Positions 1 through 44,999 of a stretch of DNA of 44,999 nt are shown here, piece after piece; the stretch's first letter is position 1, and the number at the start of each line of letters is the position of its first letter. Source of the DNA: Phycisphaerae bacterium (GTDB lineage Bacteria > Planctomycetota > Phycisphaerae > Sedimentisphaerales > Anaerobacaceae); NCBI GenBank assembly GCA_028714855.1, contig JAQTLP010000013.1:1-44999 (forward strand), given 5' to 3'. Below the pieces are notes generated by a model that saw nothing but the letters and a program-made list of their open reading frames with translations, was not told where the DNA came from and did not search any database. The position numbers and the translations under genes are program-made.

Positions 1-2225
1 TCGGCACCAATTCCAACGTACGCAGCAATCCGAAATATACGGTTTATACGGAAAGCTACGACCCGCCTGGCGACCTTGATCTGGCAACGACTTATTACTG
101 GGCGGTCGATTCCAATGACAGCGGCACGATATATGCCGGGGATGACTGGAGTTTTACGACATTTCTGAAGTTCAGTGATCGGGTTACCGGTAATATGATG
201 CTGATAAACGATAACGGCGGATGGTGCTGGTATCAGGACGAGAAGATTGCTTACGACCCGGTCGGGCGCAATGTCCTTGCGAGCACAACTGCGTGCTATA
301 TCGGTTTCGGCGGAGTCAACTCAACAAGAAATGATGATACGGATGCCACTACATTTAATATCGACACAGGCAAACGGACGCGGACAGTTGCGAAAGAGCC
401 TTACGGCGGCGATGACCATAATATGGGCGCATTCTGGATACGGCCTGACGGCAGGTATCTGCATTTGTATTGCGAGCATTATACACACTATACAACCTTT
501 TATCGTCTGTCCACCTATCCGAATGACGGCAGCACCTGGAACGCGGAGCAATCGTATGACTGGATGACTATCCCCAACAGCCCAGGCGTTGATACCATTT
601 ATCCCGATAGCAGTTATACCAATATTATTTATCTGTCGGGCGAGGGAACCCCCGGAGTGGGACGATTGTATAATATTCACAGAATTTTCGGGAGAACTCC
701 ATGCCTTGCTTATTCTGACGACTGGGGCGAGAACTGGATCTATATGGGGCGGCTTAATGGTATCACAGGAACCACGAGTTATTCCAACTTTTATCATAAG
801 TTCATAGGCAATGGCGTTGACCGGATTGACTTTATCGGCACTGAACAGCATCCGCGCAACTACAACAACGGTGTCTATCACGGCTATATAAAGAACGGCA
901 AGAGCTACAATTCTTACGGAGTTGAAATCGACACTATTAACGACCAGGATGCCCCTTCCATACAGGCATTTACACCGGTATTTATCCCTGACCCGACGCA
1001 GGCAGCCGGGACGTATCATACGGGTTGGACTAATGAGATGCAGCTCGACAAAGACGGCTACCCTGTTTGTCTATACCAGACCCGCTACGGCACAGAGCCA
1101 TGGGGCAATGGTAGCGGCCAAGCCACCATCGGTGCAGCAGACCATCGCTTCTTCTATGCACGTTTCGACGGGACAACGTGGACTTCCATAGAGTTATGCA
1201 AAATGGGAGGAGGGCTTCATCTGCCAGAACAGGATTACCTCGGCATGGGCTGTATACATCCTGACGACGCCAACATTGTTTATGTGGCAACACAGTTCGA
1301 CCCGCGCGACGACACGGAGTATGAGTATCGTGAGATATTTAAAGGCGTGACTGCTGATAACGGAGAGCACTGGGACTGGACACAAATCACCTTCGATTCG
1401 ACACAAAATAATACTCGTCCTGCTATTCCCAAATGGGACGCCGACAATACAGCGGTATTCTGGACAAGAGGTAATTGGCAACAGGATAATTACGAAAGGT
1501 ATGACCTTGTAGTTGTGGGAATGGTTGAGGAAGTAAATAAGACAACGGGTTTAACGACTTATATCGACGCCAGCACGAGCAATACAACAGAGTCAGACGG
1601 TTCGGCATTTACGCCGACCGGCCCGAGCGGCAGCGCAGGGGCAGCTGACAGCCAGTGGCACGAATACACAGGATACGGTAACGGAGGCAGCTGTTTCACG
1701 GCAGGCGACGGCGGGACAGAGAACGTTCCGACGATAAAGACCACGATAACCGGTCTGGAAGACGGGACGTATGACGTGTTCGCATATTTCTGGTGCGACC
1801 CGGCCCAGGACTGGGGAATAAGAGGCGGATTTGAATCAGATGTGGATAGTATGCTGTGCTTCAGCAGGCAATCGGCTCAATTTGCCGAGACATCTCAATT
1901 CGCAGGCTCAATTACTAATCTCGGCAACGGAGTGGAGCTTTACCGTGTTTATATCGGCCGCAAGACAGTGAGCGGAGGCACGCCGGTTGTTGTTTATCTT
2001 GATAACTATGACAGTGTTTACAATTCCAATGCACCTACCCGCACGACATATGACGGTGTTGGAGTAGCCGGCGTGACAATAGGAAGCGGCTGTACTCCCG
2101 GCGACCTCAACTGCAACGGCAAGGTGGACTTTATAGATTTTGCGATACTTGGCCAGGAGTGGCTGACAACATACGATATGTATACATTGGACGATATTGC
2201 TGATAACTGGCTGTATGGTACGTAA
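1..2225 (+). CDS. Secreted BNR-repeat propeller protein with C-terminal dockerin-type module (5' partial)
   Basis: The reading frame is open from base 3, so the true start lies upstream of the window; 740 residues are visible. The first ~60 residues form the end of an Ig/fibronectin-like domain with the planctomycete-style YYWAVDSND...WSFTTF pattern. The next ~450 residues (from NDNGGWCWYQDEKI) look like the BNR_4 propeller family, known in sialidase-like proteins and some polysaccharide lyases. A beta-sandwich-like segment follows, then a dockerin-type module with the calcium-loop pattern GDLNCNGKVDFIDF and a second, weaker half ending at the C-terminus. The protein is probably exported and acts on, or binds, a plant or algal polysaccharide; the substrate cannot be told from sequence. 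It converges on a GH10 gene. Family assignment is fairly sure, enzymatic activity unproven. Confidence 0.8.
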   Translation, partial: GTNSNVRSNPKYTVYTESYDPPGDLDLATTYYWAVDSNDSGTIYAGDDWSFTTFLKFSDRVTGNMMLINDNGGWCWYQDEKIAYDPVGRNVLASTTACYIGFGGVNSTRNDDTDATTFNIDTGKRTRTVAKEPYGGDDHNMGAFWIRPDGRYLHLYCEHYTHYTTFYRLSTYPNDGSTWNAEQSYDWMTIPNSPGVDTIYPDSSYTNIIYLSGEGTPGVGRLYNIHRIFGRTPCLAYSDDWGENWIYMGRLNGITGTTSYSNFYHKFIGNGVDRIDFIGTEQHPRNYNNGVYHGYIKNGKSYNSYGVEIDTINDQDAPSIQAFTPVFIPDPTQAAGTYHTGWTNEMQLDKDGYPVCLYQTRYGTEPWGNGSGQATIGAADHRFFYARFDGTTWTSIELCKMGGGLHLPEQDYLGMGCIHPDDANIVYVATQFDPRDDTEYEYREIFKGVTADNGEHWDWTQITFDSTQNNTRPAIPKWDADNTAVFWTRGNWQQDNYERYDLVVVGMVEEVNKTTGLTTYIDASTSNTTESDGSAFTPTGPSGSAGAADSQWHEYTGYGNGGSCFTAGDGGTENVPTIKTTITGLEDGTYDVFAYFWCDPAQDWGIRGGFESDVDSMLCFSRQSAQFAETSQFAGSITNLGNGVELYRVYIGRKTVSGGTPVVVYLDNYDSVYNSNAPTRTTYDGVGVAGVTIGSGCTPGDLNCNGKVDFIDFAILGQEWLTTYDMYTLDDIADNWLYGT

Positions 2226-2264
2226 TGCCCGGGTGAATAAGGGCACATTGGCTGAGACCCGTAG

Positions 2265-2299
2265 TGATTTTTCCCCACAGTTGAAGTGGGGAAAAATCA
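2265..2299. repeat. Perfect 14-bp inverted repeat between convergent genes
   Basis: Arms 2265-2278 and 2286-2299 pair perfectly around a 7-base loop (AGTTGAA). The inner part is GC-rich and the outer part A/T. The T run lies on the 5' side and the A run on the 3' side on both strands, the reverse of a classic intrinsic terminator. It may still stop or protect the two converging transcripts. Confidence 0.6.
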
Positions 2300-2314
2300 A
2301 TTACGGAGGATTTA

Positions 2315-3547
2315 TCATCTAAAATCTGCCTGTATTGATTTATCCTTTCTGCGGAGAGTTATTTTCTTTTCCTGTCCATTCGAGGTGATTGTGTAATCGC
2401 CGTAGAACGCACGCGTTTTGAATGTTCCCTTATTGTCGGCTTTGCCGGAAGTTTTGGTCCACCATTTGTTGAAGACGAGGTCGCGATAAGCCCTGCCGAG
2501 GGGAGTGATTGACCAGTCTTTTTTCCACAGGGCGGCATTTGGTCTCCACATAGCTCCTGCCCAGAAGCCCCAAAATACGATGGATTCGATGCTTTGGTGC
2601 GCGAAGCAAAGGGTGAAGAATTTTCGAAGCTGGCTGACCTTTGTTTTGTCATCTTTGTAATCGAAATCACATTCGGTGATTTTAATTGGAAGGCCGAAGA
2701 CGGCGAACTGGTCGAGCGTCTTCTGCATTTCGTCGGCGGGGGTAATCCACTTATTAAAATAGCCGAAGTGCCCCTGCATACCTATCCCCTCGATGGGGAC
2801 GCCGTTTTCGAGAAGGTATTTAATTTGCTTGAAATAGACGAGGGCATTATAGCAGCCATCGACGAGGATGCCGTAATCATTTGCATAGAGGATGATATTA
2901 GGATTTCCGCATTTGGCCATATTTGCCATTTCGTTGACGATACCGTAGCCGAGGCGTCGCCGGAAGAATTCGCCATGCACCATTTCGTTGTTGAGGTCGA
3001 ACTCGTCGATTCGGCCTTTGAAGTGTTTAGTAACGCCTACGGCGCGGCGGTGGATTGCTGCACGCAGCCGGTCATTATCGAGGTTTCTGAGCCAGGGCAT
3101 AATGTGCTCGTCCATCTCCCAGAAGATACAGTGTCCCCGCATAGGGATATTAAGGTCACGGCAGATTTCCCAGATTCTGTCGGCGACGGTATAATCAACG
3201 GCATTTGGTTTCTTTTCGCACTCATACCACTTGAGGGCGTTTTCGTGGACGGCATAGTTGAAGTTTTCGGAGAGGGTTTTGAGAAACATCTTTCTATCAC
3301 GGCTTTTTAGGGCGTCTTCATCGGCTTCCGCAAGGCGGTTTGTAATCGCGGTGCCGAATTGGAATTCGTGGCGGGTCTGCTGAATTTTAACATTAGAGCC
3401 AGGTTTGGTTTTAACTACGATATCGCCCATCCTGATTTCTGCGATACGGGCCTGGATTGCGGAGGGCGTGAGCTTTGCTGAAACATCGCCCAAAGCAAAG
3501 GCGGCGGGGTCCGGGTCAGAACTGGTTTTTACAAATTTTGCCTTCAT
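2315..3547 (-). CDS. GH10 family endo-beta-1,4-xylanase-like glycoside hydrolase
   Basis: This 410-residue protein has a complete GH10 TIM barrel. The acid/base is probably Glu188 in FDLNNEMVHG and the nucleophile Glu292 in IKITECDF; GHCIFWE (~138-144) and the late WGFW segment also fit the family. GH10 enzymes cleave internal beta-1,4-xylan linkages with retention. Residues ~30-60 match the N-terminal extension seen in many GH10 proteins, and ~50 residues after the barrel are unassigned. The ATG at 3547 follows an in-frame stop, and no signal peptide or lipobox is visible, unusual for a xylanase and suggesting action on imported oligosaccharides or a non-classical export route. It is convergent with the dockerin-bearing protein. 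Family is sure, substrate inferred. Confidence 0.9.
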   Translation of the reverse strand: MKAKFVKTSSDPDPAAFALGDVSAKLTPSAIQARIAEIRMGDIVVKTKPGSNVKIQQTRHEFQFGTAITNRLAEADEDALKSRDRKMFLKTLSENFNYAVHENALKWYECEKKPNAVDYTVADRIWEICRDLNIPMRGHCIFWEMDEHIMPWLRNLDNDRLRAAIHRRAVGVTKHFKGRIDEFDLNNEMVHGEFFRRRLGYGIVNEMANMAKCGNPNIILYANDYGILVDGCYNALVYFKQIKYLLENGVPIEGIGMQGHFGYFNKWITPADEMQKTLDQFAVFGLPIKITECDFDYKDDKTKVSQLRKFFTLCFAHQSIESIVFWGFWAGAMWRPNAALWKKDWSITPLGRAYRDLVFNKWWTKTSGKADNKGTFKTRAFYGDYTITSNGQEKKITLRRKDKSIQADFR

Positions 3548-3775
3548 AACTTGTGCTCTTTAATTAAAGTTGAATAACGTTTATGTTTATCATAACGGCC
3601 AGTTATCTTTACTTAGAGGGCGAAAAAAGTCAAGCCAAATCGGGACGCGGATGCCGGCTGCAGGTTGCGGGTTGCGGATTTTGCTTTTGCGGGTTAAAAT
3701 GGATAGAGTTTTTTGACCGCTTGTGTTGCGGGGACATTCTTTACAGAAGGGTCGATAGTGTTAGGAGGATAACTC

Positions 3776-4144
3776 GTGTTTCTGAAACGTTTGAAGGATT
3801 GCCGGAAATTTACAGCCGGTGACGGTTCGATTTTGCGTGAGCTTTTGCATCCTGAAAAAGCGGATTTGCAGATTCGTTACAGTCTGGCTCATGCGAAGGT
3901 TGCGAAGGCGCAGAAAACTATCCCGCATAAACTTAAAACTTCTGAGGTGTACTACATAACAGCCGGACTCGGTTTGATGCATATAGATGAGGAGGTTTTC
4001 GAAGTTGGTTCTGAGACAGTTATTTATATTCCGCCGGGTTCGAGGCAATATATTGAGAATACAGGAGATTGTGATTTGGAGTTTTTGTGCATAGTGGACC
4101 CTGCATGGCGCCAAGAAGATGAGGAGATATTCGAGAGGGTTTAA
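3776..4144 (+). CDS. Small single-domain cupin protein
   Basis: This 122-residue protein is almost entirely one cupin_2 barrel. The first motif region is around residues 48-70 (IPHKLKTSEVYYITAGLGLMHI) and the second around 85-105 (IPPGSRQYIENTGDCDLEFLCIV). Only one clear metal-type histidine is visible in motif 1, so metal binding is uncertain. The start is a GTG chosen because AGGAGG at 3763-3768 lies 7 bases upstream. Single cupins of this type act as isomerases, sugar epimerase-like enzymes or ligand sensors; the function here is unknown. It is followed at 4212 by a small unknown gene on the same strand and may be co-transcribed with it. Confidence 0.8.
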   Translation: MFLKRLKDCRKFTAGDGSILRELLHPEKADLQIRYSLAHAKVAKAQKTIPHKLKTSEVYYITAGLGLMHIDEEVFEVGSETVIYIPPGSRQYIENTGDCDLEFLCIVDPAWRQEDEEIFERV

Positions 4145-4211
4145 TTTGCGGAAATTTGTTGCAATATTACGGTCCGGCGGTTAAGATTCGAACAAATCGA
4201 GAGAGACAGAA

Positions 4212-4508
4212 ATGGCTGAGCCGAGCAGAAATAAAGACAAAGGCGGCAAAACCGCTGTAAGCAAAGTTGTGAACGATTTCGTTAACGGCCTGAGCGAAGA
4301 GCACCGTATGCTGATTGTTCTGAAGGCGCAGCTGTATGACGGGACGTGGGAGCCGATGCTCGATGACCTGAAAAACCGGTTGGCCGGCAAGCCGTATATA
4401 TTTAAGCTGGCAAACCGAATACAAGACGACATCGAACGCATCGAGCAGATGCAGAAATTCGAAGCTGAGCATAAGATTGATTTGGCAGACTATATTGATT
4501 TGCCGTGA
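4212..4508 (+). CDS. Small conserved-looking protein of unknown function
   Basis: This 98-residue, charged, probably all-helical soluble protein has no signal peptide or membrane segment and no recognised domain. Residues ~15-45 (VSKVVNDFVNGLSEEHRMLIVLKAQLYDG) and the C-terminal helix (NRIQDDIERIEQMQKFEAE) look like amphipathic helices. The ATG at 4212 follows a purine-rich GAGAGAGA stretch that can serve as ribosome binding site. It sits between a cupin and a PQQ-type propeller protein on the same strand. Coding is supported by its codon pattern and its fit between neighbours; function cannot be stated. Confidence 0.65.
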   Translation: MAEPSRNKDKGGKTAVSKVVNDFVNGLSEEHRMLIVLKAQLYDGTWEPMLDDLKNRLAGKPYIFKLANRIQDDIERIEQMQKFEAEHKIDLADYIDLP

Positions 4509-4580
4509 AGAGGGAAGAAAGAATTTAGGATTTGGAATTAAGAAGAGATTTTGTTTGAGATTCTGCGAGGAGATAAAAAG

Positions 4581-5696
4581 ATGATGAGATGCAGATTGAC
4601 GTTAGCGGCGGTTTTTTTTGTTTTTTGTGTTGTTACGGCGGGTATGGCTGCGGAGGGTATGCAGCGGCTTGTTTCGCCTGAGCTGCTCAAGCAGGCCGAG
4701 CTGGAGATATTGTGGGAGACCAAGCTGCCGATAAAGATGGGGGAGAGTCTGGAAAAATTATTGATACCCTTCGACTGTTCTCAGGGCAGGCTTGGTAATC
4801 GCGTCTATGGGCTTTCAGACCGGAATTTTATGATTGGTATGAACAGAGAAACGGGTAATGTGATATTCAAAAGGTCTGTTGCCGCGGCCGGTTTGCCGGT
4901 AACGGGGCTGGAGCTTTATAAGGACGAGCTTTTTTCTATAACTGGCGACAAGTTAGTTGAAATCAGCCTGGAATCCGGCGAAGAGCGAAGCGCCAAGCGT
5001 CTGGGATTTGGCGTAACTTGTCCTGCCGTCCGCAACAACTCACACTTTTATATCGCGGGTACCGACAAGCGCATGCATGTATTGCGTTCAGAAGACAAGG
5101 TCCAGGCGTTTGAAGTGGCTGCCGAGAGTGATTCGGTGATTACTTCGATAGTTGCCGATGAGAGTTCTGTTATCTTTGCCACCGCTGCCGGTAATGTTAT
5201 AAGTATCACGCCGGACAAGTCCAAGCGACTGTGGCAATTTGATGCTGCCGGCGGTATTGTCGGACCGATTGTAAAAGATGGAGATGCGTTATTTGCCGCC
5301 AGCGGAGATACGAACATTTACAGGCTTAACGCACGGACGGGAAAGTTTGTTTGGAAGTATCAGACCGGAGCGAAGCTTGAGAAGGGCCCACAGGTTACCC
5401 ATGGGGTTATTTATCAATATGTTCGCAATGAAGGTTTGATAGCGCTGGATAAAGAAAACAAGAAGGTTTTGTGGCAATTGGCCGAGGGGATTGATTTACT
5501 GGCTGAGGCGAACGGCAAGGCCTATGTGATTACGAAGGCGGGGACGTTAGCAGTGATGGACAACAAGAAAGCCAAGCAGGTATATACGGTAGATATGCCG
5601 GGCGTTTCGGCATACGCAACCAATGTGACGGATTCGAAGATATATATTGCAGATAAAAGCGGGCGAATTGCCTGTTTGCAACCCATCAAATATTGA
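4581..5696 (+). CDS. Exported PQQ-type (quinoprotein-like) beta-propeller protein
   Basis: This 371-residue protein has a cleavable signal peptide (MMRCRLTLAAVFFVFCVVTA, then GMAAEG) followed by repeating propeller blades of the PQQ_2/BamB-like kind, for example NVISITPDKSKRLWQFDAAGG, NIYRLNARTGKFVWKYQTGA and GLIALDKENKKVLWQLAEG. Such WD-like blades are protein-binding or structural platforms; no PQQ-enzyme catalytic residues are evident. ATG 4581 is preferred over an upstream in-frame TTG because GAGGAG stands just upstream and the signal peptide then begins properly. It is probably periplasmic or surface-associated. It ends 139 bases before purH, and the spacer holds a candidate structured RNA. 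Confidence 0.8.
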   Translation: MMRCRLTLAAVFFVFCVVTAGMAAEGMQRLVSPELLKQAELEILWETKLPIKMGESLEKLLIPFDCSQGRLGNRVYGLSDRNFMIGMNRETGNVIFKRSVAAAGLPVTGLELYKDELFSITGDKLVEISLESGEERSAKRLGFGVTCPAVRNNSHFYIAGTDKRMHVLRSEDKVQAFEVAAESDSVITSIVADESSVIFATAAGNVISITPDKSKRLWQFDAAGGIVGPIVKDGDALFAASGDTNIYRLNARTGKFVWKYQTGAKLEKGPQVTHGVIYQYVRNEGLIALDKENKKVLWQLAEGIDLLAEANGKAYVITKAGTLAVMDNKKAKQVYTVDMPGVSAYATNVTDSKIYIADKSGRIACLQPIKY

Positions 5697-5699
5697 GTG

Positions 5700-5794
5700 G
5701 TGGTTCGTTGTGTTCCAGCAGGCCCGGAGGCGCGGTAAGCTGCACAAGCTGCAAACCCTCGGCTTCGTCCGGGAGTCGAGCTGTAATAAGCCAC
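5700..5794 (+). ncRNA. Candidate structured leader/RNA element upstream of purH
   Basis: The spacer between the propeller gene and purH can fold into nested helices: 5700-5705 with 5789-5794 (one G-T pair), 5716-5719 with 5780-5783, and CCCGGA 5723-5728 with TCCGGG 5768-5773. A small inner hairpin has AGCT arms at 5738-5741 and 5747-5750. The sequence AAGCTGCA is also directly repeated at 5737 and 5746. I do not recognise a known riboswitch; hallmarks of ZTP, PRPP/guanine and TPP classes were not found. It could be a leader controlling purH, a small RNA, or chance folding of GC-rich spacer. Confidence 0.3.
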
Positions 5795-5835
5795 AGGTTT
5801 ACGAATCGGGAAGTTTTTGAAAGGAAGAAGAGCAA

Positions 5836-7446
5836 ATGGATGTAAAAATTAAGACGGCGATGATAAGTGTTTCTGAGAAGAAAGGTGTTATTGAGTTTGC
5901 AAAAAAGCTAAGTGAAATGGGCGTTAAGATAATCAGCACCGGCGGGACAGCCAAGAAGTTAGGCGAAGCTGGCATAAAAGTTGTCGGCATTGAGGAGGTT
6001 ACGGGCTTTCCGGAGATGATGAACGGGAGAGTAAAAACGCTTCACCCGAAAATACATGGGGCATTGCTGGGTCTTCGCGATAATCCGGAGCATAAAGCGG
6101 CGATGACTAAGCATGATATTTTTCCGATTGAGTTGGTGTGTGTGAATCTTTATCCGTTTGAGGCGACAATCGCCAAGGCGGACTGCACTCTTGAAGAGGC
6201 GATTGAAAATATAGATATAGGCGGGCCGAGCATGATTCGCTCGGCTGCGAAGAACCATAAATTTGTAACTGTCGTTACTGATTCGGGGCAGTATGACAGG
6301 GTCATTGGGGAAATGCAGGCGAAGAAAGGCGCGGTAAGCGAGGGGCTTCGCAAAGATTTTGCAAGGGTAGCATTCGGGCTGACGGCTTCGTATGACGCTG
6401 CGATTGCGAAATATCTTAACGGTAAGGCGGATGTGAAATACCCGGAAAAAGTAACAATTGCCGTCAGGAAAGAACGGGAGCTTCGTTACGGCGAAAATTC
6501 GCATCAGAGTGCGGCGTTTTATAAACTGCCGGCCAGCGGCGAGACGTCAATAAGCAGCGCCGATATAATGGAAGCTGAAACGGCAATCAGCTTTAATAAT
6601 CTTTTGGATACAAACGCTGCATTTGAACTGGTCAAGGAATTTGCTGAGCCGGCGGCAGTTGTTGTCAAGCACCTTAACCCGTGCGGATGCGCTGTTGATG
6701 AGGACATCTGCGGGGCGTATCGAAAGGCGTACGAAGGCGATGTTGTAAGCGCGTTCGGAAGTATTGTTGCGCTGAACAGGAAAGTGGATGCTGAACTGGC
6801 ACGGACGATTATGGAATCATACAGCAAATTCGGCAAGGCCAGAGGCGCCAGCGGATTTTTTGCCGAGGTAATTATTGCACCGGAATTCGAGCAGGAAGCA
6901 ATTGATATAATCAGGACACTAAAGAGCTGGGGCAACAGGGTACGGCTGATGAAGACCGGGCCGATTGACAGGGCCAAAATTGACGGAGCCGAATTCGATG
7001 TTCGATGTGTTATAGGGGGATTACTTTTGCAGCAGCGAGATTTGGCGGGTTGGGAGCCGGAACTGCTGAAGTATCCGACAAAAGCCAGGCCGACAAAAGA
7101 GCAGCTTGAGAATTTGCGGATTGCGTGGCTTGTGGCCAAACATACCAAAAGCAATACGATTGTGCTGGTCAAAGACAGAAAGATTTTAGGTACAGGGGCC
7201 GGACAAATGAACCGAGTCGAGTCCGGGCTGATTGCTTACAGGCACGCAGGTGACCAGGCGAAGGGTTGTGTGCTGGCGTCTGATGCGTTTTTCCCGTTCC
7301 CGGATAATATTGAAAATGCTGCCCAGGCGGGCGTGGCTTGCATAGTTCAGCCGGGCGGCTCTAATAAGGATAACGAAGTAATTGCCGCCGCGGACAAGCA
7401 CGGAATTGCGATGGTGTTCACGGGCAAGAGGCACTTTAAACATTAA
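5836..7446 (+). CDS. purH: Bifunctional AICAR formyltransferase / IMP cyclohydrolase
   Basis: This 536-residue protein carries out the last two steps of de novo purine synthesis: formylation of AICAR with 10-formyl-THF, then ring closure to IMP. The N-terminal MGS-like IMP cyclohydrolase domain (~1-150) shows STGGTAKKL and [12 protein letters not shown]. The transformylase domain carries [13 protein letters not shown], the catalytic Lys278-His279 pair in [17 protein letters not shown], and the conserved C-terminus ending [14 protein letters not shown]. Length is normal for the family. The ATG at 5836 follows AAGGAAGAAG. The gene stands alone, away from other pur genes here, and ends at a strong terminator shared with the convergent metK. 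Confidence 0.97.
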
Positions 7447-7465
7447 AATAGAGATATTAAAAAAA

Positions 7466-7490
7466 CCCGGCGTGATGCCGGGCTTTTTTT
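7466..7490. terminator. Bidirectional intrinsic terminator between purH and metK
   Basis: A 6-bp GC stem (CCCGGC 7466-7471 with GCCGGG 7477-7482) is flanked by an A run on the left and a T run on the right, so it gives a U-tailed hairpin on both strands. It suits the convergent ends of purH and metK. Confidence 0.9.
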
Positions 7491-7513
7491 TGTAACCGTT
7501 GAGTGTGGGATTT

Positions 7514-8716
7514 TTACATCCCTGCGGCTTTGCGGAGTTTTTTTACCATGTCGGTTTTTTCCCAGGTGAAGCTTGGTCCACTTCTGCCGAAATGTCCGCC
7601 GTGCGAGGTCTCTGCATAAATCGGTCTAGCAAGTTTGAGATGCGCAATCATAGTCTTTGGCGTCAGGGGGAACAATTTGCGTACGATTCGGCTGATTTTC
7701 TCTTCGCTGATTTTGGCGGTGCCGTAGGTGTTGACATAAATCGAAAGCGGATTAGCATAGCCGATGACATAGGACAGTTGGATTTCACAGATATCGGCGA
7801 GCCTTGCTGCGACGATATTTTTGGCAATATATCGAGCCATATAACTTGCGGTCCTGTCGACCTTAGATGGGTCTTTTCCACTGAAGGCGCCTCCGCCGTG
7901 GTGGCCGCGTCCGCCGTAGGTGTCGACGATGATTTTTCTGCCGGTCAGTCCGCAGTCGCCCTTCGGGCCGCCTGTTACGAATCGGCCGGTTGCGTTGATG
8001 TGGAATATGGTTTTTTTGTCGACGAGGCGTTTTGGCAGGACGGGCAGAACAATTTTTTCGATGATTTGCTTACGCAATTGTTTGTAGGTAATAGAAGGCG
8101 CGTGTTGAGTGGCGATAACGACGGTGTGAATTCGTTTGGGTTTGCCATTTTCGTATTCGACCGTTATCTGGCTTTTGCCATCCGGCCGCAGCCAGGGCAG
8201 CTTGCCGTTTTGGCGCATTTTTTCGAGCCGAAGAGTCAAAAGATGCGCAAGCTGAATAGGCATCGGCATAAAAGCCGGGGTTTCGTTGCAGGCGTAGCCG
8301 AACATCAAGCCCTGGTCACCTGCGCCCTGCTCTTTGTGCAGACCGGCGCCTTCAGTGACGCCCTGTGAAATGTCTGGGCTTTGTTTGTCGATACCGATAA
8401 TTACGGCACAATTTTCGGAGTCGAAGCCCATATCGGGGTCGGTGTAGCCGATTTTCTTTATTGTGTCGCGGACGATTGCCGCGATGTTGACGATAGCTTT
8501 GGTTGTAATTTCGCCTGCGACTAAGACCATATCGTTTTTGACCATTGTTTCACAGGCGACCCGGCTTTTGGGGTCGCCGGCGAGCATTGCGTCAAGGATG
8601 GCATCCGATATATGGTCAGACACTTTGTCGGGATGGCCCATTGTTACGGATTCACTGGTGAAGAGATATTTGCCGGTGTCGCAGTTGGGATTGCTGTAAA
8701 TTGATTTTTTTGCCAT
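7514..8716 (-). CDS. metK: S-adenosylmethionine synthase
   Basis: This 400-residue enzyme makes S-adenosylmethionine from ATP and methionine. It has the hallmark [17 protein letters not shown] segment near residue 27, [16 protein letters not shown] near 130, and the glycine-rich loop [15 protein letters not shown] followed by [12 protein letters not shown]. The length is typical of the bacterial tetrameric enzyme. The ATG at 8716 has GAGGAC upstream. It lies 51 bases downstream of a DUF547 lipoprotein gene on the same strand. No SAM-binding riboswitch is visible in that short gap, so if it is SAM-controlled the signal is elsewhere. Assignment is secure. Confidence 0.97.
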
Positions 8717-8767
8717 TTGTAATTTGTCCTCTTAGTAATTCGTTGTTTGAAATTTGTTATTAACAGA

Positions 8768-9679
8768 TTATGGACTATCGTTGAGAGTCCAATTGTATGT
8801 TATATATTTAACGGAATAATTTTCCCTTTCAAGGAAAGCACGGTCCTGCTCGGAGATATAATTTGCGGCGAGGTTTAAGACGGCCCGGACGGCCGGCCGC
8901 TGGTCTTTAAATTTTTTATCTGTGCCGTATTTACTGATAAAATCTTCTCCATACCAGGTCGGGAGAAAGATGGTGGAAAGATGGACTATTTTCTTTTCCC
9001 TGTCTATCCTGAATGTGAGCGGGCTTGACAGGAATTTTTTGGCTTGGTCGTCCAACTGCTCATATAGTCTGCTCCCGTAATACGGCTCGTTGCGCAAAGG
9101 CGGGCTGGAGAGAGTGGCGTAGGATATGGCAAAAAACACCCGCGGCTCATCAAACTCTTTATGGAAAAACCGTTGTTCAACTTCTTTGAGTGTAAATTCC
9201 TCATCCATCACGGTAAATTTGTATTTGTCCCATATACCGTCGATATGCCTGATGCTCTCTGGCCCCCATAAAACACGAAGTATTCGCTGAGACTGGATGG
9301 GGTAGTTGTCGACAATTATCTTGAGCATTTTTATGTTGTACGCATTGAGCCAGAAGGCGATTTTGTCCTCTTTGGACCAGGAATTGTAAACATCGGGGTC
9401 GAGTTTGGCGAATCCATCCAGGATGCGGTTAATCTCCAGCTTCTTTCGCTTGAGTGTTTTATAATTGACCATTCCCTTATCGTTGGCATAGTTTTTCAAG
9501 ATGCCGGAGCATTTGTCAGAAAGAGAGACGGCCGAGGGTTTGACGGGAGTATGCGAAACCTCCGAGCAGCCGGCAATGAGAATCAGCACGGCAAGCGAGG
9601 TCATAAAAACCAAAGGCTGCACTTCAAAACCAGCGGTTTTTAGTTTTTCATTTTTGGCAGTTCGTTTTGTGAAAGCCAT
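8768..9679 (-). CDS. DUF547-domain lipoprotein
   Basis: This 303-residue protein has an N-terminal membrane stretch (VFMTSLAVLILIAGC) ending in a lipobox-like LIAGC, so it is probably a lipoprotein. The mature part matches DUF547, including the hallmark KIAFWLNAYNIKMLKI near residue 120 and the later ISYATLSSPPLRNEPY segment. DUF547 proteins are widespread and exported, and their biochemical role is not established. ATG 9679 is chosen over a TTG 15 bases upstream because GGAAGG sits 6 bases before it. It precedes metK by 51 bases and may share its transcript, though no functional link is obvious. Confidence 0.85.
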   Translation of the reverse strand: MAFTKRTAKNEKLKTAGFEVQPLVFMTSLAVLILIAGCSEVSHTPVKPSAVSLSDKCSGILKNYANDKGMVNYKTLKRKKLEINRILDGFAKLDPDVYNSWSKEDKIAFWLNAYNIKMLKIIVDNYPIQSQRILRVLWGPESIRHIDGIWDKYKFTVMDEEFTLKEVEQRFFHKEFDEPRVFFAISYATLSSPPLRNEPYYGSRLYEQLDDQAKKFLSSPLTFRIDREKKIVHLSTIFLPTWYGEDFISKYGTDKKFKDQRPAVRAVLNLAANYISEQDRAFLERENYSVKYITYNWTLNDSP

Positions 9680-9765
9680 TTTTTTACCTTCCAAAATTCA
9701 ACGGTATCGAACTGTTGAGACAGCGAATATTATGTAAAGCGGCATAGTAACAGTTTTTACTGTGC

Positions 9766-9830
9766 TTTTACAGAGAAAAATTAATTTTAGGAGGGATATT
9801 TCAGTCCTTTAGGGCGACTAAAAGGGCCAT
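9766..9830. repeat. Left copy of a 65-bp diverged direct repeat
   Basis: It aligns without gaps to 14406-14470 at about 47 of 65 positions, with 21 of 23 matches in the first part. The right copy is the 3' end of rtcB plus its downstream DNA. On the minus strand this copy would read MALLVALKD-stop, against MVPLAVLKG-stop for rtcB. The two copies bracket the mscS/GT4/otsAB operon. Confidence 0.5.
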
Positions 9831-9857
9831 ATTGCGTGTTATAAAATTGCCGTAGAA

Positions 9858-10907
9858 TCACATATTTTGAGGCGGTTGCTGTAACGAGGCACGCAGTTTT
9901 GGTAAACTTTCCGGATAGTTTTTCTGTATAAATTCGACTATTTTTTCCCTAACGTGGCAGCGGAGACTCCAGGCTGTCGATGCGTCCGGAGCACTCATCA
10001 GAGCCCTTAGTTCGAGCGTGTGTTCAGAGGTGTTGGTTGCCTGCAGAACGCATACCTTGCCATCCCACAATTGCGAATCCTTCAGGATTTTTTGAAGTTC
10101 AGCCCTTACCGCTTCAACGGGGACTGTATAGTCAACATAAATATATACGGTTCCCAGCAAATCGGCTGTGACTCGGGTCCAATTTTGGAAGGGTTTTTCG
10201 ATGAAGTAATTTATCGGCACGATTAAACGCCTCATATCCCAGATTTTCACAACAACATAGGTTAAGGTTATTTCTTCAATTCGCCCCCACTCATTTTCCA
10301 CGATAACCACGTCGTCAATGCGTATCGGCTGAGTAAAAGCTATCTGAAGACCGGCTATGAAAGTTCCAATCGTTCGCTGAGCGGCAATACCGATGACTAT
10401 GCCGATAATTCCGGCCGATGCCAGGATAGTTGTTCCAAGTTGCCGAACTTTCTCGAAGGTCATCAACATGGTGCCCAAAGCCAGAATACACACTATGATA
10501 ATCACTATTCGCTTCAAGACAGTTAGCTGAGTGTTGATTTTCCTTGCCCGAAGATTGTCTTTTACGCTGATATTGAAACGACTTAAGACGTATTCATTCA
10601 GGATGTACACTGTCTTTATGGATAACAATGAAACCAGGCCTATGAAAAAGAAACTAAGAATTTGTTTTGCATTGGAAAGATATTTTTCAGGCAACCCGGC
10701 AGGCAGAGCCAAACGTATAATGAACAATATCACAAGCCACTGCAGGGGTCGGTAGCAATGCTTGATACACAGGTCATCAATAACACTTTTAGTGTGTTTT
10801 ACAAGAGCCAGCAGGATTCTGTAAATAAGGAAATGACCTATTATGCCCGCCAGCACAAGTATCCCTAAGAACCAAAGTGCCCAATCGTTTATTTGCAGTT
10901 CATTCAT
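9858..10907 (-). CDS. MscS-family mechanosensitive ion channel
   Basis: This 349-residue membrane protein has several N-terminal helices and then the conserved MscS core: the pore-lining helix region with alternating Gly/Ala (SAGIIGIVIGIAAQRTIG), the beta domain (RIDDVVIVENEWGRIEEI) and a cytoplasmic C-terminal alpha/beta part. MscS channels open when membrane tension rises and release solutes during osmotic downshock. ATG 10907 is preferred; a TTG at 10913 is an alternative start with closer spacing to AGGTG. It starts 22 bases after a TreT-like gene and so is the last member of a trehalose operon. The family is sure, the exact physiology inferred. Confidence 0.9.
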   Translation of the reverse strand: MNELQINDWALWFLGILVLAGIIGHFLIYRILLALVKHTKSVIDDLCIKHCYRPLQWLVILFIIRLALPAGLPEKYLSNAKQILSFFFIGLVSLLSIKTVYILNEYVLSRFNISVKDNLRARKINTQLTVLKRIVIIIVCILALGTMLMTFEKVRQLGTTILASAGIIGIVIGIAAQRTIGTFIAGLQIAFTQPIRIDDVVIVENEWGRIEEITLTYVVVKIWDMRRLIVPINYFIEKPFQNWTRVTADLLGTVYIYVDYTVPVEAVRAELQKILKDSQLWDGKVCVLQATNTSEHTLELRALMSAPDASTAWSLRCHVREKIVEFIQKNYPESLPKLRASLQQPPQNM

Positions 10908-10929
10908 CGCCAAGTATTCACCTTAATTG

Positions 10930-12141
10930 CTATTCACCGATTAAAGAATTCAACATATACAGGTAGTCGGAAAGCAAACGAGTTATTAGAAATTTTTCCC
11001 TGACAGTTTCTCTTCCCTGACGTCCTAAATTTTCCTTTTCTTTAGGATTTTTCAGCAGATGTACGATCCTGTCTGCAAATCCTTTTGTATCTTTTGGTTC
11101 GAGCAAAAAACCGTTTTTGCCATTCTCTATCTGCATAGGTATGCCGCCCACGTTGGATGCTACAACAGGTGTTTTTTTCCAGAGTGCTTCAGTCACAGCA
11201 AGGCAAAATCCTTCCCGAGTAGACTTTTGAATCATGACATTAGAGTAATTTTGGATTGCATTTACTAAAGTTTCATTATTCCCAACAACAAATAAAATAT
11301 CATCTTTTTTGGGAGACTTATTGGCTTTACGCCGAACTTTGTTGTACATACCCAGGCCTTCCGGGTCATCGCTGGCTACATTGTAGCAGAAAAGCAATCT
11401 GCAATCGACTTTTTCCTTAACCAGGTTGAATACATCTATCACGCCCTCCGGGTCCTTCCATGGATCAAGTCTGGAGACCTGGGTAATTATCGGTTTGTCC
11501 GTAGGTATGCCGGCTGCGGTTATATGCTCGAGAATAGTTTTCTCCGTGATATCCCTGTTTTTCTGGCTGAGGGGATTAATAGCAGGAAACATAAGTCTCT
11601 GGTCTATGGGCAGGTCTTTTTTTAAATATTTTTCGCTTGAGAAAACAACCTGGTCGTATTTGAGCAAAAAACCCTTCAGGAAATCCCATAACTGCTCGTG
11701 TGGGCTAGTCAGGTCTATATGGCATCGCCATATCCAGGGTTGTCTTTTTCTATAGGACCTTATGAGCGAAAGGGGCTGAGGGTCGTGGATGATTACACAA
11801 TCATGGTCAAGGTGTGTGAACTTTGAGAAATTCTCGTTTACCCGGAGATATATTTGTTTCTTTTTTTCGGAAAGATTCAGCGGCGCACCCTGAAGTGCGT
11901 TGTGAAAGCTTTTTGTAATCTCAAAAAACTCCTGGCTGCCGTGTAAAATTCGCCAGCCGGCGTTTATGCCTACGTCATTCATCAACAGGACGAGAGAGTA
12001 AAGAATCTCCGCAACACCGCCGCCCTGATAGGTGGCGTTGAGGTGAACAATGTTTTTGCCGTAGAGCCTCTTAGCTCTGGCATAAATTTCAGCTAACGTT
12101 TCATCGGGCACTAGATGACGGAAATCTTCGAGTCTTAACAT
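10930..12141 (-). CDS. GT4 glycosyltransferase, trehalose synthase (TreT)-like
   Basis: This 403-residue GT-B fold enzyme resembles trehalose glycosyltransferring synthases. Near the start are VHLNATYQGGGVAEILYSL and the NDVGINAGWRILHG segment, and FFEITKSFHNALQG follows. The C-terminal half has the nucleotide-sugar site TQVSRLDPWKDPEGV and the retaining-GT4 motif STREGFCLAVTEALWKKTPVVAS. TreT enzymes couple NDP-glucose and glucose to trehalose, reversibly. ATG 12141 follows AAGGA. It lies 19 bases after the otsA-otsB fusion and 22 bases before mscS. Having both routes to trehalose in one operon is notable; this protein may instead make another glucoside solute or act in reverse. Confidence 0.8.
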   Translation of the reverse strand: MLRLEDFRHLVPDETLAEIYARAKRLYGKNIVHLNATYQGGGVAEILYSLVLLMNDVGINAGWRILHGSQEFFEITKSFHNALQGAPLNLSEKKKQIYLRVNENFSKFTHLDHDCVIIHDPQPLSLIRSYRKRQPWIWRCHIDLTSPHEQLWDFLKGFLLKYDQVVFSSEKYLKKDLPIDQRLMFPAINPLSQKNRDITEKTILEHITAAGIPTDKPIITQVSRLDPWKDPEGVIDVFNLVKEKVDCRLLFCYNVASDDPEGLGMYNKVRRKANKSPKKDDILFVVGNNETLVNAIQNYSNVMIQKSTREGFCLAVTEALWKKTPVVASNVGGIPMQIENGKNGFLLEPKDTKGFADRIVHLLKNPKEKENLGRQGRETVREKFLITRLLSDYLYMLNSLIGE

Positions 12142-12160
12142 ATTGTTTCCTTAAAGGATT

Positions 12161-14341
12161 TCATTTTTTGATCAGTTCCTCAAGCAACAATCTAAGCTCA
12201 TGCACTGAATCCAAATTGAACCGCGCATGTGAAATACCGTATCCTACTCTAATAGAATATGCACTCTCAGGCAATACGGCAAACAAATCTTCGTCGGTGT
12301 AATCATCTCCGGCAGCGAAGATAAAGCCCCATTTTTGCTTGTTTATCCATAATTTTGCCACCTGTCCCTTGTTTATAGCGAGGTTTTTAACTTCAAGTAT
12401 TTTGTTGCCTTCAAACACGCCGATGTCCATGTTCTCCGTCAGGCCCAAAACAGCGTTTTTCAACTCCTGTACCCTAAGACGAGCCAATTCAGGGTTAGAT
12501 TTACGGAAGTGCCAGACCAAAGAAAAATCTTTTTCTTCTACAAATGAACCCGGCGTGCGGTCAGTATACAGCTCAATAATAGGCCTTATTGTCTGCTTCC
12601 AGTCGTTTCGCAGCGGTTCTATCACCTGCCAGTCGGCGGCTTCTTTCTCTTTAATCCAAGCTCCGTGCTCGGCAATTAACGAGGCATTAAGGGTGCCCAG
12701 CCAGCGAGTTAAGGTCGCTTTATCCCTGCCGCTGATTATTACTATTTCGTTTTTAGAATCTGCGGCAAGAGTCTGCAGTAAGGTAAAAAGGTCTTTGTCT
12801 GGGGTGGCTTTTTCCGGTCTGTCGGCAAAACCCACAAGTGTTCCGTCATAGTCAAGCAGGAATAATCGTTTCGAACTCTTATCATACTCATTGCCCAATC
12901 TTTGCCTGAGAGATTTATCAAGCTTGCAGACAGAAAGTTCTTGCTGAATCTTTCTTACCCCGGCCAAGGCTTCCACAAAATCGTGAGCCCATCTTTTAAC
13001 AGTATACCGTGAAAGCCTTTTCTGCATCGACCTGTTACGGTCGATTTGTTCTTCTACAGGCATTTCGAGGGCCTCTTTCATCGCATCAATGATAGCCTGC
13101 TTATTATTGGTGTTTACCACGATAGCTTCGCCCAATTCGCTTGCAGCTCCCGCCATCTCGCTGAGAATTAAAACTCCTCTGCCGTCTGTTTTTGCCGCAA
13201 CGAATTCCTTGGCTATCAAATTCATACCATCCCGCAAGGGTGTCACTAATGCCACATCGGCGATGTTATACAAAGCAACGAGTCTCTCAAATGGAATGAA
13301 ACAATACAGATACCATACAGGTACCCAGCCAATAGCACCATGCTCCCCATTAATCCTGCCCACAAGGCCTTCAACCTGCTTTCTCAATTCCACATAGTCA
13401 CCAACATCTGTTCGAGAGGGAACGGCCACGAGAATCAGAGTAACCTTCTTCTTGTATTTAGCATTCTGTGACAAAAACAAATCGAACGCTTCGAGTCTCT
13501 GAACAATACCCTTGGTGTAGTCTAATCTATCGATGGATAAGATTATTTTTCTCTCACTTACCTTTTTGCGAATTGTGGTTAATGCTTTTCCTACCTTCGA
13601 GTCCTTCGCCGCGTTCGAGTATTTTTCGTAATCAATCCCCATCGGGAATGCGTCTACTTTTATAACCCTATCGCCTATTGTCAACGCACCCATAGAGTGC
13701 TCAGTTCCTTTTATTCGGGCAGTACTGCTGAGAAAATGCCGCACATAATCATACGTGTGGAACCCTATCAAATCTGCGCCAAGCAGGCCGTTTAGTATTT
13801 CTCCACGCCAGGGCAAAAGACGAAACAACTCAAAAGAGGGGAAAGGTATGTGAAGAAAAAATCCAATTTGCGCATTCGGCAGCTGCTTTCGTATAAGCTC
13901 GGGGAGCAGCATCAGATGATAGTCATGGATCCAGATGTGGTCATCGGGTCCGGCTATTTTTACAACGGCATCGCAGAAGGCTTTATTGACCTGCGTATAG
14001 GCCTGCCAATATCGCTCTTCATACACAGTATATAAAGGAAAGTAGTGAAAGAGAGGCCAAATGGTTTTGTTACAAAAGCCGTTATAATAATTTCGAATAT
14101 CCTTTGCAGAAAGAAAAACAGGATACCAATTTTGCTTCCTTAGTTGGTCCGAAATTTGATGTTTTTCCTGTTCGGAGGTTTTATCGGCAGCGATGGCAGG
14201 CCAACCTACCCAGCGGTTTTGATAGGATTCGCAGAGCGAATGTAACCCAGTAACCAAACCGCCTGCGCTTGGCTGAAGGTGTAAAGCATTCGAACGTTTC
14301 GTAACATTTACAGGCAATCTGTTTGAGACTGTTATCAGCAT
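12161..14341 (-). CDS. otsAB: Trehalose-6-phosphate synthase / trehalose-6-phosphate phosphatase fusion
   Basis: This 726-residue two-domain protein makes trehalose from UDP-glucose and glucose-6-phosphate and then removes the phosphate. The N-terminal GT20 domain (~1-470) shows SNRLPVN, PSAGGLVTGL, IWIHDYHLMLLPELI, the IGFHTYDYV segment, DRLDYTKGI and PLRDGMNLIAKEFV. The C-terminal HAD phosphatase domain begins near residue 485 with LFLLDYDGTL, then IISGRD and AGDDYTDEDLF. ATG 14341 is chosen, with AAGG 8 bases upstream, over an in-frame GTG at 14368. Two short inverted repeats (14357-14373, 14380-14395) lie just upstream and could be regulatory. It heads the operon with the TreT-like gene and mscS. 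Confidence 0.95.
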   Translation of the reverse strand: MLITVSNRLPVNVTKRSNALHLQPSAGGLVTGLHSLCESYQNRWVGWPAIAADKTSEQEKHQISDQLRKQNWYPVFLSAKDIRNYYNGFCNKTIWPLFHYFPLYTVYEERYWQAYTQVNKAFCDAVVKIAGPDDHIWIHDYHLMLLPELIRKQLPNAQIGFFLHIPFPSFELFRLLPWRGEILNGLLGADLIGFHTYDYVRHFLSSTARIKGTEHSMGALTIGDRVIKVDAFPMGIDYEKYSNAAKDSKVGKALTTIRKKVSERKIILSIDRLDYTKGIVQRLEAFDLFLSQNAKYKKKVTLILVAVPSRTDVGDYVELRKQVEGLVGRINGEHGAIGWVPVWYLYCFIPFERLVALYNIADVALVTPLRDGMNLIAKEFVAAKTDGRGVLILSEMAGAASELGEAIVVNTNNKQAIIDAMKEALEMPVEEQIDRNRSMQKRLSRYTVKRWAHDFVEALAGVRKIQQELSVCKLDKSLRQRLGNEYDKSSKRLFLLDYDGTLVGFADRPEKATPDKDLFTLLQTLAADSKNEIVIISGRDKATLTRWLGTLNASLIAEHGAWIKEKEAADWQVIEPLRNDWKQTIRPIIELYTDRTPGSFVEEKDFSLVWHFRKSNPELARLRVQELKNAVLGLTENMDIGVFEGNKILEVKNLAINKGQVAKLWINKQKWGFIFAAGDDYTDEDLFAVLPESAYSIRVGYGISHARFNLDSVHELRLLLEELIKK

Positions 14342-14356
14342 AATCGTAACCTTCTC

Positions 14357-14395
14357 ACATCGCCGCACGATGTAAGAAAAACCATACTAATGGTT
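14357..14395 (-). promoter_or_regulatory. Two short inverted repeats upstream of the otsAB start
   Basis: ACATCG 14357-14362 pairs with CGATGT 14368-14373, and AACCAT 14380-14385 with ATGGTT 14390-14395. Both lie within 55 bases of the otsAB start and could be an operator or leader hairpins. Nothing ties them to a known regulator. Confidence 0.3.
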
Positions 14396-14405
14396 CATGC
14401 AATAT

Positions 14406-14470
14406 TTTTACAGAGAAAAATAATTTTTCGGCGTGTTATCTTAACCCTTCAGGACGGCCAGCGGGACCAT
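14406..14470. repeat. Right copy of a 65-bp diverged direct repeat (rtcB 3' end)
   Basis: This is the last 30 bases of rtcB plus 35 bases downstream, matching 9766-9830 in the same orientation at about 72%. The best-conserved part is the non-coding TTTTACAGAGAAAAA segment, which argues against mere codon-level similarity. Confidence 0.5.
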
Positions 14471-15883
14471 TCGAGCGACGGCCTTGGCCCAGCCGCATTC
14501 GATGACAATCCGCACGACCTCGTCGATGTCTTTGTAGGCAGCCGGAGCTTCTTCCTTGATTTTGTGCCTGTCGGCGGTGATGAGCTTTATGCCTTTCATA
14601 CTGCGTTTGAATTGGTCATCGCTAATGAGTGGCGATGCAATGATTTTGCCTCTGCGCGATTTTCCCAGTGCTGCGGTGCGACTCATAACCCTGCCGGCCC
14701 CGTGATTGACCGAGCAGAGAGATTCTTCGGAATTGCCGGTGCCGACCAGCAGGTAACTTGCTGTACCCATTGAGCCAGGGATTATTACGGGCTGGCCGGT
14801 TCTTTCGAAAATGGTGTCAGCCATTCGTTGTTGTCCGAATGCGCGGGTGGCGCCTTTGCGGTGGACCCAGAGTTTTGTGCCGAGGTGGGGCTCAAGTTTT
14901 GCCATGTTGTGGGGGACATCATAGACAAGCTGCATCGGCGTCGGGCCGAACATCCTGTTGAAGCAACGTCTTACAAGCAAGGCCATGATGTGGCGATTGG
15001 TAAATGCAAAGTTGGCGGCAGCAGCCATTGCGGCGATATAATTTTTACCGGCGCTGGAGTCGGTCGGCAGATAGGAGAGCATTTTTTTTCGTTCAGTCAT
15101 CTCCGGTCTTTGTGCGGCGATATTCATATACTCGTCAGCGATTTCATAGCCGAACCGGCGGGAGCCGGAGTGTATCATCACAACGATTTGGTCCTTAAAA
15201 AGGCCGAAAGTTTCTGCCAAAGACTTGTCGAAAATCTGCTGAACGTGTTGAATTTCGATGAAATGGTTTCCGCCGCCGAGGGTTCCGAGCTGGGCAGAGC
15301 CTTTTTGTATCGCTGCGTTCGGGACTGAAGCGAGGTCGCTGGGCAGGCAGCCGTTTTCTTCGATTCTTTTCAGGTCGTCGGTAAATTCATCTTGGTTGAA
15401 TGCCTCCCAGGCCGGGTGACTGCTTCTTTGCGCGAGCGTTGGTATTGAAGCCACGCCCTTATTAACAACGGCTTCAAGTCCAGTTTTGTCTAATATCAGG
15501 TTGGATTTGCCTTCGCCGAGCGGGATATCTCTGGCGATAGAGAGGGCGATTTTTTCGGTGTCGATACCGCCTTTGGAAAAAGGAGTACGTAAGAGCCGCA
15601 TACCGCAGTTTATATCGTATCCGACAGCGGCGGGCATTATGGCGGTGTCCAGTCCTAAAACGGCGCCTATTGGTATGCCGAAGCCGACATGGATATCGGC
15701 AGTGGCGAGAACTTTCTTTGCCGGCGGCAAAGAGGCGGCGTCACAAAGCTGGCGGACCGCATCAGGTTCGAGGCTGATGGACTCTGATACAAAAATCATC
15801 GCATCTGTTATCATTTGACCGCAACGCTCTATATGGACTCTCATGGGGTCTGTGCGAGTGAGTTGGACTGACTGTTCGGACAT
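14441..15883 (-). CDS. rtcB: RtcB-family RNA ligase
   Basis: This 480-residue protein matches RtcB, the GTP- and Mn2+-dependent ligase joining 2',3'-cyclic or 3'-phosphate RNA ends to 5'-OH ends. Visible features are DIHVGFGIPIGAVLGLD, the metal-binding Cys in AVGYDINCGM, GGGNHFIEIQ, MIHSGSRRFGYE, DVPHNMAKLE, and SVNHGAGRVMSR, which holds the histidine guanylylated in the family. ATG 15883 follows AAGGG. A TTCACA-16-TATAAT promoter lies just upstream. RtcB in bacteria serves RNA repair; no archease or RtcA partner is visible here. otsAB follows 99 bases downstream on the same strand. Confidence 0.93.
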   Translation of the reverse strand: MSEQSVQLTRTDPMRVHIERCGQMITDAMIFVSESISLEPDAVRQLCDAASLPPAKKVLATADIHVGFGIPIGAVLGLDTAIMPAAVGYDINCGMRLLRTPFSKGGIDTEKIALSIARDIPLGEGKSNLILDKTGLEAVVNKGVASIPTLAQRSSHPAWEAFNQDEFTDDLKRIEENGCLPSDLASVPNAAIQKGSAQLGTLGGGNHFIEIQHVQQIFDKSLAETFGLFKDQIVVMIHSGSRRFGYEIADEYMNIAAQRPEMTERKKMLSYLPTDSSAGKNYIAAMAAAANFAFTNRHIMALLVRRCFNRMFGPTPMQLVYDVPHNMAKLEPHLGTKLWVHRKGATRAFGQQRMADTIFERTGQPVIIPGSMGTASYLLVGTGNSEESLCSVNHGAGRVMSRTAALGKSRRGKIIASPLISDDQFKRSMKGIKLITADRHKIKEEAPAAYKDIDEVVRIVIECGWAKAVARMVPLAVLKG

Positions 15884-15913
15884 TAGAAAACCCTTAATAG
15901 GCTCTTAGATATT

Positions 15914-15941
15914 ATTATAGTGAATTTTATGCTTGTGTGAA
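15914..15941 (-). promoter_or_regulatory. Sigma-70-type promoter for rtcB
   Basis: On the minus strand, TTCACA (15941-15936) is followed after 16 bases by a perfect TATAAT (15919-15914), 30 bases upstream of the rtcB ATG. Confidence 0.5.
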
Positions 15942-16095
15942 CAGAAGCTATTGAGAATATTGTAAAGAAAAGCGGCCTTGACGAAGGATAAGTGCTCCGA
16001 ATTAACTTGACAGATGATGGTTTTAACGATACCTTTAGTGTGATTGTAGACAGGACTATCAGAAAAGATGTTTGCTTTTGAGGATGCAGGGAATA

Positions 16096-17232
16096 ATGAA
16101 TAATAAGCGGATAATTTTTGCTGTTGTGGGGGTATTTTTAGCCTTTGTAGTTGTTTCGCGATGCCAGGCTGTTGATACAGGGCCGATTGATAAGGTACGT
16201 GATAAGGGTGTGCTCGAAGACTCAGATTTGCAGATTATCGAAGATTTTGTTGCGGATGGGGTAAGTGAACTGGCGAAAACCCAGGATTTTACCTCTGTAG
16301 CGAGGATTCGCGCGGTAATCCATGCCCGCAGCAGCTCTGATAAGGAAAGCGCCGAAGCCCAGTATAAGGGACAATTTTCTGAATCGGCATATAAGTACAT
16401 ATCCGAGGCACTTGAGGCAGCGAAGAAGTTAACGCCGGTGGAACGCCGGTTCCAGGTTATTCTTAATCTTTTGATTCTGACAGATTCTCTGCACGACCTG
16501 CGGCTGGCAGATTTGGCTATGAAATGGATCGAAGATGAAAATGAGGCTATTCGGTACTGGGCGGTTCATTGTATTACCAACGCTGGCATCGTAGAGCAGT
16601 TGAATTCCAAAGAAGCCGCTAATCAAGAGCTGGCTGGAAAAATCACAGAGCAGCTAAGCAAGGTCGTTGAGAGCAGCAGTCCTGAGACATTAGCCTTGAT
16701 GGCCGAATTTGCAGCCGGTGTGGACATTACGCGGGGAGAGGAACTGCTGCTGCAGATAGCTGATATGCGAATAAAGAGATATGCAGATTGGACGGTTAAG
16801 TATGAACTTTTGGATAGCACCATCTTAAAATTGCTTGATGGTAAGATTCCTCTCGAAAGTGCAAGCAAACCTGATGTTGGCCGCCGTTTTGGGCAATTAT
16901 ATTCGTATGTGATACAGAGATATGTCAAGGGGCAGGATGTACTAAACGATACCCAAAATAATCAACTGGCTTCGGTATTGGTTGAGACGGAAGCGTCGTG
17001 TATTGTCAGGCGTTTGAAGGTTACCCAATCGGTTGTGAAGAATGCTGTTGAGCAGGGTGATTTTGCGGCCCTTATGCAGGAACACGGCAGAATGCTTGGG
17101 GACGAAGCAAAAGCCGGCCAATTGTCGTTGAAGCTTAACTTTGACTACGGCAAGAGACCGGATGGCGGCAGGCGTGTTGCACCGCTTGTTTTACCGGGTC
17201 CGCCCAAAGAGTTGGCGAGTGCAGATAATTGA
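16096..17232 (+). CDS. Exported alpha-helical protein of unknown function
   Basis: This 378-residue protein begins with a signal peptide (MNNKRIIFAVVGVFLAFVVVSRCQA) and is otherwise helical and charged. It has repeat-like helix pairs around residues 110-240 (for example LADLAMKWIEDENEAIRYWAVHCITNAGI) that recall HEAT-type alpha solenoids, but I recognise no named domain. The ATG at 16096 has GCAGGGA just upstream; an ATG at 16084 would lack spacing for a binding site. The C-terminus is rich in Gly, Pro and Arg (RPDGGRRVAPLVLPGPPKE). It is divergent from rtcB and followed by a 343-base spacer. Function cannot be stated; a periplasmic scaffold role is possible. Confidence 0.75.
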   Translation: MNNKRIIFAVVGVFLAFVVVSRCQAVDTGPIDKVRDKGVLEDSDLQIIEDFVADGVSELAKTQDFTSVARIRAVIHARSSSDKESAEAQYKGQFSESAYKYISEALEAAKKLTPVERRFQVILNLLILTDSLHDLRLADLAMKWIEDENEAIRYWAVHCITNAGIVEQLNSKEAANQELAGKITEQLSKVVESSSPETLALMAEFAAGVDITRGEELLLQIADMRIKRYADWTVKYELLDSTILKLLDGKIPLESASKPDVGRRFGQLYSYVIQRYVKGQDVLNDTQNNQLASVLVETEASCIVRRLKVTQSVVKNAVEQGDFAALMQEHGRMLGDEAKAGQLSLKLNFDYGKRPDGGRRVAPLVLPGPPKELASADN

Positions 17233-17575
17233 ATACGCACGGCGCGACACGCAAGAAGTAAATCCGCCTCCGGCGGATAAATAAGCTTTCGCAAAGGGAT
17301 TTTGCGTTGAGGTTACCAAGCGTAGCAGTTACATTTACAACGGCGTTGATTACCGGATGCGATTGTTCGCCGTTTGAGGAGGGGAAAACGGGATTTGTCA
17401 TAAGCTTAACAGAATTTCACGCGAAGAACAGCCTTATACGTTTTTATTTACCAATCGATTTTTCATTTGGTTGATAAGCGTTCCAAAAGTGTTAAAATCT
17501 ATAAATTAGAAGTGGTATATCTTTGAAGAACAACAGAAAATTGAGAATTAAAATCACCGGCTTAGGAGTAATGTT
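17233..17575. other. Intergenic spacer with palindrome, possible short lipoprotein-like frame and promoter
   Basis: A perfect 7-bp palindrome (ATCCGCC 17262-17268, GGCGGAT 17272-17278) resembles small dispersed hairpin repeats. From the TTG near 17308 a frame of about 55 codons reads RLPSVAVTFTTALITGCDC..., which looks like a short lipoprotein signal, but there is no ATG and its reality is doubtful. The right end holds the promoter described at 17471-17498. Confidence 0.35.
17471..17498 (+). promoter_or_regulatory. Sigma-70-type promoter for the oligopeptide transporter operon
   Basis: TTGATA (17471-17476), a 16-base spacer and TAAAAT (17493-17498) lie 77 bases before the substrate-binding protein start. 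Confidence 0.5.
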
Positions 17576-19327
17576 ATGAACGGACGGTCCGGCTTGTTCA
17601 AGTTTTTTCTGTTTTTGTTTTTATTCGTAATCATACTTTTGCAGTTTCTTTCAATGATTCAATCCGACCGGCTCTACAAGCGGCTCGACACCATTATTAG
17701 AAGATTGGAAAATGCGCCTACCACAAGAACGGCTCAGCCACAGCAAGAGCCAAAAATATCGGAGGCGAAGAATCTGCCTATGGCCGAGGTGCCAGGCGAC
17801 GACGGCGACTGGCTCGTCTGGCGGCTGTCCGCCGAACCTCGCACGTTGAATACAATCAGCGATGAGAGAGACGTTTACACAACCTATATCACCGGCGGCA
17901 GTATCTTTGAGCGCCTGCTCGAATACGACTGGGACGAGGTCGAGCTGAAACCCTGGCTGGCCGAGAGCTATGAGCTTTCAAAGGACGGTTTGGAAATGAC
18001 GGTCCGGCTCAGGGACGGCGTGTGCTTTTCGGATGGTGTGCCAATGACCGCCGACGACATTATCTTTACCTATAGGACGATAATGAATCCTGGTGTTGAC
18101 GCGGCGGTACAGCGAACTATTTATAGCACTTTCAAGGACGTAATAAAAATCGACGAACGAACCGTGAAGTTTGTATTCACAGAGGTTTTATGGAAAACTT
18201 TTGAGGCCGTCGGTTTATTCGAGGTATTTCCGCAGCACATTTACGATTTCAATGACCCAGCGGAATTCAACAAACATCGCAGCAACCCCGTCGGAAGCGG
18301 TCCTTACGAATTCGAAAGATGGGACGTGGGGCAGCAGGTGGTTCTGAAACGCAACGAGAATTACTGGGGTTATAAGCCGAAACTGAAAAAAGTGGTATTC
18401 AGGTTTATCCTTAACGATGCTGCGGCCCTGCAAGCGTTACGGGCCGGAGAGATAGATTTTACGGAGCCCGAGCCGGAGCAGTATTCTGAAATGAAATCGA
18501 ATAAGGAGTTCACTGCGAGATTTCGTGCTATGTCATATTGGCAGCCCGGCGTGCCGTTTTTCTACATAGCGTGGAACGAAACCACTCCGTTTTTTGCTGA
18601 CAAGCGAGTTCGGCTCGCTATGACTCATATCATCGACCGTGAGGCGATTGTTAAGCACCTGCTTAGCGGCGAAGCTATGATAACAACGGGGCCTTTTTAT
18701 ATTTTTGGGTCTCAATATGACCCGAACATCAAGCCTTGGCCTTATGACTCTGAAAGAGCAAAGCAGTTGCTTGATGAGGCCGGCTGGATTGACCACGACG
18801 GCGACGGCATTCGAGACAAAGACGGCGTGAAGTTCAGCTTTCGGCTTGCTTTCGCTACCGGCCGGGTGTTCTATGAGCAGCTTGCCAAACTTTTCAAAGA
18901 CACCGCCAGCACAGTAGGGGTCGAGGTAATTGCCGACCCCTATGAGTGGTCTGTCTTCACGCAGAAGTACCGTAAACACGACTTCGATGCCTTGGCTATC
19001 GGCTCCGGCGGCACGGTCGAATTTGACCCCTATCAATATTTTCACTCCTCACAGATAGCCGGCGGAGGTGATAACTGCACCAGCTATAATAATCTGCAGG
19101 CCGACGCCCTGATAGACGTGGCCAGGCGAACACTGGACCCTGAAAAGCGATACCCGCTCTATCACCGTTTTCACCGTCTTATCCACGAAGACCAGCCTTT
19201 TACTTTTCTTTACATAAGGCCGGAATGGCGTTTTCTCGATAAAAGATTTGAAAACGTCATAGAGCACAAGCTTGGGCTCAACCCTAATGAATGGTATGTC
19301 CCCAGGGACAAGCAGCGATACAAATGA
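17576..19327 (+). CDS. Extracytoplasmic substrate-binding protein of a peptide/oligopeptide ABC importer
   Basis: This 583-residue SBP_bac_5 family protein has one N-terminal hydrophobic segment (FFLFLFLFVIILLQFLSMI, residues ~10-28) that anchors or exports it. It has no clear lipobox, so it is probably a membrane-tethered binding protein. The mature part has the family pattern LVWRLSAEPRTLN, LAESYELSKDGLEMTVRLRDGVCFSDG, NPVGSGPYEFERWD and later DKRVRLAMTHIIDR. A Ca-loop-like DHDGDGIRDKDG lies near residue 405. ATG 17576 follows TTAGGAG. Its stop overlaps the next start (ATGA), making it first in a five-gene transport operon. The ligand is probably a peptide, but family members also bind glycans or nickel. 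Confidence 0.92.
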   Translation: MNGRSGLFKFFLFLFLFVIILLQFLSMIQSDRLYKRLDTIIRRLENAPTTRTAQPQQEPKISEAKNLPMAEVPGDDGDWLVWRLSAEPRTLNTISDERDVYTTYITGGSIFERLLEYDWDEVELKPWLAESYELSKDGLEMTVRLRDGVCFSDGVPMTADDIIFTYRTIMNPGVDAAVQRTIYSTFKDVIKIDERTVKFVFTEVLWKTFEAVGLFEVFPQHIYDFNDPAEFNKHRSNPVGSGPYEFERWDVGQQVVLKRNENYWGYKPKLKKVVFRFILNDAAALQALRAGEIDFTEPEPEQYSEMKSNKEFTARFRAMSYWQPGVPFFYIAWNETTPFFADKRVRLAMTHIIDREAIVKHLLSGEAMITTGPFYIFGSQYDPNIKPWPYDSERAKQLLDEAGWIDHDGDGIRDKDGVKFSFRLAFATGRVFYEQLAKLFKDTASTVGVEVIADPYEWSVFTQKYRKHDFDALAIGSGGTVEFDPYQYFHSSQIAGGGDNCTSYNNLQADALIDVARRTLDPEKRYPLYHRFHRLIHEDQPFTFLYIRPEWRFLDKRFENVIEHKLGLNPNEWYVPRDKQRYK

Positions 19328-20319
19328 CAATATATATAATCAGACGTTTTCTTTTGATGATACCCACGCTGGCTGGAATCACCATAGTTGTTTTTGCCAT
19401 CAGCCGGTTGGCGCCGGGTGACCCCGTCAGCTTGTCTCTGGGGCCTGGCGGTGCGTTGGACGCCCAGCGTGCCGCCGATGTCCGTGCGGCGAGGATGCAC
19501 CTCTATGGTCTCGACAAGCCGGTTTATGTCCAATATGCCACTTGGCTCGGACGTGTTGTCCGATTCAACTTTGGCGATTCAATCAAGCACCATAGACCGG
19601 TTATTGATCTTATTAAGGAACGTTTGCCCATAACCCTGACGTTGAACCTGATATCCTTCATAATTATTTACGCCATTTCTATACCTATGGGTATTCTGTC
19701 GGCTGTGGGGCGCAAAAAGTTCATCGACCGTATAAGTTCCGTGATGCTGCTGATGTTGTGGTCGTTGCCCTCGATGTGGGTTGGCCAAATGCTCATTGGT
19801 TATTTGTGCGGTCCGCCGCTTAACTGGTTTCCGTCAGCAGGTCTGTCCAGCAATGATGCGGAGCAGTTTCCTTTTTTCCTTTGGCTTTCCGACCGGCTGT
19901 GGCACTTGGTTCTGCCTGTTTTCTGCTTGACGTACGCTGGTTTCGCATATCTGACGAAGCTCGTCAGAGCCGGCATGCTCGATAATCTTCGCGCCGACTA
20001 CGTCCGTACCGCAAGAGCCAAGGGGCTTTCCAACTGGGCTGTTATATTCAGACACGCCTTCCGGAACAGTATCATCCCTGTCATTACTATTATGGCTACG
20101 CTATTGCCCGCGATGTTCGGTGGCTCTATCATAATCGAGAGAATCTTCAGTGTTTCAGGTATGGGTCTGCTTGCCTTTGAGGCAGTAACAACTCGTGATT
20201 ACAATGTTGTTATGGGTGTCGCTACCATAGCCGGTTTTCTGAATTTAATCGGCTTGCTGCTGGCTGATATTGCTTACGCTATGGTTGACCCGCGAATCAG
20301 TTTTGAATCCGTAGAGTGA
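19324..20319 (+). CDS. ABC transporter permease, OppB/DppB family
   Basis: This 331-residue inner-membrane permease begins MTIYIIRRFLLMIPTLAGITIVVFAISRLAPGDP, the classic DppB/OppB N-terminus. The EAA loop region reads LVRAGMLDNLRADYVRTARAKG, which contacts the ATPase subunits. About six membrane helices are visible. The start at 19324 overlaps the binding-protein stop by four bases (ATGA), a common sign of translational coupling. It forms the channel with the following OppC-type subunit. Confidence 0.93.
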   Translation: MTIYIIRRFLLMIPTLAGITIVVFAISRLAPGDPVSLSLGPGGALDAQRAADVRAARMHLYGLDKPVYVQYATWLGRVVRFNFGDSIKHHRPVIDLIKERLPITLTLNLISFIIIYAISIPMGILSAVGRKKFIDRISSVMLLMLWSLPSMWVGQMLIGYLCGPPLNWFPSAGLSSNDAEQFPFFLWLSDRLWHLVLPVFCLTYAGFAYLTKLVRAGMLDNLRADYVRTARAKGLSNWAVIFRHAFRNSIIPVITIMATLLPAMFGGSIIIERIFSVSGMGLLAFEAVTTRDYNVVMGVATIAGFLNLIGLLLADIAYAMVDPRISFESVE

Positions 20320-20328
20320 TTTACTGTT

Positions 20329-21528
20329 ATGACTAAACCGAATCAACAGCATAAAGAATGGGGCACATCATACGGCGAGATGGTCTGGCATGAGTTCACC
20401 AGGAGTAAATTCATCGTCGTCTGGCTGGGCTTTATAATCCTGCTTTTTTTGCTGGCGATATTTGCCCCATTCATCGCAAATGACAAACCCTTTGTCATCA
20501 GAATTGACGGCCAGCAGCATTACCCGCTTTTTCGAAATCTTGACGCTGCCGATTACAGCATTTTTCTGGCTGCAACAGTCGGCATGGTTCAAATTCTGCT
20601 TATCTGTCGGAATCGCAAACGTATTGACCCCTCAATCCGTTCAAGTGTTCTCTGGCGGCAAGTGTTTATCAACACGCTCATTAGCATCATCGGTGTAACG
20701 TTACTTTACGTCTTCATACCCAGCTGGCTCGACGCGACCGACTACAAATCGATGGTTGCTTCAGGCAAGGCGTCCGGTGCCGTCTTTGCCCCAGTGCCTT
20801 ACGGCTACGGCAGGACCGATTTGAAGGTCCGAGAGCAGCCGCCGAATAGGCAGCACTGGCTTGGAACTGACGACGTCGGCTCGGACGTTCTATGCCGGCT
20901 TATTCACGGTAGCAGAATTTCGTTGTCCGTCGGTTTCGTCGCCGTAGGTATATCGAGCATCATAGGAATAATAATAGGCGCGATACTTGGTTATTCGGGC
21001 GGCAAGGCCGACTTCCTCGGTATGCGATTAGTTGAGATTATGATGGCCGTGCCCGTCTTTTTCCTAATCATAACCATTGTCGCGTTTTTTCCTCGCAGCC
21101 TGTTTAACATAATGCTCATTATTGGCCTGACTACGTGGACCGAAGACGCCCGCTTCGTTCGCGCCGAGTTTTTCAAGCTGCGCAGGCAGGATTTCGTTCA
21201 GGCGGCCGTGTCGTTGGGCCTGCCTCTGAGAAGCATTCTCTTCAGGCATATGCTGCCGAACGCGATTGCGCCGGTGCTGGTCAACGCGACATTTGGCATT
21301 GCCGGGGCCATATTTATTGAAGCGGCGCTTAGCTTCTTGGGTTTTGGTGTTGCGCCGCCGACACCGAGTTGGGGACAGATGCTGAGCCTGGGCGTAAGCA
21401 CAACCGGAAGGTTCCTGTGGTGGCTCACACTTTTTCCGGGACTGGCAATATTCTTTACCGTTCTGGCCTACAACCTTGTTGGTGAGGCCCTGCGGGATGC
21501 GATTGACCCGCGTTTGAGGCAAGCTTAA
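20329..21528 (+). CDS. ABC transporter permease, OppC/DppC family (YejE-like)
   Basis: This 399-residue permease is longer than standard OppC (~300). After the first membrane helix comes an insert of ~130 residues with [19 protein letters not shown] and two more membrane helices, then the usual [25 protein letters not shown] and EAA loop [22 protein letters not shown]. The ANDKP...DG...YP segment recalls YejE of the microcin C/peptide importer family, from memory of that family. The C-terminus [15 protein letters not shown] is typical. The stop overlaps the next ATG by one base (TAATG). It pairs with the OppB-type subunit. Confidence 0.9.
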
Positions 21529-22577
21529 TGGCTGACAAAAGCAAACTGTTAGAAGTTAAAGGGCTTTGTGTCGATTTTTTCACCGAGCGGGGCGTTGCAC
21601 ACGCCGTGCAGAACGTCTCCTTTTCTATAAAAGAGGGACAAACATTCGCACTGGTCGGTGAAAGCGGCTGTGGAAAAAGCGTTACCGCGCTTTCGATTAT
21701 GCGATTGGTGCCCTCTCCGCCGGGGACGATTGTTGCCGGGGAGATTGTGTTTGGTAATAGAAATCTGTTTGAACTCGGCGAGAAGCGAATGCGTGCCATT
21801 CGCGGGAATAAAATTGCTATGATTTTCCAGGAGCCTATGACCAGTCTCAATCCGGTTTATACGGTGGGCGATCAGATTGTTGAGGCTATTGAGCTCCATC
21901 AGAAAAAAAATGCGAACCAGGCCTGGGCAGATGCGGTTGAGATGCTGCAAAAGGTAGGCATCGCAGACCCTCAGCAGCGAGTACACGAGTATCCGCATCA
22001 GATGTCGGGTGGAATGCGGCAGCGGGTTATGATAGCTATGGCGATAAGCTGTAAGCCGGCGCTTTTGATAGCAGATGAGCCGACGACTGCCTTGGATGTA
22101 ACAATTCAGGCACAGATACTGGATTTGCTCGACGAGCTGCAGGAACGAAGCGGTATGAGTATTTTGCTGATAACCCACAATTTGGGTGTGGTGGCTGAAC
22201 GGGCCGACGATGTTGCTGTGATGTATGCATCGAGAATAGCAGAGGCAGCCGATTCGCAGAAGCTTTTTTCAGAACCTTTGCATCCATATACGCAGGGACT
22301 ATTGAAATCGCTGCCGCGGTTGGGTTATTCAGCAAAACGTCTTCAGACGATTCCGGGGACAGTTCCTGATCCGCTGCATTTTCCGTCAGGCTGTAAATTT
22401 CATCCTCGCTGCCCGATAGGAAATACAGACAGGCGATGCCAAACCGTCGAGCCATTACTGCGTGAGGTTCAGGGATGCCGGTGTGTCGCATGCTGGTATG
22501 CACCGGGTTACGAAACTGGTGAAGAATATAAGGAATATGAGTCAAAATATGGCAAGCACAAACGGCTATCTGCTTAA
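21528..22577 (+). CDS. Oligopeptide ABC transporter ATPase, OppD/DppD family
   Basis: This 349-residue ATPase has Walker A GESGCGKS (~44-51), signature [15 protein letters not shown] (~160) and Walker [13 protein letters not shown]. The C-terminal oligo_HPY region has cysteines in [19 protein letters not shown] and GCRCVACW; in some DppD proteins this region binds a [4Fe-4S] cluster, and the cysteines are consistent with that. It overlaps the upstream gene by one base and the downstream ATPase by 41 bases. With the next gene it should form the heterodimeric motor of the importer. Confidence 0.94.
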
Positions 22578-23523
22578 GGTTGATAATTTAAAGACCTGGT
22601 TTCCTATAAAGAAAGGTCTGTTGCGTCGAACCGCGGGTTTTATCAAGGCGGTTGACGGCGTGAGCTTCGGTATCAAAAGGGGACAGACGATGGGGCTGGT
22701 CGGTGAAAGCGGCTGCGGCAAGACGACAGTCGCCAGGAGCATAGTTCGGCTGACCCAGGCTACGGCAGGAGAGGTAATTTTTGACCAGATAAATGTTTTG
22801 TCGGCGGACAAAAAGGAATCGAGAGAGCTTCACCGGCAAATCAGCCTTGTTTTTCAGGACCCGTTTAGTTCGTTAAATCCGAGAATGACAGTCGGTAATA
22901 TTATTGGAGAGCCGTTGAAGGTGCAAAGGGGAGTGTCCGGCAGCGAGTTGACCGAAAGAGTTGCGGTATTGCTTTCCAAAGTGGGTCTGTCAGCCGAACA
23001 TATAAACCGTTATCCGCACGAGTTCTCCGGCGGCCAGCGGCAGCGAATCGGGGTGGCCAGAGCTTTGGTGGTGGGGCCGAAGTTGGTTATTTGCGATGAG
23101 CCGGTCAGCGCTCTTGATGTTTCAATTCAATCGCAGATTTTGAATTTATTGAAGGATTTGCAGGATGAATTCGGATTGACATACCTGTTTATCGCGCACG
23201 ACCTGGCTGTTGTAGAGTTCTTTTGTGATATTACGGCGGTTATGTATATGGGCAGGATAGTAGAGCGGGCTTCGGCGGAAGAGCTGTACCGTAATCCCGT
23301 ACATCCTTATACTCGTGCCCTTATGTCGGCTATTCCGCAGGTCGAGCGGGGCTGGCGCGCTGCAAAAGGCGCATTTGGCGGCGAAGTGCCGAGCGTTTTG
23401 AATCCGCCGGCTGGCTGTCCTTTTCACCCGCGATGCCCGTTGGCAGAGGATGTTTGTCTGAAGCAGGCCCCTGCGTTGGAGGAAAAAGGCGAGGGGCATT
23501 TTGTTGCTTGCTGGAAATGTTAA
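22537..23523 (+). CDS. Oligopeptide ABC transporter ATPase, OppF/DppF family
   Basis: This 328-residue ATPase has Walker [10 protein letters not shown] (~56-64), signature [15 protein letters not shown], Walker [13 protein letters not shown], and the C-terminal oligo_HPY motif [20 protein letters not shown] 22537 is chosen because AAGGA lies just before it; the frame is open further upstream but that part reads the preceding gene in another frame. It partners the OppD-type ATPase and ends the transporter operon. A STAS-domain gene follows after 65 bases. Confidence 0.93.
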
Positions 23524-23588
23524 AAGAAGCTCGACAAAAGCTGTTAAATTTGCGATAATGAGCCGTAAGTTTTGGATTAGAAAGTAGA

Positions 23589-23948
23589 ATGGGCAAAACC
23601 AGCGTGGAAATAACCAGTGATAGAAATACCGCGGTAGTGGCTTTCAAAACCGCTTCGATAAGCAATGTGGAAGAAATAGCATCTGCTTCCAGGCAAATAA
23701 AGGAATTTATTGAGCAAAAGCATCCGAAGGAAGTGGTGGTTGATTTTGAAGGCGTAAAATTTTTCTCCTCTGCCGTCCTGGGGCTGCTTTTAGACATTCG
23801 CGCTAAACTGAAAACGTATGGTGGCGAAGTTGTGATAAGTGCGATAAACCCGCAGTTGTACAGGGTTTTCAAGATAACGCACCTTGACAGGATTTTCAAA
23901 TTTTTCCCCGATAAAGCCGATGCTGTAGGGGCGGTAAGCACAGATTGA
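23589..23948 (+). CDS. STAS-domain protein, anti-sigma-factor antagonist-like
   Basis: This 119-residue protein is one STAS domain of the SpoIIAA/RsbV type. The phosphorylatable serine is probably Ser60 or Ser61 in KFFSSAVLGLLLDIRAKLK, and VVVDFEGV (~49-56) is the preceding strand. Such proteins bind an anti-sigma factor when unphosphorylated and release its sigma factor; some act in other partner-switching. No HPK-like kinase or PP2C phosphatase gene is next to it, so its partners must be elsewhere. It sits between the peptide importer and a double ACT-domain protein on the same strand. Confidence 0.88.
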   Translation: MGKTSVEITSDRNTAVVAFKTASISNVEEIASASRQIKEFIEQKHPKEVVVDFEGVKFFSSAVLGLLLDIRAKLKTYGGEVVISAINPQLYRVFKITHLDRIFKFFPDKADAVGAVSTD

Positions 23949-23976
23949 GTTGTGTTTAATTGGAAAGGCCGAGGCT

Positions 23977-24429
23977 ATGAATGTTGTAGTGCAATTTTCG
24001 ATTTTTATGGTTAATAAACCCGGAGTGCTGGCCCAGGTGCTCGGCGAGTTTGCGCAGGCTAAAATTAACATCGTAGCAATGACGATGATGGATTCTGTGG
24101 AACATGGTGTTATGAGGGTAATTTTCGATGCGCCTGAAAAAGCGAGAAAAGTGCTGTCAAAGCTGAATATGCCCTATAACGAGACGGAGGTTTTGTGCGT
24201 GGAGCTGGACAATAGGCCCGGTGCGCTGGCGTCGGTGGCGGAGAAACTGGCCAGGGACCACATAAATATCGCGTATGCCTATTGCACTGCTGGCGCAAAA
24301 GGCGGCAGAACGACAGGCGTCTTAAAAGTCGCCGACGTGAAAAAGGCAATGAGACTTTTGGAGCAAGGTCATCAGAAGAACAGCAAATCACAGCCGGTGG
24401 TCAGACGCTCACAGATGTCGAGAAGGTAA
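23977..24429 (+). CDS. Double ACT-domain protein, putative amino-acid sensor
   Basis: This 150-residue protein holds two ACT domains: residues ~5-65 (FSIFMVNKPGVLAQVLGEFAQAKINIVAM) and ~70-130 (LCVELDNRPGALASVAEKLARDHINIAYAY), followed by a basic tail. Both have the PG(V/A)LA turn that forms the amino-acid binding interface. There is no catalytic domain, so it is probably a stand-alone regulator or sensor of an amino acid. ATG 23977 follows AAAGG. Linkage with a peptide importer makes a role in amino-acid supply plausible but unproven. The tRNA-Asp promoter follows. Confidence 0.87.
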   Translation: MNVVVQFSIFMVNKPGVLAQVLGEFAQAKINIVAMTMMDSVEHGVMRVIFDAPEKARKVLSKLNMPYNETEVLCVELDNRPGALASVAEKLARDHINIAYAYCTAGAKGGRTTGVLKVADVKKAMRLLEQGHQKNSKSQPVVRRSQMSRR

Positions 24430-24489
24430 TTGCATATATCCGCGGCACGCCGGGCTGGTGTAATGTGTTTCGGCGCAGCCGGAAAGCAA

Positions 24490-24519
24490 TTGACATAATA
24501 GTTGATGTGCAGGTATATT
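24490..24519 (+). promoter_or_regulatory. Promoter of tRNA-Asp
   Basis: A perfect TTGACA (24490-24495), an 18-base spacer and TATATT (24514-24519) stand 15 bases before the tRNA 5' end, the right distance for a stable RNA start. Confidence 0.65.
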
Positions 24520-24534
24520 ATAGTTGGAAATCAC

Positions 24535-24608
24535 GGGGCCGTAGCTCAACTGGTTAGAGCGTCGGACTGTCGATCCGAAGGTTGAGGGTTCGAGCCCCTT
24601 CGGCCTCG
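24535..24608 (+). tRNA. tRNA-Asp (anticodon GTC)
   Basis: The 74-base cloverleaf has acceptor arms GGGGCCG and CGGCCTC with discriminator G. The anticodon stem is TCGGA/TCCGA around loop CTGTCGA (GTC anticodon), and the T arm is GAGGG/CCCTT with TTCGAGC. No CCA is encoded. Confidence 0.97.
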
Positions 24609-24617
24609 TTTGAAACA

Positions 24618-24649
24618 GAAAAGGTCACCTTTTAGGTGGCCTTTTTTGT
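24618..24649 (+). terminator. Intrinsic terminator of tRNA-Asp
   Basis: AGGTCACC pairs with GGTGGCCT (one T-G pair) around a short T-rich loop, followed by a run of six T. It directly follows the tRNA. Confidence 0.8.
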
Positions 24650-24660
24650 TTAATGTACAA

Positions 24661-24757
24661 AAGGGCTCGAACCCAAAAGGGTGCGGGAAAAGGATTTATT
24701 CGGGCCCCTTCGGCCTCGTTTGAAACAAAAAGGCTTACCTCCAAGGTGGCCTTTTTT
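24661..24757 (+). repeat. Partial duplicate of tRNA-Asp 3' end and terminator (att-like scar)
   Basis: 24701-24727 repeats 24591-24617 with 26 of 27 bases identical: the last 18 bases of the tRNA and 9 bases beyond. A decayed second copy of the terminator follows (to ~24757). An inverted scrap of the T arm (AGGGCTCGAACCC) lies at 24662. Duplication of a tRNA 3' end is what site-specific integration leaves. No integrase is visible nearby, so this could also be a decayed tandem tRNA copy. Confidence 0.65.
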
Positions 24758-24840
24758 ATTAATTTTAACTTTTTAGTTGCCGCTGGTTTTTGATAGAATC
24801 TCTCACGCAAGTTAGAATATTTCTGAGCAGAAAGGAAAAA

Positions 24841-26019
24841 ATGAAAGACCATAAATCAAACTGCCCAAACAAAGCAAAATATCTGGCAGGAAAAAGAATC
24901 CTCCCCGAGCCCATTGACAAAGATACGGATGTGATAAAACTCATAGATAATCTCGATGCCTACAATGGCGGCAGATTACGGGCCGCCTGCCACCTGTTGC
25001 GGGATAAATACTCTAAAGATGATGTTACCATCGGCTTAAGCATCGCCGGCGCCCTGACCCCCGCAGGCCTGGGGCCTTCTACGATAATTCCACTTATGAA
25101 CCACGGCTTCGTCGATTGGTTCGTCGCGACAGGCGCTAATATGTATCACGATATCCATTACGCCTTCAACCTGCCGATGTTCCGCGGCAGCCATAATGTC
25201 AACGATGCAGACTTGAAAGCAAAAGGCGTAACAAGAATATACGACATTCTCTTCGACTATGAGGACGTCTTAATGGAAACCGACAGGAGATTAAGAGAAA
25301 TACTCATCAGGCCGGAATTTCAAAAGGAAATGGGAACGCGGGAATTCTATCATCACCTTGGCAAAATACTCAGCGAACTTGAGCAGAAAAATAACCTCGG
25401 CCAGGTAAGTATCCTCGCCGCTGCCTATCGCAACGGCATTCCGGTTTTTACGTCCTCCCCCGGCGATTCCACTATCGGTATGAACGTCGCCGGCATCGAG
25501 CTTCTCGCCGAAGCCTCCGGCTTGCTGGATAAATTCAAATTGAAAATCAATCCCAGTATCGACGTTAACGATTCGACAGCGATTATCTTAAACGCCAAGA
25601 GATACGAAAAAGGTAAAACTGGCGTGATTTTAATCGGCGGCGGCAGTCCCAAAAACTTTATGCTCCAGACCGAGCCCCAAATCCAGGAAGTCCTTATGAT
25701 TCCTGAAGTCGGGCAGGACTACGATATTAATATAACCGACGCCCGCCCCGACACCGGCGGCCTCTCCGGAGCGCCGCCCTCCGAAGCGGCCAGTTGGGGC
25801 AAAATCGACCCCACTAAACTCGAAGAAACCGTCACCGCCTACCTCGATGTCACCTTGGCGTTCCCGATAATGGTCGCATATACAATCCAGTCCGCTAAAC
25901 CAAAGAAACTAAAAAGACTATACGACCGTGGCGACGAGCTGCGCAGGAAACTAATCGAGTCCTACCTCGAAAACAACAAAGAAGTCGAAAAACTTAAAGG
26001 CCTTATCAAAAAACTGTGA
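24841..26019 (+). CDS. Deoxyhypusine-synthase-like enzyme, possible homospermidine synthase
   Basis: This 392-residue protein belongs to the deoxyhypusine synthase family of NAD-dependent aminobutyl transferases. The lysine that carries the intermediate in the human enzyme (SWGKI) is present as Lys321 in AASWGKIDP, and a second conserved lysine is Lys271 in GGGSPKNF. LSIAGALTPAGLGP, ATGANMYHD and RPDTGGLSGAPPSEA also fit. Bacteria lack eIF5A, so such homologues are thought to transfer the aminobutyl group to a small amine, for example making homospermidine. ATG 24841 follows AAAGGA. A PLP-dependent decarboxylase at 29976 could supply putrescine. The family is secure, the substrate inferred. 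Confidence 0.88.
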   Translation: MKDHKSNCPNKAKYLAGKRILPEPIDKDTDVIKLIDNLDAYNGGRLRAACHLLRDKYSKDDVTIGLSIAGALTPAGLGPSTIIPLMNHGFVDWFVATGANMYHDIHYAFNLPMFRGSHNVNDADLKAKGVTRIYDILFDYEDVLMETDRRLREILIRPEFQKEMGTREFYHHLGKILSELEQKNNLGQVSILAAAYRNGIPVFTSSPGDSTIGMNVAGIELLAEASGLLDKFKLKINPSIDVNDSTAIILNAKRYEKGKTGVILIGGGSPKNFMLQTEPQIQEVLMIPEVGQDYDINITDARPDTGGLSGAPPSEAASWGKIDPTKLEETVTAYLDVTLAFPIMVAYTIQSAKPKKLKRLYDRGDELRRKLIESYLENNKEVEKLKGLIKKL

Positions 26020-26083
26020 ACGTGGAAGGTCGCTAAGGCAAAAGTGGTGTAGATGATTAATTTATGCCGTGGAGAGGTGCCAA

Positions 26084-27211
26084 TTGCAATTTCAAGGATT
26101 TCAGTACTTTAAGGAAATTCGAAGCAAAATAAAAGACACTCCCTTTCCCAAAGCGTATTTGGGTTTGGCTTCGCCTTTAGGATTTTCCTCAAACAGAAAA
26201 CGGCTTCTTTATGACCAGCTTTTCTTCAATGACCAAGTAATTATTCCCAATAATATGGCTCGATATTACAAAATGGACTTGCAAGATGTTCAGGATATTC
26301 TGGTGCCAGTCGAAACCCATCACATTTTTGGAGAATTAAAATCGGTCAGACTTGTGAATCGATACCTTTGGGAGTCTGATTCAGAGTTACTAAGCCAATT
26401 ACTCATTTTTTGGTTCGGAGGTCGTGTTGGGAATCTAATGTCAAAGACTTTGTTCGGACCAAGATATTCTCCTTTTGTATTTTATTTGAAGCCTGCTAAT
26501 AGTAAGGACCTTTTTGATGAGTATATCAAGACGCACCTCTCTTGGGCAAGTTGGATTTCAGAAGACTACCTAATTGCGGCACTTTTAGGTATCAACCCTT
26601 GCCTTTTGGGTACTCTTCATGAACAGTTGCAATGCAATTTTTCAGTAGTTTGGTCTTCAGGCAAGACTACGAGCCACAATATTGTTAGCCTAACAAACGT
26701 GGCTGAATTTGAGAAAATCAAAAGTATAAGTAGACTTCACAAAGAAAAAGATTATGAAAAATTACCCCTCGATGTTTTGTTATGCGAGAGTAAAGAAAAA
26801 TCAGTAAACTACGAAGATATACCCCTCGCGGAATATATCAAATTAATCGAAACCAAGGCTGTAAGAAAACTTAGGGAGGAGATGTGGACTCTTTCTAAAA
26901 ATAAAACGAGAAAGAATTTTAGTGCAGACCTTGAGGGAATAAAGGAGGCCAAAATTGGTTATTTCCGCAATTTTATGAAGACCTATCCGATCTCACTCAA
27001 TGACCTCGCTGTGCCTGCGGCTATTGATATTCTCGTTTGGTACTTTAAAATATTCGAAATACCAGTAGCTAGCATAGGTACCGCAACGCTCACGATGAGG
27101 GACTATCTTACTGAGACTATCAAAAACGGAAAGAAGGTTAGATTGAAAAGTTCCATAGCGAAACTCAAGACAGAATTAGAACGCAGCCTGAATATTTCGA
27201 AGGGCTCATAA
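26084..27211 (+). CDS. Unrecognised 375-aa protein
   Basis: I do not recognise this protein. It is soluble, with no signal peptide and no clear membrane helix; aromatic-rich early regions (YLGLASPLGFSSNRKRLLYDQLFF) give way to a lysine-rich helical C-terminus (TIKNGKKVRLKSSIAKLKTELERS). The TTG at 26084 is chosen because GGAGAGG lies 6 bases upstream; a GTG at 26069 is the alternative. The gene looks more A/T-rich than its neighbours and lies beyond the tRNA-Asp scar, followed by 500 bases of non-coding debris. These are hints of recent acquisition. No nuclease, ATPase or toxin motif was found, so I assign no function. Confidence 0.65.
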   Translation: MQFQGFQYFKEIRSKIKDTPFPKAYLGLASPLGFSSNRKRLLYDQLFFNDQVIIPNNMARYYKMDLQDVQDILVPVETHHIFGELKSVRLVNRYLWESDSELLSQLLIFWFGGRVGNLMSKTLFGPRYSPFVFYLKPANSKDLFDEYIKTHLSWASWISEDYLIAALLGINPCLLGTLHEQLQCNFSVVWSSGKTTSHNIVSLTNVAEFEKIKSISRLHKEKDYEKLPLDVLLCESKEKSVNYEDIPLAEYIKLIETKAVRKLREEMWTLSKNKTRKNFSADLEGIKEAKIGYFRNFMKTYPISLNDLAVPAAIDILVWYFKIFEIPVASIGTATLTMRDYLTETIKNGKKVRLKSSIAKLKTELERSLNISKGS

Positions 27212-27709
27212 GCTGGCCGAATATTAGCATAATGGCAGGATAAAATCGACGTATCCAAACTATCTGTCGCCAGTATTCGCAGGTTAAGAGCAATATAAAA
27301 TTGTCATTGCGAACCCCATGTCTTGCTGTCCCATCAGGGTCAAATTTTAAATCTTAAATTCTCTCCTGCTCCACAATTTTTATTCGCCTACGGCGGGTAA
27401 ATTTGCCCTGCTTGCCCGCCCCGGCAAGTCGTAGGCAGGGGTCGTTACCGGGGGAGCGTTAAGGCCTTAATGGGGGGGACGTCTTTTTACATCAGGCTTA
27501 AAATGCCCGAATATGATGAATTGTTACCATATAGATAAAAATACTTGACAAATCATATACAGAAATGTACTATTATATATGCATTCTGAAGCGAAGGATG
27601 GGACACAGAGAGCAGGAAGTCGGAGTGAGGCAGCAATCGGCATACATAGGCATTTCTTTTCGTCTCACTTAATTTGCTGATACATTAAAGTTTTTTAAGG
27701 AGAACAGTG
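27212..27709. other. Intergenic spacer with nested palindromes and a promoter
   Basis: No credible gene is seen. Positions 27385-27440 hold nested inverted repeats: CGCC/GGCG at 27385 and 27392, TTGCC/GGCAA at 27412 and 27423, CCCTGC/GCAGGG at 27406 and 27435, and GCCTACG/CGTAGGC at 27386 and 27430. This resembles a small dispersed hairpin repeat. The stretch around 27302 (TTGTCATTGCGAA) also looks like repeat debris. A promoter for the next gene lies at 27545-27573. Confidence 0.5.
27545..27573 (+). promoter_or_regulatory. Promoter for the PEP-CTERM gene
   Basis: A perfect TTGACA (27545-27550), a 17-base spacer and TACTAT (27568-27573) lie 137 bases before the ATG, leaving a leader of about 130 bases. 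Confidence 0.5.
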
Positions 27710-28393
27710 ATGAAAGCCGTAAATTTGACAAGAGTGAGAGTTTTTATATTTGTCATTTGCCTCGTTGCCGCCGGATTTACATCGAGTGCGGTCGCGATGC
27801 CTGTGCCGGTCGATGGATTTACAAGTCCGGATTTGCCGCCTGTTCATCCTAACCCGAATGTCGCTTACCGCAGTGAAGAAGGGGTTATTTATTATCCCTT
27901 CGTAGGCATATCTTTATCTGATATCACGCACGGCAGTTTCACGAATATCAGCCGGTCGTATATCGGCGGCGATGAAATAGAATACTTCGATTCAGTTGTA
28001 ACGGCTGCCGTTGATATTTCCGGGATAGGTAATTTTCCTGCTGTGTTGGCCGGACCGGTAACTGCGCAGGTATATAGCAAGACAAGTGGTCAGACTGGGA
28101 CGTTCCAAACGGAAATTATCAGTATGACAATGTCAGGCAATGTAGGCGGTGTAAATGTTATGGTTCGTGAAAGTCCAACTTTAAGTTCTTCCGGCCAAAC
28201 ATCCATCGAGATGTCGAGCAGCGGCTGGTATATTGGAAGCTTCTTCGATGTTTATACTGAGCTGTCAATCGATGGCGGACAAACCTGGGTCCCGTCAGAA
28301 GAAAGCTGCCGAATGGTTCTTGTGCCGGAACCGGCCACAATTTGCCTTTTGGTTTTTGGCGGCCTGGGAATTCTTGCAAGGAAACGAAGATAG
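27710..28393 (+). CDS. PEP-CTERM sorting-domain protein
   Basis: This 227-residue protein has an N-terminal signal peptide (VRVFIFVICLVAAGFTSSAVA) and the C-terminal tripartite PEP-CTERM signal: VPEPAT, a hydrophobic helix (ICLLVFGGLGILA) and RKRR. Exosortase recognises that signal in the envelope and processes it, after which the protein is surface-bound or released into a matrix. The middle is beta-rich and has no recognised catalytic domain. ATG 27710 follows AAGGAG at 7 bases. It stands alone with its own promoter and terminator. No exosortase gene is in this window. Confidence 0.9.
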   Translation: MKAVNLTRVRVFIFVICLVAAGFTSSAVAMPVPVDGFTSPDLPPVHPNPNVAYRSEEGVIYYPFVGISLSDITHGSFTNISRSYIGGDEIEYFDSVVTAAVDISGIGNFPAVLAGPVTAQVYSKTSGQTGTFQTEIISMTMSGNVGGVNVMVRESPTLSSSGQTSIEMSSSGWYIGSFFDVYTELSIDGGQTWVPSEESCRMVLVPEPATICLLVFGGLGILARKRR

Positions 28394-28422
28394 GCTTAAG
28401 CAGTTTATAATAGTTGATAAAA

Positions 28423-28449
28423 AGCCCTGCAAAAAACAGGGCTTTTTTT
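28423..28449 (+). terminator. Intrinsic terminator of the PEP-CTERM gene
   Basis: AGCCCTG (28423-28429) pairs with CAGGGCT (28437-28443) around CAAAAAA, followed by seven T. Confidence 0.9.
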
Positions 28450-28569
28450 ATTATCTTATTTCTAATCCGGACGGGCATTCGTTTAAATCACAACTTCCTT
28501 CCCTCTTGGGGTAGCTTGCGCCACGTGATTAATTCTCCTTCGCGCCTTTATTTCCCAACAATGAAATGT

Positions 28570-29094
28570 TCATCTAAACTCGTAATAAAGCCCTGCGATG
28601 AGAATAAAAATCGTAACTGCGATAAAAACAGGTTTATTTATTAAGAATGTAACGAAAGTATATTCTTGGCTGAGAACAGCCTCTGCTGGATTGTCAGGGT
28701 TTACGAAACACCCAGTTTCTTCCCCCTGCAAGTATGGTCCTCTCGGCGTATACGACTGTCCGCGCTTTAGTCTTTCTGTTGTTATTCTTTTCCCCTCCTC
28801 ACGCGTTATAATTATGTGTCTTCTAAGAATATTGTACCGGTTAGAAGCATACTCTTGTCCATTATATTTGTAGGTATAGTGTATGTTCCAAAAGAGTATA
28901 TCATCTTGAGTCGAAGGGTCGATGTCTACATATACTGAATCGACAACGCATCTTGTGGGTACCCAATTATTTACTTTTTTTACCTTAACTGCTGTTGATA
29001 GTATAGCGTAACAAATCCCGATAATAGAGCCGACTAATAATATCATTGCTATAGCCCGCTTATAGTTAAAATCTTTTCTATTATTGTGTTCCAA
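28570..29094 (-). CDS. DUF3592-like small membrane protein
   Basis: This 174-residue protein has one membrane helix near the N-terminus (AIAMILLVGSIIGICYAIL) and another at the C-terminus (PVFIAVTIFILIAGLYYEF). Between them is a beta-rich domain with the DUF3592 pattern WVPTRCVVDSV...YTYKYNGQEYASNRY...GCFVNPDNPAEAVL. The role of DUF3592 proteins is unknown. The start is uncertain: TTG 29094 has a weak GAGA upstream, and ATG 29046 would cut into the first helix. The gene is isolated and faces the PEP-CTERM gene. Confidence 0.75.
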   Translation of the reverse strand: MEHNNRKDFNYKRAIAMILLVGSIIGICYAILSTAVKVKKVNNWVPTRCVVDSVYVDIDPSTQDDILFWNIHYTYKYNGQEYASNRYNILRRHIIITREEGKRITTERLKRGQSYTPRGPYLQGEETGCFVNPDNPAEAVLSQEYTFVTFLINKPVFIAVTIFILIAGLYYEFR

Positions 29095-29605
29095 GGACGT
29101 CTCTCAATTAATAAAATACTCTTTACTAAAATCTGGCTCCTTTTAGTCGTTATCGGTTTCTGTCGATTATCAGGAAGCGGTTATTTTCCCCCAAACTCCC
29201 ACGACTTTCAACCTCAAAAAATTCGCTTGTGCTGCCTGCGGTTCGGATACTTTTTTTTCTTACTTAGTCCTGCGGCCTCCGGCAACTTGTGCCCTATGTG
29301 CACTTCGCAATCCATCTTTATCAAACCCATTTATTCTCAAATCCCACAAAAAAAGCCCCCTGATTGCTTAATCACAACATTAGCATATATGCATATACTA
29401 ACATACTTTTGGCGAACGACGAGTCACAAGCCACATGACAAATCAATCAAATGCGCAGGGGGATAAAAGTGAAAACTCATTTTATTGAAAATTTTTTTAC
29501 TCCTTTCCCCACATCGAGTTACGAGAGACCAGCGACAAGCGACGAGCTCATTTTTCGCATCATTCGCGCAAGTCCCTCCAATTACGAGGGGATGTATTCC
29601 CCTCG

Positions 29606-29644
29606 CCCCCGTCGTCTTGCTTCGCTCTTGCGAAGCAGCGGGGG
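29606..29644. repeat. Compound cruciform palindrome
   Basis: An inner perfect stem, GCTTCGC 29619-29625 with GCGAAGC 29630-29636, lies inside an outer stem CCCCCG 29606-29611 with CGGGGG 29639-29644. There is no T tail, so it is not an obvious terminator. Confidence 0.6.
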
Positions 29645-29786
29645 GATAGTTTTGAAAGGAATTACCAATGAGTGGTTACCAGTAACTAATCAATACTTAC
29701 AATGTGTTTTTTTTTCTCTGTGGCTGAAATTTCGGCACCGGAGATTCTCTATTTATAGGGAAAAAATCAATCAAAAATGATTAATT

Positions 29787-29951
29787 ATGCAAAACGAACC
29801 CAATTTTCAAAACGCCAAAAATGGATATAACTATAGTAACAGCAATGACTACGAACAAAAAACTACGAACTATGAACTCTCAAAAACGAACCCAAACAAA
29901 GCCAATTTTGCCGCTCCGAATCTCTCGAATAAAATCTTGATTACAAGATAG
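29787..29951 (+). other. 54-codon Asn/Lys-rich frame, likely dispersed repeat rather than a gene
   Basis: From ATG 29787 to TAG 29951 the frame reads MQNEPNFQNAKNGYNYSN..., with a later KTNPNKANF. Asn, Lys, Tyr and Glu dominate. From memory, similar KTNPxKxNF peptides recur between genes in Phycisphaerae-type genomes, which would make this a copy of a dispersed element. There is no ribosome binding site, so translation is doubtful. Confidence 0.3.
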
Positions 29952-29975
29952 TTTTTTGTTATTACTCCAACAATT

Positions 29976-31109
29976 ATGAAAAAAGAACTCGTTAAATTGG
30001 CTCAAAGACACGGCACGCCGCTGTTTATTATTGACCACGCCAAAATAAGGGCCAACTTCCGTACCTTTAAGAAAAGTCTCCCAAGCGTCCAGGCGTATTA
30101 CGCCGTAAAGGCAAACTCCAATCAGGAAATAATCGAGACCCTTTTCAAAGAAGGCGCCAGTTTTGATGTCGCCTCCTACAACGAGTTTATGCAGGTCTAT
30201 AAATATCTAAAGCATTTCCAAAAAAGTGATAAATATTTCTTTATCTGGGACAAAATCATCTTCTCCAACACAATCAAAGACCGGCAGACCCTAAAAAATA
30301 TCAAAAAATATAAGCCGCTTGTTACCTATGACAACGCCGACGAGGTCAAAAAAATAAAAGAGTACTGTCCTACCGCCGGCCTGGTTTTGCGCCTGAAAGT
30401 CCCCGACATCGGCTCGCAGGTGGAACTAAGCTCGAAATTCGGCGCCGAGCTTGGCGAAGCGTTCGATTTGATAAAACTGGTTTTCGATTTGGGCCTTACC
30501 GTCGAAGGCTTGAGCTTCCACGTCGGAAGCCAATGCACAAATTTCGATAATTACGCCTCCGCGCTGCGGATAACCTCCGAAATCTTCAACGACTGCCGCA
30601 AAAAAGGCTACAACACCAGAATCGTCGATATCGGCGGCGGCTTCCCCGTCCCCTACGATTCGCAGTCTCCGCGCTTCGGGCAGCTCGCCAAAATAATACG
30701 TTCAGAATGTAAACGGCTGTTCCCGAAAGATGTAGAGCTTATAGCTGAGCCCGGCCGTTTTATGGTCGCGACAGCCGCATCCCTTATTTCGGAAATCATC
30801 GGAAAGGCGCGCAGGGACGGCAAAATCGTCTATCACATCAACGATGGCGTCTATAGCACTTTTTCAGGAGTGGTTTTTGACCACTGGATTCCGAATTTCC
30901 GTGCGTTCAAACACGGCAAAAAAGAGGTCTGCACAGTCGTTGGCCCAACCTGCGACAGTTTCGACAAAATCTCAGCCTCGGAACAGTTGCCGGCTAATCT
31001 TCAAATCGGCGACTTCTTTTACACCGAAAACATCGGCGCATACAGCATCGCCTCTGCGACCAAATTCAACGGCTTCGACGGCGCAAAAATCATACATATT
31101 AATAAATAG
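29976..31109 (+). CDS. PLP-dependent ornithine/diamino-acid decarboxylase (fold III)
   Basis: This 377-residue protein is an alanine-racemase-fold decarboxylase of the Orn/Lys/Arg/DAP class 2 family. The PLP lysine is Lys45 in AYYAVKANSNQ. The phosphate-binding GGG is in DIGGGFPVPY, EPGRFMVA follows, and Cys326 in GPTCDSFDKI is the catalytic cysteine supplied by the partner subunit. Length and the CDSFD motif fit ornithine or lysine decarboxylases better than DAP decarboxylase (~420 aa), but specificity is not certain. It would make putrescine or cadaverine. ATG 29976 has no clear ribosome binding site. It is on the same strand as the DHS-like gene 4 kb upstream; together they suggest polyamine synthesis. 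Confidence 0.88.
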   Translation: MKKELVKLAQRHGTPLFIIDHAKIRANFRTFKKSLPSVQAYYAVKANSNQEIIETLFKEGASFDVASYNEFMQVYKYLKHFQKSDKYFFIWDKIIFSNTIKDRQTLKNIKKYKPLVTYDNADEVKKIKEYCPTAGLVLRLKVPDIGSQVELSSKFGAELGEAFDLIKLVFDLGLTVEGLSFHVGSQCTNFDNYASALRITSEIFNDCRKKGYNTRIVDIGGGFPVPYDSQSPRFGQLAKIIRSECKRLFPKDVELIAEPGRFMVATAASLISEIIGKARRDGKIVYHINDGVYSTFSGVVFDHWIPNFRAFKHGKKEVCTVVGPTCDSFDKISASEQLPANLQIGDFFYTENIGAYSIASATKFNGFDGAKIIHINK

Positions 31110-31126
31110 ATATGTCCCCTCGCTGC

Positions 31127-32206
31127 TTAGCGTTTAACGAAAGCGATGTCCCAGTCCTTCCAGACCGGCTCGAACCCGTGCGCCCTTATCATCTCGGCCA
31201 CCTCGGCTGGGCTGCGAGCGTCGTCGATTTCGAATTGCTCGGCCGCATTCCTTGGTTGTGAATACCCGCCCGGGCTGGTCTTGCTGCCCGCACTTACCTT
31301 GGTTATTCCTACTTCGATTAAGTGGTCTCTCAACTCAGCTCTTTCGCGCGTTGACAGTACCATCCCGGCATCGGCAAAGCACAGTCGCAGCGCAATTATC
31401 ATTTGCACGAGATTCTTATCGCTGAGGAAACGAAACTGCGCTCTGTCGACGTTCTTTGCCGGCCGTAGTCTCGGAAACGAAAACGACACCCGCGATTTCC
31501 AGTATCGCTTCATAAGATAATGTGCGTGCTCGCCGAGCGCCAGTGTTTCAAGCCGCCAGTCGGATAAACCCAGCAAGGCCCCGATGCCGATTTCTCTCAT
31601 TCCCGCCTGCGCAATACTGTCCGGTGCTGATAACCGGTAATCATAGTCGGCCTTCGGGCCTGCGGGATGATATTGGCGATATACATCGCGGTCGTATGTC
31701 TCCTGATATAACGTTACGCCCTCGATACCCGCAGCGAAAAGCTTCGCGTATTCTTCGGTCGTCATTTGATAGACTTCTATCGAGATGGAGCTGAATTTGC
31801 CTCTCAATCTGCCTGCAAGCTCGCAAAGATAATCGACGCTGATGAATTCTCTGTCCTCGCTGCTGACGAGTAATATGTCCCTGAATCCTTCCGAAGCGAT
31901 AATGTCCGCTTCTTTGACTGCTTGCTCAATCGTTAATCTTCTCCGCTCGTATTTGTTTTCTTTGTTGAAGCCGCAGTATACACAGTTATTTACGCAGTAA
32001 TTCGATAAATACAGCGGTGCATATAGCCGGACAGTTTTGCCGAATCTTTGCATCGTAAGCTGCCGGGCCATCTGCGCCATCTCTTCAAGATAGCCCTCAG
32101 CCGTTGGTGAAATTAGCGCCGCCAGTTTCTCTGGGCTGTAACTGCCGGCAGGGGAGTTCATCGCCCGCTCGATGTCACTATTATTTATTTCGCTTGGATA
32201 TTTCAT
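31127..32206 (-). CDS. thiH: 2-iminoacetate synthase (tyrosine lyase)
   Basis: This 359-residue radical SAM enzyme cleaves tyrosine to 2-iminoacetate (dehydroglycine) and p-cresol for thiazole synthesis in anaerobes. The cluster motif is Cys71-x3-Cys75-x2-Cys78 in [18 protein letters not shown] just before it, [11 protein letters not shown] and the C-terminal [11 protein letters not shown] are typical of ThiH. It overlaps thiG by 26 bases, so translation is probably coupled, and it is the last gene of the thiS-thiG-thiH operon. Use of ThiH rather than the glycine oxidase ThiO fits an anaerobic or microaerobic life. Confidence 0.95.
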
Positions 32207-32972
32207 CTCTCAAAAAACCCGTCAGCGGGCTCGATGCGCTTGCCTGTTTGCTTGTTGCTGCCGCGCCTGCTTTGTAAGCCGTTCGCCCGGCTTCGACCGC
32301 GAGCTTAAAAGCCGCGGCCATTTGTCTCGGCTCAGCTGCTGTTGCGATGGCAGTATTCACCAGCACTGCATCTGCGCCCATCTCCATTGCCTCCGCCGCG
32401 TGCGATGGCAGTCCCAGCCCTGCATCAACCACGACGGGGACATTCGCCTGCTCAATTATTATTTCCAAAGCTGAACGGGTCTTAAGGCCCTGGTTTGAGC
32501 CGATGGGGCTTGCAAGCGGCATCACCGTTGCGGCCCCAGCGTCCTCGAGTTTCTTCGCCAAAATCGGGTCTGCGTTTATATAAGGCAGAACAATGAATCC
32601 ATCTTTAACTAAAATCTCCGCCGCCTTCAGTGTCTCCACCGGGTCCGGTAGCAGGTAATACGGGTCAGGCGTGATCTCTAATTTCACCCAGTTAATCCCC
32701 GTTGCCGCCCTTGCCAGTTTCGACAGCCGAACAGCTTCTTCGGCGTCCCGCGCGCCGGAGGTGTTCGGAAGCAGCAGATATTTTTTAGTGTCGATTGCAC
32801 GGAGCATATCGTCGTTTTTGTTTTCTATGTCCACCCTGCGAAGTGCGACGGTAACGATTTCCGCCCCGGACTCCTCCAGTGCTTCAGCCATAATCTCGCA
32901 CGATGCGAACTTGCCTGTCCCCACAAGCAGCCGCGAGCTGAACTCTTTCCCTGCGATTACTAACTTGTCCAT
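32181..32972 (-). CDS. thiG: Thiazole synthase
   Basis: This 263-residue TIM-barrel enzyme condenses 1-deoxyxylulose-5-phosphate, dehydroglycine and ThiS-thiocarboxylate into the thiazole phosphate of thiamine. The Schiff-base lysine is probably Lys97 in [19 protein letters not shown] near the N-terminus, [43 protein letters not shown] and the C-terminal region are all family hallmarks. It lies 4 bases after thiS and overlaps thiH. Full length. Confidence 0.97.
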
Positions 32973-32976
32973 TCAA

Positions 32977-33189
32977 TCATCCTCCCCCGACAAATCGCAC
33001 TAATTCGATGCTTTGGCCGTTGCGGAGCTTTGTTTCTGAAAACTTCTCGCGTTCGATAATCTTGCCGTCAACTTCAGCCGCTGCTGTTGCTCCCCGGATA
33101 TTAAGCTGCTTTAACAATTCAGCCACAGTCGAAGGCATCTGCCCCGCTGGGAACTGTTTCTTGACGCCATTTATTTTCAGCGATTCCAT
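32977..33189 (-). CDS. thiS: Sulfur carrier protein
   Basis: This 70-residue ubiquitin-fold protein begins MESLKINGVKKQF and ends in the required Gly-Gly (RFVGGG), which is adenylated by ThiF and converted to the thiocarboxylate. ATG 33189 is chosen because it gives the normal ThiS length; the longer open frame upstream runs through the TPP riboswitch and is not coding. The ribosome binding site is weak. It is the first gene of thiS-thiG-thiH. Confidence 0.93.
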   Translation of the reverse strand: MESLKINGVKKQFPAGQMPSTVAELLKQLNIRGATAAAEVDGKIIEREKFSETKLRNGQSIELVRFVGGG

Positions 33190-33206
33190 TTTTACACACT
33201 CGAAAC

Positions 33207-33235
33207 TAAAAAAGCACTCCTGCAAAGGGAGTGCT
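33207..33235 (-). terminator. Intrinsic terminator in the thiS leader (riboswitch expression platform)
   Basis: On the minus strand AGCACTCC (33235-33228) pairs perfectly with GGAGTGCT (33220-33213), followed by a T run. It sits between the TPP aptamer and the thiS start, as in a transcription-attenuating riboswitch. Confidence 0.85.
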
Positions 33236-33245
33236 CTAAATTTTT

Positions 33246-33348
33246 TGCCTTCCTTCGCAGGTCTTAACCCGAGCAGGTTCTTAGGGTCATCGCCATATCG
33301 GCGATTTCTCAGCTTGCCGCGGGTTTTGCCATTGGCACGCTCCCCTGG
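33246..33348 (-). promoter_or_regulatory. TPP riboswitch (THI element) of the thiS-thiG-thiH operon
   Basis: Read on the minus strand, the region contains the conserved THI-box blocks in order: CAGGGGAGC at the 5' side, GCTGAGAAA, a variable hairpin (ATCGCC...GGCGAT), GACCCTAAGAACCTG, CGGGTTAAGACC and GCGAAGGAA. These match the TPP-sensing aptamer. With the hairpin at 33207-33235 it should stop transcription when thiamine pyrophosphate is plentiful. Confidence 0.95.
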
Positions 33349-33397
33349 CTTATTCAAATTTATCTCGCCATCTGTTTGGCGGATTTTACTCGGATAT

Positions 33398-33405
33398 ATT
33401 ATAAT
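33398..33405. promoter_or_regulatory. Overlapping divergent -10 elements
   Basis: TATAAT occurs on the minus strand at 33403-33398, serving the thi operon, and on the plus strand at 33400-33405, only 8 bases before the ATG of the LigD-type gene. No good -35 elements were found. Confidence 0.4.
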
Positions 33406-33413
33406 ACATTGAA

Positions 33414-33782
33414 ATGACTCAGGAAATTAAAAAATTCGTTATTCAGCAGCACTCGACAGCCCAGGGCATTCACTGGGATTTTATGCTCGAATTGGGTGAT
33501 ATCCTGCAAACTTACCGTCTTGATAAAGCTCCTCAGCAACTTATCCAAAGCCCAGCCGTCGCCGTAAAAATCTTCGACCATCCGCTGAAATTCCTTACTT
33601 ACGAGGGGCCGGTAAACAAAGGTCAGGGCAGCGTCAGCATCGTCGAAACAGGCACTTATGAAACAATGCATCAGTCACACGATCGCCTTGAGCTGGACTT
33701 GAAAGGCAAAATCCTCAAAAGCAAATTTACTCTGTCTCACGTCGAAGGCGACGATTGGCAGTTTGGCAAAAGTGATATATAA
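33414..33782 (+). CDS. Stand-alone LigD-type 3'-phosphoesterase domain protein
   Basis: This 122-residue protein matches the N-terminal phosphoesterase domain of bacterial LigD: KFVIQQHSTAQGIHWDFMLELGD (~7-29) carries the two histidines and aspartate of the family's metal site, and KAPQQLIQSP, LKFLTYEGPVNKGQ and the SHDRLELDLKGK segment complete it. In LigD this domain trims 3' ends during end joining. Here it is alone, with no polymerase or ligase domain and no Ku nearby, a form known in several bacteria. ATG 33414 has no ribosome binding site and lies 8 bases after a TATAAT, so the mRNA may be leaderless. It precedes the thiF-like gene by 34 bases. Confidence 0.82.
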   Translation: MTQEIKKFVIQQHSTAQGIHWDFMLELGDILQTYRLDKAPQQLIQSPAVAVKIFDHPLKFLTYEGPVNKGQGSVSIVETGTYETMHQSHDRLELDLKGKILKSKFTLSHVEGDDWQFGKSDI

Positions 33783-33816
33783 TTGAAACAAAGATTCCAA
33801 AAACCAGAGGCCGAAA

Positions 33817-34602
33817 GTGGCATTAACGGAAGAACAAAGAGAAAGATACAGCCGTCATACAATGTTGGGACAAATCGGTGAAGCTGGGCAGCAGAGATTG
33901 CTTTCATCGAAGGTTCTGCTCATCGGCGCCGGTGGTCTCGGCTCACCTGCCGCTGTTTATTTGGCCGCCGCCGGAATCGGCACTATCGGCATCGTCGATT
34001 CCGACAAAGTCGAGCTGACAAATCTCCAGAGACAAATAATTCATCACACCTCCGATTTAGGCGTCGAAAAGGTCAAATCCGCCCAGACTAAAATGCGGGC
34101 AATCAATCCTGATGTCACCGTTAAGGCTTACCATGAACTAGTAAAGGCCGACAACATTCGGAAAATTGTCCACGAATACGATTTTGTAATCGACGCCACC
34201 GATAATTTCCCCGCCAAGTTTCTCATCAACGATGCTTGTTTCTTCGAGAAAAAACCATTTTCGCACGCCGGCGTCCTGAGGTTCGATGGCCAGTTAATGA
34301 CCGTCCTGCCAGGCGAATCCGCCTGTTACCGCTGCATCTTCCATTCTTTGCCATCTGCGGATATTGCTCGTTCCTGCTCGCGCGCCGGAATTCTTGGTGT
34401 TCTGCCAGGCGTTATCGGCACACTACAGGCAACCGAGGCAATCAAATATCTGCTGGGTATCGGCGAGCTTTTGACCGACACGCTGCTGACTTATAATGCC
34501 CTGACAGTGGAATTTCGAAAGGTGCGTTTGAAACGTAACCCAGATTGCCCGCTTTGCGGCTCAAATCCCAAAATCACCGAGCTTAAAGATGACAGCCAAT
34601 AA
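33817..34602 (+). CDS. ThiF/MoeB-family E1-like adenylyltransferase
   Basis: This 261-residue protein activates the C-terminal Gly-Gly of a ubiquitin-fold sulfur carrier. The nucleotide site is GAGGLGS (~37-43), followed by DSDKVELTNLQRQIIH and the DATDNF motif. The structural zinc is probably bound by CYRC and CPLC. GTG 33817 is chosen because AGAGG lies 6 bases upstream. Proximity to thiS suggests ThiF, but MoeB is very similar and cannot be excluded; it may also serve several carriers. Its end overlaps mnmA by 14 bases. Confidence 0.9.
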   Translation: MALTEEQRERYSRHTMLGQIGEAGQQRLLSSKVLLIGAGGLGSPAAVYLAAAGIGTIGIVDSDKVELTNLQRQIIHHTSDLGVEKVKSAQTKMRAINPDVTVKAYHELVKADNIRKIVHEYDFVIDATDNFPAKFLINDACFFEKKPFSHAGVLRFDGQLMTVLPGESACYRCIFHSLPSADIARSCSRAGILGVLPGVIGTLQATEAIKYLLGIGELLTDTLLTYNALTVEFRKVRLKRNPDCPLCGSNPKITELKDDSQ

Positions 34603-35704
34603 GTGGAACATCAAATTGCAGAGGTCAAGCCATCTCTCTTGGCAGCCCGAAAAGCAGGCCGACAAACGAATCGCCGTCCTTATGAGCGGCGGCGTCGACA
34701 GCAGCACCGCAGCATATCTGCTCAAGCAGCAGGGCTGGGATGTCCTCGGCATCACTATGAAAGTCCCTCTTTCAACTAACGTTGGCAAACGCACTTGTTG
34801 TGGTACCGATGCTGCATTTGTCTGTGAACAATTGGCTATCCCCCATTATTTCGTCGATGTTACCGAGGTCTTCGAGGAAATTATAATAAAACCATTTCGT
34901 CAGTCTTATACCGGCGGCCAAACCCCTAACCCTTGTGTTGACTGTAACACGTTTCTGAAATTTTCTCTTCTTTGGGATTTTTTGCAGGAAAAGTTCGGCA
35001 CAATTTTCCTTGCTACTGGGCATTATGCTAAAGTTTATCAAATCGATGACAGATTTTATCTCGGCAAAGCAAAAGACATTGCCAAAGACCAGAGCTATTT
35101 TCTCTATGGCATATCTTCACAGCGTCTTCCAAATCTTGTTTTGCCTCTGGGGGAATTTACGAAAGAGCAAGTCCGCGCAATCGCAGCCGACGCCGGCCTG
35201 CCCGTCGCCGAAAAATCCGAAAGTATGGAATTGTGTTTCGCCGGAGAAGGTGATTACCGCACAGTCTTAACCGACGCTGCCTTCAACAGGCCCGGGGACA
35301 TAACTGATATGAAGGGCAACAAAATCGCCGAACATAAAGGAATCGCCAACTTCACGCTCGGCCAGAGAAAAGGCATAGGCTTTGCAGGCGGCATTCCCCT
35401 TTACGTCGGAAAAATTGACGCACAGAAAAACACCATCGCTCTTGGCACAAAAGAGCAAGTTAGTTTCCGCTCTGTCATCACGAATCAGTTAAACGTCCTT
35501 ATTCCCGAAGAGCTCGTTGTCGGTGGACAATTCTTCGGTAAAGTCCGCTCCTATGTCGATTCCCATCCCTGCAGACTCGTTGCAGTAAATAAACAAACGA
35601 TGACCGTTAAGTTTGACCAGCCCCAGTTTGCTCCCTGTCCTGGCCAGCGACTTGTCCTTTATAACAACCGTGGTTACATTACTGCTGGCGGAACTATAAT
35701 ATAA
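34589..35704 (+). CDS. mnmA: tRNA-specific 2-thiouridylase
   Basis: This 371-residue enzyme thiolates U34 of Glu, Gln and Lys tRNAs. The PP-loop SGGVDSS is at residues 33-39, GHYAK near 144-148, KDQSYFLYG and TLGQRKG are conserved, and the C-terminal beta domain is present. The catalytic cysteines are Cys119 in NPCVDCN and Cys216 in SMELCF. The position that is Asp in E. coli (NPDILCN) is Cys116 here, giving a C-x2-C arrangement. About 25 residues precede the usual start; a shorter start is not obvious. Overlap with the thiF-like gene suggests co-expression of sulfur-transfer enzymes. Confidence 0.93.
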   Translation: MTANKWNIKLQRSSHLSWQPEKQADKRIAVLMSGGVDSSTAAYLLKQQGWDVLGITMKVPLSTNVGKRTCCGTDAAFVCEQLAIPHYFVDVTEVFEEIIIKPFRQSYTGGQTPNPCVDCNTFLKFSLLWDFLQEKFGTIFLATGHYAKVYQIDDRFYLGKAKDIAKDQSYFLYGISSQRLPNLVLPLGEFTKEQVRAIAADAGLPVAEKSESMELCFAGEGDYRTVLTDAAFNRPGDITDMKGNKIAEHKGIANFTLGQRKGIGFAGGIPLYVGKIDAQKNTIALGTKEQVSFRSVITNQLNVLIPEELVVGGQFFGKVRSYVDSHPCRLVAVNKQTMTVKFDQPQFAPCPGQRLVLYNNRGYITAGGTII

Positions 35705-36006
35705 AATCTGCAATTCTACATTCTAAATCCTACCCATTTTACCTGTCTTAACACCACTCAGAGCGTAGCGTAGATCCACGAGAGCTGCTACTTAGCTGTG
35801 AACAGGGGGCCTAAAACACTCATTTTTACCCCCAAAAACCGGAAAAAATCGTCCTAAAATAATTAATTTACTCTTGCAAAACAGCCGAATTTATTGTATG
35901 TTTTTTAGGAAAATGTGCCAAAAATGGCAGTTTTTACGGAACACTAACCGCCTTTTGCGCATCTTAATAACGGCAATTAAGCCCAATAGAAAGAAAGGAA
36001 TAATTT
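35705..36006. other. Intergenic spacer with a promoter for the prepilin-like gene
   Basis: No gene is seen. The right half is A/T-rich and contains TTGCAA (35874-35879), a 17-base spacer and TATGTT (35897-35902), a plausible promoter with a leader of about 100 bases. No terminator for mnmA was found. Confidence 0.4.
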
Positions 36007-36867
36007 ATGGATAAGAAAAAAGGTTTTACATTAATTGAGCTTTTGGTGGTGATAGCCATTATAGCGTTGTTGATGTCGATATTGATGCCGGCACTGTCAA
36101 AGGTCAGAAAGCAGGCAATGTCGGTTTCCTGTCTGGCCAGGCTAAAACAATGGGGCGTTATATTTTCAATGTATGCAGGCGGGAACGACGGCTATTTAAA
36201 CCAAAGAGAGGTCGGTAGCCATTATGAAAAGTTGTGGCACCTGGTTTACAAGCCAATGTACAAAGACCCTATGATGCGCTACTGCCCGACTGCTATAAAC
36301 AATAAGTTGAAGACAGGTCCCTTTGCAACATGGTGGGCTGATGAACTGGGTTCTTGGGATCCGGAGGAATTTCCAGTTCCAGGGGAAGGTGATAATCAGG
36401 TCGATGATCCAGCTACCGGCGTCTATCAAGCTCCTACCGGTAGTTACGGTATGAATCGCTACATTGAGGATATGAGAGGCGGCGACGTGTCTTTCGATGC
36501 GGCTTACTGGAGAAAAATTGATGTAAGAGGCGGAGATAAGGCCCCTGTTATGTTGGATTGTTTATATATATATTATTGGTCAAATTCTGACGCTTCACCA
36601 CCTGCGTATAATGGCGACTATACTACCCCTGAAATGCACTGGATAACCATCGACAGGCATATGGGGTATAACAACGTTGTTTTTCTGGACTCCTCCGCAC
36701 GCAAGGTTGGGCTTAAGGAGTTGTATACACTGAATCACACTAAGCCGATTAATGGAGGATTCGACATATGCGGCCCGTGGACTATATGTGGATTTTCCAA
36801 CAAATCGGCGTGTAAAAACGCCTGGGATGATGCAGCAGAGTGGATGGTCAAAATGCCGGTGTATTGA
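36007..36867 (+). CDS. Prepilin-like protein with type IV pilin/T2SS N-terminal methylation motif
   Basis: This 286-residue protein begins MDKKKGFTLIELLVVIAIIALLMSILMPAL: the cleavage site is after KKKG, with the required Glu at mature position 5 and a long hydrophobic helix. A prepilin peptidase should cut and methylate it. The rest resembles planctomycete pseudopilins (DUF1559-like), with an H-x9-D region (HMGYNNVVFLDSSARKVGL) near residues 218-237. Such proteins are very numerous in Planctomycetota; most are of unknown role and may be surface fibres or secretion pseudopilins. ATG 36007 follows AAAGGAA. It is monocistronic with its own terminator. Confidence 0.88.
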   Translation: MDKKKGFTLIELLVVIAIIALLMSILMPALSKVRKQAMSVSCLARLKQWGVIFSMYAGGNDGYLNQREVGSHYEKLWHLVYKPMYKDPMMRYCPTAINNKLKTGPFATWWADELGSWDPEEFPVPGEGDNQVDDPATGVYQAPTGSYGMNRYIEDMRGGDVSFDAAYWRKIDVRGGDKAPVMLDCLYIYYWSNSDASPPAYNGDYTTPEMHWITIDRHMGYNNVVFLDSSARKVGLKELYTLNHTKPINGGFDICGPWTICGFSNKSACKNAWDDAAEWMVKMPVY

Positions 36868-36890
36868 TACAAAAACCGTTGCACAAAAAA

Positions 36891-36919
36891 AGGCCGGGAA
36901 ATTAAACCCGGCCTTTTTT
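36891..36919 (+). terminator. Intrinsic terminator of the prepilin-like gene
   Basis: AGGCCGGG (36891-36898) pairs with CCCGGCCT (36907-36914) around an A/T loop, with an A run before and a T run after. It can also serve the converging nagB transcript. Confidence 0.9.
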
Positions 36920-36982
36920 ATTGGTTTATGGCTAAGGGCAAATCAACTTCTAAGGAAATTACTGATTTGCCTTTATGGTTTT

Positions 36983-37804
36983 TTAAACTGTACCTTTCAA
37001 AAGTTTCGCAGGATTAAGATTTTTCGCTTCGATATCTTTGAAGTAGTTGACTGTGCCGACTTTGAGTTCGACAGTTGCCCCATCGTCACAGACAATAATG
37101 CCCTTGGGGTGTAATTGGAGAGCGCTGACCGTCCACATATGGTTGACGCCTTCTTCCACTACCTTTTGCAGTGCCCTGGCCTTGTTATGGCCGCTGATAA
37201 TAATCAGCACCTCACGGGCGTCCATAACCGTTTTGACCCCTACCGTTAACGCGGTTTTGGGAACTTTGTTGATGTCGTTGTCGAAAAACCTCGAATTGGC
37301 TATGATGGTGTCTTTTGTAAGTGTTTTTTCTCTGGTTGGGGACGATAACGAAGAGCCGGGTTCGTTAAATGCAACGTGGCCGTCAGGGCCTATGCCCCCG
37401 ATAAACAGATCGATGCCGCCAAAAGCTGCTATCTTCTTTTCATAATTCTTACACTCGGCCTGCAGGTCTTTGGCATTACCATTGAGGATATTAACGTTTT
37501 GTTTCTGAATATCCACGTGGCTGAAGAAATTGTTCCACATAAACGAGTGGTAGCTTTCGGGATGCTCCTCCGGCAATTTGACATATTCATCCATATTGAA
37601 AGTAACGACGTTTTTGAACGAAACTTTTCCTTTTTTGTTGAGTTTTACCAGTTCTCTGTACATTCCCAGAGGCGATGAGCCGGTAGGAAGGCCTAATACA
37701 AAAGGCTTTTTAGTGCTTGGCTTAAATTCGTTAATCCTTTTGGCAACATAATTGGCAGTCCATTTAGATGCTCCATCGTAATCAGGCTGAATGATAATTC
37801 TCAT
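36983..37804 (-). CDS. nagB: Glucosamine-6-phosphate deaminase
   Basis: This 273-residue enzyme converts glucosamine-6-phosphate to fructose-6-phosphate and ammonia, the step that feeds amino sugars into glycolysis. Family marks are [16 protein letters not shown], the catalytic aspartate in FNMDEYV, the [17 protein letters not shown] loop with the catalytic histidine, and the [15 protein letters not shown] region. Length is normal. ATG 37804 follows AAGGAG. It lies 30 bases downstream of a DUF4954 gene and is probably in the same transcript; nagA is not in this window. Confidence 0.96.
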
Positions 37805-37834
37805 ACACGGCTCCTTATTCGAATGTGATTAAAA

Positions 37835-39826
37835 TTAACTCAGTTTTTCCATTCGGCTGATAAGCTCATCACCGAGCTTTGTTTTTTCTGCTATATGTTT
37901 TTCAATTTCAGAGACGAAACTGTCTTTTTCAAACACGCCCCTGACACGTGCGAAATCGCCGCGTTTTGTTTGTTCGTCGCCATCGAGGCCGTATCCGGTT
38001 TGAGCGGTGTCGGTAAATTCTTTTTTTGCATCAGCGTAAAGTTTGTGGTCAAGTCCCACCACGGCTTCTTTCCATTTCGTTGTCAGTTCAATAATATCGG
38101 CTGCTGTTATTTTATCGATGTTTTTACCAAGTCGCTGCTGCAGCACACCTGTCGCCCAGGCCCATTCATACTTGGGATAATCTTCGTGTATCGACCGGAA
38201 AACCTCTGTTACCTGCTCCAGTGTGCTGATACTGTCGTTTTCAATGTCGTTGAGCATTTTTTCAATGCATTCTTCAGGCGCAAACAGCCCGGCTAAATCC
38301 AGCCATTTGCCAGTTCCTGTGCCGGTTTCCGGCGACAGAGCAGCTTGAAGGTCTCCGATGTTATTAAGCTGCTTGCCTTCCAGTCGTTTAATCAGGCAGT
38401 TGCCCAGGAACTTGTCGATACCAATCTGGTACAATTTAATACCGCTATCCAGCGACGAGCTTTTAATCTTGCAGCTGTGATAGGTGAAGTAATCGCTGGT
38501 CGTGCCGGAGGTCGATTTAAGATTTGTGAGCAGTTTGCAACCGTTGAGCATTTTTTGAATTGTATATGGGCTTAAAAGCTTGAAATTTATGTAATCGAGC
38601 TTCTTGGGGTCTTTTCGTTTGTCTCGTTTTGGCCATTTTCGAGCGTCTCGGACGGTCCCTACGCTTCGTAAATTCACACCGGGGACAAGAATACTTTCAT
38701 CTTCGTGCTCAATAAGGTATGAGAAAGGCAGGTCCGAGGTATCAGAATTTCTGTAGTGTCTGCCCATTACAACGGTAAAAGCCCCGACCTTTGCCGGCCA
38801 GAGCATATATGAGTCGCTGGCTGTCTTGGAGCCGCGTTCGACAATACCCTGGTGGACCGGCCCGAGTTTGTACATATGATTGCTTTGATTTGTTCCGCTG
38901 CCGGCGTTCAGGAAAGAAAACAACCCCGCAATCAGCAGTGTCGATTTATGATGTGTAACAGTATATGGCCCGGCAAATATGGAGCAGGCCTCGCCGTGAA
39001 AACCGCCGCAATTGGCGAAGAACACCGAGTTTTCCGCTGAATATTGTTTGGCCAGTTCCGTGCTCTGCCCTACGAAGCATTTAGAAATGATAGCGCCGTC
39101 ACTGATCTTCGAACCGGAGCAGACGATGAAATCCTCTGCGAAAACACCGGGGCCAATATAGACAGGGGCTTCCGGGCAGCTATTGATTGAGCCGTTTTCC
39201 AGCCTGCTTGCGCCCTCGATTACAGTCACAGTACCCACTTTGACATTTTTGATAATTCTGCAGTTGATAATATTAGCGCCTTTTGCCAACAGGCCCATAG
39301 ATGAAGTTACAGATTTGGTATAGCCGGCAATCATTTTCCGCAGATTTTCAATTACTTTCGGCCTGTGCCTGTAAAAAGCTATCACATAAGCGGTATGAGC
39401 AGACAAATGGTCGTAAATCGGTATCTCCCTGCCGCCGGCCTCATTGACAACGGCAACTTCGGTTCCGTTACCGAATGAGCTCTCCTGCTCAACTTCCAGC
39501 AAATCAACATTGTCAATGACTACATTGTCCTCGATTATGTAATTGGCTATGTAAGTGTTAATGTTGTTAATATAAACATTGTTTCCGATTTTGCAGTTGT
39601 GGATTGCTGCCTGATTAATACCTGCCGGCTTCTTCATTCCGCCGTGAAAGGTTATTGTTTCCTTAAGCTCGCCTATTTCAACCTTGCCGGAAAAATGTGT
39701 GAATCTTACTCTTGCAGGGTCGAAGCTTTGTGCAACTTTAATACTTGCCCAATCCGAGCAAGTGCATCCTTGCTCTTGCAGCTGAGTAATTTCGGTTTTA
39801 GATAGTGCGCGGTATTCCGATGCCAT
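37835..39826 (-). CDS. DUF4954-family left-handed beta-helix protein
   Basis: This 663-residue protein has a long hexapeptide-repeat region (~60-300; for example AIHNCKIGNNVYINNINTYIANYIIEDNVVIDNVDLL) typical of left-handed parallel beta-helices found in sugar acyl- and nucleotidyltransferases. GGFHGEACSIFAGPYTVTHHKSTLLIAG lies near residue 275. The C-terminal ~200 residues are helical. It resembles the DUF4954 family known mainly from Bacteroidetes-type bacteria; no activity is established. It has no signal peptide, so it is cytoplasmic. The downstream nagB on the same transcript suggests an amino-sugar or sugar-nucleotide role. ATG 39826 follows AAGGAG. Confidence 0.85.
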   Translation of the reverse strand: MASEYRALSKTEITQLQEQGCTCSDWASIKVAQSFDPARVRFTHFSGKVEIGELKETITFHGGMKKPAGINQAAIHNCKIGNNVYINNINTYIANYIIEDNVVIDNVDLLEVEQESSFGNGTEVAVVNEAGGREIPIYDHLSAHTAYVIAFYRHRPKVIENLRKMIAGYTKSVTSSMGLLAKGANIINCRIIKNVKVGTVTVIEGASRLENGSINSCPEAPVYIGPGVFAEDFIVCSGSKISDGAIISKCFVGQSTELAKQYSAENSVFFANCGGFHGEACSIFAGPYTVTHHKSTLLIAGLFSFLNAGSGTNQSNHMYKLGPVHQGIVERGSKTASDSYMLWPAKVGAFTVVMGRHYRNSDTSDLPFSYLIEHEDESILVPGVNLRSVGTVRDARKWPKRDKRKDPKKLDYINFKLLSPYTIQKMLNGCKLLTNLKSTSGTTSDYFTYHSCKIKSSSLDSGIKLYQIGIDKFLGNCLIKRLEGKQLNNIGDLQAALSPETGTGTGKWLDLAGLFAPEECIEKMLNDIENDSISTLEQVTEVFRSIHEDYPKYEWAWATGVLQQRLGKNIDKITAADIIELTTKWKEAVVGLDHKLYADAKKEFTDTAQTGYGLDGDEQTKRGDFARVRGVFEKDSFVSEIEKHIAEKTKLGDELISRMEKLS

Positions 39827-39862
39827 ATTGCACTCCTTTTAACTCAAGCAACTGTTGTTCGA

Positions 39863-39891
39863 AGTTTACCCTTTTTTGATGAACAAGTCAA
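39863..39891 (-). promoter_or_regulatory. Promoter for the DUF4954-nagB operon
   Basis: On the minus strand TTGACT (39891-39886) and TAAACT (39868-39863) are separated by 17 bases, about 37 bases before the ATG. Confidence 0.45.
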
Positions 39892-39935
39892 TGAATTAAC
39901 TTCGTTGCGGGAGATTGGTTCTGTGGAGTTTCCTG

Positions 39936-40412
39936 CTATGGGCTGGATATAATTTTCAAAAGCTCTTTATGAATCGTGTTGACATACTCGTCTAACCTGT
40001 CAGAGACTGTTTTACTGAGTTCGCAGCCGGGTTTGACGGATTGAGGTTCGATACCGAAGATTATTATCTCGGCAGGACATTGGCCGAGCTTATCTGCCAT
40101 ATTAATTATTTTAATAAGGTCAACTTCGTGGAGCGACTGGTGTGATAGTGCCTTAATGCTTTTAATCTCCTGGGGGGTAAATTTTTTTATGTCCCCCGGC
40201 TCTTTCCCCATTTTTGCACAATCGATAAAAAATGCTTTATCTCTTTCGTCGATGAGATGCAGGATAGACATTCCCCCTGTCCCTGCGTCTACGAAATTAA
40301 TCTGAGGAAAGCTATCGGCGAAATCCAAAAGCTTTTGCACAACCCGCACACCTACGCCCTCGTCCGACATGAGCGTATTACCCAGTCCGATTACAATCAC
40401 AGCTTTTTTCAT
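39936..40412 (-). CDS. [NiFe]-hydrogenase maturation endopeptidase
   Basis: This 158-residue protein matches the HyaD/HycI protease family: VIGLGNTLMSDEGVGVRVV at the start holds the first nickel-sensing acidic residue, VDAGTGG the second, and SHQSLHEVDL the histidine. It removes the C-terminal peptide of the large subunit after nickel is inserted. The ATG at 40412 gives the normal start, 7 bases after the large-subunit stop; an ATG at 40439 would overlap that gene. It is the last gene of the hydrogenase operon, and the large subunit ends in a matching cleavage site. Confidence 0.92.
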   Translation of the reverse strand: MKKAVIVIGLGNTLMSDEGVGVRVVQKLLDFADSFPQINFVDAGTGGMSILHLIDERDKAFFIDCAKMGKEPGDIKKFTPQEIKSIKALSHQSLHEVDLIKIINMADKLGQCPAEIIIFGIEPQSVKPGCELSKTVSDRLDEYVNTIHKELLKIISSP

Positions 40413-40419
40413 TTGCGGC

Positions 40420-41730
40420 TTATTTGACAAATTCCACATTCAGCATGTGAGTTGAGCAGGAAATACACGGGTCATAAGAGCGAACAAGCATTTCGAGCTT
40501 CAGTCTGACGGAGTCCTCGCTCTCGTTAATTATTTCAGGCACAAGCTTTTCGAAGTCCTTTTGTATATTAGCGTGGTTCTGGTTGGTCGGGATGCAAATA
40601 TCGGCAGCGATACAATTGCCCTTTTTGTCGAATTCGTATTCATGGAACAAGATGCCGCGCGGCGCCTCGACACAGCCGGCGCCTTTTCCGGCTTTCGGCG
40701 AACTGGTAACCTTTTCAGCTTTGAGTCCTTTTGTAAGCAGCTCGTCTATCATCGTGATACTTGTCTCAACAATATGAAAGCACTCAACAAGCTGTGCGAC
40801 CGTGTTCATAAATGGGTTGCAGCAGCCCTTTTTCAGGTCGAACATCTTTGCCGCCTCTTTGCCCATCGGCGAAAGAAGCTCGCTGTTGTTATTAAAGCGG
40901 GCCAGCGCTCCCACGGCGTAAGAATCCCGGTGCCACTTCGCCCACTTGGCGGTTGATTGTTCAACAATATACTCATTTGCAACATTGTGCCATTTCTCTA
41001 TCGGAACGACCTTGCCGCCGTTGTCGTCGGACGTGATGCCGCCGTGATAGAACGTGTATGTCGGCGGATTGGTTTGCTTAAGCGATACGTATTCTGTCTG
41101 GCGCTCGAATTTTGGTATATTCCCTGCAACGCTCAAAACCACATCTGCTATCACTTTCAGGTCGGGTATTGTGTCTTTCAGCGTCTTCTGTAACTGCCGC
41201 AGTTGTTTCTCGGCCGGTGTTCGTGTAAGCCCTCCTGGTATGAGTGTAACAGGGTGCGTCGTTCTGCCTGCGAGCAGGTCGGACCATTCATTAGCGACTC
41301 TGTGGGCTCTTACTATAGTCTTGACTACATCTATCGCTCTGGAAACCAGCGGCACCACGGAAGGCGCACCGAAGAAATCAGGTGCTGCGAGATATCCGAT
41401 ATGGAGTGTATGACTCTGCAGTTGCTCTGAATAATGCATTAATATGCGAAGCTTGTCGGCTTGCTCCGAGACCTTCAAGCCGAGCGCGCTTTCGACCGCT
41501 TTTGTCGCGGCCAGCGAGTGTGTAATCGAGCAAATACCGCATATCCGGGAAACTATTGTTTGAATATCCTCATAGCTTTGGCCTCTGACCATTGCTTCAA
41601 AGAACCGCGGGGCTTCGGGCACCTGCCACTGCAGCTTTTCAATCCTGCCGTTGGTTACATTTACGACAATGTTCCCGTGCCCCTCGACGCGTGTTATATG
41701 ATGAACGTTTATGTTCATATCGTTATGCAT
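40420..41730 (-). CDS. hydA: [NiFe]-hydrogenase large (alpha) subunit, group 3b type
   Basis: This 436-residue subunit carries the NiFe active site. The four ligands are Cys64 and Cys67 in RICGICS and Cys422 and Cys425 in DPCISC. The tail after His428 (MLNVEFVK) is the peptide expected to be cut by the protease encoded next. ITRVEGHGN near the N-terminus is also typical. ATG 41730 is chosen over an upstream TTG because AGGGG lies 7 bases before it; it overlaps the delta-subunit stop by 8 bases. It works with the delta, gamma and beta subunits as a soluble NADP-linked hydrogenase (sulfhydrogenase type). Confidence 0.95.
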   Translation of the reverse strand: MHNDMNINVHHITRVEGHGNIVVNVTNGRIEKLQWQVPEAPRFFEAMVRGQSYEDIQTIVSRICGICSITHSLAATKAVESALGLKVSEQADKLRILMHYSEQLQSHTLHIGYLAAPDFFGAPSVVPLVSRAIDVVKTIVRAHRVANEWSDLLAGRTTHPVTLIPGGLTRTPAEKQLRQLQKTLKDTIPDLKVIADVVLSVAGNIPKFERQTEYVSLKQTNPPTYTFYHGGITSDDNGGKVVPIEKWHNVANEYIVEQSTAKWAKWHRDSYAVGALARFNNNSELLSPMGKEAAKMFDLKKGCCNPFMNTVAQLVECFHIVETSITMIDELLTKGLKAEKVTSSPKAGKGAGCVEAPRGILFHEYEFDKKGNCIAADICIPTNQNHANIQKDFEKLVPEIINESEDSVRLKLEMLVRSYDPCISCSTHMLNVEFVK

Positions 41731-42472
41731 TTGTAGGCCCCTGAGTACTTCCAAAAAGAACCATTTTGCTCTTCAAAACATCCAAAGTTAAGCCGTATTT
41801 TTCGATGACGTCTTTTGCCGCATTCACATTCGGATTGTCAACATACCCGCGGCAGCCGAAACACCTGAAACCGGACGATGGGCATCTCGCCCCGCAGCCG
41901 GCCCTTATAATCGGCCCAAGACAGACTTGCTCGTATTCCCACAGGCAGGGATTGCCCTTGGCCTTACATTCGACGCAAACGGGGTAATCCGGTATCTCCG
42001 GTCGCTTGCCCATAAGCAGGCAGCGGATTATATAAGTGAATTCTTTTCTGTCTATTGGACAGCCGTGGATTTTGTAATCAACCTTTACGACTTCGTCCAC
42101 GGCCTTTGTTGGTGTGGTGTCAAGATGAGGCATATCTGCTGCTTTGCCGTATACGCAGCGTTTGACATCCTGCATCTCGAAGTTATTCTTGAGCTTGTTT
42201 ACCCCGCCGATTGTAGCACAGGCGCCGAGAGCAATTAGTATCTTCGCTCTCGTCCTTATAATCTCAAGACGTTTTTCATCTTCTGGCCTTGTAATTGAAC
42301 CTTCAATAATGGCTATGTCGTACTCCGTGCTTTGTTCACTGAGGGCCTCGCGCCACTCGACCACGTCAACTGCGCCTATAAGGTCGAGCAGCTCTTCTTC
42401 GAGATTGACAATCTGCAATTGGCAGCCCTCGCAGCAGGCGAAATCGAAGATGGCAACTCTTGGTTTACCCAT
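41723..42472 (-). CDS. hydD: [NiFe]-hydrogenase small (delta) subunit
   Basis: This 249-residue iron-sulfur subunit passes electrons between the NiFe site and the flavin subunit. The proximal-cluster cysteines begin with CCEGC at residues 13-17, with GAC and GCP further on. A second group of cysteines (VCVECKAKGNPCLWEYEQVCLG, then GCGARCPSSGFRCFGCRGY) should hold further [4Fe-4S] clusters. It has no signal peptide, as expected for a cytoplasmic group 3 enzyme. It starts 2 bases after the gamma subunit gene and overlaps hydA. Confidence 0.94.
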   Translation of the reverse strand: MGKPRVAIFDFACCEGCQLQIVNLEEELLDLIGAVDVVEWREALSEQSTEYDIAIIEGSITRPEDEKRLEIIRTRAKILIALGACATIGGVNKLKNNFEMQDVKRCVYGKAADMPHLDTTPTKAVDEVVKVDYKIHGCPIDRKEFTYIIRCLLMGKRPEIPDYPVCVECKAKGNPCLWEYEQVCLGPIIRAGCGARCPSSGFRCFGCRGYVDNPNVNAAKDVIEKYGLTLDVLKSKMVLFGSTQGPTNA

Positions 42473-42474
42473 AA

Positions 42475-43314
42475 TTATATTGCCTCCGGCATAGCAGCCA
42501 AATCTGAATACCTAAACACGGGTCCATCCATACAAGCGTAAACGTGGTTAATTTGACAGTGACCGCACTTTCCGACACCGCATTTCATTTTACGCTCAAG
42601 GTTCAGATATATATCTTCATGCTGCAAATTGTATTCCTGAAGCGCCATCAGTACGAACTTGTACATAATCGGCGGCCCGCAAATCGTAACTACGGCTGAT
42701 TTAAGCTTGGACTCTATTTTGGGAATCAGCGTCGTGACAACGCCCACATTGCCTTTCCAGCAGTCATCACCCTGGTCAACCGTCTCCAGAAACTGAACAT
42801 CGCTTCTTTTACTCCACGACTGCAGCTCATCGGTAAGAAATCGCTGTGACTGACATTTGGTCCCCAAAAGTATCGTTACATCTCCGTAATCGTCACGGTT
42901 GTCCAGTACATAGTTTATAAATGAGCGTTGAGGCACGAGGCCTATTCCGCCGCAAATAAAGACGATACCCCTGCCTTTTGATTCTTCTACTGGATAAACG
43001 CCTTTGCCGAAAGGCCCGCGAATGCCGATTTTATTGCCGGTCTTGAGCTTGTGAATGGCGTTGGTAACGTTGCCGACTTTGCGGACAACAAGTTCGAAAT
43101 AGCCCTTTTGGGTCGGCGATGAAGAAATTGTAATCGGTGCTTCACCCACCCCGGCCAGTGATACCTCGACAAACTGTCCCGGAACATAATCCAACTGCTC
43201 GCCATCCATCGCAAGCTGCAGGTAAAGCTCGGTCTCATTCAATAAATCGGCTTGCTTAACAGCAGCCAATCTAGGCAGATAAATGTCTTTCTCAATTGTG
43301 CTTTGCTTAACCAT
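42475..43314 (-). CDS. hydG: Hydrogenase gamma subunit, FAD/NAD(P)-binding reductase
   Basis: This 279-residue ferredoxin-reductase-like subunit has an FAD domain (PGQFVEVSLAGVGEAPITISSSP), an NAD(P) domain (GIVFICGGIGLVPQRSFI) and a C-terminal [2Fe-2S] site (KCGVGKCGHCQINHVYAC). It links the hydrogenase to the pyridine-nucleotide pool, as in the Pyrococcus sulfhydrogenase gamma subunit. ATG 43314 lies 10 bases after the beta gene stop. The symbol follows that hydBGDA naming and is not the [FeFe]-hydrogenase maturase also called HydG. Confidence 0.93.
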   Translation of the reverse strand: MVKQSTIEKDIYLPRLAAVKQADLLNETELYLQLAMDGEQLDYVPGQFVEVSLAGVGEAPITISSSPTQKGYFELVVRKVGNVTNAIHKLKTGNKIGIRGPFGKGVYPVEESKGRGIVFICGGIGLVPQRSFINYVLDNRDDYGDVTILLGTKCQSQRFLTDELQSWSKRSDVQFLETVDQGDDCWKGNVGVVTTLIPKIESKLKSAVVTICGPPIMYKFVLMALQEYNLQHEDIYLNLERKMKCGVGKCGHCQINHVYACMDGPVFRYSDLAAMPEAI

Positions 43315-43324
43315 CAGAAAGCTC

Positions 43325-44368
43325 CTATCTCAACCCCAAGTCGTCAAAGAGTCTATTATAGACATTGACGGGATTTGCAATATCGGGCAGACACGCGTGC
43401 ACGCATCGTCCGCAGCCAACGCACGCTGGGATTTTACTGCTTATCTTCTCCGGCACGTATTTGCCTTTTCGGTAAAGCCGGTGTCTGAAGCGGTCTGCAC
43501 GTTTTTTTCTAAACTCATGTTCGCCTGCTACCTTGGTAAAACCATCGAGCAGACAGCCGTCCCACGCTCGCTGCCTCTTCCCTTTTACGAAGTCCCAGTT
43601 CACGTCATCCTGAACGTTAAAACAGTAACAGGTTGGACATACCTGGTTGCACGAGCCGCAGCTGAAACACGTCTTTGCCTTTTCTTCCCATACCGGATGG
43701 CTGTATGCTCTTTCAAGCAGCTTGTGAAGATATGAATAGTCACAGTTCAGTTTGTGCTTGTTGAGCCGGTTCTGGTTTTCATTCCAGACTTTTTGTCTTT
43801 TTTCGAGGTCTTCTGCTGTGGCATCAGCTGTGCCTTTTGCCTTTGCCAGTAGTTTGTCGCCTTTAGGCGAGCCGCTTTCCATCAAATATGAATCGCCGAT
43901 GTCCGTAAGCAGTACGTCGAATCCGCTCTTGACCGTGGCTGTACCCATCGACGCGGCAAAAACATCTCGCGAAGGCGTTACGACGTCACAGGCGATTATC
44001 GTGGCGTTGTTACGTCTTTTCATATAGTGGCTGTCGCAGTTGTCCTGTTCGAAAATCAGGTCCATCTGGTTTAACGCCTCTAAATCATAAGGATGGATGC
44101 CCAAGAGGATAAATTCAGTGCTGTCTGATACCGACTGATAGCTGCCGCCGACCTCGTATGTAAGAAGCGTTTCAACCGGCGGCAGGAAATACTTTCTGTT
44201 GGGAGGCCGAAGGGTCACATCATAATCCAGCCGAAGCTGGTTAGCTGATTCAAGCTGCTCGAATTCAAAACGGTCGCCTTTGGCCTGGGCGCCTATCACT
44301 TTTTGCTTGCTGATAAGCTCATCAACGAAGCTTGTAAAAGCGCTCTTGGAGATTTTCTTAACATTCAT
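43325..44368 (-). CDS. hydB: Hydrogenase beta subunit, 4Fe-4S dicluster protein
   Basis: This 347-residue subunit has two cysteine clusters: CFSCGSCNQVCPTCYC (~230-250) and CVGCGRCVHACLP (~320-330), both ferredoxin-type. The N-terminal two-thirds matches the HydB/anaerobic sulfite-reductase-A-like domain (EFILLGIHPYDLEALNQMD). It is the first gene of hydB-hydG-hydD-hydA-protease and ATG 44368 has GAGG upstream. A clear promoter was not found in the 229 bases before it. Confidence 0.93.
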   Translation of the reverse strand: MNVKKISKSAFTSFVDELISKQKVIGAQAKGDRFEFEQLESANQLRLDYDVTLRPPNRKYFLPPVETLLTYEVGGSYQSVSDSTEFILLGIHPYDLEALNQMDLIFEQDNCDSHYMKRRNNATIIACDVVTPSRDVFAASMGTATVKSGFDVLLTDIGDSYLMESGSPKGDKLLAKAKGTADATAEDLEKRQKVWNENQNRLNKHKLNCDYSYLHKLLERAYSHPVWEEKAKTCFSCGSCNQVCPTCYCFNVQDDVNWDFVKGKRQRAWDGCLLDGFTKVAGEHEFRKKRADRFRHRLYRKGKYVPEKISSKIPACVGCGRCVHACLPDIANPVNVYNRLFDDLGLR

Positions 44369-44550
44369 TTTCGACCTCAGTTAAAATGTCTGAGAGCAAT
44401 TTTAGCAGGATTTTTTCTGTTCAGACATCGGTTGTTTACCGCCCGTGTTCGCTGCATTCGATACTTAGGTTTACGTCAACAGGTTAAAACGAAACAGTTT
44501 ATAAATTTTTGCTGTATCTGTCAAGAAGATTCAGCCTTGTTTAAATGAAT

Positions 44551-44580
44551 TTGACAATCTTGTTGCAGGTGCTTTATAAT
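44551..44580 (+). promoter_or_regulatory. Near-consensus promoter of tRNA-Gly
   Basis: Perfect TTGACA (44551-44556) and TATAAT (44575-44580) are separated by 18 bases and end 17 bases before the tRNA. Confidence 0.85.
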
Positions 44581-44597
44581 GCCTGCATTGCTGTTTC

Positions 44598-44669
44598 GCG
44601 GGCGTAATTCAGTGGTAGAATGTCAGCTTCCCAAGCTGGACGTCGGCGGTTCGAATCCGCTCGCCCGCT
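44598..44669 (+). tRNA. tRNA-Gly (anticodon CCC)
   Basis: The 72-base cloverleaf has acceptor arms GCGGGCG and CGCCCGC with discriminator T. The anticodon loop TTCCCAA gives anticodon CCC, and the T arm is GGCGG with TTCGAAT. No CCA is encoded. Confidence 0.96.
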
Positions 44670-44728
44670 TTTCCTTTTGTCACAGGCAGTTGCGGCAAAT
44701 ATCACCTTGATTCTTTTCCTCTCTTTCG

Positions 44729-44817
44729 CTGCTGTACCGCAATATATAGTGGTGTGCCTTCTTTTCTATGTTGTAACTTACGGCAATTTCATATAAGATG
44801 TTGCAGCAATACAGCAG
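44729..44817. repeat. Distant inverted repeat in the glnA upstream region
   Basis: CTGCTGTA (44729-44736) and TACAGCAG (44810-44817) form an 8-bp inverted repeat 73 bases apart, upstream of glnA. It could be an operator pair or a leader stem, or chance. Confidence 0.25.
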
Positions 44818-44857
44818 TTATAAAATATGGATATGTTTGTAAAAAAGGAGAAATCCA

Positions 44858-44999
44858 ATGACACCTAAAGAGTTTTTTGAATTCGCAAAGAAGAACAATG
44901 CGAAGATGGCGGACCTGAAATTCGTCGACCTTCTTGGCACTTGGCAGCACTGCACGTTCCCCGTTGAATTTCTGGACGAAAAGGTCTTGAAGGAGGGTC
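44858..44999 (+). CDS. glnA: Glutamine synthetase (3' partial, N-terminus only)
   Basis: Only the first 47 codons are in the window: MTPKEFFEFAKKNNAKMADLKFVDLLGTWQH..., which matches the N-terminal beta-grasp region of type I glutamine synthetase. The enzyme makes glutamine from glutamate, ammonia and ATP. ATG 44858 follows AAAAAGGAG. The regulatory Tyr and catalytic regions lie outside the window, so the subtype cannot be judged. Confidence 0.92.
   Translation, partial: MTPKEFFEFAKKNNAKMADLKFVDLLGTWQHCTFPVEFLDEKVLKEG

Follow-up and report, generated by a model that had tools for sequence, protein, structure and literature searches.

The described systems closest to the locus reported herein include the tRNA- and tmRNA-targeting islands collected by Islander, the crossover sites of which lie in the anticodon loop, the T loop or at the T/acceptor junction according to the available part of the source (PMC4383910). 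The same part states that candidates without an integrase or smaller than 2 kb are rejected; because these rules require both an integrase and at least 2 kb, elements of the type described below are hidden from such searches. In the available part of a review of small repeats (PMC2229807), most MITE-like repeats are characterized as A+T-rich, with TA ends and terminal inverted repeats, and the word tRNA is absent from that part of the text. Partial tRNAs have been ascribed to the integration of genetic elements and to CRISPR activity (PMC9897764, available in part).

The scar at the tRNA-Asp gene in the window, which denotes the whole stretch of 44,999 nucleotides that was analyzed, is probably the decayed remnant of a small non-coding mobile element that inserted here and then lost part of its interior, and the best reading of the element is that it is non-autonomous. 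In common with Islander-type islands at tRNA and tmRNA genes, it has an intact tRNA gene, a co-oriented 3' fragment at a distance from it and a duplication that starts from the T loop; it differs from them in being an element of about 150-205 nt without an integrase or cargo, and in having an inverted T arm and a conserved folded core. Neither an integrase nor more than 2 kb is present between the repeats, which are separated by 48 nt in the window, and the 39 full copies measured do not exceed 205 nt.

The original prediction was that the 3' end of tRNA-Asp and its terminator were duplicated 110 bp downstream, with an inverted scrap of the T arm between the repeats, and both observations were borne out (Table 1). 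Positions 24589-24617 are repeated at 24699-24727 in the same orientation with one mismatch in 29 and a spacing of 110, and the likeness continues through the terminator, with 57 of 69 positions being identical without gaps. The inverted T arm accounts for the reverse-strand match 24586-24674 in a search of the own genome. Since 28 of 29 positions match in the same orientation, the flanks are homologous and the repeat is absent in two congeners, the duplicated tRNA-Asp end is not attributable to chance.

Table 1. Features of the tRNA-Asp locus in the window and of its downstream neighbor.
Feature	Position	Strand	Basis or remark
tRNA-Asp (GTC), intact host gene	24534..24609	+	ARAGORN; Rfam gives 24535-24608
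Duplicated segment, left copy: T loop to tRNA end, terminator included	24589..24650	+	Overlap with G001 and G002
First terminator-like hairpin and T run (left copy)	24614..24651	+	Inverted repeat I1
48-nt inserted stretch, apparent element remainder	24651..24698	+	Alignment to congeners
Inverted T arm of host tRNA (AAGGGCTCGAACCC), left end of element	24661..24674	-	Same arrangement in L037
Conserved-core remnant AAAGGGTGCGGGAAAAGGATT	24676..24696	+	0 mismatches to the family 21-mer
Internal deletion point	24697..24699	+	By-eye comparison with L037
Duplicated segment, right copy: tRNA-Asp 3' end and second terminator	24699..24760	+	Window self-comparison; congeners
Homospermidine-biosynthesis-like gene, outside element	24841..26019	+	Direct neighbor in both congeners too

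In the two congeners searched (G001 and G002), one tRNA-Asp and one terminator are followed, with no insert, by the homospermidine-synthase-like gene, the protein of which is 92% (G001) and 96% (G002) identical to that of the window. Compared with these sites, the window uses 62 nt (G001) or 63 nt (G002) twice and has 48 nt without a counterpart, and its duplication extends approximately 41 nt beyond the gene, into the host-type terminator. Over 40 columns after the gene, the window copies agree with each other at 32 of 39 positions and with G002 at 30 and 31 of 40; four columns further, these values are 34 of 43 for the two copies versus 33 of 44 to G002. Three bases in the terminator region are common to both window copies and different from both congeners, and the duplication therefore looks host-made, albeit from few sites; the comparison points to the duplicated segment being the host's own sequence. 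A precise loss in both G001 and G002, instead of an insertion in the window, is a less simple explanation. Another pair of empty and filled sites was found at tRNA-Ser(TGA) within one genus, in which G074 is empty and G076 is filled, with a 20-nt duplication (GAATCCCTCCTGCTCCGTTA), and the sequence downstream is the same in both. The G076 copy has the GAGGGATGAGAAC arm, the hairpins and the right fragment, with a diverged core; it was recognized from its layout and partial motifs, the covariance model described below giving no match in G076.

The 21-mer of the window, with up to two mismatches, gave 14 matches in 61 related genomes and the reversed control pattern gave none. By reading, 12 of the 14 are placed behind a complete or partial tRNA or tmRNA 3' end (the exceptions are L036 and L039); the copy in the window and two units from a single tandem array are counted among the 12. 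Full copies have a length of about 150-205 nt (153-205 in the 39 measured), and from left to right consist of the tRNA, a short spacer, the inverted T arm, a AAAGGGTGYGGGAAAAG hairpin, GGGGTGAC, a hairpin, CCAGAGGGGC-loop-GCCCCTATGG, a hairpin, GGTTC, in many cases a GC hairpin (14 nt long in 13 of 29 loci), and GARTCC with the remaining tRNA 3' end. In this typical layout, the tRNA sequence at the right end is the 3' end of the same tRNA that precedes the element.

A full copy in G007, which belongs to another genus, follows the terminator of a 5'-truncated tRNA-Asp, and a second terminator follows its right copy (L037). By-eye comparison with L037 indicates that the window copy is without roughly 105 nt, namely, the remainder of hairpin B, hairpins C, D and E, and the T-loop hairpin. 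The window copy is too short for the covariance model and was not found by it, and, thus, its assignment rests on the 21-mer, the layout and L037; this copy is itself a fossil. Upstream of L037 (G007:C41), a fragment reads by eye like the C-terminus of a tyrosine recombinase, followed by the 5'-truncated tRNA-Asp, and an island may have joined this gene independently of the element.

The motif CCAGAGGGGCN{2,6}GCCCCTATGG was found in at least 115 stretches of the genome contigs, and 116 matches were read. Among the matches listed, a complete tRNA or tmRNA ended 70-180 nt upstream on the same strand in 46 of 116, and none was called on the opposite strand in that interval; the remaining matches include truncated tRNA loci, chance matches and copies without a tRNA (class B, see below). 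Judging by the record titles of the first 80 of at least 115 matches, the core is present in approximately eight bacterial phyla, and the records that show the wider core include Planctomycetota, Omnitrophota, Clostridia, Zixibacteriota, Rokubacteria, Holophagaceae, Uhrbacteria and Elusimicrobia, although these are metagenome bins and some labels may be wrong. Dehalococcoidales and Pseudomonas records showed little beyond the motif or had a different appearance. The Pseudomonas loci L087, L110, L137 and L158 look like a different structure, and the pattern matches of L137 and L158, which have weak model scores (37.2 and 34.5 bits), lie within a differently organized structure.

A covariance model was built from 41 copies, comprising 39 with an annotated tRNA, L037 and L040. 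With strict filters, it gave 34 matches in 21 of the 161 genomes of the order, with a maximum of seven copies in one genome (G019), and at 23 of 30 model loci in the order a complete tRNA or tmRNA was in place on the same strand. The latter count, that of 46 in 116, the flanking repeats and the 45-locus set described below are not independent because the genome-contig loci and the genomes overlap; L042 and L069, for instance, are the same sequence. At L040 (G039:C27), the host tRNA seemingly has a group I intron (Rfam, 79.6 bits), with the element behind it.

Flanking direct repeats of at least 16 nt, with one mismatch allowed, were present at 23 of 30 model loci and at 2 of 111 shifted controls; these 23 loci and the 23 with a complete tRNA or tmRNA are not identical sets. 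In 16 of the 23, the repeat begins in the T loop at what we take to be C56 or G57; the end is mostly a few nt beyond the gene, and the repeat of L187 is in the spacer instead. The duplication is mostly 17-30 nt in the loci measured and approximately 62 nt in the window.

The sequences on both sides of the core are matched to the tRNA that they accompany. In a set of 45 loci, the direct (right) copy fitted its own tRNA better than any with a different T arm in 38 and was not best for its own tRNA in seven, with a score sum of 786 against a permutation mean of 321 and maximum of 435. The inverted copy scored 427 (permutation mean 292, maximum 336 in 10,000), but its own tRNA was the single best fit in only 14 of the 45 loci and the best or joint best in 22. 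When the 8-nt left arm was compared with its own right copy in the 29 loci with a clear GAAC anchor (17 were dropped), 184 of 232 positions paired, whereas permutations gave 143.7 on average and never more than 162, and the arms of nine loci paired perfectly. Four tRNA-Gln loci (L051, L081, L108 and L121) have different T stems, and each arm fits, with 6 to 8 of 8 pairs. Chimeric loci were also observed: L075 has tRNA-Asn on the left and a tRNA-Arg-like sequence on the right, while L082/L221 has tRNA-Ala on the left and tRNA-Asp on the right. Since the two flanks of L075 are at separate places in G003, a rearrangement through the element is likely at this locus, and the element may have been a rearrangement point at L221 (G019:C59) and L200/L075 (G077). 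The same tRNA (Gln, Met, Ser or tmRNA) is occupied in several species, and this recurring use could reflect old vertical retention.

Regarding folding, three copies had z-scores of -4.7, -5.1 and -5.7 against shuffled sequences. The tRNA-sense strand folded better than its complement in 42 of 45 copies linked to a tRNA and in 45 of 48 others, as compared with 23 of 44 and 27 of 47 control sequences taken downstream, respectively, a test that is partly driven by the motif common to the copies. G-T exceeded A-C mismatches by 28:11 in tRNA-linked and 46:23 in other copies. Covariation was seen in hairpin B, and hairpin D is invariant because the copies were selected by it. Pairing between the left arm and right fragment appeared in the minimum-energy fold of one copy, partly in that of a second, and not in that of L037, and in only part of a set of 39 folds.

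The same core is also found without a tRNA, often just 5' of ORFs (class B; L049, L059, L065-L067, L073, L099, L111 and others). These copies often have a palindrome like TCGGAATTT-AAATTCCGA at the left and ATCTTG at the right, and up to 35 are held by one genome (G163). The covariance model also recognizes them, with approximately 30 bits of their scores being contributed by the 24-base collecting pattern alone. An apparently empty class B site with a 13-nt repeat was discounted, since the right-end consensus of the element itself is present in the version without the insert. Nested in the class B copies L065, L067 and L071 is another small repeat, GTGTTAGCGACGGGCGCGAGATGGTGAGCGCCCC, which is in tandem in L067/L071.

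Considering known families of small mobile DNA, the element resembles the MITE-like repeats Correia/NEMIS, RUP and CIR, which are about or below 200 bp, non-coding, dispersed and folded, with target duplication, in the available part of PMC2229807; the present copies are likewise short, non-coding and dispersed, with empty sites and target duplication. They differ in having an inverted arm that matches the particular tRNA targeted and in being sited at tRNA 3' ends, and A+T-richness is not seen, the G+C content being 0.46-0.75 in 67 model matches (61 mostly non-tRNA loci). Group I and II introns, HEARO and other Rfam RNAs share structured RNA and site preference with the element, whereas a scan of 24 loci and of the window gave no Rfam 15 family above its cut-off on the element, the best score being 28.7 bits for Clostridiales-2 RNA (L040) versus a cut-off of 58.6. 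There is also a likeness to REP/RAYT and IS200/IS605-derived palindromes, which we take to be folded single-strand units with an irregular hairpin; however, the Y1 transposase (PF01797, E <= 1e-8) was found in 8 of 21 carrier genomes, versus 106 of 161 genomes overall, and was undetected in the other 13, including the seven-copy G019, although these genomes may be incomplete. Reverse transcriptase (RVT_1, E <= 1e-6) was present in five of the 21 carriers, the window's own genome included. As neither protein was detected in G019, which has the most copies in the order and the assembly of which may likewise be incomplete, they are not obvious agents there, and both were set aside as mobilizers because of their inconsistent presence among the 21 carriers. 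When 829 ORFs of at least 90 aa near the loci were clustered, the families shown looked housekeeping or syntenic by eye, and no recurrent partner protein or transposase-like family was recognized. The 24-base core pattern had no matches in IMG/VR, and a blastn search with one copy gave no match in plasmids or phages.

The original prediction that an element had integrated at the tRNA gene stands insofar as the insertion at the tRNA 3' end, the displaced 3' fragment and the two empty congeners are concerned; a larger integrase element reaching up to 31 kb does not agree with the right copy, which joins the ancestral downstream sequence directly. A large integrase island with its body deleted, as was then proposed, would account for the displaced fragment and the second terminator, but is highly unlikely and largely refuted: the 48 nt between the copies carry the family core, which at other tRNAs is likewise accompanied by an inverted T arm, and the downstream order is the same as at empty sites. 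A third copy further right, the presence of which had been suggested as a check, was not found in the own genome searched with the 271-base region, where the remaining above-noise matches fell on tRNA genes and, in one case, on 31 bases of the core at a different tRNA. The integrase sought in 24.8-31 kb did not emerge either, with five proteins tested giving no PHROG match and the four Pfam-matching proteins not being integrases. The scar is even less credible as a decayed tandem duplicate of tRNA-Asp, which we regard as barely conceivable; two tandem tRNA-Asp matches exist in G020, from another family of the order (G020:C1:2674358-2674535), but the window repeats the 3' end only, its two copies are separated by an inverted T arm and a foreign core, and the two tandem genes to be looked for in relatives were seen in neither G001 nor G002, each of which has one here.

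Two further explanations concern the family as a whole. A tyrosine recombinase is a possible mobilizer, and the element may be a miniature integrative element moved by such an enzyme, with the integrase acting in trans or lost; the tRNA 3' block would then be an att core that restores the gene, and the inverted T arm a recombinase core site. A complete tRNA gene with a displaced 3' fragment in the same orientation is the signature of tRNA-targeting islands in the available part of PMC4383910, and the tandem units (e.g., L042) and the integrase-C-terminus-like stretch recognized by eye upstream of the G007 copy also speak for it. This explanation is nevertheless fairly unlikely, considering that full copies of about 150-205 nt leave no room for an integrase, that the same core occurs at many tRNAs with T stems matching on both sides, whereas a foreign tRNA would have part of its sequence replaced by the incoming att, that the window duplication runs approximately 41 nt past the gene into the host-type terminator, and that the strand-biased folding is unlike the needs of ordinary double-stranded att sites. 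Rather improbable in our estimation is a maintained structured RNA of certain tRNA transcription units, involved in processing, termination or regulation, that was spread by duplication and matched by selection and gene conversion. Its position 3' of and co-directional with the tRNA, the conserved fold with its wobble asymmetry, and the recurrence of one and the same host tRNA among several Omnitrophota and Planctomycetota are in its favor; against it are the patchy distribution (21 of 161 genomes), the many unrelated host tRNAs, the decayed copies (the window, L034 and L035, the tRNA of L035 differing from its right copy) and the empty sites in congeners.

Returning to the non-autonomous mobile element, the insertion relative to empty sites, the limits of the duplication, the tRNA-specific direct and inverted copies, the conserved folding and the patchy spread are established. 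In the mechanism that we propose, the full element can fold on the tRNA-sense strand into a series of hairpins around GGGGTGAC and CCAGAGGGGC-loop-GCCCCTATGG, and its insertion at a tRNA or tmRNA gene leaves the gene whole. One junction is placed in the T loop, mostly at C56/G57, and the other a few bases beyond the gene end or beyond a close terminator, such that the segment between them is duplicated. The left arm corresponds to the T stem of the same tRNA, inverted, and could thus pair with the right tRNA fragment, closing the hairpins into one domain. The element may move as a folded single-stranded form, either RNA or DNA, with the aid of an enzyme acting in trans, and its inverted arm would be copied from the target at insertion rather than evolved later. 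We only tentatively suggest that this may represent a new mode of mobility, in which a protein-free folded element, on entering any tRNA or tmRNA gene, would duplicate the tRNA 3' end and take up the T stem of its target, reversed, as its left arm, each copy having a guide-like, target-matched arm and leaving the tRNA intact.

The open-access literature searched contained no description of such an element, and the family of small elements is apparently undescribed. Although its members encode no integrase, they exploit the 3' ends of tRNA genes, and they seem to incorporate a copy of target sequence. Island finders discard such elements by design, and part of the tRNA fragments by which annotation is confused may have originated from them.

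Downstream of the homospermidine-synthase-like gene, positions 26020-29900 of the window form a variable locus that extends to a lysA-like decarboxylase gene and contains a 380-aa ORF without a Pfam or NCBIfam match, a PEP-CTERM protein, a DUF3592 protein and repeats. No blastn match to this stretch was found at the same place in G001 or G002, except for a short weak one at approximately 29.8 kb in G001, and this variability (26.0-29.9 kb) apparently has no connection with the element at the tRNA. Further downstream, Rfam predicts a TPP riboswitch at 33233-33356 on the minus strand, near a thiH gene (31127-32206).
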